Origin: Rathayibacter tritici
GTDB lineage: Bacteria; Actinomycetota; Actinomycetes; Actinomycetales; Microbacteriaceae
NCBI RefSeq assembly: GCF_002932875.1
Contig: NZ_PSWS01000002.1
Span: forward strand, 1 to 64,000
Reading direction: 5' to 3'
Length of the DNA: 64,000 nucleotides
Part shown: positions 1-64,000 of the stretch, piece by piece
Layout of the letters: each line of letters starts with the position of its first letter
Numbering within the stretch: position 1 is the stretch's first letter
Notes under the pieces: generated by a model
Database searches by the model: none
What the model was told of the DNA's origin: nothing
What the model saw: only the letters and a program-made list of their open reading frames with translations
Program-made: the position numbers and the translations under genes

Positions 1-1
1 C

Positions 2-685
2 CCCACCACCGCCACCACAGGCGCTCCCCGCCTCCAGCCAGTCGGCGACCCCCCCGCCGCACCCCGCCTCCGCGCCGTCCCCCAGGGGACGGAGGCCCGC
101 GGATTCGCCCTCTACGTCGGCATTGACGAAGCCAAGGCCCGCGCCGCCGGAGTCGACCTCGGCCGCCTGGTCGACGAGCTCAAGCGCATTACGGCCCAAC
201 TCGCGCCCGACGCCGAAACCTACGCCTCCGTTGCTCTCGCCCCGCAGGGCGTCGGCGGCCGTGACGTCGACGTCGTCCGCCTCGCGCTCCAGGATCCGGC
301 CGCCGTTGCCAAGCGCCGCGCGGACGCCGAACCCGACCTCGATCGGGCGCCCGGCGGAGTCGTCATCGACATCTCGCGCAAGCGCGTGATCCTCGACGAC
401 GAGACCACCGCCCTGACGTACAAGGAGTTCGAGCTTCTCCAGTACCTCGTGCTCCGCGAGGGCCGCACCATCGAGCGCGCCGAGCTCATCGCCTCGCTCT
501 GGGGCGCTGCCGACGACGACGCTCCGAACGAGCGCACTATCGACGTCCATGTCCGTCGGCTCCGGGCCAAGCTCGGCCGCTACGAGGAGATTGTCCGCAC
601 CGTCCGCGGCGTCGGCTACCGCTTCGATCGCCACGCGGACGTCGCCATCCGCTACGCGTCGACGCCGTCGCCAGATCTGTTCTGA
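2..685 (+). CDS. winged-helix DNA-binding protein, response-regulator-like C-terminus (5' partial)
   Basis: The frame is open from the left edge, so the N-terminus is missing. The last ~100 residues form an OmpR/PhoB-type winged helix: LTYKEFELLQYLV, then RTIDVHVRRLRAKLG (recognition helix) and the wing IVRTVRGVGYRF. The part before it (about residues 35-115, with GFALYVGIDEAKARAAGVDL) is not a phosphoacceptor receiver domain in what is visible; it looks like the small alpha/beta domain found in a group of actinobacterial stand-alone winged-helix proteins. DNA binding is secure from the motif; the signal it senses is unknown. No sensor kinase is visible downstream. Confidence 0.8.
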   Translation, partial: PTTATTGAPRLQPVGDPPAAPRLRAVPQGTEARGFALYVGIDEAKARAAGVDLGRLVDELKRITAQLAPDAETYASVALAPQGVGGRDVDVVRLALQDPAAVAKRRADAEPDLDRAPGGVVIDISRKRVILDDETTALTYKEFELLQYLVLREGRTIERAELIASLWGAADDDAPNERTIDVHVRRLRAKLGRYEEIVRTVRGVGYRFDRHADVAIRYASTPSPDLF

Positions 686-747
686 CGCGACCCCGGCGCG
701 GCGGGCAGCTACTGGAGGGGCTCAGAGAGCTCCCAGCAAACAGGTGG

Positions 748-775
748 TTGCGCCGTTACCCGGCCGTTATATAGT
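748..775 (+). promoter_or_regulatory. promoter of candidate small RNA
   Basis: A -35-like TTGCGC (748-753) lies 16 bp before TATAGT (770-775), close to the sigma-70/SigA consensus. Predicted start is about 782. Nothing downstream within 200 bp has a ribosome binding site, so the promoter seems to serve an untranslated RNA. Confidence 0.5.
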
Positions 776-781
776 TCAGAT

Positions 782-890
782 GCGTCAACCGTTTGCTGTG
801 GCGGAGAAGCGCGAAAAGTGATTGCAGGACACTCTTGGTGCAAGGGAAGGAAGGCCGGCCGCTCGCCTCAGCGGTCGGCCTTCTGTCGTT
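782..890 (+). ncRNA. candidate small RNA (~105 nt) ending in an intrinsic terminator
   Basis: Between the wHTH gene stop (685) and the MarR start (997) there is no convincing reading frame. There is a promoter (748-775), about 105 nt of sequence, and a strong hairpin followed by a U-rich tail. Upstream DNA also forms an inverted repeat with the start of this RNA: CAGCAAAC at 734-741 pairs with GTTTGCTG at 791-798, and GGTTGCGC at 746-753 pairs (one bulge) with 782-790. If transcription reads through from the wHTH gene, this longer fold could form instead. I do not recognise a known RNA family (not SRP RNA, 6S or tmRNA). Confidence 0.45.
851..886 (+). terminator. intrinsic terminator
   Basis: Stem AAGGCCGGCCGCT (851-863) pairs with AGCGGTCGGCCTT (870-882) with one G-T wobble, 6-nt loop, followed by a T-rich stretch. 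It ends the candidate small RNA and/or the wHTH gene transcript. Confidence 0.7.
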
Positions 891-996
891 CCCGGGCGAC
901 CATCTCCTCCTCAGCTGCGCCTGAATGCCCGCGGCGTAGGCTGTATGGCGTCTGGATGTCAGGGAACCGCTTCCTTGGCGCGACGAAGGAGGACCA

Positions 997-1437
997 GTGG
1001 GGTCGAGAGAGGCCGTCGCTGCGTGGGAGGCGCTCTTCCGCGCCCAGGTCCACGTGATGCGTGCCCTGAGCACCGAGTTCCCCTCGCGGGAGATCTCGAT
1101 GAATGAGTACGACGTCCTCTTCAACCTCACTCGTCAGCCCGAGCGGCGCGCACGCCTGCGCGACCTGAACCGGCACGTCCTGCTGACCCAGCCCAGCGTC
1201 AGTCGGCTGATCGACCGGCTCGCCGCCCGCGGCTGCGTGGAGAAGAGCGAAGACCCGGCGGATGCGCGCGGCACGATCATCACCATCACCGACGAGGGCT
1301 ACGCGCTCTTCCGGCGCGTCGCGCTCACCCACATGACGACCATCTCGGAGCAGGTCGGTGGGGCACTCGACGAGGACGAGCTGCGGCAGCTGACCGCGCT
1401 CTGCGACAAGCTCCGCGACGGCATCGCCACCTCCTGA
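997..1437 (+). CDS. MarR family transcriptional regulator
   Basis: 146 residues, the usual length for MarR. The winged helix is visible: LRDLNRHVLLTQPSVSRLIDRL (helix-turn-helix, about residues 57-78) and the wing with RGCVEKSEDPADARGTIITIT, where the DxR motif typical of MarR contacts DNA. Flanking helices should dimerise. The GTG start is preceded by AAGGAGG at 986-992 with a good spacing. The photolyase begins 78 bp downstream on the same strand; co-regulation is possible but not shown. The ligand is unknown. Confidence 0.85.
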   Translation: MGSREAVAAWEALFRAQVHVMRALSTEFPSREISMNEYDVLFNLTRQPERRARLRDLNRHVLLTQPSVSRLIDRLAARGCVEKSEDPADARGTIITITDEGYALFRRVALTHMTTISEQVGGALDEDELRQLTALCDKLRDGIATS

Positions 1438-1515
1438 TCCGCCTCGCTAGCACGGGCTGCAGCGCCCGACCAGGTCTTCGCCGGGGCGCGGGATTCGCGG
1501 ATCATGGGGGTCATC

Positions 1516-2982
1516 ATGAGTGACGCCTCCCCCACCCTCGTCTGGCTCCGCGACGATCTGCGCCTGGCCGACAACCCCGCCCTGCGCGCCGCGGTCGACC
1601 GGGGCAGCGAGGTCGCGGTCTGCTACGTGCTCGACGAAGAGTCGGCGGGGATCCGGCCACTCGGGGGCGCTGCCCGCTGGTGGCTGCACGGCAGTCTTGC
1701 AGCCCTCGCCGCCGACCTGCAGGAGCACGGAGCGACGCTGATCCTGCGCCGAGGACCGGCGGAGGCCGTCATCCTGCAGCTCGCCGACGAGATCGGTGCC
1801 GGAGCCGTGCACTGGAATCGTCGCTATGGAAAGGCCGAACGCACCGTCGACGCGGCGGTGAAGGAGTCGCTCCGCGACGGCGGACGCGAGGCCGAGAGCC
1901 ACCAGGGCTCCCTGCTGTTCGAGCCGTGGACGGTGCAGACCGGCGCGGGCGGCCCCTACTCCGTCTACACGCCCTTCGCGCGCGCCTGCCGCGCCAAGCA
2001 GACGCCGCGCGCGCCGCTGCCCCGCCCGCGCTCGCTCGAGGGCTACGCAGGCGACGTCGCCTCCGACTCCCTCGACGACTGGGAGCTGCTGCCCACGCAC
2101 CCCGACTGGCCCCAGGGCCTGCGCGAACGCTGGACGCCCGGCGAGAAGGCGGCGACCGACCGGCTGCGCGCCTTCCTCGCCGAGCAGCTCGACGACTACG
2201 CCGAGGGACGCGACCAGCCCGCCGAGGACGCCACCTCGAATCTCTCGCCGCACCTGCGCTGGGGCGAGGTCAGTCCGTTCCAGGTGTGGCACGCGCTGGA
2301 GGAGGCGCACGCGAAGGGGCTGCACCGCGGCGACGGGAGTGACCGGTTCCTGTCCGAGGTGCTCTGGCGGGAGTTCTGCTACCACCTGCTGTTCCACTGG
2401 CCGGACCTGGCGACCGCGAACTTCGACACCCGATTCGACTCGTTCCCGTGGGGCCGCCCCGGCGAAGAGGCGATCGACGCCTGGCATCAGGGCCGCACCG
2501 GCTACCCGCTGGTCGATGCCGGAATGCGCGAGCTCTGGCGCACCGGGTACATGCACAACCGCGTTCGGATGGTGACCGCGTCGTTCCTGATCAAGAATCT
2601 GCTGGTCGACTGGCGGGTGGGCGAGGACTGGTTCTGGGACACACTCGTCGACGCGGATCCGGCCAGTAATGCCGCGAACTGGCAATGGGTGGCGGGCTCC
2701 GGAGCCGACGCGTCGCCGTTCTTCCGAGTCTTCAACCCGGTCACCCAGTCGAAGAAGTTCGATCCGGCCGGGGTGTACATCCGCCACAATGTGCCCGAAC
2801 TGGGCGAGGTGGAGGGCGCCGCCGTGCACGAGCCGTGGACGCTCGAGGACACGCTCGCTGGCGGTCCTGACGCCTACCCTGCACCGATCGTCGACCTGAA
2901 GGAGACACGGGCTTACGCGCTCGACGCTTTCGCTCAGATCAAGGGGGCTCCACGCGACATCACGCCGCGCGGAGGCGACTGA
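1516..2982 (+). CDS. phr: deoxyribodipyrimidine photolyase
   Basis: 488 residues. N-terminal antenna-binding Rossmann domain begins LVWLRDDLRLADNPAL; the C-terminal FAD-binding domain contains LSPHLRWGEVSP, SEVLWREFCYHLL, GYPLVDAGMRELW, TGYMHNRVRMVTASF and DADPASNAANWQW, the conserved photolyase core. It repairs cyclobutane pyrimidine dimers using blue light. An upstream ATG at 1504 is in frame, but GGGGGT lies just before 1516, so 1516 is preferred. Class I CPD photolyase is more likely than (6-4) or a signalling cryptochrome, because the gene is a plain bacterial-length enzyme without C-terminal extension. Confidence 0.93.
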   Translation: MSDASPTLVWLRDDLRLADNPALRAAVDRGSEVAVCYVLDEESAGIRPLGGAARWWLHGSLAALAADLQEHGATLILRRGPAEAVILQLADEIGAGAVHWNRRYGKAERTVDAAVKESLRDGGREAESHQGSLLFEPWTVQTGAGGPYSVYTPFARACRAKQTPRAPLPRPRSLEGYAGDVASDSLDDWELLPTHPDWPQGLRERWTPGEKAATDRLRAFLAEQLDDYAEGRDQPAEDATSNLSPHLRWGEVSPFQVWHALEEAHAKGLHRGDGSDRFLSEVLWREFCYHLLFHWPDLATANFDTRFDSFPWGRPGEEAIDAWHQGRTGYPLVDAGMRELWRTGYMHNRVRMVTASFLIKNLLVDWRVGEDWFWDTLVDADPASNAANWQWVAGSGADASPFFRVFNPVTQSKKFDPAGVYIRHNVPELGEVEGAAVHEPWTLEDTLAGGPDAYPAPIVDLKETRAYALDAFAQIKGAPRDITPRGGD

Positions 2983-2992
2983 TCCACGCAGA

Positions 2993-3568
2993 TCAGAGCT
3001 GGAGGGACGGGTCGGTGAAAAAGCCCGACGCGGCGAGCGCGTCCTCGGCACGGCCCTGCGCGCGTAGATCGCGGGCAGGAATGCCGACGAGTATCGCTCC
3101 GTCGGGTGCATCCTTGACCACGACGGCGTTCGCGCCCACGCTGACATCGGAGCCGAGCATGACCGGGCCAAGAACGACCGCGCCCGCCCCCACGACCACT
3201 CGATCACCGAGCGTGGGATGCCGGCGCTCGCGCCTGGCCGACTTCCCGCCCAGCGTGACGCCGTGGTACAGCATGCAGTCCTCACCGATCCGCGCGGTCT
3301 CCCCGATCACCACTCCCATGCCGTGGTCGATGAAAAGGCGCCGACCGATGGTCGCACCGGGGTGGATCTCGACTCCGGTCGCCGCCCGCGCCGCCTGGCT
3401 GAGCAGCCGGGCGGGCAGGCGCAGACCGCGCCGCCACCAGGCGTGCGCGACACGGTGCACCCAGATCGCGTGCACGCCCGGGTAGGCGAAGACGACCTCC
3501 ACCGCGCTGCGGGCGGCGGGGTCGCGCTCCTGGGCGGTGCGGACGTCCTCGCGGAGCCGGGCGAGCAC
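2993..3568 (-). CDS. cysE: serine O-acetyltransferase
   Basis: Makes O-acetylserine from serine and acetyl-CoA for cysteine synthesis. 191 residues, the short actinobacterial form. The C-terminal half is a left-handed beta helix of hexapeptide repeats ([19 protein letters not shown], then [43 protein letters not shown]), with the catalytic His in IDHGMG. The frame extends further upstream, but GTG at 3568 has GGAGG eight bases before it and gives the normal N-terminus ([20 protein letters not shown]). It lies 74 bp after cysK on the same strand, so the two form a cysteine operon. Confidence 0.92.
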
Positions 3569-3642
3569 TCCGGGCGCCTCCGGCCCGGACAGGACGCGGC
3601 GGTCCCGTCCGGAGCGGGGCGTCCTGCCGTGGTTCGAGGGTT

Positions 3643-4577
3643 TCAGCTGGGGAGGTCCTCGTAGAGAACGGTAGAGATGTACCGCTCGCCGAAGTCGCAG
3701 ACGATGGCGACGATGGTCTTGCCGGCGTTCTCGGGGCGCTTCGCGACCTCGAGCGCGGCCCACATGATCGAGCCGGAGGAGATGCCACCGAGGATGCCCT
3801 CCTGTGCGGCCATCTCCCGGGCCACCCGCACCGAGTCCTCGAGCGTGACGTCGATGATCTCGTCGTAGATCTCACGGTCGAGGATCGCGGGGACGAAGTT
3901 GGCGCCAATGCCCTGGATCTTGTGCGGACCGGCGGTCCCCTGGGTGAGGAGCGGGGAGTCGATCGGCTCCACTCCGATGATCTGCACACCGGGTTTGCGC
4001 TCCTTGAGCACCTGTCCGACCCCGGTGATGGTGCCGCCGGTGCCGATACCGGCCACGAAGACGTCGACCTCGCCGTCGGTGTCCTCCCAGACCTCCTCCG
4101 CCGTGGTGCGGCGGTGCACCTCCGGGTTGGCGGCGTTCTCGAACTGGCGGGCGAGGATGGCGCCGGGAGTGCTGTCGACGATCGCACGGGCGCGCTCGAC
4201 TGCACCGCGCATGCCCTCGCTACCGGGAGTCAGCACGATCTCGGCTCCGTAGGCCCGGAGAGGACCCGGCGCTCGACGGACATCGTCTCGGGCATCGTGA
4301 GGATCACCGAGTAGCCGCGGGCGGCTCCGACCATCGCGAGGGCGATGCCGGTGTTGCCGCTCGTGCCCTCGACGATCGTCCCGCCGGGAGGCAGTTCCCC
4401 CGAGGCCTCTGCCGCGTCGATGATCGCGACGCCGATCCGGTCCTTCACGCTGTTCGCCGGGTTGTAGAACTCGAGCTTCGCCAGGACCGTTGCCCGATCA
4501 GCGCCGTCGAGGCGGTTGATGCGGACGAGAGGTGTCCTGCCGACGAGCTGGGTCACGTCGTCGTGAATGCGTGCCAT
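3643..4577 (-). pseudogene. cysK: cysteine synthase A, broken by a one-base deletion
   Basis: O-acetylserine sulfhydrylase: PLP-dependent replacement of acetate by sulfide to give cysteine. Two adjoining frames together give a full 311-residue protein. The 5' part (4577 down to about 4255) has NSVKDRIG with the PLP lysine and [11 protein letters not shown]; the 3' part (about 4262 down to 3643) has [10 protein letters not shown] for phosphate binding and GISSGS near the end. Around 4256-4266 the first frame turns into a short nonsense tail. Adding one C there restores [20 protein letters not shown], the family sequence. So a single base is missing, in the genome or in the sequence. All other key residues look intact. 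Confidence 0.88.
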
Positions 4578-4668
4578 GATGTGCGCTTTCTGCTGGGGCG
4601 GTCGACCGTGGCCCCGGAGCCGTCGGTGGAACAGGTGCTGGAGCGCCCACCGGGCAGGCGCATCCCCC

Positions 4669-4697
4669 ACGATACGGATGCAGTGACTCCAGGTCAG
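4669..4697 (-). promoter_or_regulatory. promoter of cysK-cysE
   Basis: On the minus strand CTGACC (-35, 4697-4692) is separated by 17 bp from TATCGT (-10, 4674-4669). Predicted start about 4662 gives an ~85-nt leader before the cysK ATG at 4577. The rest of the 305-bp divergent region to the PBP gene shows no clear structure. Confidence 0.4.
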
Positions 4698-4882
4698 CAC
4701 CTCGGGCGCGCCCCCTCGTGCACATCGCCCGCCAGCTCGCATCTCCACCGGGAGGAGGACGCCGCCCGGGCGCGCGCGTCACGTACCATGAGCGCGGGGG
4801 ATCGCGCGACTGTTCGCGAGGCTCTCGCCACCCTCCCCCTGCATCTCCGCGGCCGCTCGCCGCGTCGAAAGGACGACCCTCC

Positions 4883-7327
4883 ATGACGCTCCCCACTGCA
4901 TCCCGCCGCTCCGTCCGGCCGCTCGGGATGTCACTGCGGGCAGTCATGGGCTTCATCGGGATGAGTGCTGTAGCGGGTGTCCTGATCACCGTCGGCGTCA
5001 CTCCGGCCCTCGCGCTGACGGGCCTCGCCACGAGTAACACGATCGGCATGTTCCAGAACCTGCCCGGCTACCTCGACGTGGGCCATCTGATGCAGCGCAC
5101 CAACATCTACGCGAGCAACGGCACGACCCTGCTCGCCTCCGTCTACGACCAGAACCGCGTCGAGGTCGGCTGGGACGACGTTGCGCAGTCCGCGAAGGAC
5201 GCCGCCGTCGCCGGCGAGGACCCGCGCTTCTACCAGCACGGAGGCATCGACCTCCAGGGGACGCTCCGCGCGATCGCCGTCACGCTGGCGGGCGAGGACC
5301 TCCAGGGCGGTTCGTCGATCACGCAGCAGTACGTCAAGAACGTCCTCGTGCAGAAGGCGGAGTCGATCCCCGACAAGGCCGAGCGCGCCGAGGCCTACGA
5401 CGAGGCGACCGCGCCGACGCCGGAGCGCAAGCTGAAAGAGATGCGGCTCGCGATCGGGCTCGAGAAGGAGGCGTCGAAGGACGACATCCTGCTCGGCTAC
5501 CTCAACATCGCCCTCTTCGGAGGCACGGTGTACGGCATCGAGGCCGCGGCCAATTACTACTACGGCATCCCCGCGAGCCAGCTCTCCACCCCCCAGGCGG
5601 CGGCGCTGCTCGCGATCGTGAACAACCCGGTGAAGTTCAGCTTCGACAATCCGGGCGATGAGACGAACGGCGCCGCGAACGGCTATGCCGCCACCAAGGA
5701 GCGTCGCGACTACATCCTCTCGGAGGAGCTCAAGCACGGCCGAATCGACCAGGCCGCGTACGACGCCGCCGTCGCCGAACCGATCACCCCGAACATCACC
5801 GAGCCCTCGACCGGCTGCACCACGGCCGGGGACGCCGCCTACTTCTGCGACTACGTGCTCAACGTCCTCCGCAACGACACCGTCTTCGGAGCGAGCGACG
5901 ATGAGCGCTACCAGCGCATCCGCCAGGGCGGCTTCGACGTCGTGACAACCCTCGACCTCGACATCCAGCAGGCCTCGCAGGCGGCGTTGAACGCCTACGT
6001 TCCCTCGGTGGACCCGCGCTTCCAGCTCGGCGCGACCGCCGCCTCCGTCGAGGCCAAGACGGGCCGCGTGCTCTCGATGGTGCAGAACACGAAGTACAGC
6101 CAGGACGAGCAGTTCCTCACCGCCAATCCCGGCTACAGCGCCATCAACCTCAACGTCGACCTCAGCATGGGGGGCGGCTCCGGCGTCCAGACCGGATCGA
6201 CCTACAAGGTGTTCACGCTGGCGCAGTGGCTGAAGGCGGGGCACACGATCAACGAGTCGTTCCCGTCGCCGACGTCGGGGTTCGGCTCCTACGCCAAGAA
6301 GTGCAATGTCGAGAGCGGCTACTACCAGGGCGAGCGGTTCGCACCGAGGAACGATGATCCGTCCGAGGACTCCTCCTCCATGACGGCGCTCGAGTCCACG
6401 ACCAATTCGATCAACACCGGCTTCATGGGCATGGCCAACAAGCTCGATCTCTGCGACATCCGTACGACCGCCGAATCGTTCGGAGTGCACGGCGCGAACG
6501 GCAAGGAGCTCAGTAGCGGCCCGGCCGCCGTCCTGGGTACCAACGAGATCGCCCCGCTCACTATGGCGAGCGCGTACGCGGGCATCGCGAACGATGGCAC
6601 GACCTGCGACGCCGTCGTCATCGACCGGATCACCGACTCCGACGGAGCCGCTGTCGCCACCCCCGACTCGAACTGCCGAGCATCGGTGACTCCCGAGGTC
6701 GCTCGCGGTATGCAGTACGCGATGCAGCGAGTGATGACCTCGGGTACCGCCACCGCCTCGAACCCCCGCGATGGCATCGAGCACATCGGCAAGACGGGGA
6801 CGACGGACGAGGCGGCCGACGTCTGGACCGCCGGCGCGAGCAGGGCGGCCTCGCTCGCCGTCTGGGTGGGCAGCATCAAGGGCTTCGACAACCACACCAA
6901 GCAGAACCTGCGCTTCACGACCATCACCGGCGAGTCGGGATCGATCAAGGCCTCGAACGCCCGCCACGCCATTTGGAAGCCGATCATGACGGCGCTCGAT
7001 CAGAAGTACGGCGGCGACAACTTCGCCGATCCGCCCGCCTCGATGCTCGCCAACTCGCCGCGCGGCGCGACCCTCGCCGAGGTGCCGGATGTGACCGGGA
7101 AGACCGTCGCCGATGCGTCAGCCACCCTGGAGGCTGCGGGCTTCGTCGTCGGCATCACGGAGCCGGCCGCGTCCGCCAAGATCCCCGAGGGTTCCGTGGT
7201 GACGACCACGCCGAGTACCGGCAAAACGGCTCTGCGGGGCGCGGTGATCCCGTTGCAGGTGAGCACGGGGAAGGCGCCGATCAACCCGGACGACATCATG
7301 GACGTTAACGGCGACCTACTCCCCTAG
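4883..7327 (+). CDS. bifunctional penicillin-binding protein (GT51 transglycosylase + transpeptidase + PASTA)
   Basis: Class A PBP that polymerises lipid II and cross-links peptidoglycan outside the membrane. 814 residues: short cytoplasmic tail, one membrane helix (about residues 16-50), glycosyltransferase domain with catalytic EDPRFYQHGG (~112) and GGSSITQQYVKN, transpeptidase with STYK (nucleophile Ser ~439), SIN (~509) and KTGT (~637), and one C-terminal PASTA domain (~733-797, EVPDVTGKTVADASATLEAA). The ATG at 4883 has AAAGGA nine bases upstream; the longer open frame reaching 4718 is not needed. It is read away from cysK. PonA-like PBPs of actinobacteria have this build. Confidence 0.95.
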   Translation: MTLPTASRRSVRPLGMSLRAVMGFIGMSAVAGVLITVGVTPALALTGLATSNTIGMFQNLPGYLDVGHLMQRTNIYASNGTTLLASVYDQNRVEVGWDDVAQSAKDAAVAGEDPRFYQHGGIDLQGTLRAIAVTLAGEDLQGGSSITQQYVKNVLVQKAESIPDKAERAEAYDEATAPTPERKLKEMRLAIGLEKEASKDDILLGYLNIALFGGTVYGIEAAANYYYGIPASQLSTPQAAALLAIVNNPVKFSFDNPGDETNGAANGYAATKERRDYILSEELKHGRIDQAAYDAAVAEPITPNITEPSTGCTTAGDAAYFCDYVLNVLRNDTVFGASDDERYQRIRQGGFDVVTTLDLDIQQASQAALNAYVPSVDPRFQLGATAASVEAKTGRVLSMVQNTKYSQDEQFLTANPGYSAINLNVDLSMGGGSGVQTGSTYKVFTLAQWLKAGHTINESFPSPTSGFGSYAKKCNVESGYYQGERFAPRNDDPSEDSSSMTALESTTNSINTGFMGMANKLDLCDIRTTAESFGVHGANGKELSSGPAAVLGTNEIAPLTMASAYAGIANDGTTCDAVVIDRITDSDGAAVATPDSNCRASVTPEVARGMQYAMQRVMTSGTATASNPRDGIEHIGKTGTTDEAADVWTAGASRAASLAVWVGSIKGFDNHTKQNLRFTTITGESGSIKASNARHAIWKPIMTALDQKYGGDNFADPPASMLANSPRGATLAEVPDVTGKTVADASATLEAAGFVVGITEPAASAKIPEGSVVTTTPSTGKTALRGAVIPLQVSTGKAPINPDDIMDVNGDLLP

Positions 7328-7511
7328 GACGCGCACGGTTGAGAAGGGGCCGATCCCACCGGAGATCGGCGGCTCGGAGCAGCCGTTCGTGACGAATCGG
7401 GGGTGTCCGCCTGAGGACCGGCTCCCAGTGTCGCGGGGAGAGGCGCGTGCTCTTCCGCCTCCCTCGCGAGGGGCCCAGGATGGAAGGACGACCCTAGCGG
7501 AGGAGCACGAC

Positions 7512-8354
7512 GTGGGCATCGCGGAACCGTTCGATCTCGACGACCACCGCCGTCATGCGCCGGGAACCCTGCGCGAGCACTTCTCGGTGCGCGAGTTCGA
7601 GGAGGTGCCGCTGGATCGCGAGGCGATCGTCGCCACCGCGTACCTGCACGCAATCGAGCACGCCGCTCTCGCCCGGGTGCTGCCGATCGCCCGCGCCCAT
7701 CCCGACGCCCAGGTCCGCTCATTCGCGACGGTCTGGGCGGCCGAGCGGCACCGGATCGCCGACGCGCTGGGCGACGTGCTCGCAGCCTCGCCGCAGATCC
7801 GCGGCATCGACGTCCGGCCACCGGAGCCGACCGTCGAGTCGCGCCCACTCGTGAACCGCGTCGCGGCCGCCCTCCCTGGTCCGATCGCGCTGGCGCTTGC
7901 GGTGGATGCGCGAATCGCGATGCACAGCTACCGTCGGCTCGCCCGGCTCTCGCTGCACCCCGAGATGGAGCGCCTCGCCGAGGCGATCATCGGCGTCCTG
8001 GAGCGGCAGGCCGACTTCTTCACCGTGCACGCGGCGGAACGTCTGGGCCGCCCGCTGCCCCGCCGCGTGCTGGCGGCGGGCCTGTTGGCCGTGCTGCGCC
8101 TCCCGATCGGCGAGGCCGACCTGCCCGAGCCTCTCGCCCGCGAAGGCCGCGAACTCGTGTTCGGTCGGGACGACGGCGGACTGGACGGGATCGACGCGGG
8201 GATCGTCGCCGCCTTCGCGCTGCCCTGCACAGCGGCCCGGCGGCTCGTGCATCCCCACCGGCCCGTGTCGATCCGCGCGGCGCACCGCTTGGGGCGCCTG
8301 GCCTCCGACACCCGCTTCGCCGTCGCGACCCTGCTGGAGCAGGTGCGGGAGTAG
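7512..8354 (+). CDS. conserved helical protein of unknown function (possibly ferritin-like)
   Basis: 280 residues, almost all predicted helix, no signal peptide or clear membrane segment. I do not recognise the family. A helix with AYLHAIEHAALARV is followed by FATVWAAERHRIADAL; paired Glu/His positions in two long helices resemble ferritin-like four-helix bundles, and a second such pair may occur later (LERQADFFTVHAAERL). Metal binding is therefore a guess. The GTG at 7512 is chosen because GGAGGAG lies six bases before it; the open frame runs back to 7389 without another good site. It converges on the SNF2 gene, the stops being 9 bp apart. Confidence 0.6.
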   Translation: MGIAEPFDLDDHRRHAPGTLREHFSVREFEEVPLDREAIVATAYLHAIEHAALARVLPIARAHPDAQVRSFATVWAAERHRIADALGDVLAASPQIRGIDVRPPEPTVESRPLVNRVAAALPGPIALALAVDARIAMHSYRRLARLSLHPEMERLAEAIIGVLERQADFFTVHAAERLGRPLPRRVLAAGLLAVLRLPIGEADLPEPLAREGRELVFGRDDGGLDGIDAGIVAAFALPCTAARRLVHPHRPVSIRAAHRLGRLASDTRFAVATLLEQVRE

Positions 8355-8363
8355 CGCCCGCGC

Positions 8364-11300
8364 TCAGCCCAGCAGCTCGCGCACGTCCTCGGCGGTGATC
8401 CCGCCCGTGGCAGCGGCGCCGTCGTCGGACATGACCGCCGCGAAGAGCGCGGCCTTCGCCTCCTTGAGGGCCATCACCTTCTCCTCGATCGTGTCCTTCG
8501 CCACGAGCCGGTAGACCATCACCGAGCGGGTCTGGCCGATGCGGTGCGCGCGGTCGACGGCCTGCGACTCCGTGGCCGGGTTCCACCACGGGTCGAGCAG
8601 GATGCAGTAGTCGGCCTCGGTGAGGTTGAGCCCGAAGCCGCCCGCCTTGAGCGAGATCAGGAACACGCCCGCCTCACCCGAGCGGAACCGCTCGATGACC
8701 TCGTCGCGCTTCTTCGTCGCTCCGTCGAGGTAGGCGTACTCGATGCCGGCCGCGTCGAGCCGGCCGCGGACCCGGCCGAGGAACCGCGTGAACTGGCTGA
8801 AGACCAGCACGCGATGACCCTCGCCGAGCGCGTCGCCCAGCAGCTCGTCGAGCAGGTCGAGCTTGGTGGAGGGGACGCTCTCGTGCGCCTCGTCGACCAG
8901 CGCCGCGTCGAGGGCGACCTGGCGCAGCACCGTCAGCGCGCGGAAGATCGCGAAACGGTTCTTCTCGAAGTCGCCGATCAGGCCGAGCACCCGCTGCCGC
9001 TCCCGCGCTAAATAGGTGTCGTAGACCTTGCGCTGCTTCGGGCCGAGCTCGACCTCGAGAGTCTGCTCCTGCTTGGGCGGCAGCTCCTTCGCGACGAGCT
9101 CCTTGGTGCGCCGCAGCATCAGCGGGCGGATGCGCCGCCGCAGCTGCGAGAGCTTCTCGCTGTCGGCCTCGCGCTCGATCGGCTTCTGGTAGAACTCGAC
9201 GAAGCCGGCGGGCGAGGGGAACAGGCCCGGAGCGACGATCGACAGGAGCGACCACAGCTCCATCACGTTGTTCTCCATCGGCGTGCCGGTGATGGCGAGC
9301 TTGAAGGGAACGTCGAGGCGGCGCGCGAGCTGGTGCGTGGCCGACTGGCGGTTCTTGACGAACTGCGCCTCGTCGAGGAGGAGCCCCGACCACTGGATGC
9401 CCGAATACGACTCGTAGTCGAGCCGGAACAGGGCGTAGGAGGTGACCACCAGCTCCGCCTCGCCGATGACGCTCGAGAGCGCCTTCCGCTTCTTCTTCGA
9501 CGTCTCGTCGATGCCGACCACGCGCAGGTCCGGGGCGAACCGCTTGGCCTCGCCGACCCAGTTGGGCACGACGCTGGTGGGCGCGACAACGAGGAACGGG
9601 CGCGGCGAGGTGCCCGCCTCCTGGGCCGCGGCGCGCTGCTCCTGCATCACCCGGCTGACCAGAGCGAGGGACTGCACGGTCTTGCCCAGGCCCATGTCGT
9701 CCGCGAGTACGCCGCCGAGCTGGTTGTCGTAGAGGAACGAGAGCCAGTCGTAGCCGAGCTGCTGGTAGGGCCGCAGCTCGACGGCGAAGCCCTCGGGGAG
9801 GACGCGGGGCTCCAGGGCACCGGTCGCGGTGAAGCCGGAGAGGCCCTCGACGGAGCGGCGCCAGGCGGCGGCCTGCGCCTCCACGACGCCCAGTTCGACC
9901 AGCTCGTCCCAGAGCGAGGACTGGAAGCGGCTGATCCGCAGGGTCTCGCCGGGGTCGTCCGAGAGCTCTCGGGCCTCGGCGATCAGCTCGCGAAGTCGGC
10001 CGAAGCGTTCGTCGTCAAGGGCGAAGTAGACGCCGCTGGGCAGCACCATGTACTCGTCGCCGCGGGCGAGGGCGAGGAAGATCTCGGCGAGCGGGACCGC
10101 CTCACCGTTGACCGTGACCGAGATCTCGAGGTTGAACCAGTCGCGGCTGTCGGGCTGAGCGACGGTCTGCACGGCAACCACGGGAGCCGTCTGCGCCTCG
10201 CGGTACTCGACTCTCTCGCCGATCTCCTCGATCTCGACCGTGCCGAGCTCGTGGAGCCGCTCGACCTCGCCGGCGAGGAAGCCGACGGTCTGCATGCCGC
10301 GCAGGTCGAAAGTGGGGCGTAGGCGCCTGCTCGACGGCGAGACCAGTGCGGGGGTCGACTCCGGGTCCAGGCCCGCGCCGACGAGGGAGTCGAGGATGCG
10401 CTGCTCGGCGTCGAGGTCGCGGTAGCCGGCGTCCTCGCCGACCCGGAGCGGCAGCCGCTCGGCGTCGACGCCGCGCGCCCCCTCCACCGCGTAACGCCAC
10501 CACCACGAGCCGCGCAGGCCCGCGCCCTCCGTGTGCTCGAGGGTGAGCCCCAGCCGCGGCTCGGGCACGGCGGGCGCCTCGAAGGAGCCGTCGCGGGAGA
10601 CGATGTCGAACAGGCGATGCAGCCGCTGGTAGTGCTCGGTGAGGAAGGCCGATTCCTCGGCCATCGGGATGCGGATGGCCTCGCGGCTCCACAGGAACGT
10701 GCGCGCCGAGGACAGCAGCGGCGCGGCGAACGGGATGAGGGTGACCGGGCGGGCACGCAGCTCATCGCCCCCCTCCCAGGTGTAGAGGCCGACGGCCGGG
10801 TCGCCGATGAAACCGAACTCCTCGGGGGCCGGGTGGTCACCGATCGCGACGAGCGAGCGCAGCTCGAGGCCCGCAGGGGTGCGTGTGACGTCGATGGAGG
10901 CGGTGGCCGTGGTGTCGAGGATCTTCAGCGGCGTCTGGTCGCGATCACCCATCACCAGGCCGATGCCCGCGCGGACGGCGCCGTGCAGGGCCGCCCAAAT
11001 CGCCTCGCTCCGGCACTGGTCGAGGTAGAGCCAGGTGTCGGGCGAGTAGTAACTGGAGGCGCTGTGGCCGGTGAGCAGGCCCTGCATCTCGCGGACGACG
11101 TCGATCTGGCGCTCGTCGTAGTCGTGGCTGTAATGCAGGTACCCGAGGTCGCGCCAGCTCGCGCCGGTGCGCACCCAGCGGTCGCGCTCGCCCATCCGCA
11201 CCGGGCGGACGCCGAGGCGCGGGCGCGGCTCGGGCGGCGGGCGGTAGGAGTTGTAGCGGCCGGGCGGGCGGCGCACGGGCTCGCCGGGCAGCAGCTCGAA

Positions 11301-11786
11301 TTGCAGGCCCAGCGGGATGCCGGTCCGCGAGCGGTCGGCTCCGGCGAGCAGCGGAGCGAGTGCACTGCGCCACTCCGGGACCGCGTCGACGGCGGCCTCA
11401 CCCGGGAACGGGCCGGCCACTCCGCCCTCGCGCTCGCGGCGCAGGGCCTCGATCAGGACGGCCGCGACGTGCTTGCACTCGCGCTTGACCGGGCAGCTGC
11501 AGGCGCCGCCGAGCAGGCTCCAGTGCTCGCCCTCGTCGCGCAACTGCACGCTCACCGCGTAGGGCAGCCGACCGGATCCGCGGACCTGGCCGAAGAGGCG
11601 CGTTCTGCCGCCGAACCACTGCAGCTCGCGGACGCGTCCCTCGTCGGCGTAGGCGGCGCCCTTCTCGAACGCGGCGGTGCCGACGAGTGCGCGGATGTCC
11701 TGCTCCCAGAAGGGCTCGTGGCCGGCGGTCACCGACCCGGGTGCGGCCGACGGCAGCACCTCACCGGGGGGACTCTGGCGGGCCAT
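8364..11786 (-). CDS. SNF2/RapA-type helicase with SWIM zinc finger
   Basis: 1140 residues. An N-terminal SWIM motif (CSCPVKRECKH, ~95-105) is followed by a long middle region and a C-terminal SNF2 ATPase: Walker A DDMGLGKTVQ (~697), DEAQ box LLLDEAQFVKN (~803), TGTPMENN, and the helicase C-lobe with SQFTRFLGRVRGRL and DRAHRIGQTR. Such proteins translocate on double-stranded DNA and remodel protein-DNA or RNA-polymerase complexes; the exact bacterial role is unsettled. Start: ATG 11786 or GTG 11795, both with a purine-rich box only 3 nt away; ATG is preferred. The gene is divergent from the glycosyltransferase. Confidence 0.93.
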   Translation of the reverse strand: MARQSPPGEVLPSAAPGSVTAGHEPFWEQDIRALVGTAAFEKGAAYADEGRVRELQWFGGRTRLFGQVRGSGRLPYAVSVQLRDEGEHWSLLGGACSCPVKRECKHVAAVLIEALRREREGGVAGPFPGEAAVDAVPEWRSALAPLLAGADRSRTGIPLGLQFELLPGEPVRRPPGRYNSYRPPPEPRPRLGVRPVRMGERDRWVRTGASWRDLGYLHYSHDYDERQIDVVREMQGLLTGHSASSYYSPDTWLYLDQCRSEAIWAALHGAVRAGIGLVMGDRDQTPLKILDTTATASIDVTRTPAGLELRSLVAIGDHPAPEEFGFIGDPAVGLYTWEGGDELRARPVTLIPFAAPLLSSARTFLWSREAIRIPMAEESAFLTEHYQRLHRLFDIVSRDGSFEAPAVPEPRLGLTLEHTEGAGLRGSWWWRYAVEGARGVDAERLPLRVGEDAGYRDLDAEQRILDSLVGAGLDPESTPALVSPSSRRLRPTFDLRGMQTVGFLAGEVERLHELGTVEIEEIGERVEYREAQTAPVVAVQTVAQPDSRDWFNLEISVTVNGEAVPLAEIFLALARGDEYMVLPSGVYFALDDERFGRLRELIAEARELSDDPGETLRISRFQSSLWDELVELGVVEAQAAAWRRSVEGLSGFTATGALEPRVLPEGFAVELRPYQQLGYDWLSFLYDNQLGGVLADDMGLGKTVQSLALVSRVMQEQRAAAQEAGTSPRPFLVVAPTSVVPNWVGEAKRFAPDLRVVGIDETSKKKRKALSSVIGEAELVVTSYALFRLDYESYSGIQWSGLLLDEAQFVKNRQSATHQLARRLDVPFKLAITGTPMENNVMELWSLLSIVAPGLFPSPAGFVEFYQKPIEREADSEKLSQLRRRIRPLMLRRTKELVAKELPPKQEQTLEVELGPKQRKVYDTYLARERQRVLGLIGDFEKNRFAIFRALTVLRQVALDAALVDEAHESVPSTKLDLLDELLGDALGEGHRVLVFSQFTRFLGRVRGRLDAAGIEYAYLDGATKKRDEVIERFRSGEAGVFLISLKAGGFGLNLTEADYCILLDPWWNPATESQAVDRAHRIGQTRSVMVYRLVAKDTIEEKVMALKEAKAALFAAVMSDDGAAATGGITAEDVRELLG

Positions 11787-11904
11787 GAACCTCACGCTCT
11801 CCGCGCTCGAACGAACGCATCCGCCTATTCAACCCGATCCCGGGGACGCGGCGGGCCGCTGGGCGGGATCTCGGAGGACGCACGGCCGTCCCTACGATGG
11901 AGGA

Positions 11905-13017
11905 ATGCCCCGTCTGGCCGTCGTCTCGGCGCACACCTCCCCGCTCGAGCAGCCCTCGACGGGCGACGCGGGCGGCATGAACGTCTACCTGGCGGCGATC
12001 CTGCCGGAGTTGGCGGCGCTGGGCTGGGAGGTCGAGGTGCTGACCCGTGGCGAGGGCGTGCGGATGCTCGCACCCGGCGTGCGGGTGGTCGGCGTTCCCG
12101 TGCCGCCGGGCGACAAGTACGCGCTGGCCTCCACGGCGCCGGAATTCGCGCGCGCCGCGGCGGGAGCGGACGTGGTCCACTCCCACTACTGGGTGTCCGG
12201 GCTCGCCGGGATGCTCACCGGGCGGCCGCACGTGCACTCGATGCACTCCAGTTCGCTGGCGAAGAACGCCCGGCTCGCTCCGGGAGACGTCCCTGAGCCG
12301 CCGCAGAGGATTGACGCGGAACACTCGGTGCTCGCGGCGGCCGACGCGATCGTGGTGGCGGGCGCCTCGGAGCGGAAGGACGTCGTCGACGGGTACGGCG
12401 CGGATCCGGCGCGGGTGGTCGTGGTGCCGCCGGGGGTCGACGCACGGTTCCGGCCGGGCGGGGGCGAGCGCTCGGGAGTCGTCCTGGTCGGGCGGGTCCA
12501 GCCGCTCAAGGGGCAGCTGCTCGCGGTGCAGGCACTCGCAGCGATGACGCCGACGGAGCGGCCGGTGCTGCGGCTGGTCGGTGGGGCGGCTGCGGGACGG
12601 GAGTCGTACCTCGATGCGGTGCGCGCCGCCGCGGCTCCGCTGGCCGACCGCGTGCTGATTGAGGGGCCGGCCGACCGCGACACCGTGGCTCTGCGGCTGC
12701 GCAGCGCGCGGCTGGCGCTCGTGCCGTCGGCGGCCGAGACCTTCGGGCTGATCGCGCTCGAGGCGGCGGGTAGCGGGACGCCGGTACTGGCACGACGCAC
12801 AACCGGCCTCATCGATGCGGTGCGGGAGGGCGCGAGCGGCGTGCTGCTCGCGTCCGACTCACCCTCAGCGTGGGCCGCGGCGATGCTCGACCTCCTGCGC
12901 TCGCCCGGTGACCTGGCGCGCCTCGGCCGCGGCGGCGTGGACTGGGCCGCCACCCACTCCTGGCCGGCCGCCGCCGCCCGCCTCGACGCCCTCTACCGCC
13001 GCCTGCTGGCGCACTGA
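11905..13017 (+). CDS. GT4 glycosyltransferase, MshA-like
   Basis: 370 residues, GT-B fold retaining glycosyltransferase. N-terminus HTSPLEQPSTGDAGGMNVYL matches the acceptor-side signature of MshA (D-inositol-3-phosphate GlcNAc transferase of mycothiol synthesis) and sucrose-phosphate synthases; VVHSHYWVSGLAG and VPPGVDARFRPG follow. The nucleotide-sugar site has VLVGRVQPLKGQ and the E-x7-E segment AAETFGLIALEAAGSG. It is shorter than MshA (~430) and the middle is compact, so mycothiol involvement is only likely. TACGAT (11893-11898) ends six bases before the ATG: probable leaderless start. Its 3' end overlaps the ROK gene by 25 bp. Confidence 0.85.
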   Translation: MPRLAVVSAHTSPLEQPSTGDAGGMNVYLAAILPELAALGWEVEVLTRGEGVRMLAPGVRVVGVPVPPGDKYALASTAPEFARAAAGADVVHSHYWVSGLAGMLTGRPHVHSMHSSSLAKNARLAPGDVPEPPQRIDAEHSVLAAADAIVVAGASERKDVVDGYGADPARVVVVPPGVDARFRPGGGERSGVVLVGRVQPLKGQLLAVQALAAMTPTERPVLRLVGGAAAGRESYLDAVRAAAAPLADRVLIEGPADRDTVALRLRSARLALVPSAAETFGLIALEAAGSGTPVLARRTTGLIDAVREGASGVLLASDSPSAWAAAMLDLLRSPGDLARLGRGGVDWAATHSWPAAAARLDALYRRLLAH

Positions 13018-13925
13018 GGGAACCCCGACTCGTCGAGGGAGCCAGCTCCTGCGGGTTCCCTCGACGGCTCGGGGTTCCCTCGATGGTGGGGGGCGGCGGG
13101 GGTGCCGGGGGCGAGGCGGGCGCCGCGGGTGGAGCGGTACCAGGGGGCGAGACGGTCGGGCGAGACGGCGACCATCGCGGCGCCCGTGAATCCGGCGTCG
13201 TTGCCGAAGCGGGCGGGGACGATCTCGGTACCGATGTCGAGGAAGCGCGCGAACTCGTCGAAGACGTGCGCGGCCGCGCCACCGATCACGAACAGCTGCG
13301 GCGAGAGCAGCATCTCGAGGTGCCGGTAGTAGACGCCGAGACGCCCGGCCCACTCCTCGAGCGTGATGCCCTCGCGCCGGACGGCGGAGAAGCCGACCTG
13401 CGGCTCGAAGTCGGGGCCGTCGATGTGCAGGTGGCCGAACTCAGAGTTGGGGATCACCACACCCTCATGCACGAGCGCCGTACCGATGCCCGTACCGAGA
13501 GTGGTCAGCAGGAGCAGGCCCTCCCGGCCGCGCATCGCGCCGAATTCGCGCTCGGCGACGCCCGCCGCATCCGCATCGTTGACGACGACGACGTCCACTC
13601 CGGTCGCCTCCGACAGCAGGGCCTGCGCGTCGAGGCCGACCCAGCGCTCCGAGACGTGGGTGGTCTGGCGGACGACGCCGCCGCGGACGATGCCGGGGAA
13701 GCCGACACCGACGGGCGTGCCCGCGATCGGCGAGACATCGCGGACGATACCGGCGATCGCCGCGGCGAAATCTTCGGGCTCCTTGCCCAGCGGGTTCGCC
13801 ACAGCGAAACGCCGGGCCGCACGCTCGCCGGTCGTGACGTCGACGAGCGAGGCCTTGATCGACGTCCCCCCGATATCGACGCCGACGGCGAAACGCGGGA
13901 GGAGGCCGTCCTGGGGCTGGGTCAC
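12993..13925 (-). CDS. ROK-family glucokinase, polyphosphate glucokinase-like
   Basis: 310 residues. VGVDIGGTSIKASLVDV is the phosphate-1 loop; VGVGFPGIV, VVNDADAAGVAE (catalytic Asp) and LLTTLGTGIGTALV are the other sugar-kinase motifs. The stretch FGHLHIDG, EEWAGRLGVYYRHLEMLLSP, LFVIGGAA and ARFGNDAGFTGAA matches polyphosphate/ATP glucokinases (PpgK) rather than the zinc-containing ROK repressors, since the Cys cluster is absent. It should make glucose 6-phosphate in the cytoplasm. The GTG start has GGAGC five bases upstream. The last ~50 residues (Pro/Arg-rich) lie in a long inverted repeat and overlap the glycosyltransferase stop. Confidence 0.82.
   Translation of the reverse strand: MTQPQDGLLPRFAVGVDIGGTSIKASLVDVTTGERAARRFAVANPLGKEPEDFAAAIAGIVRDVSPIAGTPVGVGFPGIVRGGVVRQTTHVSERWVGLDAQALLSEATGVDVVVVNDADAAGVAEREFGAMRGREGLLLLTTLGTGIGTALVHEGVVIPNSEFGHLHIDGPDFEPQVGFSAVRREGITLEEWAGRLGVYYRHLEMLLSPQLFVIGGAAAHVFDEFARFLDIGTEIVPARFGNDAGFTGAAMVAVSPDRLAPWYRSTRGARLAPGTPAAPHHRGNPEPSREPAGAGSLDESGFPQCASRRR
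13016..13081. repeat. 25-bp inverted repeat at convergent gene ends (family C)
   Basis: Left arm 13016-13040 starts GAGGGAACCCCGACTCG; right arm 13057-13081 is its reverse complement with two mismatches; 16-nt loop. It lies where two convergent genes overlap and codes for the tail of the ROK kinase. There is no T-run, so it is not a simple intrinsic terminator. The outer GGGGTTCCCTCG motif recurs at about 26185. Confidence 0.75.
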
Positions 13926-14024
13926 GGATGCTCCGTCTGCAGTGGTGGCGAGTCGGGGACTCGGGAACGCGGTCGGCTCGCCGGATCCGGGATCACGACG
14001 AGCCGAAGGCGAGTCTACGATCCG

Positions 14025-14834
14025 TCAGGTGCGCGCGCGCTCCGAGAAGGCGCCGAGGACGTAGTCGATCACCGGCCCGTAGAGGTGCACGGCCAGCCCG
14101 TCGTCGATCGGCACGACCACGTCGATCGAGCCCTGTGCCTCCGCGACGAAGACCGCGGGGTCGTTGCAGTCGGCGATCGCGATGACCGGAAGACCGCGTC
14201 GGCCGGCCGCGCCCGCGAAGCCGTGGTCGGCGATCACCAGGTCGGGGCGGACCCCGAGCTCGTCGAGGCGGTCGAGCAGCGCGTCCATCGGCTCCGACGA
14301 GTGGGTGTGCTGGAGCCCTCCCCCGCGATAGACGCAGGTCACCCCGCCGGTGCACCACAGGGCCTGATGCTCGTCGGTGAGCGGGACCCGGATGCCGTCG
14401 GGCGCGGCGAACGGCAGGGCGTTCACGTCGATCACGCGGGCGCCCTGCTCCGTCGCGGCGGCGGCGAAGCGGCGGTAGACGTCCATCAGGGTCGCGGGGT
14501 GCGCGGTGGCGAACAGGAGCAGCGCGCCCTCGCGGACGGCGGCGGCGAAGCGGTCGCGGTAGCGGGCGAGTCCCGCGATCGTCAGGCGGGCGTCGATCCG
14601 GTCCTGCCCGCTCTCGAAGGAGGGATCGGTGCTGATCCCCACGCGCTCCCCCATCAGGGCGAGCAGGCTGTCGAGCGTCCAGTGCTCGGCGACATCGACC
14701 CCGTAGAGGTGAGCGGGCTCGCGAGCGGCGAGACGGCGCAGGTTGCCGAGGTTGGACGCGCGGCCGGTGAGGACGTCTCCAGCGAGGAGGGAGGAGTCGA
14801 GGTAGGCCTCGAGCTCGGAGTCGGGCAGCGGCAT
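14025..14834 (-). CDS. phosphatase-like conserved actinobacterial protein
   Basis: 269 residues. Sequence features such as ALLLFATAHPATLMDVYRRF, HTHSSEPMDALLDRL, DLVIADHGFAGAAG and IAIADCNDPAVFVAEAQGS match a family in Streptomyces and relatives that databases call phosphatase without good proof; no HAD, PTP or metallophosphatase signature is visible. Conserved His and Asp residues would fit a hydrolase. The frame is open back to 15065, but ATG 14834 has GAGAGG eight bases upstream and gives the family N-terminus. It is divergent from the PadR gene; the promoters share the 169-bp gap. Confidence 0.65.
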   Translation of the reverse strand: MPLPDSELEAYLDSSLLAGDVLTGRASNLGNLRRLAAREPAHLYGVDVAEHWTLDSLLALMGERVGISTDPSFESGQDRIDARLTIAGLARYRDRFAAAVREGALLLFATAHPATLMDVYRRFAAAATEQGARVIDVNALPFAAPDGIRVPLTDEHQALWCTGGVTCVYRGGGLQHTHSSEPMDALLDRLDELGVRPDLVIADHGFAGAAGRRGLPVIAIADCNDPAVFVAEAQGSIDVVVPIDDGLAVHLYGPVIDYVLGAFSERART

Positions 14835-14881
14835 GCGGGACCTCTCGACGGGGAGCCTCCAGGCTACGGGGAATTCACGTC

Positions 14882-14932
14882 TTGACAGTCGATCCGTCGC
14901 CGATATATCGTTACTGCATCGCCGACAGATCG
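14882..14932 (+). promoter_or_regulatory. padR promoter with direct-repeat operator
   Basis: TTGACA (14882-14887) lies 16 bp before TATATC (14904-14909). Two 14-bp direct repeats, TCGCCGATATATCG (14897-14910) and TCGCCGACAGATCG (14919-14932), are spaced 22 bp apart, about two helical turns. The first contains the perfect palindrome CGATATATCG over the -10 box. This fits autorepression by the adjacent PadR protein. Confidence 0.6.
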
Positions 14933-15003
14933 TGAGCAGTCGCTCCCGATGGGCGAACGGATTCGATCGACAGAGATCCCCCACGACAGAAAGCAGCACA
15001 CCC

Positions 15004-15624
15004 ATGAACCCCAGGACCTTCTTCTCCGACGACCGCCGCGACTCCTGCGACGGCGACCACTCCACCCGCCAGGAGCACCCCGGCCAGCGACGCGGACCCG
15101 GCGGTCACGGCCGCGGCTTCGGGCCCGGCTTCGGCTTCGGCCCGGGCTTCGGCCCCGGCTTCGGCGGCCCCTTCGGCCGCGGCGGAGGACGCGCCAGACG
15201 CGGCGACGTCCGCGCGGCCCTCCTCTCCCTCCTCGCCGAGAAGTCCTCGAACGGCTACGGCCTGATCAAGGCCATAGCCGAAAAGACGAACGGCTCGTGG
15301 CGCCCCAGTCCCGGCTCCGTCTACCCCACCCTCCAGCAGCTCGTCGACGAGGGCCTCATCACGGCCGTCGGCGAGGGCCGCGGCACCGAGTACCAGCTCA
15401 CGGACGCGGGTGGCACCTACGTCCGCGAGCACGCCGACGAGCTCGCCGCGGCCTGGGAGGCGACGCCCGGTGCGAGCGACGCCGACCGGGCGTTCATGGA
15501 GAACGTCGGCAAGCTGATGGGTGTCGTTCAGCAGTTCCGTGGAGCGAGCGAGGCCCAGCGCGCCGCCGCCTCCGCGAAGCTCGACGAGACCCGTCGCGCG
15601 CTGTACCTCATCCTCGCCGACTGA
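15004..15624 (+). CDS. PadR family transcriptional regulator with Gly/Phe-rich N-terminus
   Basis: 206 residues. The N-terminal 60 residues are low-complexity (repeats of FGPGF/GRGGG) preceded by a Cys/His/Asp-containing stretch. The winged helix follows: RRGDVRAALLSLLAEKSSNG, YGLIKAIAEKTNGSWRPSPG, SVYPTLQQLVDEGLITAVGE (about residues 65-130), then a C-terminal dimerisation helix. PadR proteins usually repress a transporter or their own gene. The upstream operator-like repeats support autoregulation. The next gene downstream is the convergent oleD, so the main target is probably elsewhere or the divergent phosphatase-like gene. Confidence 0.88.
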   Translation: MNPRTFFSDDRRDSCDGDHSTRQEHPGQRRGPGGHGRGFGPGFGFGPGFGPGFGGPFGRGGGRARRGDVRAALLSLLAEKSSNGYGLIKAIAEKTNGSWRPSPGSVYPTLQQLVDEGLITAVGEGRGTEYQLTDAGGTYVREHADELAAAWEATPGASDADRAFMENVGKLMGVVQQFRGASEAQRAAASAKLDETRRALYLILAD

Positions 15625-15670
15625 TCACGACCGGCTGACCAGCCGGACCCGGGACGGGCGGGACGCCCCG

Positions 15671-15734
15671 CAACGTCAGCTGAGAGCGCCTGTCGCGCGT
15701 CATCGTGCGCGACAGTCCTTCTCAGCTGACGTTG
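15671..15734. repeat. nested inverted repeat, family B copy 1
   Basis: Outer arms CAACGTCAGCTGAG (15671-15684) and CTCAGCTGACGTTG (15721-15734) pair perfectly; inner arms CTGTCGCGC (15690-15698) and GCGCGACAG (15707-15715) also pair perfectly around an 8-nt loop. The right half lies in the 3' end of oleD. A second copy with different inner-stem sequence is at 49652-49723. Confidence 0.8.
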
Positions 15735-16713
15735 TGCGTCGGTCTCCGGGGCGGTACGAGGCAGCGAGACGGGCCAGGCCCTCGTCCAGGCTCACCGACG
15801 GGCTCCAGCCCAGGTCGGCGCGCGTGCGGCGCTGGTCGAACCAGTGCGCGGTCGAGAGCTGCTCGGCCAGGAAGCGCGTCATCGGCGGCTCATCGGCGCC
15901 GGGTCGCACGGCCCACACGCGCTCGACGAGCGAGCCGGCAGCCCGCGCGACGCCCGCGGGGACCGACCACCGCGGCGGTTCGACTCCCGAGGCACGACAG
16001 ATCCCGGCCAGCAGTTCGGCGACAGGCCGGGGCTCACCATTAGTGACGACGTAGGAGCGGCCGTGCACCTCCTCCGCGCGCCCGAGAGCGGCGACGATCG
16101 CCGAGGCGGCGTTGTCGATGTACGTCGAGTCGATCAGCGCCTGCCCGTGGCCGAGCAACGGCAGCCGGCCGGCGCGGGCCCGCTCGACGATGCGGGCCAC
16201 GAGCTGGGTGTCGCCCGGCCCCCAGACCAGATGCGGGCGCACGGCCACCACCGAGAAACCCGGCGCGTCGGCCGCGAGGGCCAGCAGCTCGGCGCGGGCC
16301 TTGGTGCGCGCGTAATCGCCGCGGGCCCGCTCCGGATCGGCGGGCTCGGCGTCCTCGCCGGTGATCGAGGAGCCGGCGTGGGCGACGGAGGGCGACGAGA
16401 TCTGGACGAAGCGAGTCGCTCCGGCGCGGGCGGCGGCGGCGAGCAGGCGGCGGGTCCCGTCGACGTTCACGCGATCGAAGTCGCCCGGGTCGCCCGCGAG
16501 CGAGACCTTCGCGGCGAGGTGGACGACTCCCTCGCAATCGGCGACCGCCTGCTCCACCGCGCGCGGATCGGTCAGCGAGCCCCGTGACTCCTCGACGCCC
16601 GCCACCCCGGAAGGCCTGCGCTGGAAGGTCCGCACGTCGTGGCCCTGGGCGACGAGGCCCGCGGCCACCGCGCCTCCGAGCAGCCCGCTCGCGCCGGTGA
16701 CCAGGACCCTCAC
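15700..16713 (-). CDS. oleD: OleD, 2-alkyl-3-oxoalkanoate reductase (SDR)
   Basis: 337 residues, extended SDR of the 3-beta-HSD type. VTGASGLLGGAVAAGL is the NAD(P)-binding TGxxGxxG loop, HLAAKVSLAGD follows, and DYARTKARAE holds the catalytic YxxxK. In olefin biosynthesis OleD reduces the beta-keto acid made by OleA to a beta-hydroxy acid, the substrate of OleC. Assignment rests on the operon: it starts with GTG overlapping the oleBC stop by 4 nt (GTGA). Alone it would only be called an NAD-dependent epimerase/dehydrogenase. The longer open frame reaching 18597 is a GC artefact. Confidence 0.85.
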   Translation of the reverse strand: MRVLVTGASGLLGGAVAAGLVAQGHDVRTFQRRPSGVAGVEESRGSLTDPRAVEQAVADCEGVVHLAAKVSLAGDPGDFDRVNVDGTRRLLAAAARAGATRFVQISSPSVAHAGSSITGEDAEPADPERARGDYARTKARAELLALAADAPGFSVVAVRPHLVWGPGDTQLVARIVERARAGRLPLLGHGQALIDSTYIDNAASAIVAALGRAEEVHGRSYVVTNGEPRPVAELLAGICRASGVEPPRWSVPAGVARAAGSLVERVWAVRPGADEPPMTRFLAEQLSTAHWFDQRRTRADLGWSPSVSLDEGLARLAASYRPGDRRTTSAEKDCRAR

Positions 16714-19412
16714 GGCGCCACCATCCGGCCGCCCGCCAGCACGCCCTCGGCCCAGCGCGAGAGCGCGGCCCGGTCGATCTTCGAGTTGTGGCGGATGTCG
16801 GTGGGCAGCGCCGGAACGACGAGCACCGCGGCGACCCGCCGGCCCACAGCCGAGCGGACCTCGGCCGCGAGCGCCTCCTCGGCCAGCGCCACCCGTTGAG
16901 CGCCCGAGCGCAGCTCGACCACGGCGACCAACTGCGCCACTCCGCGCGGCCCAGCACCCACGACCGCGGCGCGCGCGACAGAACCCACCCGTGACTCGAT
17001 CCGCTGCTCCGGACCCACCGGCGTGACCACTCCCTCCGGCGTGACCACGACGTGCGGCATCCGCCCCTCGACCCAGAGCCGGCCTGCGGAGTCGATCCGC
17101 CCGACATCGCCGGTGCGGTGCCAGCGCTCGCCGGCGACAGCGCCGATGCGCGCGGCCCGATCGGTCAGCCAGAGCCGCTCGTAGTGGTCCTCGACGTGCC
17201 CCGCAGAGACGACGATCTCGCCGGTGACGCCCACGATCTCCACCGGCTCGTCGGCGGCCCGACCGTCCGCGTCCAGCGGGGCGATCCGCAGTCGTACGCC
17301 CGCGGCGGGCACCCCGACGCAGACGCCGCCGCGCGGATCGTCGTCGGACGCCGCCTCCCGGATGCCCTCGAGCGCTGCGTCGGTGAGCAGCAGCGCCTCG
17401 GTCATGCCGTAGGGGGTGCGGGCGGAGGCGTTCGGCATCAGCGCCTGCGCCTCGCCGAGCAGTCCCGCCGAGACGGGAGCTCCGGCCGACAGGAAGGTGC
17501 GGACACCGGCGAGGGCGCGGTGGTCGTCGGCGCCCAAGGCTTCGGCGGTCGCCACGACGTTCGTCAGGGCTGCGGGAGAGAGGAAGAGCACGGTCGCGTC
17601 GACCCGGGCGGCGGCCGCGGCGACGGCGGTCGCGGTGAGCGTGCGGGGCGCGGTGACGTCCATGTCCGGCGTCGCGGATCGCGTGCCCAGCGCGGGGCCG
17701 AGCAGGGCGAACGGGGCGAAGCCGGCGACGAGCCCGGTGCCCGGTCCGATGCCGTACTGGCGGGCGAGCGCGTCGCGGACGCCCGCCAGCTGGCGGTGCG
17801 TGTAGACGACGCCCTTGGCGGGTCCGGTCGAGCCGGAGGTGAACAGGATCGCGGCCACGGCGTCGGCGGCGGGAGCCTCGCCCAGCGCGGCCGGGTCCGC
17901 GGCCAGCTCGGCGCGACCAAGCTCGATCAGCTGCCCGAGCGAGGTGTCGACGCCGAGAGCGGCGGCGGAGGCGCGCGGCAGCGTCTGCGTCGAGACCCGC
18001 CCGCCCGGCCAGCGCAGCGCGCGCGCGACTGTGAGCCCGGGCAGGGCGCCGACCACCAGATCCGGCCAGGCGCCGCGGACCGCCCGGGTGAGGCCGCGCA
18101 GGCCCAGACCCGCGTCGGCAACGACCACGACGGCTCCGATGCGCAGGCACGCGTAGAGCAGCGCCGTCAGATCGGCGCCGGGCGGCACGAGGAGCGAGAC
18201 GCGGTCGCCCGGAGCGACGCCCGAGGCGCGGAGCCCGGCGGCCAGCTCGCGGACCCGCCGCGAGAGCAGGCGCCACGAGACCGAGCGGGGCCCACCGCCC
18301 CCGGGCGGCGCCATCTCGACCAGGGCGAGGGAGTCGTCCTCGGCGTTCCGATCCAGGTGCGCCCACAGCGACTCGACCGGCGCACTCGGGCGGCGGACGT
18401 CGGGGGCCGGGTTGCCGCCGAAGGGCTCGTCGCCGTCGGCGAGGTCGCCCAGCCAGGTGAGGACGGCGGACGCGTAGTCGACGTCCTCGGCCAGCAGATG
18501 ACCCGCGCCCTCGAAGCGGTGGACCTGTGCGTGCGGGAGGCGGTCGACGAGGTCGTCGAGGTAGCGGTCCGAGAAGATCGGATCGAGCGGACCCCACAGC
18601 ATCAGGGCGGGGGCGGTCAGGGCGCGGACGCCCTCGGCGATGCGCTGCAGCTCGGGGTCACTCGGGTGCGCGGAGTCGACGGGGATGTCGGCGACGAAGC
18701 CACCCACTCCCCCGCGGCGCGACGCAGACCGGTAGGGCGCGCGGTATCCCTCCTTCACAGCGGAGAGCAGCGCCGGGTGACCCAGCGCGAGAGTCGTCTC
18801 GAGGAAGGCCGGCGTGCCGACCGTGGACGCGCCGAGCACGCCCGAGGCGAGCGCGAGCCGCAGCGGAGCCGGGATCGGCGCGTCGGCGCTCTGGTGGACG
18901 GCGGTGTTCAGGAGCATCGTGGCGCGCAGCAGCTCCGGGTGGTCGACCGCCCAGCCCAGCGAGACGACTCCGCCCCAGTCGTGGCCGAGCGTGACCACGT
19001 CGTCCAGCCCGAGCACGTCGGTGAGGTTCGAGAGCTCGCGCACGCGGTCGGCGAGCGGATGCAGTGCACCGGTGCGCTCGGAGAAGCCCATCTCGAGCTG
19101 ATCGACCGCGACCACCCGCCAGGCGGGCCCACCGCCGCGGGCTGCCTCGAGAGTGGCGGCCGCGAGCCGACGCCAGAGATACGACCAGGTGGGATTGCCG
19201 TGCACGCAGAGGATCGTGCCGACCGGCTCCACGCCGAGGGCGTCACCCGTGTCCAGCAGGTGCCAGCGACGGGAGACGCCCTGCGCATCCGGAGCATCGA
19301 CGAGACGCGACCACGCCGGATCGAGCCCGTCGAGCCCGGTCGGAGGCAGCTGCGCCGCGGCCGTGGCGCCGAGCGCTCCGCGGATCCGCTCGGCCGGGTG
19401 GGCGCCGGTCAC
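16710..19412 (-). CDS. oleBC: OleBC fusion: beta-lactone decarboxylase + beta-lactone synthetase
   Basis: 900 residues joining two enzymes. OleB part (about 1-345): alpha/beta hydrolase with CVHGNPTWSYLW (oxyanion) and the nucleophile-elbow Asp in GHDWGG (~144), as in haloalkane dehalogenase relatives. OleC part (about 360-900): acyl-CoA-synthetase-like AMP-forming domain with LFTSGSTGPAKGVVYTH (~522), YGMTEALLL, RTGDVGRID and the late lysine region NSKIDRAAL. OleC turns beta-hydroxy acids into beta-lactones with ATP and OleB removes CO2 to give the cis-olefin. Fused OleBC is known from actinobacteria such as Micrococcus. It begins at GTG overlapping the oleA stop by 4 nt. Confidence 0.88.
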   Translation of the reverse strand: MTGAHPAERIRGALGATAAAQLPPTGLDGLDPAWSRLVDAPDAQGVSRRWHLLDTGDALGVEPVGTILCVHGNPTWSYLWRRLAAATLEAARGGGPAWRVVAVDQLEMGFSERTGALHPLADRVRELSNLTDVLGLDDVVTLGHDWGGVVSLGWAVDHPELLRATMLLNTAVHQSADAPIPAPLRLALASGVLGASTVGTPAFLETTLALGHPALLSAVKEGYRAPYRSASRRGGVGGFVADIPVDSAHPSDPELQRIAEGVRALTAPALMLWGPLDPIFSDRYLDDLVDRLPHAQVHRFEGAGHLLAEDVDYASAVLTWLGDLADGDEPFGGNPAPDVRRPSAPVESLWAHLDRNAEDDSLALVEMAPPGGGGPRSVSWRLLSRRVRELAAGLRASGVAPGDRVSLLVPPGADLTALLYACLRIGAVVVVADAGLGLRGLTRAVRGAWPDLVVGALPGLTVARALRWPGGRVSTQTLPRASAAALGVDTSLGQLIELGRAELAADPAALGEAPAADAVAAILFTSGSTGPAKGVVYTHRQLAGVRDALARQYGIGPGTGLVAGFAPFALLGPALGTRSATPDMDVTAPRTLTATAVAAAAARVDATVLFLSPAALTNVVATAEALGADDHRALAGVRTFLSAGAPVSAGLLGEAQALMPNASARTPYGMTEALLLTDAALEGIREAASDDDPRGGVCVGVPAAGVRLRIAPLDADGRAADEPVEIVGVTGEIVVSAGHVEDHYERLWLTDRAARIGAVAGERWHRTGDVGRIDSAGRLWVEGRMPHVVVTPEGVVTPVGPEQRIESRVGSVARAAVVGAGPRGVAQLVAVVELRSGAQRVALAEEALAAEVRSAVGRRVAAVLVVPALPTDIRHNSKIDRAALSRWAEGVLAGGRMVAP

Positions 19413-20431
19413 CAGGCGATCTCGAGCATCGCGGTGTTGATGCCCGAGCCCACTCCGATGAGCAGAACCCGGTTGCCGGGCTGCAGGGTCTCGGCCTCCT
19501 GGGCGAGGGTGATCGGGATCGACGCCGGGCCCACGTTGCCGAGGGTCGGGTAGGTCGTGGGGACGCGGCTGCGGTCGATGCCGACGGCCTTCACCAGCGC
19601 GGCGGTGTGCACATCCGACACCTGGTGCGTGATGTAGCGGTCCATCCCGGTCCAGTTCCAGTCGCGGGTGGCCTCCTTCCACGCCGAGAGCACGAGCTCC
19701 ATCCCGCCCTTGAGCAGCGCCTTTGCGTCGGTGAACATGCCGTCGACGCTACCGATGCACAGCTCGTTGAACTGGGTCGCCGCGCGCGTGATGCCGCCGA
19801 GGATGCGGTGGCCCTTGGGGTGCTCGTCGGCCGGGCCGAGGACGGCCGCCGCGGCGCCGGAGCCGAGGGTCAGGCTCGCGAACTCGCTCATGAAGTCCTT
19901 GCGCTTCACTCCTTCACGGCTGAGGCGCTCAATGGTGTTGACCTGGATCTCGTCGGCGTCCTCGCCATCGATGATGAGTGCGTAGCGGATCTGGCCGGAG
20001 TCGATCAGCTGCGCGGCGAGGGTCATACCGTTGACGAAGCCCAGGCACGCATTCGCGATGTCGAAGTTGATGGCCGAGGAGGGCAGACCCAGCCCGTGGT
20101 GCAGGCGGACGGCGACCGAGGGCTCGAGGTGCTTGCGCGTCACCGACGTGTTGATGATCAGGCCGATCTGGTCGGCGCGCACTCCGGCCTCAGCGAGAGC
20201 CCGCTTGCCGGCGTCGATCGCAGCTCCGTCGAAGCCCTGCTCGGCGCCCCAATTGCGGCGCTCGTGCACGCCGGCGACCCGCTGGAGGAGGCCGGTGGGG
20301 AGCCGGAGGCGCTTGAGCGCCGGAGCGAGCCGCGCCTCGATCTCGGCCGAGGTGGTCACGCGCGGAGCCAGCGTGGTCGCGACGGAGAGCAATGCGACGT
20401 TGCGGTGCGTGGTCGTTGCGTTTCCGTCCAA
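19409..20431 (-). CDS. oleA: OleA, acyl-CoA head-to-head condensing enzyme (thiolase fold)
   Basis: 340 residues from the TTG at 20431. KAS III-like fold: DIANACLGFVNG carries the catalytic Cys (~129), THQVSDVHTA the His and LGNVGPASIPI the Asn. It condenses two fatty acyl-CoAs into a 2-alkyl-3-ketoacid, the first step of long-chain olefin synthesis. Start choice: TTG 20431 has GGGAG five bases before it and gives a length near other OleA proteins; an in-frame ATG at 20464 has GGAGG only 3 nt away. First gene of the oleA-oleBC-oleD operon, so cells probably make long alkenes. Confidence 0.9.
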   Translation of the reverse strand: MDGNATTTHRNVALLSVATTLAPRVTTSAEIEARLAPALKRLRLPTGLLQRVAGVHERRNWGAEQGFDGAAIDAGKRALAEAGVRADQIGLIINTSVTRKHLEPSVAVRLHHGLGLPSSAINFDIANACLGFVNGMTLAAQLIDSGQIRYALIIDGEDADEIQVNTIERLSREGVKRKDFMSEFASLTLGSGAAAAVLGPADEHPKGHRILGGITRAATQFNELCIGSVDGMFTDAKALLKGGMELVLSAWKEATRDWNWTGMDRYITHQVSDVHTAALVKAVGIDRSRVPTTYPTLGNVGPASIPITLAQEAETLQPGNRVLLIGVGSGINTAMLEIAW

Positions 20432-20475
20432 CGGAACTCCCTGTCGAGTTATCGATCCTGGCATGTGCCTCCGTG

Positions 20476-20538
20476 ATTTTACGCTGTCGTTGAGACAGCA
20501 CTTCCTGAATGCCGGCGGGGCGGACACAGAATGTGTCC
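20476..20538 (-). promoter_or_regulatory. oleA promoter with two palindromes
   Basis: On the minus strand TAAAAT (20481-20476) is a good -10 box. Just upstream of it is GCTGTC-5-GACAGC (20483-20499), in the -35/-10 spacer, and 39 bp further (centre to centre) GGACACA-3-TGTGTCC (20522-20538). Both look like dimeric repressor or activator sites. No regulator gene is next to the operon. Confidence 0.55.
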
Positions 20539-20662
20539 TCGGGGGCTTCGAAGTGCCTGCATGTCTGCAATGACGGGCGACAAGCCGGCGGGCCATACGG
20601 CGGGCACGGTGTCAACCACCCCTCTGAGCGGCGCCGTGCGACTATCGGGCTCGCGAAATAGC

Positions 20663-20701
20663 GTTCGGCTCGCCGTTATGCGCGATTCCCGCGAGCCGAA
20701 C
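20663..20701. repeat. 11-bp perfect inverted repeat between dgt and oleA
   Basis: GTTCGGCTCGC (20663-20673) pairs with GCGAGCCGAAC (20691-20701), 17-nt loop; GCGAGCCG recurs at 20710. It follows the dNTPase stop on the minus strand and may end or attenuate that transcript, though no T-run is present. Confidence 0.5.
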
Positions 20702-20728
20702 CGATTCCTGCGAGCCGGAGGTGGGTCG

Positions 20729-22321
20729 TCAGGTCCCCATCGCCCACGGCTCCCGATCGCCGCGCAGGCGGGCCGCGAGCGCCATCGCCTGTTCGTCGGT
20801 GAGCGTGGCGACGTAGTCGACGACTCCGCGGCCCCGGCCGAGCCGCTGCAGCACCGCCGGGTCCGAGGTCGGTCGTCCCCGCTCGTCCACGGGCAGCCAG
20901 TCCGGGTGGTCGGCGCGCAGGCGGAAGTAGCCGTCGGTCGCGAGCTCGATCAGGTCGAGCAGCTTCTGCGGCGCCCGCGAACCGTCGCGCGGATCCGCCA
21001 GCCATGCGTCGAGGTGCGTCACCAGCGTCTCGAGCACCTGCGACTGGCCGCGCTGATAGGTGGCGAAGTCGGGCCGGTCGATCACGAAGCGGGTGTGCAC
21101 GAACTTCAGCACCGCCACGTCGTGCCAGGCGTCCGGGAGCAGCGAGAGGTGGCCCGAGCGGACGTTCGGCTCGGCGAGCACCAGCACTGAGCGCTGCAGC
21201 CGACCGATCCAGGAGGAGACGAACGCCTCGATCGCGCGTTCGGTGCGGGTCGACCCGTCGAACGGGAGCGCGAGCAGCCCCTCCACCAGCTCGGCCGACA
21301 CCCGCTCGACCGAGGCGCGAAAGTGCTCGTCGCTCGCGATCCACGGGTCGCGGGCTACCAGCCTTCGGCGCAGCATCTCGAGCGAATGGCCGGGTGCCCG
21401 CGCCCACAGCTCCTCCGCGTCGAGGGCGGCGAGCGCGTTCTGCTCACGGAGGAACGCACGGAACTCGACCGCGACCGCCGCCTGCTGGAGCACGCCCGCG
21501 CGGTAGAAGTCGTCCAGGTCGTGCAGCGAGTAGGCGATGTCGTCGGCGACATCCATCACCGAGCACTCGAGGGTCTGCTGCCAGGGGGCGATCGCGGCGA
21601 AGCCGGAGCGCGCGTCGAGGAGATCGTCGAGGTCGAGCGTGTAGGCCGAGAATTTGGGCGGCGCGGTTTCCCAGCGGCTCGCGGTCGAGCCGCGGGGCAG
21701 CTCGGTCGGGTCGGCGGAGTCGATGTCGGGCCGGTGCACCGTCCGCCCCCACGGGTACTTGAGCACAGCGGCGCGCGAGGCCGCCGTCAGGTTCAGGCCC
21801 ACCTCCACCGTCTCGCAGACATCGAGCTCCGAGAGGATCCGGAACGACTGCGCGTTGCCCTCGAAGCCCTCCGCGAGTCCTAGCCGGTCGCGGGCGAGGC
21901 GGTCGAGCGCCTGCTCGCCGAGGTGGCCGAAGGGAGGGTGGCCGAGGTCGTGCGCGCTCGCGGCGGCCTGCACGACAACGGGGTCGCAGCCACCGAGCCG
22001 ATCGACGAGCTCACGCTGTGCGGGGTCGGTGGTGGTCAGCTGCATCGCGATGGCGCGCGCAACGGCGGTCACCTTGATGGAGTGGGTGAGCCGATTGTGC
22101 ACCACCTGACCGACGCCCGAGGGCGAGATGACCTGGGTGACCGCGGAGAGGCGGGCGAAGTAGGGCGAGAAGCGGATCCGCTCGAGGTCGACGCGGTACT
22201 CGGGGTACTCCTCTCCGGTCGAGAAGCGGTCGACAGGCTCGGGGATGCGCCGGTCGCGGCGGTGGTCGTGCGGGGCAGTGACCTGCAGGGCCGTCGTCTC
22301 GGGGCGTGCCGGCTCGTTCAT
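20729..22321 (-). CDS. deoxyguanosinetriphosphate triphosphohydrolase-like HD protein
   Basis: 530 residues. The HD-domain metal ligands are visible: HNRLTHSIKV (first His), AASAHDLGHPPFGHLGE (HD pair), and CSVMDVADDIAYSLHD (last Asp). GNAQSFRILSELD is also typical of dGTPases. The enzyme cuts dNTPs to deoxynucleosides and tripolyphosphate, trimming dNTP pools or limiting phage replication. The ATG has no rival nearby. DUF2809 and an unknown gene lie upstream on the same strand about 100 bp away. The family is clear; substrate preference cannot be read from sequence. Confidence 0.92.
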   Translation of the reverse strand: MNEPARPETTALQVTAPHDHRRDRRIPEPVDRFSTGEEYPEYRVDLERIRFSPYFARLSAVTQVISPSGVGQVVHNRLTHSIKVTAVARAIAMQLTTTDPAQRELVDRLGGCDPVVVQAAASAHDLGHPPFGHLGEQALDRLARDRLGLAEGFEGNAQSFRILSELDVCETVEVGLNLTAASRAAVLKYPWGRTVHRPDIDSADPTELPRGSTASRWETAPPKFSAYTLDLDDLLDARSGFAAIAPWQQTLECSVMDVADDIAYSLHDLDDFYRAGVLQQAAVAVEFRAFLREQNALAALDAEELWARAPGHSLEMLRRRLVARDPWIASDEHFRASVERVSAELVEGLLALPFDGSTRTERAIEAFVSSWIGRLQRSVLVLAEPNVRSGHLSLLPDAWHDVAVLKFVHTRFVIDRPDFATYQRGQSQVLETLVTHLDAWLADPRDGSRAPQKLLDLIELATDGYFRLRADHPDWLPVDERGRPTSDPAVLQRLGRGRGVVDYVATLTDEQAMALAARLRGDREPWAMGT

Positions 22322-22428
22322 GGGCCCACCCTAATCAGGCGCGGGATGAGACACCGCCTCCGTCACTGAGGTACCGCGGCGACGGCGGTGTCCCGGCGAT
22401 CCAGGGGTGTCTCGGCGGGCGGCCCGGC

Positions 22429-22806
22429 TCACGCAGCGGGCATGCGGGGAGCGACGGCGAGATGCACGGCCGCGGCGACGACGGCTCCCAGGACGTAGGC
22501 GGCGATGTCGAGCCACGAGAACGTGGTGCCGACGACGAGGGCGAGCGGCGCCCACAGTTCGACGAGCCGCGAGGCGACACCGATGGCCTGCAACTGCTCC
22601 ATCGCGATCGACCAGGCCAGCGCGATCCCCGCCGCCGTCACGCCCGGAATCCGCGGCAGCAGCACAGCGACCAGCAGCGCCACCAGGACGACGTACGCCA
22701 CTCCCCCCGCGATGTCGGCGAGAAGCCCCGTCAGCACGAAACGCAGCGCGAGGCCAAGGCCCAGCACGGCGAGAGCGGCGAGGGCGAAGCGCAGGCGCAC
22801 CCGCAT
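22429..22806 (-). CDS. DUF2809 membrane protein
   Basis: 125 residues with about four membrane helices. The pattern ALRFVLTGLLADIAGGVAYV, WSIAMEQLQAIGV and TTFSWLDIAAYVLGA matches the DUF2809 family, small integral membrane proteins of unknown function (a VanZ-like look). The ATG overlaps the stop of the upstream gene by one base (TGATG), so the two are co-translated. Confidence 0.78.
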   Translation of the reverse strand: MRVRLRFALAALAVLGLGLALRFVLTGLLADIAGGVAYVVLVALLVAVLLPRIPGVTAAGIALAWSIAMEQLQAIGVASRLVELWAPLALVVGTTFSWLDIAAYVLGAVVAAAVHLAVAPRMPAA

Positions 22807-23453
22807 CAGGCGCGCTCTCCGAGAGCCCGCCGCAGCCGGTCGAGCGCGAGGAGGAAAGAGCGATCATCGGCGACGCGCCACCCCAGCGGACCCGGCGAAG
22901 CGACGACCAACGGGATCAGGACCGTGCGCGGACGGCGACGCGCGGCAATCGCCTCCGCCACGGCGCGGGCGGCGGCAGACTCTGCCGGCACACTCCCCGG
23001 AGCGAGCACGGTGAGAACGACGGCGCGGACCCGGCGCGCGCCCGCGGGCGACGTCCCCACTCCGACCGAGACAATCCGCTCCCACTCGGCGATGCGGAGT
23101 CCGTCGGCGCGCTCGGCGGCGAGCTCCACGCCGTCACGGCCGACCGCCAGCACAGAGGCGGCGTCGCCCGGGGCCGCCGCGGCCGGAGCAGCGATCCGGC
23201 GCAGTGCCCGCGTGAGCTCGCGGGTGTGCAGCACAACGAAGCCCTCGGTGACGTCGGCGAGCGCGACGAGGCGGCGTTGCCGCTCCGGAGCCGCCTGCCG
23301 CATCCGGGGGCGGAGGGTGGCCGGGAGCGCACCGACGCGCAGCATGGAGCCGAGCAGGGCGGTCGGCTCGAACCGGACGCGCGCGGGGAGAGGGACGGAC
23401 GGCGGCGTGCGGCTCGAAGGAACGCCCCAGTGAGGCGTCGATGCGGGGTCCAT
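22806..23453 (-). CDS. hypothetical protein
   Basis: 215 residues; not recognised. A mixed alpha/beta protein without signal peptide, with VLHTRELTRALRRIA and a likely strand-rich core (SVLAVGRDGVELAAER, ARRVRAVVLTVLA). AGGAGG seven bases before the ATG at 23453 fixes the start. It precedes DUF2809 with a one-base overlap, so they probably work together, and is divergent from the copper operon (155 bp gap). Confidence 0.6.
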   Translation of the reverse strand: MDPASTPHWGVPSSRTPPSVPLPARVRFEPTALLGSMLRVGALPATLRPRMRQAAPERQRRLVALADVTEGFVVLHTRELTRALRRIAAPAAAAPGDAASVLAVGRDGVELAAERADGLRIAEWERIVSVGVGTSPAGARRVRAVVLTVLAPGSVPAESAAARAVAEAIAARRRPRTVLIPLVVASPGPLGWRVADDRSFLLALDRLRRALGERA

Positions 23454-23522
23454 GCCTCGCCTCCTCTGCTCGTGCGGCGGTTCCTCCCGCCCGGACGATT
23501 CTCGCCCCTGCGCTCTCCCGCC

Positions 23523-23571
23523 TTGCCGCGAAGTCCTGATCGGCCTATCATGTAGGTACCCCCGGGGGGTA
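23523..23571 (+). promoter_or_regulatory. copper operon promoter with CsoR-like operator
   Basis: TTGCCG (23523-23528), 17-bp spacer, TATCAT (23546-23551). Right after the -10 box, over the expected start, is the palindrome TACCCCC-GGGGGGTA (23557-23571), which has the G-tract form of CsoR operators. A copper-sensing repressor gene is not in the window. Confidence 0.65.
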
Positions 23572-23607
23572 TTTGAGCCGCCCGGTCGCATCATGCAGGA
23601 GGACTTC

Positions 23608-23952
23608 ATGAGCACCAGGATCGACCTCGGCCTGACCGCGAGCGGCTCGACGGGCGGCTGCGCCTGCGGAGGCGGCGGGGCGTGCGCCTGTGGTGGCCAC
23701 GGGAGCCATGAGCACACCACGACACCCGCCGCTTCCGTGCAGAGCGTCGGAGTCGCCGGCATGACCTGCGAGCACTGCGTCCGCAGTGTCACGGAGGAAC
23801 TCGCCGCCTATCCCGACGTCTCCGGCGTCGACATCTCACTCGTGCCCGACGGCGTCTCGACCGTCACCGTCAGCTCCTCCCGTCCGCTCGGCCGCGAGGA
23901 GATCGCCGCCGCCGTCGCCGACGCGGGCTACCGGCTCGCACCCCTGAGCTGA
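23608..23952 (+). CDS. copZ: copper chaperone with Cys/His-rich N-terminus
   Basis: 114 residues. The C-terminal ~70 residues are a heavy-metal-associated (HMA) domain with the metal site GMTCEHC. Before it is an unusual CACGGGGACACGGHGSHEH segment, rich in Cys and His, that could hold extra metal. The protein should carry Cu(I) to CopA, whose gene starts 1 bp after its stop. ATG 23608 has AGGAGG five bases upstream and is preferred over ATG 23593. A CsoR-like operator controls the pair. Confidence 0.88.
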   Translation: MSTRIDLGLTASGSTGGCACGGGGACACGGHGSHEHTTTPAASVQSVGVAGMTCEHCVRSVTEELAAYPDVSGVDISLVPDGVSTVTVSSSRPLGREEIAAAVADAGYRLAPLS

Positions 23953-23953
23953 G

Positions 23954-26167
23954 GTGGGTGAAACGGCCGGCACTCCGCTCGAACTGGCCATCGGAGGCAT
24001 GACCTGCGCCTCCTGCGTCGCCCGCGTGGAGCGACGGCTCGACGCTCTGCCCGGCGTGCACGCCACCGTGAACCTCGCGCTCGAGCGGGCAACGCTGACG
24101 CTCCCCGAGGGTACGAGTCCCGCCGACGCGATCGCCGCCGTCGAGGCCGCGGGGTACAGCGCGACCCTCCCCTCCGCTCCGATCGACACCGCCCCCGCCG
24201 ACGACGACGCCACCCGCGACGACACCGAGCGCCGCGCCCTGCGCACCCGTCTGCGCGTCTCAGCGCTGCTCGCCGTGCCCGTGGTCCTGCTCTCGATGAT
24301 CCCGCCGCTCCAGTTCGCGAACTGGCAGTGGCTATGCCTCGCCCTCGCCTCACCGGTCGCCGTCTGGGGCGCGCTCCCCTTTCACCGCAATGCCTGGCGG
24401 GCGCTGCGACACGGCTCGACCACGATGGACACGCTGATCAGCCTCGGCGTGAGCGCGGCGTTCGCCTGGTCCGTCTGGGCACTGTTCCTCGGCGACGCCG
24501 GCCGGCCCGGGATGAGCATGCCGTTCGAGCTGCTCGGCAGCCGCTCCGGGCACGACGAGATCTACCTCGAGGTCGCCGCCGCCGTCCCCGTCCTGGTGCT
24601 GGCCGGGCGCTATCTGGAGGCGCGGTCCAAGCGCGACGCCGGTGCGGCGCTGCGGGCGCTCCTCCGCCTCGGCGCGAAGGACGCCGTGCGCGTCACTGCC
24701 GACGGGCGGGAGGAGCGGGTACCCGCGTCTGCGCTCGCGGTCGGCGACCTCCTCCGGGTGCGCCCTGGCGAGACCGTGGCCGCCGACGGCACCGTGCTCG
24801 AGGGCTCGAGCGCCGTCGATGCGAGCATGCTCACCGGCGAGAGCGTCCCGGTGGAGGTCGGGCCGGGCTCGTCCGTGACCGGCGGAGTGCTGAACGCGCA
24901 CGGACTGCTCACCGTCCGGGTCGACCGGGTCGGCTCCGAGACGACGCTCGCCCGGATGGGCCGCCTGGTCTCCAGCGCCCAGGCCGGCAAGGCGCGCGTG
25001 CAGCGGCTCGCCGACCGCGTCTCCTCCGTCTTCGTCCCGGTCGTCGTGGTGCTCGCCCTGGCGACCCTCCTCGGCTGGCTGATCGCCGGCGCCGACCTCG
25101 CCGCCGCCGTCTCGCCCGCCGTGGCGGTGCTGGTCGTCGCGTGCCCGTGCGCGCTGGGCCTGGCCACTCCGACCGCCGTTCTCGTGGGGACCGGCCGCGG
25201 CTCGCAGCTGGGGATCCTCTTGCGCGGGCCGGAGGTGCTCGAGGCCGGCCGCCGGATCGACACGGTGGTGCTCGACAAGACCGGCACGCTCACCACCGGC
25301 ACCTTCCAGGTGGTCGCGGCCAGCGACGACGAGAGCCTGCGGATGCTCGCCGCGCTTGAGCGCGGGTCCGAGCATCCGCTGGCCGCCGCGATCGTGGCCG
25401 GGGCCGCTCACCTCGACGTCCCCGAGGCGACCGGTTTCCGCGCGAGCGCCGGCTTCGGCGTGCGCGCCCGAGTCGAGGGCCGCCTGGTGGTCGCCGGTCG
25501 GCTGCGCTGGCTGGAGGAGCAGTGGGGCTTCGCTCCGGGAGACCTCGCCGAACGCGCCGAGCGGGCCAGCATCGAGGGCGGTACCGTCGTCGGCGTCGGC
25601 TGGGACGGAGAGCTACGCGGCTTCGCGGTACTCCGCGACGAGCCGCGACACGAGGCCGCCCGCACCGTCCGCGCCCTGCGCGAGCGCGGGCTGCGAGTGC
25701 TGATGCTCACCGGCGACAATCCGCGGGCCGCGCGGGCGGTCGCCTCGGCCGTGGGCATCGACGAGGTGATCGCCGAGGTGCTGCCGGAGGAGAAGCTCGC
25801 CGTGATCGAGCGGCTGCGCGCCGAGGGCCGCCACGTCGCGTTCGTCGGGGACGGCGTGAATGATGCCGCAGCGCTCGCCGCCGCTGAGGTGGGGATCGCG
25901 ATGGGCGCCGGATCGGACGCCGCGATCGAGGCGAGCGACATCACTCTCGTCGGCGACGACCTGAGCCGCGTGCCCGACGCGCTGCGCCTGAGCAGCCGCA
26001 CCCTCGGCGTGATCCGCGGCAACCTCTTCTGGGCCTTCGCCTACAACGTCGCCGCGATCCCGCTCGCGATGTCCGGGCTCCTGGGGCCGCTGGTGGCCGG
26101 GGCCGCAATGGCGTTCTCGAGCGTGTTCGTCGTGCTGAACAGTCTGCGACTGCGATCGTTCCGCTGA
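23954..26167 (+). CDS. copA: copper-exporting P1B-type ATPase
   Basis: 737 residues. One N-terminal HMA domain (GMTCASC, ~16-22), membrane segments, TGES actuator loop, CPC metal site in VVACPCALGLATPT (~398), phosphorylation site DKTGTLT (~441), SEHPLA and hinge GDGVNDAAAL (~633). CPC with this context is the Cu(I) class (P1B-1). It pumps cytoplasmic copper out across the membrane. The GTG start lies 1 bp after the chaperone stop, so the genes form one operon. Confidence 0.95.
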   Translation: MGETAGTPLELAIGGMTCASCVARVERRLDALPGVHATVNLALERATLTLPEGTSPADAIAAVEAAGYSATLPSAPIDTAPADDDATRDDTERRALRTRLRVSALLAVPVVLLSMIPPLQFANWQWLCLALASPVAVWGALPFHRNAWRALRHGSTTMDTLISLGVSAAFAWSVWALFLGDAGRPGMSMPFELLGSRSGHDEIYLEVAAAVPVLVLAGRYLEARSKRDAGAALRALLRLGAKDAVRVTADGREERVPASALAVGDLLRVRPGETVAADGTVLEGSSAVDASMLTGESVPVEVGPGSSVTGGVLNAHGLLTVRVDRVGSETTLARMGRLVSSAQAGKARVQRLADRVSSVFVPVVVVLALATLLGWLIAGADLAAAVSPAVAVLVVACPCALGLATPTAVLVGTGRGSQLGILLRGPEVLEAGRRIDTVVLDKTGTLTTGTFQVVAASDDESLRMLAALERGSEHPLAAAIVAGAAHLDVPEATGFRASAGFGVRARVEGRLVVAGRLRWLEEQWGFAPGDLAERAERASIEGGTVVGVGWDGELRGFAVLRDEPRHEAARTVRALRERGLRVLMLTGDNPRAARAVASAVGIDEVIAEVLPEEKLAVIERLRAEGRHVAFVGDGVNDAAALAAAEVGIAMGAGSDAAIEASDITLVGDDLSRVPDALRLSSRTLGVIRGNLFWAFAYNVAAIPLAMSGLLGPLVAGAAMAFSSVFVVLNSLRLRSFR

Positions 26168-26179
26168 GCCGGGTGTGCG

Positions 26180-26371
26180 GTGCGGGGTTCCCTCGGCGGC
26201 ACTCGTGACGACGTGCCCGCGGGTGGCGAGGGTGAGCGCGCCGCCGCCGCGGGCGGTCGGATCGGCGACACCGGCGACGACTCCTTCCTGTACCAGCGCC
26301 AGTTCGACGATCTCGACGGGTCCCACTACTCCCCGTTCTGGAGGAAGCCGGACGCCGCGACGGCGGAGTGA
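26180..26371 (+). CDS. possible small protein
   Basis: 63 residues, not recognised. The second half (DDSFLYQRQFDDLDGSHYSP) does not look like a frame shadow, because it has many Tyr, Phe and Asp residues rarely found in GC-driven noise. No good ribosome binding site precedes the GTG, and the 5' end overlaps a GGGGTTCCCTCG motif of repeat family C. It may be a small gene or the end of a lost one. The remaining ~230 bp to the next gene show nothing clear. Confidence 0.3.
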   Translation: MRGSLGGTRDDVPAGGEGERAAAAGGRIGDTGDDSFLYQRQFDDLDGSHYSPFWRKPDAATAE

Positions 26372-26600
26372 GGAGCGGACGCGGAGCGCTGGCGCCTGGC
26401 GCGCGCCGCTCCCCCGGCATCCGCCTCCTCGCCGACAACCCGGTCAGCGCCGACCGCTACCCGGGCGGCTCCCACCAGCGAACGGATCGACATCGGGGAG
26501 CTCACGCGGGTCAGCCGAGAAGGAATCCTCTCAAGCGGCGGCCGACGAGAAGCACCGCCCGCCCCTCGCGCCTTCCGGATCGGCGTGATTGGCTGGCCCG

Positions 26601-27023
26601 ATGAGAACCGAGACCCGCCAGGGCGTCCCCCTCCTGATCGTCGACGACGATGGGGGCGCGCTCTCGACTCCGGAGGACGCCATCGCGCTCATCGGCGAGA
26701 CCTACGGGAGCGACGTCGAGACGATCGTGGTCCCCGTCGGCCGGCTCGACGCCGAGTTTCTGCACCTGCGCTCCGGGATCGCGGGCGAGTTCGTGCAGAA
26801 GTTCGTCTCGTACGGCAAGCGACTTGTGATCCTCGGCGACGTGACCGGACCCGTGGCGGAGTCGAGTGCGCTGCAGGCGTTCGTCGCCGAGTCGAACCGC
26901 GGCGACCACCTCTGGTTCACCGCCGACCTCGACGCGCTCGACGCCCGCCTCCGCGGCTCCGGCACTGCGACCGAGCCCGGCGCCGACGGCGGAGTGGAGC
27001 CGACGCCCGGCCCTGCCCGCTGA
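26601..27023 (+). CDS. DUF4180 domain protein
   Basis: 140 residues. The fold order (VPLLIVDDDGGALSTPEDAI, then VVPVGRLDAEFLHLRSGIAG, EFVQKFVSYGKRLVILGD, SNRGDHLWFTADLDAL) fits DUF4180, a STAS-like alpha/beta domain of unknown role. ATG 26601 is preferred over the in-frame TTG at 26589. The C-terminal tail is Gly/Pro-rich. It is followed after 31 bp by the metallophosphoesterase on the same strand. Confidence 0.78.
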   Translation: MRTETRQGVPLLIVDDDGGALSTPEDAIALIGETYGSDVETIVVPVGRLDAEFLHLRSGIAGEFVQKFVSYGKRLVILGDVTGPVAESSALQAFVAESNRGDHLWFTADLDALDARLRGSGTATEPGADGGVEPTPGPAR

Positions 27024-27054
27024 CGCCGATGGTCCAGCCCGCCTTCGCCCGCTG

Positions 27055-27678
27055 ATGCCCCTGCTCCTGCCCGGCCCCGACGGCGCACCACCCTCGCTCG
27101 GCGGACCGGTCCGCCTCCTCCTGCTCGCCGACACCCACCTGCCGAAACGGGCGACGACTCTCCCCGACGAGGTGTGGCAGGCGATCGACGAAGCCGACCT
27201 GGTCGTGCACGCGGGCGACTGGGTCGACGAGGCGACCCTCGACGCACTGGAGCAGCGAGCGCCGCTCCTCCTGGCCGTCTGGGGCAACAACGATCCGGAG
27301 TCGCTACGCGCCCGCCTGCCCGAGGTCGCCCACGCGCGCGTCGCCGGGCTCGACCTCCGTGTGGTGCACGAGACCGGGCCGGCAACCGGCCGCGAGATCC
27401 GCGCCGACGTCGCCTTCCCGGGCGCCGACGTGCTGATCTTCGGCCACAGCCACATCCCCTGGGACTCCGTTTCGCCGGCCGGTCTGCGACTGTTGAATCC
27501 GGGCTCCCCGACGGATCGGCGGCGCCAACCTGCCTGCACCTTCCTGACCGCCGTGGCCGAGGACGGTGCCCTCCGCGAGGTGCACCTGAGTTTGCTTCCG
27601 CAGCGGGCACGAACCATTCGCGGCGGCGGCGCAAGGGGGTCACAGAGCCGTGAGGTCGGCCTAGGCTCACCTGAATGA
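27055..27678 (+). CDS. YfcE/MJ0936-type metallophosphoesterase
   Basis: 207 residues. Metal ligands in order: LLADTHLPK (D-x-H), VVHAGDWVD, VWGNNDPE and FGHSHIPW, the pattern of small calcineurin-like phosphodiesterases. LLNPGSPTDRRR near the end matches the family. The natural substrate is unknown; such enzymes hydrolyse phosphodiesters in vitro. Start ATG 27055; no other good site. Its stop overlaps the next ATG (ATGA), so it heads a run of three coupled genes. Confidence 0.87.
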   Translation: MPLLLPGPDGAPPSLGGPVRLLLLADTHLPKRATTLPDEVWQAIDEADLVVHAGDWVDEATLDALEQRAPLLLAVWGNNDPESLRARLPEVAHARVAGLDLRVVHETGPATGREIRADVAFPGADVLIFGHSHIPWDSVSPAGLRLLNPGSPTDRRRQPACTFLTAVAEDGALREVHLSLLPQRARTIRGGGARGSQSREVGLGSPE

Positions 27679-27908
27679 GCAGCTCACACGACCACCCCGA
27701 CTCCGCGCACCTGCGCCCGGAGGGTCTCGACGACGCCACCGTGGCGGCGCTCGGGAAGCTCTCGGAGGCGCTCGAAACGGTCGAGCCCTCCCGCGGTCTG
27801 CTCTACGGCTTCCACCGTCTCACCGGCTCGGCCGATCTCGCTCTCGGGGAGGCTGTCGACGCCGGCGGCCGCCGCCACCACGAGGCGCGTCCGGAGTTGG
27901 CCTCGTGA
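27675..27908 (+). CDS. small conserved hypothetical protein
   Basis: 77 residues, hydrophilic; the core ALGKLSEALETVEPSRGLLY, then FHRLTGSADLALGEAVD, is predicted helix. I do not know a function. ATG overlaps the metallophosphoesterase stop (ATGA), and TAGGCT at 27662-27667 ends 7 bp before it, so a second leaderless transcript may start here. The next gene overlaps its stop by 4 nt. Confidence 0.65.
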   Translation: MSSSHDHPDSAHLRPEGLDDATVAALGKLSEALETVEPSRGLLYGFHRLTGSADLALGEAVDAGGRRHHEARPELAS

Positions 27909-28267
27909 ACGCGGTCATCCGGATGCACGCCTCGTCGCTGCGGGTCAAGGCGGTCACGCCGGGCCGCGGCGGCCGCGACACTCCCCCCGAGCCCGAGACG
28001 ACCGTGCGTCGCACGACGCTCAGCATCGACGGCCGCCGCTTCCTCCTGTCCATTTCGCTCGACACCGAGGAACTCGAGAAGCGCCTCGTCGACGCCGTGC
28101 GCAACCGCGGCGACATGGTGAGCTTCACGGTCGCGGGCGAACGCGAGGTCTGCGTGCTGGTCTCCCCGGGCGTTGCCGTCATCCTCGAGCACGAGGACGT
28201 CGCGGTCGAGGATCCGGACGCCGAGGACGCGCCGATCCTGTACGACGACGTCGAGTACCTGACCTGA
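27905..28267 (+). CDS. hypothetical protein
   Basis: 120 residues; not recognised. Basic N-terminus, then a strand-helix-strand core (TTLSIDGRRFLLSISLD, TEELEKRLVDAVRNRGDMVS, FTVAGEREVCVLVSPGVAV) and an acidic C-terminal tail. Start GTG overlaps the previous stop (GTGA). No signal peptide or membrane segment. Position suggests joint expression with the 77-residue protein. Confidence 0.6.
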   Translation: MNAVIRMHASSLRVKAVTPGRGGRDTPPEPETTVRRTTLSIDGRRFLLSISLDTEELEKRLVDAVRNRGDMVSFTVAGEREVCVLVSPGVAVILEHEDVAVEDPDAEDAPILYDDVEYLT

Positions 28268-28356
28268 TCCGTCCGCAACCGAGATCCAGCGAGACCCTCC
28301 GCCGGTCGGACGGGCCGTCGGCGGCTCCGGAACCTCGGCAACGGACACCGGTCGCC

Positions 28357-29211
28357 TCAGACCGCCCCGGTGCTCGCCCAGAGGTGGAACGCCGCGTGCG
28401 CGCGGTGCGGCCGCCACGCCTGCGACGCGGCTTCCGCCTCCGCCGCGCTCACCCGCCCGAGCGCCTTCCGCAGCACGAGGTCGCCCGCGGGGAACGCGTC
28501 CGGATCGCCGAGGAATCGCAGCGCGAGATAGTCGGCGGTCCACGGCCCGACACCCGGGATCGCGAGCAGGAGGCGCCGCTGCTGGGCCAGGTCGCCCTCG
28601 CGGTCGAGCACCGATCCCGCGGCGAACGCCTCGGCGACGGCCCGCACGGTCCGCGCGCGGGCGTTGGTGATTCCGATCGCCGAGCGCAACGCCTCGAACT
28701 CCGGAGCGAGCAGAGCGGCAGGAGTCGGGAACGCCAGCAGGCCGCGCTCGCCCGGGACGCCGAAAACTGCCGCCGTCCGACCGCCGAAGGTGCGGGCGGC
28801 GGCGACCGACACCTGCTGGCCGAGCACCGCCATCACCGCCGCTTCGAACGCCTCCGGGTACTGCGTCGCCCGCAGCCCCGGCCGGGCCGCGACCGCGCGC
28901 GCGAGCAGCGGATCGCGGGAGAGCTCGCGGCCGATCGCCAGCACGTCGGAGTCGAGGTCGAACCAGGCGCGGACGACCGACGCCGCCACAGCCAGCACAT
29001 CCGGGTGCGCGGTGACTCGCAGCCCCGTCTCCATTACCTCCAGTGCGACCGCGTGCGCAGCACCGTCAAGGGTGAGCAGGCGCTCCAGGCGCCGGCCGTC
29101 AGCGGAGACCCGCTCCACTCCGGGTAGGGCGTGGTTGCGGAGGAGGTTCGCGACGCCCGCGATATCGAATGGACCACGGGCCGGCAGGTCGAGGGAGCGG
29201 GTCGCGTTCAG
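28357..29211 (-). CDS. alkA: AlkA-type DNA-3-methyladenine glycosylase II
   Basis: 284 residues. N-terminal AlkA_N domain (LDLPARGPFDIAGVANLL), then the HhH-GPD domain: PEAFEAAVMAVLGQQVSVAA, hairpin LLAIPGVGPWTADYLALR and catalytic Asp in FPAGDLVLRK. It removes alkylated bases to start base excision repair. No ATG, GTG or TTG fits the family N-terminus. The best start is CTG at 29211, which overlaps the quinone oxidoreductase stop as CTGA, like the GTGA overlaps elsewhere in this window. A missed base change here is also possible. The frame is open upstream to 29901 but that is oxidoreductase DNA. Confidence 0.85.
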   Translation of the reverse strand: MNATRSLDLPARGPFDIAGVANLLRNHALPGVERVSADGRRLERLLTLDGAAHAVALEVMETGLRVTAHPDVLAVAASVVRAWFDLDSDVLAIGRELSRDPLLARAVAARPGLRATQYPEAFEAAVMAVLGQQVSVAAARTFGGRTAAVFGVPGERGLLAFPTPAALLAPEFEALRSAIGITNARARTVRAVAEAFAAGSVLDREGDLAQQRRLLLAIPGVGPWTADYLALRFLGDPDAFPAGDLVLRKALGRVSAAEAEAASQAWRPHRAHAAFHLWASTGAV

Positions 29212-30151
29212 GGGAGCAGCACCACCTTGCCGCGCGCGCGACCCGACTCGACGAGGGCGAGCGCCGCCGCTGCCTCCCGCAACGGGAAAGCTGGGCCCAG
29301 CACGACCTGCAGCTCGCCGCGTCCGGCCCGCTCCAGCAGTCCGGGCCGGGCCGCGTCGCGCAGGGCGGTCCCGGAGTCGGCGCCGGGTCCGCCGCCGAGC
29401 AGGAGGATCCCGCCGAGACGAGCGGCGTGCTCGAACCCGGCGATGGTCGCGATGCGGGAGCGGTCGGCGACGACGTCCACGGAGGTGTCCAGGGCCTCGT
29501 CCGTGCCCGCCGTGTCGAGCGCCGCGTCGAACCGTCGGTCGCCAGGGCTCGCACACGATCCGCCAACCCGGCGCCGTAGCGGAGTGGCTCGGCACCGAAC
29601 CGGCGGACGACGTCCTCACCGCGCTCGCTCGTCGTGCCCAGCACCCGCGCGCCACGGGAGACGGCGAGCTGCACCGCGAGCGTGCCGACGGCTCCGCCTG
29701 CCCCGTGCACGAGAACAGTGTCCCCTGAGCAGACCCGCGTCGCCTCGACGAGATGCTCGGCGGTCGTCCCCGCCAGCAGCAGGCCAGCCGCCGCCGCCCA
29801 GTCGAGCCCTCCGGGCTTGGGCAGCACCGCGCTCGCCGGCGCGACCATTTCCTCCGCGTATCCGCCGGAGACCCGGAACGCCACGACCTCGTCGCCGACA
29901 CGGATCGGACCGAGCGGACCCTCCGGCTTCTCGCCGACGGCGGTCACCACTCCGGAGACCTCGCTGCCCGGACGCACCGGCACCCGGCCGCGCCCGAACA
30001 TCCCGCGCAGGAGCTTCGCGTCAGCCGGATTCACGCCCGCCGCGCGCACCGCGATTCGCACCCGCCCGAGCGCCGGCTCTCCCGGATGGACCTGGACGGC
30101 GCGCAGCGCCTCCGGCCCGTCGAACCCCTCTGCCTGCATCGCGACAACCAT
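29208..30151 (-). pseudogene. quinone oxidoreductase (MDR/zinc-independent ADH), broken by one missing base
   Basis: NADPH-dependent medium-chain reductase. The 5' frame from ATG 30151 (GGAGG eight bases upstream) has the GroES-like part, NPADAKLLRGMFGRGRVPVR, GSEVSGVV and the nucleotide site VHGAGGAVGTLAVQLA. Near 29535, after RVRALATDG, it turns into an Arg/Thr/Pro-rich tail. The missing C-terminus (FDAALDTAG, then FEHAARLGGILLLGGG and ESGRARGKVVLLP) lies in another frame ending at 29208. One extra G would restore a 314-residue protein. It is divergent from the TetR gene, a usual pairing for such reductases. Confidence 0.83.
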
Positions 30152-30224
30152 GCGCCCCGCCTCCGTTCCCGGCGCCGACGCGCCCGAGCGCGACGCTAGC
30201 AGCCGCCGCCCGCCCGGCCATCCC

Positions 30225-30297
30225 CGTCCGATCTGCAGGCCCCCGTCCGATTCGCAGGCCCACGTCCGATTCGCAGGGCTCCGTACGATTCGCAGGA
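30225..30297. repeat. four tandem 19-bp repeats
   Basis: CGTCCGATTCGCAGGC-like units begin at 30225, 30244, 30263 and 30282, exactly 19 bp apart. Core CGATNNGCAGG. They lie in the 395-bp gap between the divergent oxidoreductase and tetR genes, just upstream of the oxidoreductase start. Confidence 0.8.
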
Positions 30298-30353
30298 CTT
30301 CCCCGGGCTCTCGCGCCCATCCGGCGGCGCAACAGCCCACCTCTGACGAATCC

Positions 30354-30490
30354 CCTGCAAACCGCACCTGCCCTACCGCAGTCGCCGGAGTCGGCCCAGC
30401 AGGCGCAGGTGCGATGTGCAGGACCCGGCGCACTTCGGCAGCGCACAAGGCGGCAGGATTGGCCACTCCGCAGCAATCCCCTGCACATCG
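30354..30490. repeat. dispersed single copies of the CGATNNGCAGG motif
   Basis: The same core recurs at 30412-30422 (CGATGTGCAGG, direct), 30480-30490 (CCTGCACATCG, inverted) and, degenerate, 30354-30364 (CCTGCAAACCG, inverted). The direct and inverted full copies face each other across 57 bp, immediately upstream of the tetR -10 box. Confidence 0.6.
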
Positions 30491-30546
30491 CACGCCCGCC
30501 GCTCCGGGCGGAGAACGCGCGTTCCCGCACCGCATAGCATGGACGG

Positions 30547-31122
30547 ATGTCCCCGACCCTCGACGAGCGCCCTCCCCGCGAGGCGATCCTCGCGGCCGCC
30601 GACCGCCTCTACTACGAACGCGGCATCCAGTCGGTCGGGATGGACGAGCTGCGCACCGCCGCGGAGGTCTCGCTCAAGCGGCTCTACTCCGTCTTCCCGA
30701 GTAAGGAGTCGGTGATCGTCGCGGTGCTGCACGGCCGGCACGAGCAGTGGACGCTCGGCGTGAGCGCCAGGGTTGCCGCGGCGAGCGGACCCCGCGGCAA
30801 GCTCCTCGCGATCTACGATTTCCTCTTCGACTGGTTCTCGGAGGACTCGTTCCGGGGCTGCGGCTTCATCAATGCTTTCGGCGAGCTGGGATCCTCGAAC
30901 CCGGCGGTCGCCGAGATGGCGCGCGAGCACAAGGAGTCGTTCCAGCGGTTCCTCGCGAGCCTCGCGGAGGACGCGGGAGGCGGATCGGAACTCGCCGCGC
31001 AGCTCGCGATCCTCGCGGAAGGCGCCCAAACCACCGCGGCCATCGCTGGCACCCCCGAGGCCGCTCTGCACGCCCGCCGCGCCGCCGAGATCCTCATCGA
31101 CGCGGAGACACGCACCGCCTGA
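30547..31122 (+). CDS. TetR family transcriptional regulator
   Basis: 191 residues. N-terminal HTH: AILAAADRLYYERGIQSVGM, DELRTAAEVSLKRLYSVFPS, KESVIVAVL (the KxxLYxxFxSKE pattern). The C-terminal ligand domain has FRGCGFINAFGELG, as in regulators of the YcdC/LmrA-like groups. TAGCAT (30535-30540) ends six bases before the ATG, so the message is probably leaderless. It is divergent from the quinone oxidoreductase, its likely target; the 19-bp repeat cluster between them is the likely binding region. Confidence 0.88.
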   Translation: MSPTLDERPPREAILAAADRLYYERGIQSVGMDELRTAAEVSLKRLYSVFPSKESVIVAVLHGRHEQWTLGVSARVAAASGPRGKLLAIYDFLFDWFSEDSFRGCGFINAFGELGSSNPAVAEMAREHKESFQRFLASLAEDAGGGSELAAQLAILAEGAQTTAAIAGTPEAALHARRAAEILIDAETRTA

Positions 31123-31253
31123 TCACCCGCGAGCCCCACCCGCACGCCCACTCACTCACCGCGTCCTCCACACCGCACCCTCCTACTTACAGGTGAGGGT
31201 CGAGGCCCCCCCTCCAACTCCGACCCCCGGTCAGACTCGCACCCCCGTCCGGC

Positions 31254-31673
31254 TCAGCCCTCCCCGCCCCCGGGCGGTCCGACCACCAGGAGCGCCGCGA
31301 ACACCACAGCGACCAGTGCGAGCACGAGCACACCCGCGAGCACCGGTCGCCCGAGGGCCCAGCGGAGGAGGCGGCGCGTCACACGCCGGTCGCGCGGGTC
31401 GTCGCTCACGGAGGTGCGCCACGGCCCCTCCAGCAGCCCGCGGCGCTCGACGGCGCGCTCGAGCGGGACTGTCGCGGACGGCACGACGGCACTGGCCACC
31501 GCGAGCGCCGTCGCACCGGCCGTCCAGCGCTGGTTCACCGCGAGCACGAGCGCCGCGGCTGCGTAGGCAAGGAACGCGAAGCCGTGAATCGGTCCGGCGA
31601 CGCTCACCGGCCAGTCGCCGGCTCTGATCGCGTACTTCAGCAGCATCCCGACGATCAGGAGGGTCCAGGTCAG
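31254..31673 (-). CDS. DUF3817 membrane protein, N-terminally shortened
   Basis: About 130-139 residues. TWTLLIVGMLLKYAIRAGD, VAGPIHGFAFLAYAAAALV and NQRWTAG match DUF3817 membrane proteins. Normal members have a further 15-20 residues before TWTLL, which are missing here. Reading can begin at ATG 31646 (losing part of the first helix) or at CTG 31673, which overlaps the stop of the kinase fragment as CTGA. The joint with the kinase fragment looks like a deletion scar. C-terminus has an extra membrane helix (RPVLAGVLVLALVAVVFAAL). Confidence 0.6.
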   Translation of the reverse strand: MTWTLLIVGMLLKYAIRAGDWPVSVAGPIHGFAFLAYAAAALVLAVNQRWTAGATALAVASAVVPSATVPLERAVERRGLLEGPWRTSVSDDPRDRRVTRRLLRWALGRPVLAGVLVLALVAVVFAALLVVGPPGGGEG

Positions 31674-32095
31674 TGAAGGTGAGCGAGCGCATCGGCGGCC
31701 TGAGCGCCGACCTCGGCGACCAGGCGCTGGTCGCCGGAGCCGAACCCGTCGGCGGCGGGGTTGCTGCGGTCGAAGTATTCGAGGACGAGGAACGCGCCGC
31801 CGCCACCGGGTAGCTCGCCCTGGTCGAGGACATCGACCACGCTGGCGTGACGGAAGTCGATCAGCAGGCGGATCTCACGCTCGCGTCGAGCGCGTTCGTT
31901 CGGGGTGTCGGAGAGGTCGCGGTGCACCGAGACGGCCGCTTCGCGGGGGAGCAGATCGCTGGCGCGGTAGACGCTCGCGCTGCCACCCTCCCCCACTCGC
32001 TCGAGAACAAGGTAGCGGTCGACCAGAGGGGCCCCGAGCAGCGGATCCATGCTGTCCGTGGGGAGCGACTGCAGACGGGCGAGTTCGTCAAGCAC
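31670..32095 (-). pseudogene. N-lobe fragment of a serine/threonine protein kinase
   Basis: 141 residues. LVDRYLVLERVGEGGSASVY is the Gly-rich loop; RHASVVDVLDQGEL and FLVLEYFDRSNPAADG follow; it stops at AAQAADALAHLH-like sequence, exactly before the HRD catalytic loop. Catalytic loop, DFG and C-lobe are missing. The usual VAVK lysine is also gone (AAVSVHRD). It cannot phosphorylate. GTG start with AAGGGA upstream. A remnant, probably left by a deletion that fused it to the DUF3817 gene. Confidence 0.75.
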
Positions 32096-32194
32096 TCGTC
32101 ATTCCCTTCGACACTCACTATCCAGCACGTCTCACGAGCAGTTCATTGGTAGTGGTGTTCACCGGTGCGGACAACCACCCCGAGGGAGCTTGGC

Positions 32195-32230
32195 TTAACT
32201 AGATGTTCTTGCTACACGTCTGTCTAGACT
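32195..32230 (+). promoter_or_regulatory. marR promoter and operator-like sequence
   Basis: TAGACT (32225-32230) ends 7 bp before the ATG at 32238, a leaderless arrangement. AACTAG (32197-32202) and TGTCTAGAC (32221-32229) recur in front of the next gene (32954-32975), suggesting the MarR protein binds both. Confidence 0.5.
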
Positions 32231-32237
32231 GTTGCAC

Positions 32238-32822
32238 ATGGATGAGGTCACGCTGAAACGAACCGGGGCCTTCTGGTACTCGGGTGAGGCGACCGAGCCC
32301 GGAGCGGTGGAGGTCCTCGCCGCGATGCGCGCCTTCCGCACCGCCGAAGCTGCGATGCGCCGTAGGACCCGCGGATCGATGGGCATGGGCGAGAACGACC
32401 TGCTCGCCGTGCAGTTCTTAATGCGCCGCCAGCAGAACGGCGTACACGTCAGCCCCAAGGACCTCGCCTCTTACCTCGGCATCTCCTCCGCCTCGACAAC
32501 CGTGCTCATCGACCGGCTGGTCAAGAGCGGGCACGTCGTGCGCGAACCCCACCCGAGCGATCGCCGCGCTCTCCGCATCGTCGCGACGCCCACGTCGCAC
32601 CGTGAGGTCCGCGAGACCCTCGACGCCCTGCACCACCGCATGCTCGAGGCCGCCGAGACCTTGAATCCGAGCGAGGCCGGCACCGTCATCCGCTTCCTCC
32701 AGACCATGCGCGAGATTGTCGAGCGCCCCGCTGACAGCACACCGATCAACGGCACGCAGGAACTCGTGGGCGAACCGATCGGCGACGACGCAGACCGCAT
32801 TCTGGAGCAGCGCCGCGCCTGA
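32238..32822 (+). CDS. MarR family transcriptional regulator
   Basis: 194 residues, longer than a minimal MarR because of N- and C-terminal extensions. MGENDLLAVQFLMRRQQNG, then HTH VSPKDLASYLGISSASTTVL, IDRLVKSGHVVREPHPSDRR (wing with the DRR motif). Start: ATG 32238 rather than TTG 32232, since TAGACT lies 7 bp upstream. The downstream DUF7882 gene has the same operator-like elements; the regulator may control itself and that gene. Confidence 0.85.
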   Translation: MDEVTLKRTGAFWYSGEATEPGAVEVLAAMRAFRTAEAAMRRRTRGSMGMGENDLLAVQFLMRRQQNGVHVSPKDLASYLGISSASTTVLIDRLVKSGHVVREPHPSDRRALRIVATPTSHREVRETLDALHHRMLEAAETLNPSEAGTVIRFLQTMREIVERPADSTPINGTQELVGEPIGDDADRILEQRRA

Positions 32823-32953
32823 CATTGGCTCGTTTTCCTTCTTCTCCGGACATTCCCGCCGAGGGGCTTTCTGTGGTGTGCCCGATCGGCGCAGAATCGA
32901 GCTACGGACGTCGATGGCCAGAAAGCGCAGTCTCGATCGAACATAGCTAGCTC

Positions 32954-32984
32954 AACTAGTAGACAGCGTGTCTAGCGATATAAA
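32954..32984 (+). promoter_or_regulatory. promoter and operator of the DUF7882 gene
   Basis: TATAAA (32979-32984) is a strong -10. Upstream AACTAGTAGACAGCGTGTCTAG (two halves at 32954-32964 and 32965-32975) contains the palindrome AGACA-3-TGTCT, covering the -35/spacer region. It resembles the sequence before marR. Confidence 0.55.
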
Positions 32985-33026
32985 GTGACGGACGTCAGCC
33001 ACCAGCACGCCAGATCGGAGAACATC

Positions 33027-33368
33027 ATGGGCACCATCCTGTACGGAACTCCCCCCGCCGCCATCGAGGTCGAGGACCGCGCCCTCGCCCACCTCCAGAT
33101 CGTGATCATCAACAAGTTCCGCCGCGATGAGCGCTTCCTGCTCACTCTCGACGCGAGCCCTCACGCCGGTACCGGGCGCCGCGGCGTCTGGATGCACCCG
33201 ACCATCCCGATTCAGTTCGAGTTCAAGGGCAGCCGCCAACCCACCATCAACCCTGAGTGGGTCGAGGCTCTGATGGAGCGTGCCAACAGCGGCGCAGGCC
33301 TGCGCATCGTGCCCGAGCCGACGAGCGCCGCAGCCGTCCCGCTGCGTCGCGCCGAACCCGCCGCCTGA
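33027..33368 (+). CDS. DUF7882 family small protein
   Basis: 113 residues. The order ILYGTPPAAIEVEDRALAHL, QIVIINKFRRDERFLLTL, GRRGVWMHPTIPIQFEFKG, NPEWVEALMERANSGAGLRI is that of a small protein found in many copies in Microbacteriaceae genomes and nearly nowhere else. Function is unknown; a beta-rich fold is likely. GGAGAACATC precedes the ATG. It probably responds to the MarR protein upstream and ends at a clear terminator (33432-33461). Confidence 0.8.
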   Translation: MGTILYGTPPAAIEVEDRALAHLQIVIINKFRRDERFLLTLDASPHAGTGRRGVWMHPTIPIQFEFKGSRQPTINPEWVEALMERANSGAGLRIVPEPTSAAAVPLRRAEPAA

Positions 33369-33420
33369 CATTCCGCGCCTGAGTCGCACCCGATCAGACT
33401 CCCGCTGCCTGCCACCGACA

Positions 33421-33461
33421 CGACCCGTTTCCCCGCCAGGGAGGCGGGTGCCGTCGTTTTT
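33421..33461 (+). terminator. intrinsic terminator of the DUF7882 gene
   Basis: CCCGCC (33432-33437) pairs with GGCGGG (33443-33448), extended by CGAC (33421-33424) against GTCG (33453-33456); TTTTT at 33457-33461. Confidence 0.75.
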
Positions 33462-33697
33462 CGGCACGCGAAGAGCCAGAGAGCGCGCTCGCAAGAGGTT
33501 GACATTCCGCGCCACGATCAGGAGCCCCGTCCTACACTGCTCCTGCGGCACAGGATCGTTTCGGCGGGCTCGGCCCTGCTGCCGCACGCAGAACCGGCCG
33601 CCGGTCGCTCGAGCCCCCCTCTCGCGCGACCGGCGGGCGGCTGCGCGGCGCAGCCGAAGCGCCGACCGCGAGGTCCGCCAGCTCCAGGAGCGGCGAG

Positions 33698-33919
33698 ATG
33701 ATCCACGGTACGAGCGGCCACGGCACCAGCGAGGACAGGGTTCGTCCGGGCGACGTCTTCTCTGCCGTTGTCGGGAAGGAGAGCGAGCAGTGGCGAGTCG
33801 TCGCCGTCCTCGGCATCCGTGTCCTCGCCGAACGCGTCACCGGCGGACACCGCCGCAGCTTCACCCTCCACTTTGTGCGTCACCAGCTCTCCCCTGCGGC
33901 GCGGGTGACGAGCGGGTAG
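33698..33919 (+). CDS. small hypothetical protein
   Basis: 73 residues. AGGAG lies 7 bp before the ATG. DRVRPGDVFSAVVGKESEQW, then RVVAVLGIRVLAERVTGGHR suggests a small beta-barrel; not recognised. The 329 bp before it hold the DUF7882 terminator, a -10-like TACACT (33533-33538) without a well-placed -35, and then nothing clear. Confidence 0.5.
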   Translation: MIHGTSGHGTSEDRVRPGDVFSAVVGKESEQWRVVAVLGIRVLAERVTGGHRRSFTLHFVRHQLSPAARVTSG

Positions 33920-34056
33920 TGCCGCGGGCGGAGTCCCGCTGATGCTCCCCGCTCTCTCCAACATCAGGACGTACTTGTCCACTTGTCATCCGCGTCCGAA
34001 TCGGCTGCACCCCCTGGGCTGAAGGTGACTCACCGAAGCGGAAGAGGAGGTAGACC

Positions 34057-34710
34057 ATGCGCATAACGCACGTCACAGCAAGCAACTGGCGAAACTTCAC
34101 GTCTCTCGACTTCCCGATCGACAACCGGCTTTTTGTCGTCGGCCCACATGCATCAGGCAAGTCGAATCTTCTCGATCTATTTCGCTTTCTGGGAGACATT
34201 GCGGCGACCGGGGGCGGCCTCACCTCGGCGATCGAACGCCGCGGCGGCATCAGCAAAGTTCGCAGTTTATTCGCTCGCAACAATCAGGGCGGCCGCCTCA
34301 TCATCGATCTTCGGCTGAGCGATGCGGAGGACGAATGGCGATACCGCCTCTCGATCCGGGGAGAAAAAGGAGGCCTGAATCGTCCCATCGTCGGTGAGGA
34401 ACTCGCTGAGAAGAATGGGGTGGAGCTGCTTAAGCGGCCTCAACTCGAAGACGAGACCGACGCCGTCCGGCTCACTCAGACCCATCTCGAGCAGATCGCC
34501 GCCAATCAATCATTCCGCGCCCTCGCCGACTACTTCGGGAAAGTGCAGTATTTTCACCTCGTACCGCAGATCATCCGCGACCCAGCTCGTATCGGCGGAA
34601 TCACCAGTGACCCCTACGGCGCAGACTTCATCGCCCAGATGAATGCGGTGCCGACGGCGACGAAGAACGCCTGGCTGAGATCTGAGACCTCCGCACTCGT
34701 GAGCCGATGA
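34057..34710 (+). pseudogene. AAA ATPase (OLD/RecF-like), C-terminally truncated
   Basis: 217 residues. ITHVTASNWRNFTSLDFPID and Walker A VVGPHASGKSNLLDLFRFLG are typical of SMC/RecF-type AAA_21 ATPases (about 390 residues), many in overcoming-lysogenisation or abortive-infection loci. The frame keeps family-like sequence up to YGADFIAQMNAVPTATKNAW, then ends in LRSETSALVSR. The signature motif, Walker B and the rest are absent. Codon use is visibly less GC-rich than the neighbours, so it was probably acquired and then cut by a deletion. No partner nuclease or toxin gene follows. Confidence 0.75.
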
Positions 34711-34831
34711 CGCCCCGGGGGCCGACCGAACTCGAGCGCGCCAATCGACCCTCGTCGTTTCACCAGCACGCGCAAAGCCCGCGTCCCCACGGGAATCGCG
34801 CTACTGCTCTCCACAGACGGCAGAGAAGCGG

Positions 34832-35923
34832 CTACGGGATCAACCGCTCTGCGCGAGAGCGGTCGAAGAGAGCCGTGAACGAGTCGACGGTGCGGTGGTA
34901 GCTGCTGAAGCCCGCCAGGCGCGACTTGCCTATGTCGGTGACGACCTCGATCTGCCGGCCGAGATCGGCGTCGGTATGCCACCACGAAACGACGCGGGCC
35001 AGATCCGACTCGACCAGGCCACGCTCTTCTACGAGGCGCTCCCAGACCGGCTGAGCATCAACCATCTGCTGCTCGAGCGGTTGCGCTACCTCGCCGGGAC
35101 CGACCGGCTCGACCCCGAAGTACTCGGCGATCCGCGTCCACATCCAGCGCCAGCGGAAGACGTCGCCGTTGACCACGTTGAAGGCTTCGTCGCGGCCTGC
35201 CTCCGACGTCGACGCCCAGAGCATCTGCTCGGCGAGAATCGTCGCGTCCGTCATATCGGTGAGGCCGTTCCACTGCGTGAGCGAGCCGGGGAAGACGAAG
35301 GGCGTGTTCTCGGCGCGGTGGATCGACGCTGCGACGGCGAGGGTGAGGCCCATGTTCATCGCGTTGCCGACAGCGTGCCCGATGACCGTGTGGGAGCGGT
35401 GCACCGACCAGGTGAAGCCCGCTCGATCCGCCGCGGCGAAGAGCTCGTCCTCCTGTGCGTAGTAGAAGTTCGGCGCGTCCAGGCGCTCCTCCTCCTCATG
35501 GAACGGAGTGTCCGGCATGGCGCCCTGACCGTAGGCCTCGAACGGACCGAGGTAGTGCTTGAGGCCGGTCACGAGTGCAACGTGCTCAACCGGAGCATGG
35601 GTGAGAGCCGCGAGCAGGTCGCGGACCATGCCGCCGTTGACCGCGATGTTCTCCTCCTCCGTCGCCTGCCGCGACCACGCGGTGAAGAAGACGTGCGTGG
35701 GCCGCTGATCGGCGAGCACGCGAGCGAGTTCCTCGGCTGAGCGCAGGTCGGCGGCGAGCGGAGTGACGCCGGGGCGGGCGTCGATCGGGCGGCGCGAGAG
35801 GGCGGTCACCGGCCAGCCCTGCTCGCTGAGCAGGTCGACGAGGGCGGAGCCGCCGATGCCGGTCGCACCGACGACGAGGGCGTTGCGGGAGTCGGACGGG
35901 GAGACGGGTGTGGAGGAGGGCAT
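34832..35923 (-). CDS. PRISE-type short-chain dehydrogenase (progesterone 5-beta-reductase-like)
   Basis: 363 residues, atypical SDR. VVGATGIGGSALVDLLSEQG is the NADPH loop; HVFFTAWSRQATEEENIAVN, HVALVTGLKHYLGPF, FYYAQEDELFAAADRAG with the conserved Tyr, and HRSHTVIGHAVGNAMNMG match bacterial members of the PRISE (progesterone 5-beta-reductase/iridoid synthase-like) enone reductases. Substrate unknown; such enzymes reduce the C=C of activated enones. ATG 35923 gives the usual N-terminus; the frame extends to 36007. Divergent from the acyl-CoA-dehydrogenase-like gene. Confidence 0.82.
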   Translation of the reverse strand: MPSSTPVSPSDSRNALVVGATGIGGSALVDLLSEQGWPVTALSRRPIDARPGVTPLAADLRSAEELARVLADQRPTHVFFTAWSRQATEEENIAVNGGMVRDLLAALTHAPVEHVALVTGLKHYLGPFEAYGQGAMPDTPFHEEEERLDAPNFYYAQEDELFAAADRAGFTWSVHRSHTVIGHAVGNAMNMGLTLAVAASIHRAENTPFVFPGSLTQWNGLTDMTDATILAEQMLWASTSEAGRDEAFNVVNGDVFRWRWMWTRIAEYFGVEPVGPGEVAQPLEQQMVDAQPVWERLVEERGLVESDLARVVSWWHTDADLGRQIEVVTDIGKSRLAGFSSYHRTVDSFTALFDRSRAERLIP

Positions 35924-36105
35924 CCCCAGGGCCAACAGCGCACGGCGTGTGGCATTCCCGGCGGTCCGTGTCAGCCGGTGTGCCTGCGGTGCGTCACGGA
36001 GGGACACGGGACGTCATCGTTCGACACGGGCGACACGAGGAGAGGGCCGCTCCCTTACCGTCGAGCGCGAGCAGCCCGGACGGGCGCAGCGGTGAGGAGC
36101 AGACG

Positions 36106-37341
36106 ATGACGGCGACCGAGGTGCGGGCCGTGCCCGCCGTGGACTACGAGGAACTGGCGGGGCGTTTCCGGCCGCTGTTCGCCGAGATCGCGGAGGGAGC
36201 GGCGGCGCGGGAGAGCGCCCGGGAGCTGCCGGTCGCGCAGATCCGTGCGCTGGCGGAGGCGGGATTCGGCGCAGTGCGCGTACCGGTGGAGGCCGGCGGG
36301 GCCGGCGCGAGTCTCCCGCAGCTGTTCCGTCTGCTGACCGAGCTGGCCGCAGCGGACTCGAACATCCCGCAGGCGCTCCGCGGCCACTTCGCGCTGGTCG
36401 AGGACCGGCTGCTCGCGACGGACGGGACACGCGAGCGCTGGCTCCAGCGCTTCGCCGGCGGGCAGCTCGGGGGCAACGCCTGGACCGAGATCGGCACGGT
36501 CGCGGTCGGCGAGGTGCTGACGAAGGTCACACCCGTCGAGGGCGACCCGACGCGCTTCACGGTGACGGGCACCAAGTACTACTCCACGGGGAGCATCTTC
36601 GCCGACTGGATCGACACCTTCGCTCAGCGCACCGACACCGGGCAGAAGGTGATCGCCATCGTCGACGCGCACCAGAGCGGAGTCGAGCACGCCGACGACT
36701 GGGACGGCTTCGGCCAGCGCACCACCGGCTCGGGCACGAGCACCTTCACCCGGGCGGTGGTCGCGGCGGAGGACGTGATCGACTTCGACACCCGGTTCCG
36801 CTACCAGACCGCGTTCTACCAAGCGGTGCTGCTGGCGGTGCTGGCCGGTTCGATCGCAGGGGCCGAGCGCGAGATCGCGGCAGAGGTGCGGAACCGGACG
36901 CGGATCTTCTCCCACGGGAACGCCGACTCGTTCGCCGCGGACCCGCAGATCCTGCAGGTGGTGGGGCAGGTCTCGGCGGCCGCCTACGCAGGAGCGGCGA
37001 TCGTCGAGCGCGCGGCGATAGCGCTGCAGCGCGCGCACGACGCGGCACTCGACGGCGATGCGGCCGAGGACGAGCGGCAGAACCACCGCGCCGAGCTCGA
37101 GACGGCGCAGGCCCAGATCGTGCTGACGCAGCTGGCCACCCGCGCGACCTCGGACATCTTCGACGCGCTCGGCGCCTCCGGAGTGAGCACGAGGAAAAAC
37201 CTCGACCGGCACTGGCGCAACGCCCGCACGGTCGCGAGCCACAACCCGTGGGTGTTCAAGGCGCGGATTGTGGGGGACCACGCAGTGACCGGCGCGCAGC
37301 CGCCCCGCGTCTGGGCGATCGGCGCGGGACCGAAGCGGTAG
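36106..37341 (+). CDS. acyl-CoA dehydrogenase-like flavin monooxygenase (DszC/SfnB type)
   Basis: 411 residues with the acyl-CoA dehydrogenase fold: helical N-terminus (LAEAGFGAVRVPVEAGGAGA), the middle beta domain with FTVTGTKYYSTGSIFADW and a helical C-terminus (SGVSTRKNLDRHWRNARTVA). TGTKYYSTGS and the lack of the catalytic Glu context of true dehydrogenases point to the DszC/SfnB group: reduced-flavin-dependent monooxygenases used for sulfur compounds such as sulfones. ATG follows GAGGAGC. A sulfur role would fit with the cys genes far upstream only loosely. Confidence 0.8.
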   Translation: MTATEVRAVPAVDYEELAGRFRPLFAEIAEGAAARESARELPVAQIRALAEAGFGAVRVPVEAGGAGASLPQLFRLLTELAAADSNIPQALRGHFALVEDRLLATDGTRERWLQRFAGGQLGGNAWTEIGTVAVGEVLTKVTPVEGDPTRFTVTGTKYYSTGSIFADWIDTFAQRTDTGQKVIAIVDAHQSGVEHADDWDGFGQRTTGSGTSTFTRAVVAAEDVIDFDTRFRYQTAFYQAVLLAVLAGSIAGAEREIAAEVRNRTRIFSHGNADSFAADPQILQVVGQVSAAAYAGAAIVERAAIALQRAHDAALDGDAAEDERQNHRAELETAQAQIVLTQLATRATSDIFDALGASGVSTRKNLDRHWRNARTVASHNPWVFKARIVGDHAVTGAQPPRVWAIGAGPKR

Positions 37342-37374
37342 CCGCAGCGGATCGCCACCGCCCTGCTCCCCTGC

Positions 37375-37870
37375 GCGGACCCGCTCACCGACGTCTCGGG
37401 CGTGGTCGGACAGCGGGCGATCCCCGATGCGGAGTGGCCGAACCGGCGCGACGCACTGCTCGCCGACGGCGTCGCCGCCGTGGACTCCGCCGCTCCGGGC
37501 TTCCCGGACGGCCCGCACTCGCCCGACGAGAGCTACCCTCGGATTCTGGGCTCGGTCGTGCGCTCTCGCGGACGCTGGCACCGCCGAAGGACGCGCGCGG
37601 GAGATGGTGCGAACCGAGGCGGAGCAGGTGGTCACCGTCTTGTGGAGTGCCCACCGTCACGCCGGGACGCCGGCGCGCCTGCCCGACGTCGACCCGACGC
37701 CCGGACCCTTCGAGGGGCGCTCCCGGCGGGGCGACGCTCGGCCGGCGTCTGACCGGGACGCTCGCGACGACGCGGCCGGACGTCGTCGCGATCGCGCGGA
37801 CCGCTCCCGTCCACCGACCGTTCACCTCGCGACAGGATGCGGCGAGGGCTCCGGCGCTGCCAGGCTGGGC
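37375..37870 (+). pseudogene. possible decayed gene
   Basis: No single frame spans this 530-bp gap, but three stretches in three frames look coding: about 37375-37555 (IPDAEWPNRRDALLADGVAA), 37555-37710 (TAEGRAREMVRTEAEQVVTV) and 37725-37870 (RPDVVAIARTAPVHRPF). Two frameshifts would join them. The product is not recognised. It may also be chance in GC-rich DNA. Confidence 0.3.
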
Positions 37871-37872
37871 GG

Positions 37873-38844
37873 ATGACTCCGCAGCCCTCTCGCCTCCGAC
37901 CCTTCGGCCCGTCAGGTGCCACCGTCACCCGGCTCACCCTCGGCACCTCGTGGCGGCCCGAGCGCGTCGCCGACGTCGACCGGGTGCCGGCCCTCGAGCG
38001 CGTCCTCGACTCCGACCCCGGCTCCCGGCCCGTCTCGGTGATCGACACCTCGAATGAGTACGCGGGCGGCCACAGCGAGCGCCTGATCGGCGAGGCGCTC
38101 GAGGCGCGCGGCGGAGTCCCCGAGGGCATCACCGTGGTCACCAAGCTCGACCGCGATCCCAGCACCGGCAGCTACTCGGCCGAGCGGATGCGGCGCAGCC
38201 TCGACGAGAGCCGCGAGCGCCTCGGGATGGACGTCCTCCCCCTGCTCTACCTGCACGACCCGGAGCGCATCTCCTCTGACGAGGCCTTCGCGGAGGACGG
38301 CCCCGTCCGCGCGCTCGTGGCGATGAAGGAGCTGGGCGTCGCCCTCTCGATCGGCATCTCGGGCGGCCCCGCGCCGATGCTGCGCCACTACGTCGACACC
38401 GGGCTGTTCGACGCGGTGATCACGCACAACCGTTTCACGCTGGTCGACCGCTCGTCCGAGGAACTCATCGATGCCTCCGTCGACCGCGGCGTGACCGTGG
38501 TCAACGCGGCGGTCTACGGCGGAGGCGCGCTCGCGCGCTGGCCCGAGCCGGTCGCCTCCTACGCATACCAGCCCGCGCCCCGTGAGATCGTCGACGCCGT
38601 CGCGGCGATGGGAGCGGCCTGCGACCGGGCGGGTGTGCCGCTCGCCGCCGCGGCGCTGCAGTTCTCGACCCGCGACCGGCGCGTGACGACGACGGTCGTC
38701 GGCGCCACCTCCGCCGAGCACTACGACTCGCTCGTGGCCGACGACGCGCTCGAGATCCCCGACGCGCTGTTCGAGGAGCTGGAGTCGCTCGCTCCGCCGA
38801 GCACCGCCTGGCAGGACGCGCCCGGGTCGACCTGGCCGCGCTGA
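37873..38844 (+). CDS. aldo/keto reductase (aldose 1-dehydrogenase-like)
   Basis: 323 residues, TIM barrel. IDTSNEYAGGHSERLIGEAL has the catalytic Asp/Tyr pair, VVTKLDRDP the Lys and LLYLHDPERI the His. VGATSAEHYDSL near the end forms the NADP site. The group includes D-threo-aldose and L-fucose dehydrogenases. CAGGCT (37861-37866) ends six bases before the ATG, so it is probably leaderless. A long inverted repeat follows 47 bp after the stop. Confidence 0.85.
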   Translation: MTPQPSRLRPFGPSGATVTRLTLGTSWRPERVADVDRVPALERVLDSDPGSRPVSVIDTSNEYAGGHSERLIGEALEARGGVPEGITVVTKLDRDPSTGSYSAERMRRSLDESRERLGMDVLPLLYLHDPERISSDEAFAEDGPVRALVAMKELGVALSIGISGGPAPMLRHYVDTGLFDAVITHNRFTLVDRSSEELIDASVDRGVTVVNAAVYGGGALARWPEPVASYAYQPAPREIVDAVAAMGAACDRAGVPLAAAALQFSTRDRRVTTTVVGATSAEHYDSLVADDALEIPDALFEELESLAPPSTAWQDAPGSTWPR

Positions 38845-38890
38845 CCCGGGCATAGCCGGGCTCTACGCCCGGTTGGAGCACGTGACCCCC

Positions 38891-38955
38891 TCCGCGAGAT
38901 GCCACTTACGCACGCCTCCCCCGGCGTGTCGCGTACCTAAGTGGCATCTCGCGGA
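38891..38955. repeat. nested inverted repeat, family A copy 1
   Basis: TCCGCGAGATGCCACTTA (38891-38908) pairs perfectly over 18 bp with 38938-38955; inside, CACGCC (38911-38916) pairs with GGCGTG (38923-38928). Lies between the aldo/keto reductase and the OYE genes. Confidence 0.85.
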
Positions 38956-38974
38956 GCAGCACGACAGGAGAGAC

Positions 38975-40042
38975 ATGACCGACACTGCACTGTTCCAGCC
39001 GCTGACTCTGCGCTCGAGGACCGCCCGCAACCGCCTCTGGGCGGCGCCGATGTGCCAGTACTCGGTGGAGGCGCAGGATGGCGTGCCCACGCCGTGGCAC
39101 CTCGTGCACCTGGGCTCCCTCGCGCGCGGCGGAGTCGGCGTCGTCATCGCTGAGGCGACCGCGGTCGTCCCCGAGGGCCGGATCAGCCCCTGGGACACCG
39201 GTCTGTGGAGCGACGAGCAACGCGACGCCTGGGCGCCGATCGTCGACTTCGTGCACGGGCAGGGTGCGCTCGCGGGCGTGCAGCTCGCCCACGCCGGACG
39301 GAAGGCCTCGACCTACCGCGAGTGGAGCGGACGGGGCTCGGTCCCGCTGGAGGACGGCGGCTGGCTGAGCCTCGCTCCGTCGGCCGTGGCGTTCGACGGC
39401 TACGCACAGCCGCGGGAACTCTCTGCGGCGGAGCTGCCCGACATTGTCGACGCATTCCGCTCCTCCGCCCGCCGCGCCGCGGATGCCGGCTTCGATGTGA
39501 TCGAGCTGCACGCCGCGCACGGCTACCTGCTGCACCAATTCTTGTCGCCGCTCTCCAACCGGCGCGATGACTCTTACGGCGGCTCGCTCGAGAACAGGGC
39601 GCGCCTGCTGCTCGACGTCGTCCGCGCAGTCCGGGCCGAGATCGGCGAACTCGTGCTGCTCGTGCGCTTCTCGGCGACCGACTGGGCCGAGGGCGGCTGG
39701 ACGCTGGACGAGACGATCACCGTCTCGGAGTGGGCGCGCGCCGAGGGCGTAGACCTCTTCGACGTGTCCACCGGCGGTCTCGTGCACGCGAGCATCCCGG
39801 TCGCTCCGCTCTACCAGGTGCCCTTCGCACGCGACCTGCGGAAGGCGACGGGTGCGCCCGTTGGAGCCGTGGGACTGATCACCACGGCGGAGCAGGCGGA
39901 GGGCGTCATCGCGAACGGCGACGCCGACGTCGTGCTGCTCGCCCGCGAGCTGCTCCGTGACCCGAATGCTCCGGTGCGGATGGCGCACGACCTCGGCGCG
40001 CCGCTCCCGGTGCCTCCGCAGTACACCCGCGCCTGGCGCTGA
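38975..40042 (+). CDS. NADH:flavin oxidoreductase, Old Yellow Enzyme (YqjM-like)
   Basis: 355 residues. LFQPLTLRSRTARNRLWAAP, MCQYS with the redox-tuning Cys of the YqjM class, QLAHAGRKAS, HAAHGYLLHQFLSPLSNRR with the substrate His pair, and SLENRARLLLDVV. FMN-dependent ene-reductase that reduces activated C=C bonds, often in oxidative or electrophile stress. AGGAGAGAC precedes the ATG. The gene is framed by two copies of the same inverted-repeat family (38891-38955 and 40050-40112). Confidence 0.92.
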   Translation: MTDTALFQPLTLRSRTARNRLWAAPMCQYSVEAQDGVPTPWHLVHLGSLARGGVGVVIAEATAVVPEGRISPWDTGLWSDEQRDAWAPIVDFVHGQGALAGVQLAHAGRKASTYREWSGRGSVPLEDGGWLSLAPSAVAFDGYAQPRELSAAELPDIVDAFRSSARRAADAGFDVIELHAAHGYLLHQFLSPLSNRRDDSYGGSLENRARLLLDVVRAVRAEIGELVLLVRFSATDWAEGGWTLDETITVSEWARAEGVDLFDVSTGGLVHASIPVAPLYQVPFARDLRKATGAPVGAVGLITTAEQAEGVIANGDADVVLLARELLRDPNAPVRMAHDLGAPLPVPPQYTRAWR

Positions 40043-40049
40043 GCCCCCA

Positions 40050-40112
40050 CCGTGAGATGCCACTTGTGTGGACGCGTCACGGCGTGTCGCACGCACAAGT
40101 GGCATCTCGCGG
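40050..40112. repeat. nested inverted repeat, family A copy 2
   Basis: CCGTGAGATGCCACTTGTG (40050-40068) pairs with CACAAGTGGCATCTCGCGG (40094-40112) with one mismatch. It shares GAGATGCCACTT with copy 1, but the following bases differ and still pair (A-T in copy 1, G-C in copy 2). Lies between convergent genes. Confidence 0.85.
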
Positions 40113-40135
40113 AGGAGCGACCCGGCGGAGAGCGG

Positions 40136-40297
40136 TTAGCTCTCGGCGGGCTCCTCGGGAGCGTCCTCCTCGGGGTTGAAGTGTGAGTCTCCGGAGACTC
40201 CTACCGCCAGCCCGTCCTTGGAGTCGGGGATGGTCTCGTCGTCGCCGAGACCGTTCGCCTTTTTCTCGCCGTCCGACGAGGCAGGTGCATCCGTCAC
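40136..40297 (-). CDS. small acidic protein (53 residues)
   Basis: GTG at 40297 begins MTDAPASSDGEKKANGLGDD and runs to a TAA at 40136, ending SHFNPEEDAPEEPAES. It starts 3 nt after the stop of the SRPBCC gene, so it is translationally linked. Asp/Glu/Ser-rich, no Cys, probably disordered. Not recognised. Too short for normal gene finders; the tight spacing and regular codon pattern are the support. Confidence 0.6.
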   Translation of the reverse strand: MTDAPASSDGEKKANGLGDDETIPDSKDGLAVGVSGDSHFNPEEDAPEEPAES

Positions 40298-40300
40298 CGC

Positions 40301-40756
40301 TCAGGCCTCGACGTCGCCGCGCCAGGCACCGTCAGGGGTGCCCTGCTTCTCGATGTACTCCTTGAAGTTGTTCAGGTCCTTCTTCACAGCGTGGCTGCCG
40401 GCGCCGACGAGCGAGCCGAGGGTCTCGAGGAAGCCCTTCGGCTCCCAGTCGAGCTGCACGGTGACGCGGGTCTCGGTGTCGGAGAGCTTGTGGAAGGTGA
40501 CGACGCCCGCGTGGTCGGTCTCGCCGCCGGTGCTGTTCCACGCGACGCGCTCGTCGGGGTGCTGCTCGGTGATGTTCGCCTCGAACTCGCGCTCGACGGG
40601 GCCGACCTTCACCTTCCAGACGGTGAGGGTGTCGGTGACCTGCTGGATCGACTCGACCTCGTCGAGGAAGCGCGGGAACTCCTCGAACTGGGTCCACTGG
40701 TTGTAAGCGACGGACACGGGGACGGTGACGTCAACGGTCTCGATGATCTGCGGCAC
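40301..40756 (-). CDS. SRPBCC family protein (cyclase/dehydrase-like)
   Basis: 151 residues. ETVDVTVPVSVAYNQWTQFE, FPRFLDEVESIQQ, EFEANITEQHPDERVAW and VTFHKLSDTETRVTVQLDWE follow the helix-grip (START-like) pattern of polyketide cyclase/dehydrase relatives. They bind a hydrophobic ligand in a cavity; the ligand here is unknown. GTG 40756 has AGGAG seven bases upstream, and the N-terminus fits the family; the open frame extends to 40813. It is followed by the 53-residue acidic protein. Confidence 0.82.
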   Translation of the reverse strand: MPQIIETVDVTVPVSVAYNQWTQFEEFPRFLDEVESIQQVTDTLTVWKVKVGPVEREFEANITEQHPDERVAWNSTGGETDHAGVVTFHKLSDTETRVTVQLDWEPKGFLETLGSLVGAGSHAVKKDLNNFKEYIEKQGTPDGAWRGDVEA

Positions 40757-40938
40757 GGTGGTGCTCCTTGCTGTCTCACTCGGTGTGCGGCGTTCCGCTG
40801 CTGCGGTCGTCACCTCGACGTTAGGCGGGAGACCCCTGGGAGCGCACCGGGTTGCGGACTGCTTCGAACGTGGTAAACGCTGCGCCGCTCCGGGCCTGTG
40901 CGGTGAGACACCGCCCGGCGGGTGGAGGCGGAGGCGCC

Positions 40939-42264
40939 TCAGCCGTCCTGGGGGTCCCCACCGAGCTGGCCGATGACGGGGAGGGGCCCACCGTCGTCAG
41001 CGCCGGTCCGGCGCCAGCGAGCGATCGCGTTGCCGAGGTGGTAGATCACCAGGGCCGCGCCGGCTCCGAGGACGATGCCGCCGAGCTCGAAGCCCCCCGA
41101 CGAGAACGAGAAGCCGGCGATCGCGATCACGAGCGAGACCGCGGCCGTGTACTGGTTGACCGGGCGCGAGAAGTCGACGCGGTTGTCGATCCAGATCTTG
41201 ATGCCGATCACACCGATGAGGCCGTACAGCGCGGTGGTCGCGCCGCCCAGGACTCCCGCCGGGATCGAGTTGAAGACAGCGCCGACCTTGGGCGAGAGGC
41301 TGAGCAGGATCGCGGTGATACCCGCGACCCAGTAGGCGGCCGTCGAATACACCCGGGTGGCGGCCATCACTCCGATGTTCTCGCCGTAGGTGGTGGTTCC
41401 GGAGCCGCCGAAGGCACCCGACAGCGTGGTGGCCAGGCCGTCGGCGATGAGCGCACGGCCGGTGCTCGCGTTGGCGGAGGCGTCGGTCATCGTCGCGACT
41501 CCGCGCACATGCCCCACGTTCTCGGCGATCAGCACGAGCACGACCGGGAGGAACATCGCGATGCCCGACCACGTGGATCCGGACCCGAAGTCGGGAAAAG
41601 TGAACGGCGGCAGGCCGAACCAGTCGGCCGCGCCGACCGTGGAGTAGTCGATCTCGTCGCGCACGAGCGCCACCACGTAGCCGATGAGCACACCGAGGAA
41701 GATCGAGACGCGACCGAGAAAGCCCCTCAAGAACACGCTCGACAGGATGATCGCGGCAAGCGTGATCGTCCCGGTGACCGGCGCTTTCTCGAAGCTGGTG
41801 TAGGCGGTCGGAGCCAGGTTGAAGCCGATCAGCGCCACGATCGCGCCGGCCACCACGGGCGGCATCAGCCTGTCGATCCAGCCGAGGCCGACGACCTGCA
41901 CCACGACACCGACCGCGGCGAGCAGCAGCCCGACCGCGACGACTCCGGCGAGCGCCGACCCCGTCCCTCCGACCGTCGTCGCCGCCGTCACCGGCGCGAT
42001 GAACGCGAAGCTCGAACCGAGGTAACTGGGCAGCCGGTTGCGGGTGACCAGGAGGAACAGCAGCGTGCCGACACCCGAGAAGAGCAGGGTCGTGGCGACC
42101 GGGAACCCGGTGAGCACGGGCACCAGGAACGTCGCTCCGAACATGGCGACGACGTGCTGGATGCCGATCGCGACGGTTGCGGGCCAGCTGAGCCGTTCAC
42201 CGGGAGCGACGACGGCGCCGGGCTCGACGGTACGGCCGTCTCCGTGCAGGGTCCAGATGGGCAT
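40939..42264 (-). CDS. uraA: NCS2 uracil permease
   Basis: 441 residues with about 14 membrane segments. GIQHVVAMFGATFLVPVLTG is the TM1 signature with conserved Gln-His; IAENVGHVRGVATMT contains the substrate Glu and the conserved NxGxxxxT-like region; GGSGTTTYGENIGVMAATRV is the second substrate loop. This is the UraA/PyrP group of proton-coupled uracil importers (xanthine permease less likely). ATG 42264 has AGGAG five bases before it. Divergent from a leaderless hypothetical gene. Confidence 0.88.
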   Translation of the reverse strand: MPIWTLHGDGRTVEPGAVVAPGERLSWPATVAIGIQHVVAMFGATFLVPVLTGFPVATTLLFSGVGTLLFLLVTRNRLPSYLGSSFAFIAPVTAATTVGGTGSALAGVVAVGLLLAAVGVVVQVVGLGWIDRLMPPVVAGAIVALIGFNLAPTAYTSFEKAPVTGTITLAAIILSSVFLRGFLGRVSIFLGVLIGYVVALVRDEIDYSTVGAADWFGLPPFTFPDFGSGSTWSGIAMFLPVVLVLIAENVGHVRGVATMTDASANASTGRALIADGLATTLSGAFGGSGTTTYGENIGVMAATRVYSTAAYWVAGITAILLSLSPKVGAVFNSIPAGVLGGATTALYGLIGVIGIKIWIDNRVDFSRPVNQYTAAVSLVIAIAGFSFSSGGFELGGIVLGAGAALVIYHLGNAIARWRRTGADDGGPLPVIGQLGGDPQDG

Positions 42265-42355
42265 GGGGCTCCTCGGCGGGAAAGGAAGGCGGGGGTCGGA
42301 GTTCACAGTAGCGAGGGGCCTGGCCTCCCCGGAGCCCTCGTCCTACGATCGGGCC

Positions 42356-42892
42356 ATGCACTCCGGCGGCTGTCTCGACGAGGCGGAGTACTGCGCGCAC
42401 CTCGAGGAGTGGGCCGCCCGGGTCCGCGCCTCCTTCGGAGATCTGCCGCTGTGGGCGGTCTGCGGCTGGAGTGGTCGGCGCCTGCTCGGCGAATGGATCT
42501 TCTCGGGCGCACCGCACGGCCTGGCGTTCCTCGGGGCCGGCGCGGTCCGCGGCGGGTCGGGTCCCTCCGTCGAGACGCGGACGACCCTGGGCGATCCCCG
42601 CCGGGACGTCGCGCTGCTCTGCGGCCGCGAGGAGTCGCCGGTCTCGTTCGTCCGCCCGGAGGCGCTCCCCGCGCCGACCCGCATCGCCGAGATCGCGGTC
42701 GACGGGGAGCAGGAGCCGTTCGAGGTCTGGGAGGGCGACGGCGCCGTCCGCGCGGCCGCCTCCGTGCGCGGGCACGTGCTCACCCTGGAGTGCCGCGGCG
42801 TCGGGCTCGACCGGCTCGCGCTGGCCGAGGTGGACGACATCGAGCCGTTCGTCGCGGGCTGGCTCGAGGACGCGGGCGCCTTCGGGCGCTGA
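42356..42892 (+). CDS. hypothetical protein
   Basis: 178 residues, no signal peptide. LEEWAARVRASFGDLPLWAV, then a beta-rich body (PTRIAEIAVDGEQEPFEVWE, VRGHVLTLECRGVGLDRLAL) and a final helix. Not recognised. TACGAT (42344-42349) ends six bases before the ATG: probable leaderless message. Confidence 0.6.
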   Translation: MHSGGCLDEAEYCAHLEEWAARVRASFGDLPLWAVCGWSGRRLLGEWIFSGAPHGLAFLGAGAVRGGSGPSVETRTTLGDPRRDVALLCGREESPVSFVRPEALPAPTRIAEIAVDGEQEPFEVWEGDGAVRAAASVRGHVLTLECRGVGLDRLALAEVDDIEPFVAGWLEDAGAFGR

Positions 42893-42996
42893 CGGGTCGC
42901 TCGTTCCTCTGCTCCGCGGTCCTCCTCGGCCCCGTCACCGCGCGGCGCGCCGGGCCCTGGCGAGCGGCACCCGGCACCGAGGAGGAGCATGGAGGC

Positions 42997-44085
42997 ATGC
43001 CAACTCCTCTCGCGGGCCCGGAGCGCTTCGCCGCTCTCGCCGCCGCGATCGCCGACCCCGTCCGCCGCTACCTCTGGCGCCGCACCGACGAGGCTCAGGC
43101 CGACGACGTCCTCGCTTCGACCCTCGGCGTGCTGCACCGCCGGTGGGACGACCTCCCGGACGGCGACCCTGTCCCGTGGGCCATCGGAGTCGCGCGGCTG
43201 CAACTCCAGACCGCCCGGCGGGTGCAGCGGAGGCAGGTGCTGCTGGCGCAGCGGGTCGGCGTCGTCGATCCTCCGCAGGTACACGACGAGGAGGCGTCCG
43301 ATGTCGCCGCCCGCCTCGCTCTAGCCCGGGTCCGCGAGGCCGATGCCGAGCTCCTCAGGCTCTGGGCGTGGGAGGGGCTCGACATCCGCGGCATCGCCGT
43401 CGTGCAGGCCGAGTCAGCGGAGTCGGTCGCGATGCGCCTGGACCGAGGGCGGACGGAGTTCGCCGAGCTTCTCGCCGGCCAGGAGCGCAGCTCATCGGCC
43501 GAGGACCCGCGCTCGGTGCTGCACACCATCGACCCCGCCGCGACGCTCCCCCCACTCGCTCCGGTCGAGCTCGCCGCTCATATCGCGGCGGCAACCGGCG
43601 GGCCCGGCAGGCAGGAGCCGTCGACGTCGGTGTATCGCCGCCGTTCCCCGTGGCTCACGGTCGGCGTGGGAGCGCTCAGCACCGCGGCGGCCGCGTCGCT
43701 GCTGCTCCCCTTCGCCCTCGGTATCGGCGGCACATCGAGCACGTCGTTCCAGCTCTACAGCACCGGCGGACCGGGCGCCGTCTGCTCACCGGTCACCGCG
43801 GAGGCGCTCTCCCCCGCCCAGGTCGCCTTCCGCGCGGAAGTGCGCGGCATCGACGGCGCGGTCGTCACCCTCCACGTCCTCGACCGCTACGCCGGAGAGG
43901 TCGGTGACACGGTGACGCTCACGCAGGCCGCCGAGTCGGCCGTCGACGGCGCGCCGATCACCTTCGAGAACGGTGTCGACTACCTCCTCGCGGCCGACGG
44001 AGACACGATCCTCACCTGCGGGCTCAGCGGTCCGAGCTCACCGGAGCTGACCGCGCTCTACCGGGAGGCGTTCGCACTGCGCTGA
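42997..44085 (+). CDS. ECF sigma-like domain fused to a membrane helix and external domain
   Basis: 362 residues. Residues 1-170 resemble sigma-70 regions 2 and 4 of an ECF factor: DPVRRYLWRRTDEAQADDVL, STLGVLHRRWDDLPDGDPVP, WAIGVARLQLQTARRVQRR, then ELLRLWAWEGLDIRGIAVVQ with a weak HTH. A linker leads to one membrane helix (SPWLTVGVGALSTAAAASLL, ~212-240) and an outside domain with two Cys. Sigma and anti-sigma-like membrane parts are usually separate genes, so this is an unusual fusion, or a membrane-held sigma. GGAGGAG precedes the ATG. Whether it binds core polymerase is unknown. Confidence 0.65.
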   Translation: MPTPLAGPERFAALAAAIADPVRRYLWRRTDEAQADDVLASTLGVLHRRWDDLPDGDPVPWAIGVARLQLQTARRVQRRQVLLAQRVGVVDPPQVHDEEASDVAARLALARVREADAELLRLWAWEGLDIRGIAVVQAESAESVAMRLDRGRTEFAELLAGQERSSSAEDPRSVLHTIDPAATLPPLAPVELAAHIAAATGGPGRQEPSTSVYRRRSPWLTVGVGALSTAAAASLLLPFALGIGGTSSTSFQLYSTGGPGAVCSPVTAEALSPAQVAFRAEVRGIDGAVVTLHVLDRYAGEVGDTVTLTQAAESAVDGAPITFENGVDYLLAADGDTILTCGLSGPSSPELTALYREAFALR

Positions 44086-44224
44086 GAGGACATCGCAGAC
44101 GGGTGTTCACCGGCGGGGGAATCGCAGCCGGAAGGAATCACAGCCGGGCGCTCGCCGCAAGGGGCTCCTGCGGGGCGAGGATCCCGTCGCAGGCTGAAGG
44201 TACCGATCCTTCTGGAGGCAAATG

Positions 44225-45178
44225 ATGTTCTTCCACGTGCAACGACTCATCAACGACATCGAGCAGGACGAACCGGATCCGGCCGCCGCCAACGCCCTGC
44301 AGGAGGGGCTCGGCGGGCAGTTCGGCGAGATGCGCACAATGATGCAGTATCTCTTCCAGGCCATGAACTTCCGCGGCGCCGACGCGAAGCCCTATCGGGA
44401 CCTGATCCAGGGCATCGGCACCGAGGAGATCAGCCACGTCGAGCTGATCGGCACGACTATCTCGCGCCTGCTCGACGGTTCTCCGCGCTATCAGGGGAAG
44501 CCGACGGATCCGCTCGACACCCCGGGCGCGGGCGGCGCGACACCACTCAGCATCGCGCTGGACACAAGCAATATCCACCACTACCTCGTCGGCGCCCAGG
44601 GCGCACTGCCCGTCGATGCGGCAGGCAACCCGTGGAGCGGCAGCTACGTCTACAACTCGGGCAATCTCGTGCTCGATCTGCTCTATAACCTGATGCTCGA
44701 ATCCACTGGCCGCCTGCAGAAGTGCCGCATCTACGAGATGACCGACAACAAGACCGCGCGCTCCACCATCGCCTACCTGATCGTGCGCGACCAGGCGCAC
44801 GAGAACGGCTATGCGAAGGCGCTCGAAACGCTCGGTGTCGACTGGAAGAAGACTCTTCCCATCCCGAAGACGAACGCCGAGAAGTTCCCCGAGGTCAAGA
44901 AGCTCGTCGACCTCGGACTCCAGAGCAAGCAGTACACGTTCGACCTCGACGGCGCGTCGGAGGCGGGGAAGATCTACCGCGGAGCCTCGCCCTCGAATGA
45001 TGGCACGGACCTCGAGTCGAAGGAGCAGGCGCCCGAGGGCGTCCCCTCCGTTATCGCACCGGAGCGCTTCGAGGAGTTCTCGCCGGGCCTGGACCCCGAG
45101 CTGCTCAAGCTCATCCAGACCACAGCCGAGATGGAGCTCGACGAGATCAGCTCCTTCTACGGACCGACTGCGAAATGA
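44225..45178 (+). CDS. manganese catalase
   Basis: 317 residues. Di-manganese four-helix bundle: GGQFGEMRTMMQYLFQAMNF and GTEEISHVELIGTTISRLL hold the first Glu/His ligands, DLLYNLMLESTGRLQKCRIY and RDQAHENGYAKALETLG the second set. It splits hydrogen peroxide without haem. Two ATG codons (44222, 44225); GGAGG at a better distance favours 44225 and gives the standard MFFHVQ start. C-terminus is longer than the shortest family members. 139 bp of structured-looking but unclear sequence precede it. Confidence 0.95.
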   Translation: MFFHVQRLINDIEQDEPDPAAANALQEGLGGQFGEMRTMMQYLFQAMNFRGADAKPYRDLIQGIGTEEISHVELIGTTISRLLDGSPRYQGKPTDPLDTPGAGGATPLSIALDTSNIHHYLVGAQGALPVDAAGNPWSGSYVYNSGNLVLDLLYNLMLESTGRLQKCRIYEMTDNKTARSTIAYLIVRDQAHENGYAKALETLGVDWKKTLPIPKTNAEKFPEVKKLVDLGLQSKQYTFDLDGASEAGKIYRGASPSNDGTDLESKEQAPEGVPSVIAPERFEEFSPGLDPELLKLIQTTAEMELDEISSFYGPTAK

Positions 45179-45242
45179 CTGGTCGGGCCCCGCGTGCAGG
45201 CGCTGCGCGGGGCCCGATCCGTCGTGCCGACAGGAGGCACGC

Positions 45243-46775
45243 ATGCCGGCGTTCCGGCTCCTCGCCCCGCTCCACACGAGCGGCGCCGCTCTGAACGACC
45301 TCGTCGGCCCAGGCCTCCGACTCCTCGGCGACGGCGGTGCCCGCGTGACGAGCGTCACCCTCGCCCACCGCGAGATCCGGCCGGGAGCGCTTTTCGCCGC
45401 ACTGCCCGGTCGCCACGCGCACGGATCGAGATTCGCCGCCGCCGCAGCCCAGGCGGGAGCCGTCGCGGTGCTGACCGACGACGACGGGATCGAGGCGGCA
45501 CGCGCCTGCGGACTCCCCGTCCTGGTCAGCGCCGACCCCCGCGCCGCGCTGGGCGGGATCGCCGCCCGCGTTTACGGCTCCGACCGCACACGAATGACGC
45601 TCCTCGGCGTGACCGGCACCAACGGCAAGACCAGCACCGTGCACCTCCTCGACGCGGTGCTCCGGCAGCTCGGCATCGTCTCGGGCCTGAGCTCCACCGC
45701 ACAACGCCGCAGCGGCGACCACGTCGTGGCCAGCCGCCTCACCACGCCCGAGGCTTCGGAGCTGCACGCGCTCCTCGCCCGGATGAGCGAGGACGGCGTC
45801 GAGACGGCCGCGATCGAGGTCAGCGCCCAGGCGCTGGTGCGCTCGCGGGTCGAGGGGATCGTGCTCGATGTCGCCGGATTCACCAACCTCAGCCACGACC
45901 ACCTCGACGACTTCGGCGACCTGGACGAGTACCTCCGCACGAAGCAGCGCCTGTTCACTCCTCTGCGCAGCCGCCGCGGTGTCGTGGTCGTCGACACGGA
46001 GGCGGGACGCCGAGTCGCCCGCGAGGCCGCGATCCCGGTCGTCACGCTCTCGACAGACGGCGACTCGGACTGGCTGATCGACGTGCTCGACACCTCGTTC
46101 GACCGAACGCGGTTCCGACTCGCCTCCCGCGACGGCTGGTCGATGACCACCTCCGTCCCCCTGCTCGGACGCCACATGGCCTCGAACGCGGCGCTCGCAC
46201 TGGTGATGCTGATCGAGGCGGGGCACGAGCGCGACGGGCTGGCGGCGGCCGTCGGCTCCGGGATCGACGTCACCGTACCCGGGCGGACCCTGCTCGTCTC
46301 GGGTGCCGACGGGCCGCGGGTCTACCTCGACTTCTCACACACCCCCGACTCGGTCGCACATACCGTCGACGCGTTGCGCGAAGTGACTCCCGGGCGAGTG
46401 CTCGTCATCCTCGGGGCCGACGGCGACCGCGACCCGAGCAAGCGCGCGCCGATGGGCCGGGCGGCGGCCGAGCGCGCAGACCTGGTGATCGTCACCGATC
46501 ACCACCCGCGCTTCGAGGACCCCGCGCTCATCCGCCGTGCCCTCGTCGACGGCGCCCGCCGCGTCGAGCGCTGCGAGGTGCGCGAGATCGCGGAGCCGGC
46601 CGACGCCGTCCGCGCCGCACTGCGACGGGCGGGCCCCGCCGACTCCGTCCTCTGGGTCGGCCCCGGCGACACCGACTACCGCGTGGTGGGCGCCGTCGAC
46701 CTGCCCTACTCCCCCCGCGCCGACACGGCCCGTGCCCTCGCCGAAGCGGGCTGGAGCGTCGACCTGCTTGACTGA
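45243..46775 (+). CDS. MurE-like Mur ligase
   Basis: 510 residues. TSVTLAHREIRPGALFAALP is the MurE N-domain; LLGVTGTNGKTSTVHLLDAV is the ATP site; TNLSHDHLDDFGDLDEYLRT and the carbamylated-Lys region KQRLF follow; SHTPDSVAHTVDALREVTPG and LGADGDRDPSKRAPMGRAAA are C-domain motifs. Very like UDP-MurNAc-tripeptide synthetases, but it sits outside a dcw cluster and near an AAA ATPase, so it may be a second ligase with another peptide role. The DNPR-type diaminopimelate signature is not seen. GGAGG six bases before the ATG. Confidence 0.85.
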   Translation: MPAFRLLAPLHTSGAALNDLVGPGLRLLGDGGARVTSVTLAHREIRPGALFAALPGRHAHGSRFAAAAAQAGAVAVLTDDDGIEAARACGLPVLVSADPRAALGGIAARVYGSDRTRMTLLGVTGTNGKTSTVHLLDAVLRQLGIVSGLSSTAQRRSGDHVVASRLTTPEASELHALLARMSEDGVETAAIEVSAQALVRSRVEGIVLDVAGFTNLSHDHLDDFGDLDEYLRTKQRLFTPLRSRRGVVVVDTEAGRRVAREAAIPVVTLSTDGDSDWLIDVLDTSFDRTRFRLASRDGWSMTTSVPLLGRHMASNAALALVMLIEAGHERDGLAAAVGSGIDVTVPGRTLLVSGADGPRVYLDFSHTPDSVAHTVDALREVTPGRVLVILGADGDRDPSKRAPMGRAAAERADLVIVTDHHPRFEDPALIRRALVDGARRVERCEVREIAEPADAVRAALRRAGPADSVLWVGPGDTDYRVVGAVDLPYSPRADTARALAEAGWSVDLLD

Positions 46776-46779
46776 CCGA

Positions 46780-47487
46780 GTGTTCTCGACCCTCCCGGTG
46801 CGTCGCATCCAGGCCCACCCCGAGCACCCCCTCGACCTCGCGCAGTGGCCGGCGACGCTCGCGCCTGTGCGGCAGGTGCTGACCGAGGGCTGGGACCTCG
46901 GCGCGGTCACCGTGATCACCGGCGAGAACGGCTCGGGCAAGTCGACGCTGCTCGAGGCGGTCGCCCTCGCCTACGGCCTGAACGCCGAGGGCGGCTCGAC
47001 CGGCGCGATGCACCGCTCCCGCGTCTCGGAGTCGGACCTGGCCGAGCACCTGCAGCTGGTGCGCGGAGCGGGCGCCTCGAAGCGCGGCTTCTTCCTCCGC
47101 GCCGAGACGATGCACGGCTTCTTCAGCTACCTCGAAGACGTTGGGATCGACGGCGGATACCACGAGCGCAGCCACGGCGAGTCGTTCCTCGACATCGTGA
47201 TGAAGCGCTCACGGATCCGCGGCCTCTGGCTCCTCGACGAGCCGGAGTCCGCGCTCTCCGTCTCGGGGTGCCTCGCTCTGATCGGACAGCTGCGCGACCT
47301 GATCGCCGGCGGCTCCCAGGTCCTGCTCTCCACCCACTCGCCGATCCTCGCCGCCCTCCCCGGAGCCGACCTCTACGAGCTCGACGAGACCGGCCTGCGC
47401 GACTGCCGCTACGACGACCTCGACCTGGTGCGCACCTGGCGCAGCTTCCTCGATCAGCCGGCCCGCTTCCTCCGCCGGCTGGAGTAG
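46780..47487 (+). CDS. AAA family ATPase (ABC-type)
   Basis: 235 residues. VTVITGENGSGKSTLLEAVA is Walker A (GENGSGKST); SHGESFLDIV is an ABC-signature-like motif; GLWLLDEPESALSVSG is Walker B and LLSTHSPILAALPGADL the switch region. It has the short soluble AAA_23/AAA_21 form, not a transporter with membrane partner. It begins at GTG 46780, or at TTG 46768 overlapping the Mur ligase stop; both lack a strong ribosome binding site. Role unknown. Confidence 0.8.
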   Translation: MFSTLPVRRIQAHPEHPLDLAQWPATLAPVRQVLTEGWDLGAVTVITGENGSGKSTLLEAVALAYGLNAEGGSTGAMHRSRVSESDLAEHLQLVRGAGASKRGFFLRAETMHGFFSYLEDVGIDGGYHERSHGESFLDIVMKRSRIRGLWLLDEPESALSVSGCLALIGQLRDLIAGGSQVLLSTHSPILAALPGADLYELDETGLRDCRYDDLDLVRTWRSFLDQPARFLRRLE

Positions 47488-47634
47488 CTCGGCTCCAGGT
47501 TCCGCCTCGTCCGCCGCTCCGAGAAGGCTCGCTCGGCCGATCGCGTTCATAACGAAGGATGAACGTCGGCGGCGCCGGGCGTTCTGGCGGATCCGCGGGC
47601 GCACGGATGAAGTCTTCCTGAGTTGTGAACGCGA

Positions 47635-47880
47635 TCAGGCCGCTGCCTCTTCCGAGACCACCCAGCCGGCTCCCTCGAGCCGCTCCAGGATCGAAGAGAC
47701 GCCGCCGGCCGTGCGTCCGCTGGGCTTGGTCACGGTTATGCCCCAGGTCGCGCCGTCGGAGTCGGAGAGCGTCCGGAGGAGGTCAGCGGTGGCGGGACGA
47801 GATGCTGGAGTGGCTGAACAGGAGGGATGCTCTCCAGGCAGGAATGGACGCGTAAACGCAGGCCAAGCAGCCGCATAGGC
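47635..47880 (-). pseudogene. remnant of a winged-helix regulator
   Basis: In the 446-bp gap the minus strand encodes ATADLLRTLSDSDGATWGIT, then GRTAGGVSSILERLEGAGWV followed by VSEEAAA and a stop at 47635. This is the helix-turn-helix and wing of a PadR/MarR-like protein, but no start codon exists upstream in frame up to 47880 and the rest of the domain is missing. A gene relic. Confidence 0.5.
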
Positions 47881-47933
47881 AATTCCACTCTGCGGATTCT
47901 CAAGTGCCTGCCAACCCCTGACATACTCCGCAG

Positions 47934-48593
47934 ATGACCGAGTTCAACCCCGCAGTCTTCCCCGACTCCACCCCCGCTGTCCCGAAGAAGACGGGCAACG
48001 GGCTGGGCCTCGCCTCCCTCATCATCGGGATTCTCGCGCTGGTTGGCGCCTTGATCCCGATCGTCAACTACGTCTCGGGATTCCTCGCCTTCATCGGACT
48101 CGTCCTCGGCGTCATCGGTCTTTTCCTCAAGGGCCGCTCGCGGGGCACAGCGATCGCCGGCGCCGTTCTCAACGCTGTCGCGCTCATCCTCTCGATCATC
48201 CTGGCGATCGTGTACACGGCAGGATTCGCGAGCGGCGTCTCGGACGCGATCGCCACTGCGCAGGCCGAGAGCTCCGAGGCGGCCGCCGTGCCGCGCACCC
48301 TTGTCTACGAGGTCAGCGGTACCGCGGCCTCGGCGTCGATCACCTGGTCGACCTTCGACGGAACAACCTCCGGCTCCGAGCAGGCGACCGGCCAGGTGCT
48401 CCCTTTCACGAAGGAGCTGCAGATCCAGACCGGCGGCGACTTCACCTTCCAGAGCTTCACTCTGTCCGCTTTGAACGGCGTCGACGACGAGGGCGACATC
48501 AGCTGCCGCATCACCCTCGACGGCGAGGTCGTCGCCGAGCACACCAGCACCGGCGCCTTCGCATCCGCGCTCTGCACGGCCACCCCGGAGTAA
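47934..48593 (+). CDS. DUF4190 membrane protein with MmpS-like outer domain
   Basis: 219 residues. Two to three membrane helices (GLGLASLIIGILALVGALIP, YVSGFLAFIGLVLGVIGLFL, IAGAVLNAVALILSIILAIV) as in DUF4190, then an extracytoplasmic beta domain: TLVYEVSGTAASASITWSTF, FTKELQIQTGGDFTFQSFTL, and SCRITLDGEVVAEHTSTGAF with a second Cys close to the end. This resembles the soluble part of MmpS proteins and the two Cys probably form a disulfide. The lipoprotein gene follows 5 bp later, so they may act together. Confidence 0.72.
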   Translation: MTEFNPAVFPDSTPAVPKKTGNGLGLASLIIGILALVGALIPIVNYVSGFLAFIGLVLGVIGLFLKGRSRGTAIAGAVLNAVALILSIILAIVYTAGFASGVSDAIATAQAESSEAAAVPRTLVYEVSGTAASASITWSTFDGTTSGSEQATGQVLPFTKELQIQTGGDFTFQSFTLSALNGVDDEGDISCRITLDGEVVAEHTSTGAFASALCTATPE

Positions 48594-48598
48594 GCGCC

Positions 48599-49222
48599 GT
48601 GCGGAAGCCTTTTCTTGCGATGCCACTCGTCGCGGCGACCCTCGTCGTAACCGCCTGCACCGCCACCCAGCCGGCCGCGGCCCCCCTCGAGTCGACGGCT
48701 ACTCCGACTCCAGAGATGTCGGTCGGACCGGCCTTCGTCGAGCTCGACACCTCTCAGGCGGCGTCTCGTTATCTCGACCTCGTCTGCCCGAATAACATCG
48801 CGATCAATAATCTCTCGGAGGTCTTCTCCGCCGGCGAGGACGACCTCCTGAACGGGGGCTCCCCGGACCCCGCAGGGGTGCATGCGGCCGCTTCAACTCG
48901 CCTCGATCTGACGAGACGGACGCTGACACTTCTCGACGACTCCTACTACCACTGGCCGAGCGAGGTCTCCGAGCAGCTGGAAACCATTCGCAGCTCCTTC
49001 CTCGCGGAGTTGTCCACACTCGACACGATGGCCAACTCGGCTGACTTCCGGGACGCCTACTACACGACCTTCCCCGAAGCGACCGCCGAGCAGCAGAGCG
49101 CGGGGCAGGAGGTCCGCTACGCGCTGGGCATCGATGCAGACACGGTCGCCAGCTGCGTCGGGCACGAGAACGGGGTCGACATCCTGACCGCCGAAAAAGA
49201 GAAACGGGAAGCGACCACCTAA
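48599..49222 (+). CDS. lipoprotein, function unknown
   Basis: 207 residues. Signal peptide with lipobox VVTAC (Cys ~20): PFLAMPLVAATLVVTAC. Mature part is helix-rich, with FVELDTSQAASRYLDLVCPN and two further Cys (near residues 63 and 190). GTG start, five bases after the previous stop. Anchored on the outer face of the membrane. Not recognised; likely co-expressed with the DUF4190/MmpS-like protein. Confidence 0.75.
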   Translation: MRKPFLAMPLVAATLVVTACTATQPAAAPLESTATPTPEMSVGPAFVELDTSQAASRYLDLVCPNNIAINNLSEVFSAGEDDLLNGGSPDPAGVHAAASTRLDLTRRTLTLLDDSYYHWPSEVSEQLETIRSSFLAELSTLDTMANSADFRDAYYTTFPEATAEQQSAGQEVRYALGIDADTVASCVGHENGVDILTAEKEKREATT

Positions 49223-49230
49223 GACCTAAG

Positions 49231-49638
49231 CTGTTCCACCCCGGCGCCCGGCGCACCGCGAAAACAGGTGCGCCGACCGTCTCGCTGCCAGCGGGCTTCA
49301 CCTCGACGGGTCCGGCGGCGGGTCTCGAGCTGGCGGCTCCGTGTGGCGAGGACGCGACGCTGCTGGCCATGTCGTCGACTCCGAGCAGGCGCTCCGCACC
49401 GCGTCGCTCCGTCTCGACGCCCGTCTTCGCGATCGCCGGACCGGCGCCTGAGCCGACCGCGACGCCGACCGTCCTGCTGGTGGAGCCGACTTCGGAAGTG
49501 TTGGCCCAGCCCGGAGCCGCCCTCGCGCACACGGGCGTCGCGCGGACGACCGGTCTCGCTGCGCCGGCCCTCACCCTCCTTGCCAGAGGGGAGGGTGCCG
49601 TCGTTGTGACCGTCCGACACGAGTCCGCTCACCGGTAG
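49231..49638 (+). pseudogene. possible relic of a sortase-anchored surface protein
   Basis: One frame is open through the gap but has no usable start before 49369. It reads Thr/Pro/Ala-rich (TPVFAIAGPAPEPTATPTVL), then LAHTGVARTTGLAAPALTLL and a short basic tail. LAHTG followed by a hydrophobic stretch is like the LAxTG sorting signals of this group (compare LASTG at the end of the DUF11 protein), but the stretch is broken by Arg/Glu. Probably a decayed C-terminus. Confidence 0.35.
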
Positions 49639-49651
49639 GCCGGAGCCCACA

Positions 49652-49723
49652 CGCACAACGTCAGCTGAGAGCAACTGTCAGCCACGATGGTGGATGACAA
49701 GCACTCTCAGCCGACGTTGTGCG
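49652..49723. repeat. nested inverted repeat, family B copy 2
   Basis: CGCACAACGTCAGCTGAGAG (49652-49671) pairs with 49704-49723 with one mismatch. Inner arms TGTCAGCCAC (49676-49685) and GTGGATGACA (49690-49699) pair 9 of 10 around a 4-nt loop. Outer arms match copy 1 (15671-15734), inner ones do not. Between convergent genes. Confidence 0.85.
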
Positions 49724-49738
49724 CGTCAGTAGCGTCGA

Positions 49739-50293
49739 CTAGTGGCGGAACATCCGCGCCGTCGTCTCGAAGAGCCCCTTCACCGGGCGCTGCTGCTCGC
49801 CCTGCTGGGCGCCGAGGACGATGATGACAGCGGTCAGCACGGGAATCGCCCACTGCGTCACCTTCTGCACACGGAGGGCCGTGGTCAGTTCCTGCGAGTT
49901 CTGCGGCGACGCTTCGGTCACGCCGGGGGCGCCCTCGTCGGCGTGCTTGGCCTGCGTCGCTCCGGCGACCGCGGCGACGACGGAGGCGGTGCCGGCCAGG
50001 CCGGTGACGATCGTCTTCACAACGGTGTTGGTGCGGCTCTCGCGCTGGTTGCTGAGACGGGTCTTGTTGGCAAGGATCAGGCCGATACCGCCGACGCCGT
50101 GGGCAGCAATCGCGGCGAGCTGCACCGGGGTCCAGCGCGCCCAACCGTTCGAGGCGAGGCGGAGGCGCTCCGCAGGATCGGACGAGGTGGACGCGGCGCC
50201 GTTCAGGCCGACTGCGCCCATCAGCGAGCCGCCGAACCAGGCGGCGGCTCCAAGGTCGTGGAGACTGCGGACGAGGGTGTTGCGGGAGGGCAT
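49739..50293 (-). CDS. membrane protein of unknown function
   Basis: 184 residues with about four membrane helices (AAAWFGGSLMGAVGLNGA, LAAIAAHGVGGIGLILAN, TIVTGLAGTASVVAAVAGAT, WAIPVLTAVIIVLGAQQGE). The N-terminal SLHDLGAAAWFGGSLMGAVG with a His and several Gly residues recalls small actinobacterial membrane proteins of unknown role. ATG preceded by GAGGACCC. Not linked to its neighbours. Confidence 0.65.
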   Translation of the reverse strand: MPSRNTLVRSLHDLGAAAWFGGSLMGAVGLNGAASTSSDPAERLRLASNGWARWTPVQLAAIAAHGVGGIGLILANKTRLSNQRESRTNTVVKTIVTGLAGTASVVAAVAGATQAKHADEGAPGVTEASPQNSQELTTALRVQKVTQWAIPVLTAVIIVLGAQQGEQQRPVKGLFETTARMFRH

Positions 50294-50499
50294 GGGTCCT
50301 CTTCTCTGCCGGGTGCGAGCGCCGGCGGTGGTCGGCGGATGCGAACTCCTCCGACGCTACGCGCGCCCCAGAACGGCGCACGGGGCTTGACCTCTCCCCC
50401 TTCGACGCGATCCTCTGAGTGCCGTCCTCTCCGGCACGCTCCGCTCGTCTTTCCGGCGCGCTCCGCTGGAGGTATTCGATCGACCCGAGGAGCCCTGCA

Positions 50500-50841
50500 A
50501 TGCCCACCGACGACGACAAGCGGACGACCCGTGACGAGTTCCACGACGCCGTGAACATGACCGCGAAGGAGCTCGAGGATTGGCTCGACACGAACGAGTC
50601 GAAGAAGGTCGGGCAGAAGCCGGAGGGCGGCGGCGAGTCGGTCGGCCACGAGAGCGGGCGACGCATTGTCGAGCTGCTCGGCACGAAGCAGGCCGACCTC
50701 GACGACGACGACTACGCGCACATGACGAAGGTTGTCGGCTACGTCCACCGGCACGCGAAGCAGCGCCCCTCTGGCGACGTCACCGAGACGAAGTGGCGCT
50801 ACTCGCTGATGAACTGGGGTAACGACCCCCTGAAAGAGTGA
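50500..50841 (+). CDS. DUF3140 protein
   Basis: 113 residues. FHDAVNMTAKELEDWLDTNE, GHESGRRIVELLG, DYAHMTKVVGYVHRHAKQRP, TKWRYSLMNWGNDP is the DUF3140 pattern. Small soluble protein of unknown function; some members are DNA-binding candidates. GAGGAGCCC lies before the ATG. 206 bp upstream contain no clear promoter. Confidence 0.82.
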   Translation: MPTDDDKRTTRDEFHDAVNMTAKELEDWLDTNESKKVGQKPEGGGESVGHESGRRIVELLGTKQADLDDDDYAHMTKVVGYVHRHAKQRPSGDVTETKWRYSLMNWGNDPLKE

Positions 50842-50904
50842 CTCGGCGCCTCCCCGGAAGTCGTCCGGGGGAGCTCGTGGTGCAGATGTCGGCATGATGG
50901 ACCC

Positions 50905-51300
50905 GTGGAGACTCTCGACGTTGTGGCCGCAGTGATCATTGATCGTGGCCGAATCCTCGCGTGCCGACGGCGCGTGGGTACAGCCTCGGGCGGTCTCTGG
51001 GAGTTCCCGGGCGGCAAGATCGAATCAGGAGAGTCGGCTCAGGCAGCACTCGCCCGGGAGATTCGCGAAGAACTGGGCGTCTCTCTTGAGGTGGAACAAG
51101 TACTCACAGTAGATGAGACACAGGTCGGTGCTCTCCGAATTCGCTTGCAGTGCTTCAGAGCCGCCCTTCGCGATGCTCGCCCCGACGAGAGCACCGATCA
51201 CGACCACCTTGTCTGGCTCTTGCCGAGCGAACTTCCCGGGCTTGACTGGGCGCAGCCTGATCTGCCGGCGGTTCGTCTCCTGTCGTCTGCGGAGCGATGA
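50905..51300 (+). CDS. Nudix hydrolase, MutT-like
   Basis: 131 residues. Complete Nudix box: GGKIESGESAQAALAREIRE followed by ELG (G-x5-E-x7-RE-x2-EE-x-G). WEFPGGK and the length match MutT-type (deoxy)nucleoside triphosphate pyrophosphohydrolases that clean oxidised dGTP; CTP pyrophosphohydrolase is an alternative. GTG start; the codons TCHDHLVWLLP-like end helps substrate stacking. DNA from here to 51.4 kb is a little less GC-rich than the surroundings. Confidence 0.88.
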   Translation: METLDVVAAVIIDRGRILACRRRVGTASGGLWEFPGGKIESGESAQAALAREIREELGVSLEVEQVLTVDETQVGALRIRLQCFRAALRDARPDESTDHDHLVWLLPSELPGLDWAQPDLPAVRLLSSAER

Positions 51301-51527
51301 GGTCGAAGTATGTCCACTTCCGCGCGCCCGGGAGGCAGTGACACCTGCCGATGAAGGGAGAATCACACACGTCCGGGCTGACCGGAATGCTTGTGAGCAG
51401 CAGGGTTTCTCGCTCTTGGTGACCTTCCTCGCTGCGCGTCGCCCGATATCGTCCCTTTTCCTCTCCGCCTGCTTGACCGCTGAGATCGAGATCTTCATCG
51501 GTCTGGTCGGTCTGCTTGGCGGGCTGG

Positions 51528-51876
51528 TCATCGCCGGGCTCGCGGTCGTCGCAGGGGCCGGCCGCGACGTCGTCGGCCGCGGCGCCCGGCGCGACGGGGG
51601 CTCGACGGGGAGCGGCGCGGTCGGCTCAGCCCGGTGCGGGACGGTCGGCTGAGCGGGCAGGACGCTCGGGCCGGCAGGGCCGGTCGGGTCCGGCTGCTCC
51701 TCGGGCACTCGGGAGGGGCGCTCCTCTTCGGCCGCGCGCCGTTCGGCCTCGCGCCCTTCGGCCTCGCGGCCCAGGTGTCCCCGGGGGTATCCCGCGTGGT
51801 AGCGCGGATCGATGCCGCTCTCGTCGACTCCGCCACGCCCATCAGGGGAGCGCTCCGCTCCGGTGCTCTGCGCCAT
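51528..51876 (-). pseudogene. probable broken gene, charged N-terminal part
   Basis: ATG 51876 with GGGGGA five bases upstream begins MAQSTGAERSPDGRGGVDES, then GIDPRYHAGYPRGHLGREAE and a Glu/Arg- and Pro-rich stretch, as in Microbacteriaceae proteins that continue into a membrane helix. Here no membrane helix follows in frame; after about 51530 the sequence loses protein character, although the frame stays open into the opposite Nudix gene. A frameshift or truncation is likely. 51301-51527 holds nothing else clear. Confidence 0.4.
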
Positions 51877-51959
51877 GCCGATCCCCCGCCCCGTACGGTC
51901 GAGCCATAAGGTCGCAGGTCCGACCGGTCCAGCGAGACCGCGACGATCGCGAGCGCGGT

Positions 51960-53165
51960 TCAGCGGATCGGCTCGGTCGTGCGTGAGGGGAGACTCACGA
52001 TTCCCGCTCCGAGCAGCAGCACGACGATCGTCACCGCCGTCAGCGCAGGCCAGCCGCCCGCGTCGACCGCCAGACCGAGGAGCCAGCCGCCTGCGGCCGA
52101 GCCCGAGTAGAACGCGATCGTGTAGACCGCACCCGCATGTCCGCGGAGCGCCGGTGCCGCCCGGGCCCCCGTCCAGGCCGCACCTGTTGCGTGCAGGGCG
52201 AAGAATCCCGCCGTGAAGACGAGAAGGCCCGCGATCACTACGGCCACGATCTCGGCGAGCATCACCAGCAGTCCCAGAATCATCAGAGCGACGCCGATCC
52301 GCATCACGAGCCGAGGGCCGATGCGGGGACTCCATGTTCCGGCGAGCCGGGAGGACACTGTTCCCGCGAGATAGGCGGCGAAGAGGAGCGACACGAGCGC
52401 CGGTGCGAGCGCGAACGGCGGTGCCTCGAGCCTGAACGCCAGGTAGTTGTAGACGGCGACGAACACTCCGACCGCGAGGAACGTCTGCACAGCGATCGCA
52501 ACCAGCATCGGATCGCGGAGCACCTGTGCCGTCTTCGTGCGCCAACCGCCGGGTACCGTCTCGCGCGCGCCGCCCCGCGGGGTCAGCACCGCGAAGGCGA
52601 TCGCCGCCGCGGCGCAGACCGCCGTCACGACGAGCAGGGCGCTCCGCCAGCCGAGCGCCGCCGCGAGCGGACCAGCGAGGAGGCGACCGGCGGCGCCGCC
52701 GATCGTGGTCCCGGACACGTAGGCGGTCGCCGCCACCGTCGCTCCGGAACCTCCGACCCGGTCGTGGATGGCGGCCACGGCGAGTGCCGGCACGGCGCCG
52801 AGCGCCGCTCCCCCGAGGAACCGCAGGACGAGCAGGAGCTCGAAGCCGGGGGCGACGCACGCCAGCAGTGCCAGGACGACCGAGGTGAGGACCGCGATGC
52901 GCATGGATTCGAGCCGGCCGATCCGCTCGGCCACCGAAGCCCACGGCAGCACCGAGAGCGCCAAGCCCAGCGTCGCGGCCGACACGGTAAGCGCGGCATC
53001 GGACGCGGCGAGGGACCACTCCTGTGCGAGTTGCGGGAGGACGCTCTGGACCGCATAGAGCTCGGCGAACGTGGCGATTCCGGCTGCGAGGAGGGCGATC
53101 GTCAGTCGTCGCTGCGAGAACGGAGCCGCGGCGCGCGTCGATCGGGTCCGCGCTCCGGTGCTCAT
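51960..53165 (-). CDS. MFS transporter (YnfM-like)
   Basis: 401 residues, 12 membrane segments. TIALLAAGIATFAELYAVQS, VLPQLAQEWSLAASDAALTV and the loop ASVAERIGRLESMR (between TM2 and TM3) match the YnfM/arabinose-efflux group of drug/proton antiporters. Substrate unknown. Divergent from the LysR fragment; the 85-bp gap contains an inverted repeat ATGTCC/GGACAT that could be its operator. Confidence 0.85.
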   Translation of the reverse strand: MSTGARTRSTRAAAPFSQRRLTIALLAAGIATFAELYAVQSVLPQLAQEWSLAASDAALTVSAATLGLALSVLPWASVAERIGRLESMRIAVLTSVVLALLACVAPGFELLLVLRFLGGAALGAVPALAVAAIHDRVGGSGATVAATAYVSGTTIGGAAGRLLAGPLAAALGWRSALLVVTAVCAAAAIAFAVLTPRGGARETVPGGWRTKTAQVLRDPMLVAIAVQTFLAVGVFVAVYNYLAFRLEAPPFALAPALVSLLFAAYLAGTVSSRLAGTWSPRIGPRLVMRIGVALMILGLLVMLAEIVAVVIAGLLVFTAGFFALHATGAAWTGARAAPALRGHAGAVYTIAFYSGSAAGGWLLGLAVDAGGWPALTAVTIVVLLLGAGIVSLPSRTTEPIR

Positions 53166-53201
53166 GGATTCGACCGTAGACCGTCCATAGATGCATGACT
53201 A

Positions 53202-53237
53202 ATGTCCTTTCTCCTGCCATTCACGTGTTCTGGACAT
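53202..53237. promoter_or_regulatory. inverted repeat in the MFS/LysR divergent promoter
   Basis: ATGTCC (53202-53207) and GGACAT (53232-53237) face each other across 24 bp between the two divergent starts. Position fits a LysR binding region, but the arms are short. Confidence 0.4.
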
Positions 53238-53250
53238 ATCTCGACTGAGG

Positions 53251-53961
53251 GTGGGAGGCGTGTCAGACGATTGGCCCGCAGTCCTCCGCCTCCTCCCCGT
53301 GCTCGTAGCGGTGGCGCAGACCGGAAGCGTCACCGCCGCGGCCGTTGAGCTCGGTGTCCCGCAGCCGACGGCGAGCCGGTCGCTTGCTCGCCTGTCCAGC
53401 CTGGTCGGCACCCCCTTGGTGCGCCGCGCCGGCCGCGGGGTGATCATGACGGAAGCGGGGACCGGGCTCGCCGAGGCCGCCCAGGACGGCATGGCGCTCA
53501 TCCGAGCCGGACTCGCTGAGGTGCGCCAGGCCGGGGACGCCGAGCACGGACGCCTCGGCCTCGCCTTCCAGACACTCCTCGGGGAGAGCTTCGTGCCGGA
53601 TGTGATCCGCCGCTTCCGTCGACGGTGGCCGCACGTAGGCTTCGGTCTTCGGCACGGCTCGCGCGCCCTCTGCCTGCGGACAGTGGCGAACGGCGAGTCC
53701 GAGCTGGCGATCATCGCGGATCCACCCGATCTTCCCGGCACCACTACGAGGACCCTCTACACGGAGCCGCTGCTCGCGGTGGTGCATTCCCGGCGCTCGC
53801 GGATCGCTGCCGCGGCTCCCCTGGCCGACGAGGCCTCCGCCCCTGCCGCGATCGACCGGCCGCTGGAGTTCGAGGACGCCGCAGAGCGACTCGACTCCCG
53901 CGCTCGGGGAGGCTGTGGCCCGCTGGTCATCCGCATCCCCGCTGCTCCACCGTGCGCGTGA
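53251..53961 (+). pseudogene. LysR family regulator, C-terminally truncated
   Basis: 236 residues instead of about 290-300. HTH: LVAVAQTGSVTAAAVELGVP, QPTASRSLARLSSLVGTPLV. The effector domain starts normally (GRLGLAFQTLLGESFVPDVI, LAIIADPPDLPG, LYTEPLLAVVHSRRSRI) but after about residue 195 turns into non-family sequence and ends, so subdomain II and the last strand are missing. Probably inactive or unable to respond to a ligand; could still bind DNA. Divergent from the MFS gene, its natural target. Confidence 0.75.
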
Positions 53962-54316
53962 CGTCCGACGGAGGGTCCGCCTGCACCAGATCGCGTGGAC
54001 CGATGATCCGGCGGAGCCATGCCGACCGTCGTGATCGTACGAGGGCACGGCGCCATCGGGGGTCGGTGCGAGCCAGTCGGTGTGGATCGAGCGGACGGTA
54101 GCCGCCGTCGGTGCGCTCCTCGACCAGCACGCCGTTCGCACCGGAGCGGTGCAGCCGCCGAGCGGGTTCCCTCTCGGGGTGCGGATGACCGGTGCGGGTG
54201 CGGAGCTGATGCTCGAGCTGCTCGGGATCCCGCGCCCACCAGGTGCTGACGCCGACGCGTCCGTCGGGGAGCGGGAAGCGCTCGGTGATGCGGTAGGGAA
54301 GGGCGTGCTCGGTCAT
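53927..54316 (-). CDS. hypothetical protein
   Basis: 129 residues. The N-terminal 80 residues (YRITERFPLPDGRVGVSTWW, EREPARRLHRSGANGVLVEE) look real; the rest is Arg-rich (RRALVRSRRSAWLRRIIG). AAAGG nine bases before the ATG. Not recognised. The 3' end overlaps the truncated LysR by 35 bp, so the C-terminal part may have arisen from the same rearrangement. Confidence 0.5.
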   Translation of the reverse strand: MTEHALPYRITERFPLPDGRVGVSTWWARDPEQLEHQLRTRTGHPHPEREPARRLHRSGANGVLVEERTDGGYRPLDPHRLARTDPRWRRALVRSRRSAWLRRIIGPRDLVQADPPSDVTRTVEQRGCG

Positions 54317-54383
54317 GTGGTGGTGCCTTTCGAGGTGGTGGTTCGGGGAGCCCGGGCCGCGCTGAGGCGGCCCGGGCTCCGGT

Positions 54384-57245
54384 TCACGAGGTGCGGGTCG
54401 AGCGTCGGCGCCGGGTCTTCAGCGCGCCGCCGATGAGCAGCAGGACCCCCGCTGCGGCCGCGACGGGTCCCGCCGCCGCTCCTGTCGAGGCAAGGACCGT
54501 CGGCACGAGTCCGACCGGAGGAACCACCACCTGCGCGCAGCTCGCGCCGCCGTCATCTGCGCACGGGTGCAGGACCGTCGTCGGCTCGAAGCCCTCCGGA
54601 ACCTCGCTGAGACGCGCCCGGTTGGGGATGGTCCACGCATCGACCCCGTCCGCGACGCGGCCGGTCACCGTCAAGGTGGTCGATGCTCCGGCCGGAAGCG
54701 TCAGGTCCTCGATCGAGAGGTCGGACGAGGCCGGGCCACCGTCCTGCGAGATCGTCACGTCGCTCAGGTGCGCGAGCTCGGGGACGTCGGTGAGCGTCAG
54801 CCCTTCCGCGGGTCGCGCTCCGTCATTCGCGACCACGATCCGGAACCCGGCCCGCCCGCCGTGGTCGACGCTCTCGTCGAGCGCGGTCTTCTCGAGCGAG
54901 AGTCGGCCCTCGACAGGCGGCACGGGGATCTCGGCGCAGGAGGAGGATGCGTCATCGGCGCACGCGTTTTCGACGGTCGGCGGGTCGAAGCCCTCGGGCT
55001 GATGCGTGATCGACACCCGGTTGGGCAGGGTCACGGCCTCGTACCCGTCGGCGACCCGTCCACTCACGTGCAACGACACCTGCCCGCCGGCAGGGATGTC
55101 GAGACCCGTGACCGGCTCCTCGGCCGGCTGCGTCCCTCCAGCCCCGTCCTCGATGCTCGGCTCGATCAGGTGGTCGAGCGTCGGCACATCGGTCACCGTC
55201 ACGTCAGTCGCGTCGATCGACCCGGTGTTCGCCACGACGATGTCAAAACCGGCCGTACCGCCGTGCTCGGCGCTCGGCTGCGATGCGGTCTTGCGGAGCA
55301 GAAGCGATCCGTCGCCCACGACGTGCTGAACCGTGGCGCACCCCGTGGCGTCGATCCCGGTTTCGGGCTCGGCGTGCTCGAAGGGCGCATCGGCGAGGCA
55401 GGCAGTGTTGACGAGGGCATCGTCTCCGGCGCCGGTCACGACTACGTCGAAGGTCAGCTCGGCGGTCGCTCCGACCGCAAGCCCACCCGCGGACCAAGAA
55501 AGACGGCCTGTCGCCGGGTCGACTGACGCAGAACCCTGCGACGCACGAAGGGAGTCCGCGTCGAGGTCGGCGTCATCGAGCACGCCCTCATCGAGGTAGT
55601 CGACGACGGCCGCATCGGAGTAGTCGCCGGATCCGTCCGAGGTGAGGGTCACCCGGTAGGGGATGCGGGCTCCGGGCAGCAGCGGTGTCGCGGAGTCGAC
55701 CGAGGAGGACTTCGCGATGGTCACGTGCGGCGCGAGCGGGTCGAGTCGCACGACTGCGACCGCTCCGTCAGAGCCGAAGGCCCAGTCGTCGATCGCGCGC
55801 AGGTCGCCGTAGGAACCGTGCACCGAGTCGTTCTCGTTCGGGGTGCGTCCCTGACCGGAGTCGTCGCCCTCCCAGCGGTGAATGCCGCCGGACGAGTCGG
55901 CGCCGTTCTCGCCGGACGTCGCCGCAGCGGTGCTCGAGTAGCGGTCCGCGTTCGACTCGGCGAAGAGCGAGTCGTCCCAGTGCACCGTCGACGAGCCGTC
56001 TCCGCCGCCAGTGGAGCGCACCACGGAGACTCCTCCCGCCGAGGACTCGGCGTCGACCCGGGTGAAGTGGAACTCGTTCGTCCGCCCGACCGACGCGCGG
56101 AAGCTGATGCCGGCCTCGGCGATGTCGACCCCTCGCCCCTGCGCATCGCGACCATCCCAGTCGACCGAGAAGGGTCCGGTCGTGCCCGCGATGCGGGTGA
56201 GGTGAACATCGCGCTCGCCGTCGTAGGAGCCATCCCCGTCGGTATCGACGTCGACGACGAGGGTGCCCGGCTGGGTCCCGAGGACACCCGTCACGGCCCC
56301 CGCGTTGGAGCCCGCCGAGGAACGGTGAAAGGCGAGTTCCTCGATCGTCGGCTCCCGGTAGGCCGGGGCGATCGATTCCGGCAGATCGGATGACGGCGGA
56401 TCGAGGAAGAGCTTGTACGTCTGCAGCCCGTCGATCCCGGAGCGCCCGGACGCCTGCACGTACTGCGCACCGATACCACCTGCCTCGGTCGACTGCGGCA
56501 TGGGGACAGAGAGGTAGGAGGGATCGGACGACCCGACGCGAACGTTGCCCTTGTTCGTGGCCTGGAGCGTGGAGGCGACTCCGTCGTAGCCGCGCAAACC
56601 GAGCTCGTACCGGGCGCCCGTCTCGGTGACGGCATGGAGAGTGAACGAGGAGCGCCGCTCCTCGGGTGAGGCGTAGGACTCCTTCGCCCCGGACTGGATC
56701 GCGTAGGACGTGGACCACACCCGGCCGGCCAGCGCCGCACCCTGAGCGTCCTCCACTCCAATGCTCCACGCGAGGTTGACCGGAGCGGTCACGTCGTCGT
56801 CCGACACCTGGACCTCGAAAACTCCCGTCTCGGTCGCGACGAACGTTCCTCCCGCGGAGACGGATGGTGCCGCCCCCGCCGCGAAGTCCTGCTCATCGAG
56901 GACTGTGCCGTCGGGGGCCGTCACCCTGGCGGATCCGCCTCCGGTTTCGCCCTCACCGGCGCCGGAGCCGCCTTTGAGCGGATGCAGGTCGACCCGCAGC
57001 GTCTCGCCCTTCTGCACCCAGGCCGAGACGGTCGTCACTCCGGCGTTCGTCGAGCCGCCCTGCAGCAGGGTGTTCTCGATTGTCGTATGCGCAGTGGCGG
57101 CGGCCTGAGCACGCGGCGGCGCGAGACCTCCGCCGAGCAGGCCGCCGACGAGCACGCAGCCCACCGTCGTGCCAACCAGCGCCCGTCTCGTCCGCGCTCG
57201 AGGTCGTCCGCGCTCGCCCCGCCCCGACAGTTCCGTTCGACTCAT
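54384..57245 (-). CDS. sortase-anchored surface protein with DUF11 repeats
   Basis: 953 residues. Twin-Arg-like basic N-terminus and signal peptide ending near ARAQAA; a large N-terminal region; a calcium-binding-like stretch DVDTDGDGSYDGERD; then three DUF11 domains (about 500-610, 640-770, 775-900), with CADDA/CADDG motifs containing paired Cys. It ends LASTGAAAGPVAAAAGVLLL plus a basic tail, a sortase-E-type LAxTG cell-wall signal. A long adhesin or envelope protein. ATG 57245 has GAGG seven bases before it; the frame starts earlier but without a site. Confidence 0.88.
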   Translation of the reverse strand: MSRTELSGRGERGRPRARTRRALVGTTVGCVLVGGLLGGGLAPPRAQAAATAHTTIENTLLQGGSTNAGVTTVSAWVQKGETLRVDLHPLKGGSGAGEGETGGGSARVTAPDGTVLDEQDFAAGAAPSVSAGGTFVATETGVFEVQVSDDDVTAPVNLAWSIGVEDAQGAALAGRVWSTSYAIQSGAKESYASPEERRSSFTLHAVTETGARYELGLRGYDGVASTLQATNKGNVRVGSSDPSYLSVPMPQSTEAGGIGAQYVQASGRSGIDGLQTYKLFLDPPSSDLPESIAPAYREPTIEELAFHRSSAGSNAGAVTGVLGTQPGTLVVDVDTDGDGSYDGERDVHLTRIAGTTGPFSVDWDGRDAQGRGVDIAEAGISFRASVGRTNEFHFTRVDAESSAGGVSVVRSTGGGDGSSTVHWDDSLFAESNADRYSSTAAATSGENGADSSGGIHRWEGDDSGQGRTPNENDSVHGSYGDLRAIDDWAFGSDGAVAVVRLDPLAPHVTIAKSSSVDSATPLLPGARIPYRVTLTSDGSGDYSDAAVVDYLDEGVLDDADLDADSLRASQGSASVDPATGRLSWSAGGLAVGATAELTFDVVVTGAGDDALVNTACLADAPFEHAEPETGIDATGCATVQHVVGDGSLLLRKTASQPSAEHGGTAGFDIVVANTGSIDATDVTVTDVPTLDHLIEPSIEDGAGGTQPAEEPVTGLDIPAGGQVSLHVSGRVADGYEAVTLPNRVSITHQPEGFDPPTVENACADDASSSCAEIPVPPVEGRLSLEKTALDESVDHGGRAGFRIVVANDGARPAEGLTLTDVPELAHLSDVTISQDGGPASSDLSIEDLTLPAGASTTLTVTGRVADGVDAWTIPNRARLSEVPEGFEPTTVLHPCADDGGASCAQVVVPPVGLVPTVLASTGAAAGPVAAAAGVLLLIGGALKTRRRRSTRTS

Positions 57246-57579
57246 CTGATGTCCTCTCCTCTGCCTGCCGAACGCTGTGCGTCGGCGGCGACCGTTCAGC
57301 CCCACGTCAGGAGAGTATTGCTCGGGTCAGTGTCGCGACCGCGGGGACGAGGTGATCATCGGATAACGGCGCGAGATGAAGCCTGTGGAGGGACGAAGCG
57401 GCGCGCCCGCGGTCTCGGCGGCGCGGCAGGGACGGTCGCCGCTGGAAGCGGTGCGCGGCCGACGACACGGCGGCAGACCTGTCGGCGTGCGCGGCAGACA
57501 GCGCGGAGCCAGGCTCGACGGCGTCGACAGAAGACGGTCCCGCCGAAAGCGGTTCAACCGTCGATCACTCAGGAAAACG

Positions 57580-57607
57580 AGAACGGCCCGCCGAAGCGGG
57601 CCGTTCT
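57580..57607 (-). terminator. terminator of the split tRNA-Arg gene
   Basis: AGAACGGCCCGC (57580-57591) and GCGGGCCGTTCT (57596-57607) form a perfect 12-bp stem with a UUCG loop on the minus strand, followed by CGTTTTCC. It lies just downstream of the tRNA 3' half. Confidence 0.8.
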
Positions 57608-57625
57608 GCTCTGTCTCAACCAGAG

Positions 57626-57667
57626 TGCGCCCGGAGGGATTCGAACCCCCAACCTTCTGATCCGTAG
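57626..57667 (-). other. tRNA-Arg(ACG) 3' half = attachment site at the left end of the element
   Basis: Read on the minus strand it begins CTACGGATCAGAAGG (anticodon loop with ACG and half-stem), then variable loop, the T arm with GGTTCGAATCC and acceptor strand ending GGGCGCA. The 5' half (D arm, other anticodon strand) is absent on the right: 57668 onward is unrelated. A tRNA 3' end duplicated by integration leaves exactly this. The intact tRNA should be at the right end beyond the window. Confidence 0.8.
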
Positions 57668-57805
57668 AAAGAGTCGCGGCGTCCACAGACGTCCGGTGGT
57701 CACGCGGAGCTGCGTAGCGTCCGTCCACACGATCCGGTCCGACAGCTACGGATGCGCTCGCGTTGCTGTCACGGTTGCTGTCTGCGCCCGGTCGGAGACC
57801 CTGTG

Positions 57806-58429
57806 ATGGATCAGGACTGGACCAGCGTCTTCCTGCCGGCCCTCATGCCCGATGCTCCAGCCGGCCACCCGCGTATGCGGGCAGATGTGCTTCCTCCAAG
57901 CGTCTTCGGCTCGAACGTCCGGGGCATCGCTCGTGAATCCGAGTGGGACAGGACTCGACTCGCGGTTTCTGCACGCGCCGGGAAGCTCTGCGAGATCTGC
58001 GGCGACCAGTCTCACGGTCCCTTCGGCAAGGTTCAGCACCCCGACTGCCACGAGATCTGGCGATTCGAGATGCGCGACGGCGTTGTGACCCAGGTGCTCG
58101 CTGGCCTCATCGCCCTCTGCAAGAGGTGCCACAACACCCAGCACATCGGTCGGGCGCTAGACCTCGAGGACGTCAACGACCGACTACAACTCGTGAACGG
58201 CTGGACCCACTCGGAGGCTCAGACAGACATTCGTCGCGCGTTCCGCCGACTCAAACTCTTGGAAGGACTCGATGTCGATCTCGACCTGTCGGCCCTGCTT
58301 GGTCAGCTCGCCGTCCCAGGCTCGCCGGACCTGCACTTCACGGCGGCCGAGCGCTTGCTCCGGGGCAACTCATGGGAGCGATCGCGCCCCGCTCCGCAGG
58401 CCACCCAGCTCGATCTTGGGCTCGGCTAA
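57806..58429 (+). CDS. HNH-type zinc protein
   Basis: 207 residues. A metal site LCEICGDQSHGP, then HPDCHEIWRFEM (HNH-like His/Glu) and IALCKRCHNTQHIG form CxxC...HxxCHE...CxxCH, a family of HNH-like proteins common in phages and plasmids. WDRTRLAVSARAGKLCEI before the first Cys fits. ATG 57806 (GTG 57803 is adjacent). Might be a nicking endonuclease or a structural Zn protein. Cargo at the left edge of the element, 139 bp from the att site, convergent with the DUF262 gene. Confidence 0.7.
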   Translation: MDQDWTSVFLPALMPDAPAGHPRMRADVLPPSVFGSNVRGIARESEWDRTRLAVSARAGKLCEICGDQSHGPFGKVQHPDCHEIWRFEMRDGVVTQVLAGLIALCKRCHNTQHIGRALDLEDVNDRLQLVNGWTHSEAQTDIRRAFRRLKLLEGLDVDLDLSALLGQLAVPGSPDLHFTAAERLLRGNSWERSRPAPQATQLDLGLG

Positions 58430-58451
58430 ATCAAGAAACAGACGTAAGCTG

Positions 58452-58499
58452 AAACAGCGGACTCGCCCCACACAAGTGGATCGGCGGGTCTTGCTGTTT
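58452..58499. terminator. convergent-gene hairpin
   Basis: AAACAGC-GGACTCGCC (58452-58467) pairs with GGCGGGTC-TTGCTGTTT (58483-58499), with small mismatches; A- and T-rich ends on both sides let it act in both directions between the HNH and DUF262 genes. 58500-58625 contains repeated GGACCGG/CCGG words and no gene. Confidence 0.6.
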
Positions 58500-58625
58500 A
58501 ACGGCGCAATCGGCCAGCGCCTCGGGCTCGTCGAGGAGCGCCCGGACCGGAGCGAAGCGAGGACCGGACGCACCGCAGACGAGTCCGCCGGGCGGAGCCC
58601 GGCCTTGAACGAGTAAAGAAAGTTC

Positions 58626-60434
58626 TCACACCGTAGTCGTGCTGAGGAATCGACGCATGAGTTCTGTGACGGCAAGGCCCTGGACCTCGTGTGTCGAATT
58701 GCCCTCTCGCACATTGAAGCCTCCGTTCCAAGACACCGGCGCAGCACCTGCCTTCGGGCGAAGCGACCAGACGGTGTAACCCTTGTAGTCAAAAACGGAG
58801 AGCGTCCCGGCAAGCTGCGACGCGAAGGCGGGATCAAGCTTTGATTCACGAATCCGTTGCGCGAGCCACTGCATTTGCTTGTCTCTATTTCGTCCGAGAG
58901 CCGTCAGTTCGTGTTCGGTGCCCGTGACCAAGAATTTCCCAACCTCGAGCGGCACGACAGAGTACAGTTCCGCGATCCGTTTGGCATGCTCTGGCCGGTC
59001 GGCTACTCCGAAGAAGATAAAACCTTCCGCCCCAATCGCGTGGTTTGCCATGGCTGATGCAGTGCGGAGGACCGACTCGAACGCATCATCATCGAAGACC
59101 TTGGTCTCGTCCAACCGAGTGAATCCCTGCTTCAACTCGAAAAGCGAATGCTCGGTTAACGCCATTTGCATCTGTATCTCAAACTCCGTCGCCGTTTGCT
59201 TGGATCGCACTGCGACAGGATCATCACTCGCCTTGAAGAAGGGTTTCAGGATGGCTTTAATCGAATCAAACAGAGGACGCTTTCGATTGGAGCCCCAGTT
59301 TCCTCCACCGGCCGGGATGGTCAGGTCCCTGTCCCAGAAGTGCTCCAGCTTCTTGGTGAGGCCCGGGAGGTCCTCAAGCTCGTTTCCTTCCACGAGCAGC
59401 TCATGAACTGCAACGAAGATTGCGTGAAAGTAGCGGGGAATACCACGAGGGTTGCGCTGCGTAATCACCCAAGTAGCCCAAGGCTTGCCGGAGTCGTCGA
59501 TCGTCTGCTTAATGATATCCAAGGCCGACAGGTAATTGTGCTCTATGTTCTCGACGCCGAGAGAGTTGATCCGATTAGCAACCGTACTCTCCGATGCTGT
59601 GGCGTTATCGTCGCGGCCATAAGCGGAATTACGGTAAGCACTTCCGCTCACCGCGATGGGGTCGAGAATGACATCTAGCAACATGTCGAGGACAAGTTCC
59701 TCATCTCTCGACTCCCGGACCGCCTCCCGGTCAAGGATGCCATTCTTTACCCAGAAGACCTCGTCGCTGGGGATACCGTATGGAAGATCCTTGTTAGTGA
59801 TACTGATTTTTGGCATCTCGGACAACGGCAAGGTCTCGGACAGAGACGCGTCACCACGAATGCTGGCACTTATACGACGCACCAATCCGGCAACTTCCGA
59901 CGTAACCCCTGCCTGGCGGATCTCCTGGAGACTGAGCTTCCTACCGGACGAATTAATTCGCCTGAAGACTTCGTCGACCGATTCTTCTGTCGCGGACCGG
60001 TAAGTAGATACCGGCAGCTGATAGTTCACAATCGCGACGCATGTTTTTCGATCCAGAACAGGCTCGCGCTGCAGCAGCGACCCTTCATCGCGTCGCAACT
60101 TCGTGTCGGCTAGCGTCTCGAGGTCAAAATAGCCGCCGTCATACGGAAACTCATTCTCGATGAACGAGAATATCGCGTTAAGCCTCTGCAAGCCATCGAT
60201 GATCTCGAGCCTTGGCTGATTGGACGCGACGCTTTCCGCGAGCAGGACCAAGGGGATCGGCAGACTGTTGCGCACGGAATCGATGAGGGACTGCTTTTCC
60301 TCGACGTCCCATACCAGCTTTCGCTGGTAACGGCGGTTCACAACGAACACTCCCTGGGCGTACTGAGTGTACAGATTCTGCAAACTCTGTCCGAGAACAG
60401 TCAGTTCGGTGTTGGCAACGTTGGCTTGCGTCAA
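58626..60434 (-). CDS. DUF262 + AlbA_2 (Schlafen-like) protein, candidate defence cargo
   Basis: About 602 residues. N-terminal DUF262 (~10-350): FVVNRRYQRKLVWDVEEKQ, SLIDSVRNSLPIPLVLLAES and the key LEIIDGLQRLNAIFSF (~75-90), the ParB-like nuclease/NTPase core used by GmrSD, SspE-type and other anti-phage proteins. C-terminal AlbA_2 domain (~425-600): HSLFELKQGFTR, ASAMANHAIGAEGFIFFGVA, as in Schlafen-like nucleic-acid-binding proteins. TTG 60434 with AGGGG nine bases before it and a -10 TACGCT (60467-60462) upstream is preferred to ATG 60485, which would lie before the transcript start. Less GC-rich than everything around it. Joining the two domains is unusual. Confidence 0.75.
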   Translation of the reverse strand: MTQANVANTELTVLGQSLQNLYTQYAQGVFVVNRRYQRKLVWDVEEKQSLIDSVRNSLPIPLVLLAESVASNQPRLEIIDGLQRLNAIFSFIENEFPYDGGYFDLETLADTKLRRDEGSLLQREPVLDRKTCVAIVNYQLPVSTYRSATEESVDEVFRRINSSGRKLSLQEIRQAGVTSEVAGLVRRISASIRGDASLSETLPLSEMPKISITNKDLPYGIPSDEVFWVKNGILDREAVRESRDEELVLDMLLDVILDPIAVSGSAYRNSAYGRDDNATASESTVANRINSLGVENIEHNYLSALDIIKQTIDDSGKPWATWVITQRNPRGIPRYFHAIFVAVHELLVEGNELEDLPGLTKKLEHFWDRDLTIPAGGGNWGSNRKRPLFDSIKAILKPFFKASDDPVAVRSKQTATEFEIQMQMALTEHSLFELKQGFTRLDETKVFDDDAFESVLRTASAMANHAIGAEGFIFFGVADRPEHAKRIAELYSVVPLEVGKFLVTGTEHELTALGRNRDKQMQWLAQRIRESKLDPAFASQLAGTLSVFDYKGYTVWSLRPKAGAAPVSWNGGFNVREGNSTHEVQGLAVTELMRRFLSTTTV

Positions 60435-60727
60435 TTTAGATATCCCCTCAGATCTGGTGCCAGCGTATCGAAAGTGGTCCCCCATGCCCAGCCCAGATCA
60501 GGCGGCGTCGTTTCAGCACTGGTTCCCAGGTGCGGCTTCAACGCCGTCCGACGGACCTCGTCGGTCGACGAAGCGGCTGGACGGCCGTAGCTCACACATT
60601 TGGCTTCCTCCGAGCAGTTTTCTCCGGCTGTCGTCAGCCAATCAAGGATTCAATCAAGGGGTCCTGAGGAACATCTTCCTGGAACACAGGTCGTGCGCAG
60701 CGGCGCACCCGATCCAGGAGGAACACC

Positions 60728-61129
60728 ATGCCAGTGAAGAAATCAGGTCTGCCGGTCAACAGCGAGAGCTACTTCGGAGGGCCGGCTTACGCGGTCGGTG
60801 ACGCGGAACCGCTCATCGAGTTCGTTGACGGTAAGCCGGCCGGCCAGCAGCACGACAGGGACACCGGGAAGCCACTGTGGACGGTCCGGGTGTTTGACAC
60901 CGACCCCGAGGCTCCCAAGGGTCAGGGTGAGGTCACTGTCAAGGTTGTGGCCGCTACACCGCCCGCTCTGCCTGCGGAGCTACCCGGGCTCCCCTTCCGC
61001 CCGGTCATCTTCGATGACCTCGTGGTCGTGCCCTACGTCAAGGAAGGGAATGGCCGGCCCCGCGTCGCATACTCGCTGCGTGCAAGCGGTATTCGCCCGG
61101 TTGCTGCGCGGAAGGCCGGCGACTCATGA
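60728..61129 (+). CDS. SCO3933-like plasmid/AICE regulatory protein
   Basis: 133 residues. SGLPVNSESYFGGPAYAVGD, GKPLWTVRVFDTDPEAPKGQ, LPFRPVIFDDLVVVPYVKEG is the pattern of the small protein always found before the translocase in AICEs and Streptomyces plasmids. Its exact function is unclear; regulatory or transfer-accessory. AGGAGG seven bases before the ATG. Overlaps the translocase ATG by 4 nt (ATGA). The 240 bp before it should carry the operon promoter, which I cannot fix. Confidence 0.75.
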   Translation: MPVKKSGLPVNSESYFGGPAYAVGDAEPLIEFVDGKPAGQQHDRDTGKPLWTVRVFDTDPEAPKGQGEVTVKVVAATPPALPAELPGLPFRPVIFDDLVVVPYVKEGNGRPRVAYSLRASGIRPVAARKAGDS

Positions 61130-62529
61130 TCGTCGCCGAACTACGGAACTATGGCGCTGCGCTGAGGTCGGTCGTCAAGCGAAACAAGGTGGCCACGGCT
61201 CTCTTTGTCGCGACGGTCGTCCTCTTCGGACAGTGGCGACCCGCCCAACTCGTTCTGGGCGCGACACTACTCGTTCTCATCCTCAGCGCCCTCGTTTGGC
61301 GGTACCGAGACGGCCCGAACCTCGCTCGCCACCAGTTCCATGTCTGGCGGCGACGTCAGTCCGCCTACATCCTTGCCGTCTGGCCCGAGCTGATGCTCCG
61401 GCTTGGACTTGCCGTCCGAGTCGCGCAGTCCGCGCCGGAAGTTCCTACGATCCGGTCGGCATCGTGGACCGGTCACTCTCAGATGCTCAGAGTTCTGATC
61501 CCTATGGGGATGGAGCGAGACCGGCTCGCGCTCGCGGCGTCGGCCATTGCGGAGTCGCTTGGATCTGTGGCCGTCACCGTTGATGCAGCACCGGGCGGAG
61601 CGAGCGTGACAGTTCAGTTCGCGGATCCGCTCGCTCAGCCGGTCATGGTTCCGGACCCCGGCGACCATGTCGACCTCCAAGCAGTGCCGATGGGGATGGA
61701 ATCCTCGGGTTCGGCCTGGACGCTCCGTGTTGGACCGCACACGCTCGTCGCCGGTTCATCAGGCTCAGGTAAGGCCTCGATGATCTGGAGTCTGCTCATC
61801 GGGCTCGCTCCCGCCATCCGCGAGGGGCGGATCGAGGTCTACGGCGTCGACCTCAAAGGCGGCATGGAGCTGACGATGGGTCGGGGGCTACTCACGCAGT
61901 ACGCGACCGAACCGGAGGCGGCAGTCATCCTCCTCGAGCGCGCCGTCGTTCGCATGCAGGCCCGAGCTGCGGAGCTGGCCGGCAACGTTCGCGAACACAC
62001 CGCGACCGTCGAGAGCCCGCACATCCTGATCGTCATCGACGAGCTCGCGGCGCTGACCGCGTATCAAACCGCTCGTGACCTCCTGCGCCGTGCGAACAAT
62101 GCACTCGCACTGCTGTGCTCGCAGGGTCGCGCTCCTGGCCTCACTGTCTTTGCGTGCCTGCAAGACCCGCGGAAGGAGACGCTGCCAGTGCGAGGACTCT
62201 TCACACAGACGATCGGTCTTCGCCTTCGCGACGCGATGGAGACCGCGATGGTGCTCGGTGAGGGAATGCGCGAGAAGGGCGCTCTGTGCCACCAGATCCC
62301 GTCCACGCTGCCCGGAGTCGCGTTTGTCGCGCCGGACAAGGGCGGAGATCCCATCCGGGTTCGTGCCGGCTATGCCTCCGACGAGGTCATTCGGTACACC
62401 GCGGCGCGCTACCCGGCTCCACGGCACGAGGTCGTTCTCGCGCCGGTTCCCTCGACCGTCGATCCAGAATCCGCGACATCGCGACCTCGCCGGCCGCGTC
62501 GCAGCCGCAAGACAGGAGAAGCAGAATGA
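61126..62529 (+). CDS. FtsK/SpoIIIE-type DNA translocase (TraSA-like)
   Basis: 467 residues. Two N-terminal membrane segments (ATALFVATVVLFGQW, AQLVLGATLLVLILSALVW), then the motor: Walker A VAGSSGSGKASMIW (~209), Walker B HILIVIDELAAL (~301) and LLCSQGRAPGLTVFACLQDP. This hexameric pump moves double-stranded DNA between hyphae or cells in AICE conjugation. Lys-Ala in GSGKA replaces the usual Ser/Thr but occurs in this family. ATGA overlaps at both ends. Confidence 0.9.
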   Translation: MIVAELRNYGAALRSVVKRNKVATALFVATVVLFGQWRPAQLVLGATLLVLILSALVWRYRDGPNLARHQFHVWRRRQSAYILAVWPELMLRLGLAVRVAQSAPEVPTIRSASWTGHSQMLRVLIPMGMERDRLALAASAIAESLGSVAVTVDAAPGGASVTVQFADPLAQPVMVPDPGDHVDLQAVPMGMESSGSAWTLRVGPHTLVAGSSGSGKASMIWSLLIGLAPAIREGRIEVYGVDLKGGMELTMGRGLLTQYATEPEAAVILLERAVVRMQARAAELAGNVREHTATVESPHILIVIDELAALTAYQTARDLLRRANNALALLCSQGRAPGLTVFACLQDPRKETLPVRGLFTQTIGLRLRDAMETAMVLGEGMREKGALCHQIPSTLPGVAFVAPDKGGDPIRVRAGYASDEVIRYTAARYPAPRHEVVLAPVPSTVDPESATSRPRRPRRSRKTGEAE

Positions 62530-62921
62530 ACACCAAGACTCGCGTCCGCTGGCTCATCGGACTAGCCCTCGGAGCCGTCGCTCTCGCGGGCACTGCCACG
62601 ACCGGGTACGCCGTTGGCGTCAGTTCGAATCGAATGGCGCAGACGGCCTATCAGCTGGGGGTGGAGACGGCCCGCTCGGACTACTGCAATCTGCAGTTCG
62701 ACGACAGTCGCTCTCCCGTCGCGGACGATCCGCGAACCTATGCCGGCCTGCCTGAGTCAGTAGTCGTCGCAGATGACTCGTGCAGTGCAGAGCTGGTCAC
62801 CTCGTGGAACAACGCGCAGGCATCAGTGCCGAGCGACCGACGCGCGTGCATCATCGACGGCGACCTCACTGCGATCGTCGGCGCGTACGTCTGCTCCGTC
62901 CCGACGAGCACCGCCTACTGA
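62526..62921 (+). CDS. small exported protein of the transfer operon
   Basis: 131 residues with an N-terminal membrane/signal segment (WLIGLALGAVALAGTATTGY) and three Cys (YCNLQF, DSCSAEL, RACIID, plus YVCSVP near the end), so it probably folds outside with disulfides. Position between translocase and replication initiator matches SpdB-like or unnamed AICE genes. Starts ATGA with the translocase, ends TGATG with rep. Confidence 0.7.
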   Translation: MNTKTRVRWLIGLALGAVALAGTATTGYAVGVSSNRMAQTAYQLGVETARSDYCNLQFDDSRSPVADDPRTYAGLPESVVVADDSCSAELVTSWNNAQASVPSDRRACIIDGDLTAIVGAYVCSVPTSTAY

Positions 62922-64000
62922 TGCAGACGCTCGCTGATTCCGTCACCGACCGCGTGCGGCGCCCCGACTTCGAGACCTGGATGAAGGGTGCCGCCGCCAC
63001 CGGCTACTGTGCCAATCCTGTTCGACTCGTCGGCTCCTCACACGTGGTCGATGCGGTCTCCGGCGAGATCGTCTCGTCGTACGAATCCGCACAGCAGCCG
63101 GATGGTGTCACCTACGTCCGCTGCGGCAACCGCCGGGCCGTTCGCTGCCCGTCATGCAGTCACGAGTACAAGGGCGACATGTGGCATCTCGTCGTCGCCG
63201 GAGCCGCTGGCGGAACGAAGGACGTTCCGGAATCGGTCGGCGGTCATCCTCTGGTGTTCCTCACGTTGACCGCGCCATCGTTTGGCGCGGTTCACTCGGC
63301 GAAGAAGTCCGCCCACTCTGGCTCCGCGCGATGCCGTCCGCGCTCGAAAAAGGAACTGTGCGCTCACGGCCGGCCGCTCTGGTGCATGAGCATCCACGAC
63401 GGAGAGTCTCCTCTCGCGGGCGAACCGCTGTGCCGGGAATGCTACGACTACGTCGGTCACATCGTGTGGCAGTGGCACGCTCCCGAGCTCTGGCGGCGGT
63501 TCACGATTGCGCTCCGTCGCAAGATCGCACGCAGTCTCGGACTCAGCGAGACAGCGACTCGGAAACTTGTGCGTGTCCAATTCGCGAAGGTCGCCGAGTT
63601 CCAGAAGCGCGGGCTTATCCACTTCCACGCGTTGATCCGCCTCGATGGTGATGCGCAGCCTGGAGATCCGTACCCGGCTCCAGCTGTCCCGATCCCGTCC
63701 ACGGTGCTTGCGCGCTTGGCCATCGAGAGCGCAGCGTCGGTCTCCGTCGTCGCACCTCCCATTGCGCCCGGCGATGTTGCGCGAGTCCTCCGCTTCGGAG
63801 GCCAGGCAGACGCACGCGCAGTTGTCCGGGGCGAGACGGGCGACGATACCGAACTGACCGATCGCGCCGTCGCCGCCTACATCGCGAAGTACGCGACGAA
63901 AGCGACTGAGGATGTCGACCCATCTGCGGCGATGAATGGACCTCGACCGCACGTGGCTCAGCTCAAACAGACCATCGAGGATCTCGCTCGGGCATCCCGT
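62921..64000 (+). CDS. RepSA-like HUH replication initiator (3' partial)
   Basis: 360 codons, open at the window edge. CGNRRAVRCPSCSHEYKGDM is the zinc site of RepSA/RepAM proteins; LVFLTLTAPSFGAVH follows; GLIHFHALIRLDG has the HUH metal pair (~233) and VAAYIAKYATKATED the catalytic Tyr region (~319). It nicks the origin and starts rolling-circle replication of the excised element. ATG overlaps the previous stop by one base. The catalogue of frames misses it because it has no stop in the window. Confidence 0.88.
   Translation, partial: MQTLADSVTDRVRRPDFETWMKGAAATGYCANPVRLVGSSHVVDAVSGEIVSSYESAQQPDGVTYVRCGNRRAVRCPSCSHEYKGDMWHLVVAGAAGGTKDVPESVGGHPLVFLTLTAPSFGAVHSAKKSAHSGSARCRPRSKKELCAHGRPLWCMSIHDGESPLAGEPLCRECYDYVGHIVWQWHAPELWRRFTIALRRKIARSLGLSETATRKLVRVQFAKVAEFQKRGLIHFHALIRLDGDAQPGDPYPAPAVPIPSTVLARLAIESAASVSVVAPPIAPGDVARVLRFGGQADARAVVRGETGDDTELTDRAVAAYIAKYATKATEDVDPSAAMNGPRPHVAQLKQTIEDLARASR

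Follow-up and report, generated by a model that had tools for sequence, protein, structure and literature searches.

A DUF262-AlbA_2 fusion protein, a widespread family and candidate one-gene anti-phage system on mobile elements

DUF262 has been described as a switch and as a sensor of modification (PMC10952713, PMC12137116). In the relatives of the protein reported here it binds and hydrolyses NTP and regulates an effector located at the C-terminus, and mutations in either the NTP site of DUF262 or the DUF1524 nuclease deprive GrwA of its activity, DUF262 being read as the sensor; QR, DGQQR, and FxxxN are the motifs that have been named for GmrSD-type sensors (PMC12137116). Schlafen-linked systems are cited as anti-phage RNases (PMC12839542). 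The triad E205/E210/D248 of rat SLFN13 is required for full tRNA cleavage (PMC5862951), and human SLFN11 couples DNA sensing to a block of translation via RNA cleavage (PMC11615386).

We analysed a gene that combines a DUF262 and a Schlafen-type AlbA_2 domain in one polypeptide chain. It is located on contig NZ_PSWS01000002.1 of Rathayibacter tritici, within what we refer to as the window, i.e. the whole stretch of 64,000 nucleotides that was analysed. An initial annotation, made from the letters of the DNA, had stated that no described system with exactly this pair was known to its author. This holds for the literature searched, but the pair is not new to databases, as a scan of GTDB contigs retrieved 311 relatives and PHROG_26759 has the same architecture. 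The literature search for a DUF262 + AlbA_2 fusion returned no description, and the 169 P2-hotspot systems in Table S5B of PMC9122126 may include it. DUF262 together with Schlafen led to PMC3710099 only, where the terms stand in separate passages, neither of which describes a fusion. Among the matches listed for the Schlafen/GmrSD/ParB and the DUF262/tRNA/abortive-infection literature there is likewise no description of the fusion.

Table 1. The fusion gene, its domains, and the neighbouring features in the window. Residue numbers of the window protein refer to the long form (619 aa).
Feature	Position	Strand	Remarks
DUF262-AlbA_2 fusion gene	58626..60434	-	602 aa from TTG
Alternative start of the fusion gene	ATG at 60485 (58626-60485)	-	619 aa (long form)
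Shine-Dalgarno-like GAGGGG	60444..60449	-	9 nt before the TTG start; read from the letters
DUF262 / GmrSD_N domain (putative sensor-NTPase)	59910..60380	-	residues 36-192, Pfam E 9.6e-23
DUF262 motifs QR (54-55), DGxQR (97-101), FxxxN (174-178)	within 59910..60380	-	
Linker region	59154..59909	-	residues 193-444, without Pfam match
SLFN_AlbA_2 domain	58647..59153	-	residues 445-613, with E445, E450, K452, D496, R593
HNH endonuclease-like protein of the element	57752..58429	+	PHROG_5200, 8.9e-23; homologue in L167
3' half of tRNA-Arg(ACG)-like gene	57627..57668	-	read from the letters
Conserved 133-aa protein	60728..61129	+	upstream of the FtsK gene; 52-55% identity in L164-L167, 43% in L040
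FtsK/SpoIIIE-like (TraSA-type) transfer protein of the element	61126..62529	+	Pfam, PHROG, Microbacterium relatives

Architecture and conservation of the fusion protein

The fusion gene is intact in the window and has a good ribosome site (Table 1). We prefer the TTG start over the upstream ATG because GAGGGG precedes it at a distance of 9 nt and because most of the 80 relatives described below are aligned by tblastn from residue 18-32 of the long form onwards. The GC content of the gene is 55.4% as compared to 71.2% in positions 1-57600 of the window, in agreement with the early remark that its base composition is unlike that of the host, and it is also lower than that of the element's own HNH gene (65.2%) and FtsK module (65.8%).

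The 80 best of the 311 relatives, the sequences of which were retrieved, span nearly the whole protein, length having been determined for these 80 and not for the other 231. Together with the window protein, 74 of these 80 loci make up the alignment of the family (A2, 75 rows), from which six loci with stops in the translated stretch were omitted (L018, L037, L052, L069, L071, and L079). The 75 aligned members are drawn from 7 phyla and the tree requires 16 phylum changes as compared to a possible minimum of 6, such counts being no proof of transfer; for the 18 actinobacterial rows one change suffices. The DUF262-AlbA_2 fusion is thus a widespread family and not a rare one. Of 198 Microbacterium genomes only 2 contain the gene, and these two are part of the set of 80 loci. 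A dN of 0.13 and a dS of 1.85 separate the Microbacterium copies L006 and L007, which shows purifying selection between these two close copies; in comparisons with the window copy dS reaches saturation.

That both domains reside in one protein, as had been read initially, is borne out by the profile searches, in which GmrSD_N is matched in 75/75 and SLFN_AlbA_2 in 72/75 aligned members (E 0.01; best AlbA_2 match 2.2e-11). In the window protein the Pfam match to SLFN_AlbA_2 covers residues 445-532 (E 2.4e-4) and, taken alone, lies under the cut-off of Pfam for this domain (22 vs 25.3 bits). In a profile-profile comparison (hhalign) the C-terminal part of 40 of the 75 members (A5) was matched to seven ordinary AlbA_2 domains, i.e. 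those 7 of 11 loci that a simple motif caught (A6), with 97.8% probability and an E value of 1.2e-12. Thus, the family-wide matches and the profile comparison settle the identity of the AlbA_2 domain despite the single-sequence score below the cut-off. In this comparison E450 and K452 pair with the second Glu and the Lys of EFK, GVAD pairs with GVND, and R593 with the arginine of YVR, whereas E445 is located just beyond the aligned block and, with the pairing extended without gaps, coincides with the first Glu. PHROG_26759 matches residues 28-613 in one single stretch (6.6e-82), so that the fusion is not an artefact of this genome. The linker between the two domains may be helical, a suggestion made only by analogy to GmrSD proteins.

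The motif and active-site residues are conserved across the whole family. On the side of the putative sensor Q54, R55, D97, G98, Q100, R101, F174, and N178 are invariant, each being present in 75/75 rows. In the C-terminal domain the same is true for E445, K452, G493, and R593; position 450 is acidic in 75/75 rows (58 D, 17 E) and D496 is conserved in 73/75 (1 N, 1 E). Forty further rows, 35 from viral contigs and 5 from plasmid or E. coli copies, extend this picture: the full-length ones retain DGxQR, E445, D/E450, and K452, position 496 is a Glu in six of the 40 (L123, L124, L125, L128, L154, and KE47), and some of the columns are missing from L136, L146, L150, L151, L153, L156, and L157, which are fragmentary or broken. 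The first two acids, E445 and E450, are 5 residues apart and thus have the same spacing as E205 and E210 of SLFN13. Judging from the alignment, from which the equivalence is taken, the fusion family has an acidic triad of the SLFN13 type, and we infer that its AlbA_2 domain is an RNase.

DUF1524, the HNH nuclease domain of GmrSD, is matched in 0/75 members at E 0.01, and no NCBIfam model has matches in more than one of the 75 members. The PADLOC models that match the protein, NsnA (1.1e-26) and PD-T4-2_A (4.6e-19), cover the DUF262 part only (approximately residues 34-208). A search of PDB sequences with the DUF262 part gave a weak match to BrxU (7p9k, E 0.0014). PDB sequence matches to the photoreceptor 2mwg (E 0.00032 and 0.00022) were taken as chance, since the acids of E-x4-E-x-K are unmatched there.

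The lack of DUF1524 argues against the possibility that the protein is a variant Type IV restriction enzyme, in which the DUF262 half would be the DNA nuclease, the AlbA_2 half would only bind DNA or RNA to provide specificity, and modified phage DNA would be cut without killing of the cell. This possibility may draw on the name given to the E. coli members by RefSeq, 'GmrSD restriction endonuclease domain-containing protein', and on PtuX, which also lacks DUF1524 and is read as putative ParB/Srx-type nuclease (PMC11980606). However, GrwA is inactive when either DUF262 or DUF1524 is mutated, with DUF262 read as sensor (PMC12137116), and the acids of the AlbA_2 domain are near invariant, which simple binding would not need; we consider restriction of this kind unlikely.

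Genomic context in integrative elements, phages and plasmids

In the window the fusion gene is solitary, being flanked by the HNH gene at the tRNA-like fragment on one side and by the FtsK module on the other, i.e. it sits alone in a cargo slot beside an HNH protein, just as the initial annotation had it. As to the tRNA junction postulated there, ARAGORN lists no tRNA for the window, but positions 57627-57668, read on the minus strand, correspond to the 3' half of tRNA-Arg(ACG), a remnant of the kind to be expected where an integrated element ends. The core of the fragment occurs once in the window, and a search for the fragment in 6 genomes of the genus gave no match. As read from its letters, the fragment is the probable attachment-site end of the element. 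The proposal of an integrative element is supported by the FtsK gene and by the occurrence of its two-gene module in 4 Microbacterium loci; the window ends within the element, so that the FtsK gene and the tRNA-like 3' fragment are inside and the integrase end is beyond it. To the left of the tRNA fragment a 973-aa protein is encoded on the minus strand (window:54384-57305), the C-terminal hydrophobic stretch of which is followed by arginines, and which is probably a cell-wall-anchored surface protein.

Relatives of the FtsK gene (E at most 1e-40) are present in 7 of 119 Microbacterium genomes, and four of these seven loci were opened (L164, L165, L166, and L167). The 133-aa gene adjoins the FtsK gene in all four, and L167 additionally contains a homologue of the HNH protein of the element. 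The slot that we compared is reached within about 1.1 kb on the upstream side, beyond a single small ORF, and corresponds to the place of the fusion gene in the window; cargo proteins were picked from the cargo stretches and scanned 10 per scan. In L164 (L164:415-7543) the slot holds a restriction-modification enzyme of Type ISP/IIG with an AAA_13 protein next to it (PDC-S06 of PADLOC). In L165 it combines a methylase of Type III with a helicase of the ResIII type and a DUF4357 protein (PDC-S14). L166 (L166:3507-7759) encodes a methylase-like protein together with a PRTase-CE and an ORC-CDC6-like protein, the latter having no match in PADLOC and the PRTase-CE protein being scanned by Pfam only. 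We take these two proteins to have a role in conflict systems, and the gene set of L166 is probably a conflict-system set. Two cargo proteins of L167 (L167:6278-8137) are without clear family, with one weak 'cll' match, and may, by their position, be defence genes of a new type. The slot of the element thus contains clear defence genes in 2 of 4 cases and probable ones in a third, the fourth being unclear.

A second type of carrier is represented by P2-like phages. IMG/VR contributes 35 relatives on viral contigs. When these were mapped against the genes of P2, 10 of them (L128, L130, L132, L133, L134, L135, L138, L147, L153, and L155) proved to have the fusion gene in the interval between gpA and gpQ, adjoining the portal gene. 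These 10 cases are not independent, as L133, L134, and L155 are nearly alike in their late genes, and the copy of L153 is broken. In P2 itself this slot is occupied by old and tin, and in P2-like phages it is a hotspot of anti-phage systems, examples of which have been tested (PMC9122126). In E. coli KO11FL, a laboratory strain, a copy (WP_000818977.1) is annotated beside the portal gene of a P2-like prophage. A second P2-like slot is used in L125 (between V and S), in L136 (beside V, with a broken copy), and in E. coli KE47. L005:8761-10891 and L125 are P2-like prophages that have the fusion gene between the tail genes V and S. The idea that this second slot is the Z/fun slot was rejected, the P2 gene next to V being the nonessential orf30. 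In INPHARED 80 records have a match, and in none of them does it extend over 80% of the protein.

Relatives are also borne by plasmids, e.g. by L002 and L001, which are typed as conjugative or mobilizable. Some of the E. coli plasmid copies are interrupted by insertion sequences; intact ones exist, e.g. that of L002. At least 80% of the protein is covered in 145 of the 1537 PLSDB records with a match. Among complete E. coli genomes (n = 5426), 26 have a match to the KO11FL-type copy, which is covered to at least 80% in 17 of them; the KE47-type copy reaches this coverage in 28 genomes. The plasmid-type copy matches 824 genomes, 862 of its 918 match places being on plasmids, and most of the E. 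coli plasmid copies are incomplete, only 133 genomes keeping at least 80%, a count that includes KE47-type places. This incompleteness, together with the stops in the translated stretch of 6 of the 80 loci, some of which are perhaps artefacts of the chosen ends, would be compatible with a decayed or inert passenger gene without present function. Such a gene would not be expected to show a dN far below dS, as found between L006 and L007, motifs that are invariant over 7 phyla, and, in the window, an intact reading frame with a good ribosome site, and we regard the passenger reading as highly improbable.

Neighbouring ORFs were picked by a simple rule and clustered by blastp. No recurrent partner gene was found, as the 627 ORFs located at most 5 positions from the fusion gene form no blastp cluster that occurs in more than 5 of the 80 loci, and the hypothesis of a partner gene was rejected on these grounds. 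Thus, the system, if it is one, would consist of a single protein. The largest cluster, from 5 actinobacterial loci, resembles a GntR/UTRA-type regulator by sequence reading, and Pfam GntR and UTRA are found in 2 of 139 neighbours.

For 44 of the 80 loci the whole genome was included; 35 of these entered the control comparison, and the integrase test comprised 34. An FtsK-like gene lies within about 8 kb in 5/35 loci as compared to 0/35 control windows of the same contigs, whereas single seeds for recombinase, IS, or relaxase genes near the fusion gene gave no difference (2/35 loci vs 1/35 controls) in a test that is too narrow. Of 34 genomes, at least 5 (G004, G020, G021, G029, and G044) have an integrase (PF00589) no more than 15 kb away vs 1.64 expected (P 0.021); this distance was chosen once the list of matches had been read, and the expectation uses all 295 matches, the observed number only the best ones. 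Among the nearest two ORFs on each side, integrase, resolvase, and Mrr_cat are each matched in 2 of 139 proteins and in fewer than 2 of 133 control proteins (133 of 140), as tallied from the 25 of 130 Pfam families listed for the neighbours and the 25 of 163 listed for the controls. PADLOC matches are few and scattered among neighbours and controls alike, with one match to the reverse transcriptase of type III-A retrons and one to the III-A PRTase among the neighbours. The neighbours are only mildly enriched in mobile genes, which is weak when taken alone, and it is the evidence from the slots that carries the case for defence.

AlbA_2 domains are also read as DNA-binding regulator domains. 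In this capacity AlbA_2 may contribute to the maintenance or regulation of the carrying element, i.e. to its copy number, its transfer, or the exclusion of related elements, and one might refer to plasmid copies beside transfer or partition genes, to other copies beside FtsK modules, and to the GntR/UTRA-like cluster in 5 actinobacterial loci. The carriers, however, are unrelated and include an integrative element, P2-like phages in two slots, an F-type plasmid, and a MOBH plasmid, and no gene of an element was seen to travel with the fusion gene, making a role in element maintenance rather improbable. Those homologues that could be placed, which include a minority of the chromosomal ones, sit in the P2-like slot, on plasmids, or in the cargo stretch of the element, i.e. 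in mobile or defence slots, and no housekeeping role was seen among them; this survey favours the earlier reading of the gene as anti-phage candidate.

Proposed function

Taken together, we think it on balance probable that the fusion gene is a one-gene anti-phage or anti-mobile-element system of the abortive-infection type that travels as cargo of mobile elements. The N-terminal DUF262 domain may recognise foreign or modified DNA, as in GmrSD, BrxU, SspE, and GrwA, and NTP binding and hydrolysis by this domain would act as switch. Once switched on, the AlbA_2 domain would employ its E-E/D-D triad to cleave tRNA or another RNA, and this cleavage would halt translation so that the phage could not multiply. 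As both domains are part of one protein, a path from sensing via an NTP switch to RNA cleavage is the simplest mechanism; what is sensed, the order of events, and the phenotype are what we infer.

In a wider and more tentative view, to which we give slightly less than even credence, the family would constitute a one-protein abortive-infection system that is spread across at least 7 phyla via phages, plasmids, and integrative elements and in which a GmrSD-type NTPase sensor fires a Schlafen-type tRNase. Its logic would resemble that of SLFN11, and, seen from Type IV restriction, the effector would have been swapped, turning DNA cutting into translation arrest. If this is true, DUF262 would be a general plug-in sensor capable of controlling not only a DNA nuclease but also an RNase that arrests translation, a role that would help to explain why DUF262 recurs in many defence systems. 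Moreover, it would provide a function for many genes that are annotated as 'DUF262' or 'GmrSD restriction endonuclease domain-containing' though the restriction nuclease is missing.

Relation to described systems

Several systems share parts of this architecture. PFLU4242, a protein with DUF262 to which the fitness cost of a plasmid is traced, was considered as a member and dropped as it is a DUF262/DUF1524 protein (PMC11637435). Menshen (NsnABC) and PD-T4-2 contain proteins, NsnA and PD-T4-2 A of PADLOC, that match the DUF262 part of the fusion, but the likeness is confined to approximately residues 34-208 and their companion genes are not recurrent here. The same architecture in full length is found in phages as PHROG_26759, a family of unknown function.

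Three further systems combine DUF262 or Schlafen-type domains in other ways. In ptuXYZ a DUF262 protein without DUF1524 is likewise paired with an RNase, but the system comprises three genes, including a PtuA-like ATPase and an RNase of the BECR fold (PMC11980606), whereas here one protein carries a putative RNase domain of another fold. VNG7073 also has DUF262 and an RNase domain in one polypeptide (HEPN + ParB(DUF262) + HNH), the RNase, however, being HEPN and an HNH domain being present as well (PMC3710099). The bacterial Schlafen (AlbA_2) RNases resemble the fusion in their Schlafen-type RNase domain and their defence setting, and differ in being fused to a minimal histidine kinase and a wHTH near BREX (PMC12839542), whereas here the partner is DUF262 and the gene stands solo.

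GmrSD, BrxU, SspE, and GrwA have the same layout as the fusion family, i.e. an N-terminal DUF262 domain with the motifs QR, DGxQR, and FxxxN, a long linker, and a C-terminal effector, and they occur in defence and mobile contexts, too. Their effector is a DUF1524 HNH nuclease, whereas that of the fusion family is a Schlafen AlbA_2 domain. As DUF1524 is missing, with 0/75 matches in the members and no recurrent partner gene in the 80 loci, the fusion family is by definition not a GmrSD restriction enzyme and, as judged from its predicted domain and triad, the fusion protein is of the Schlafen type.
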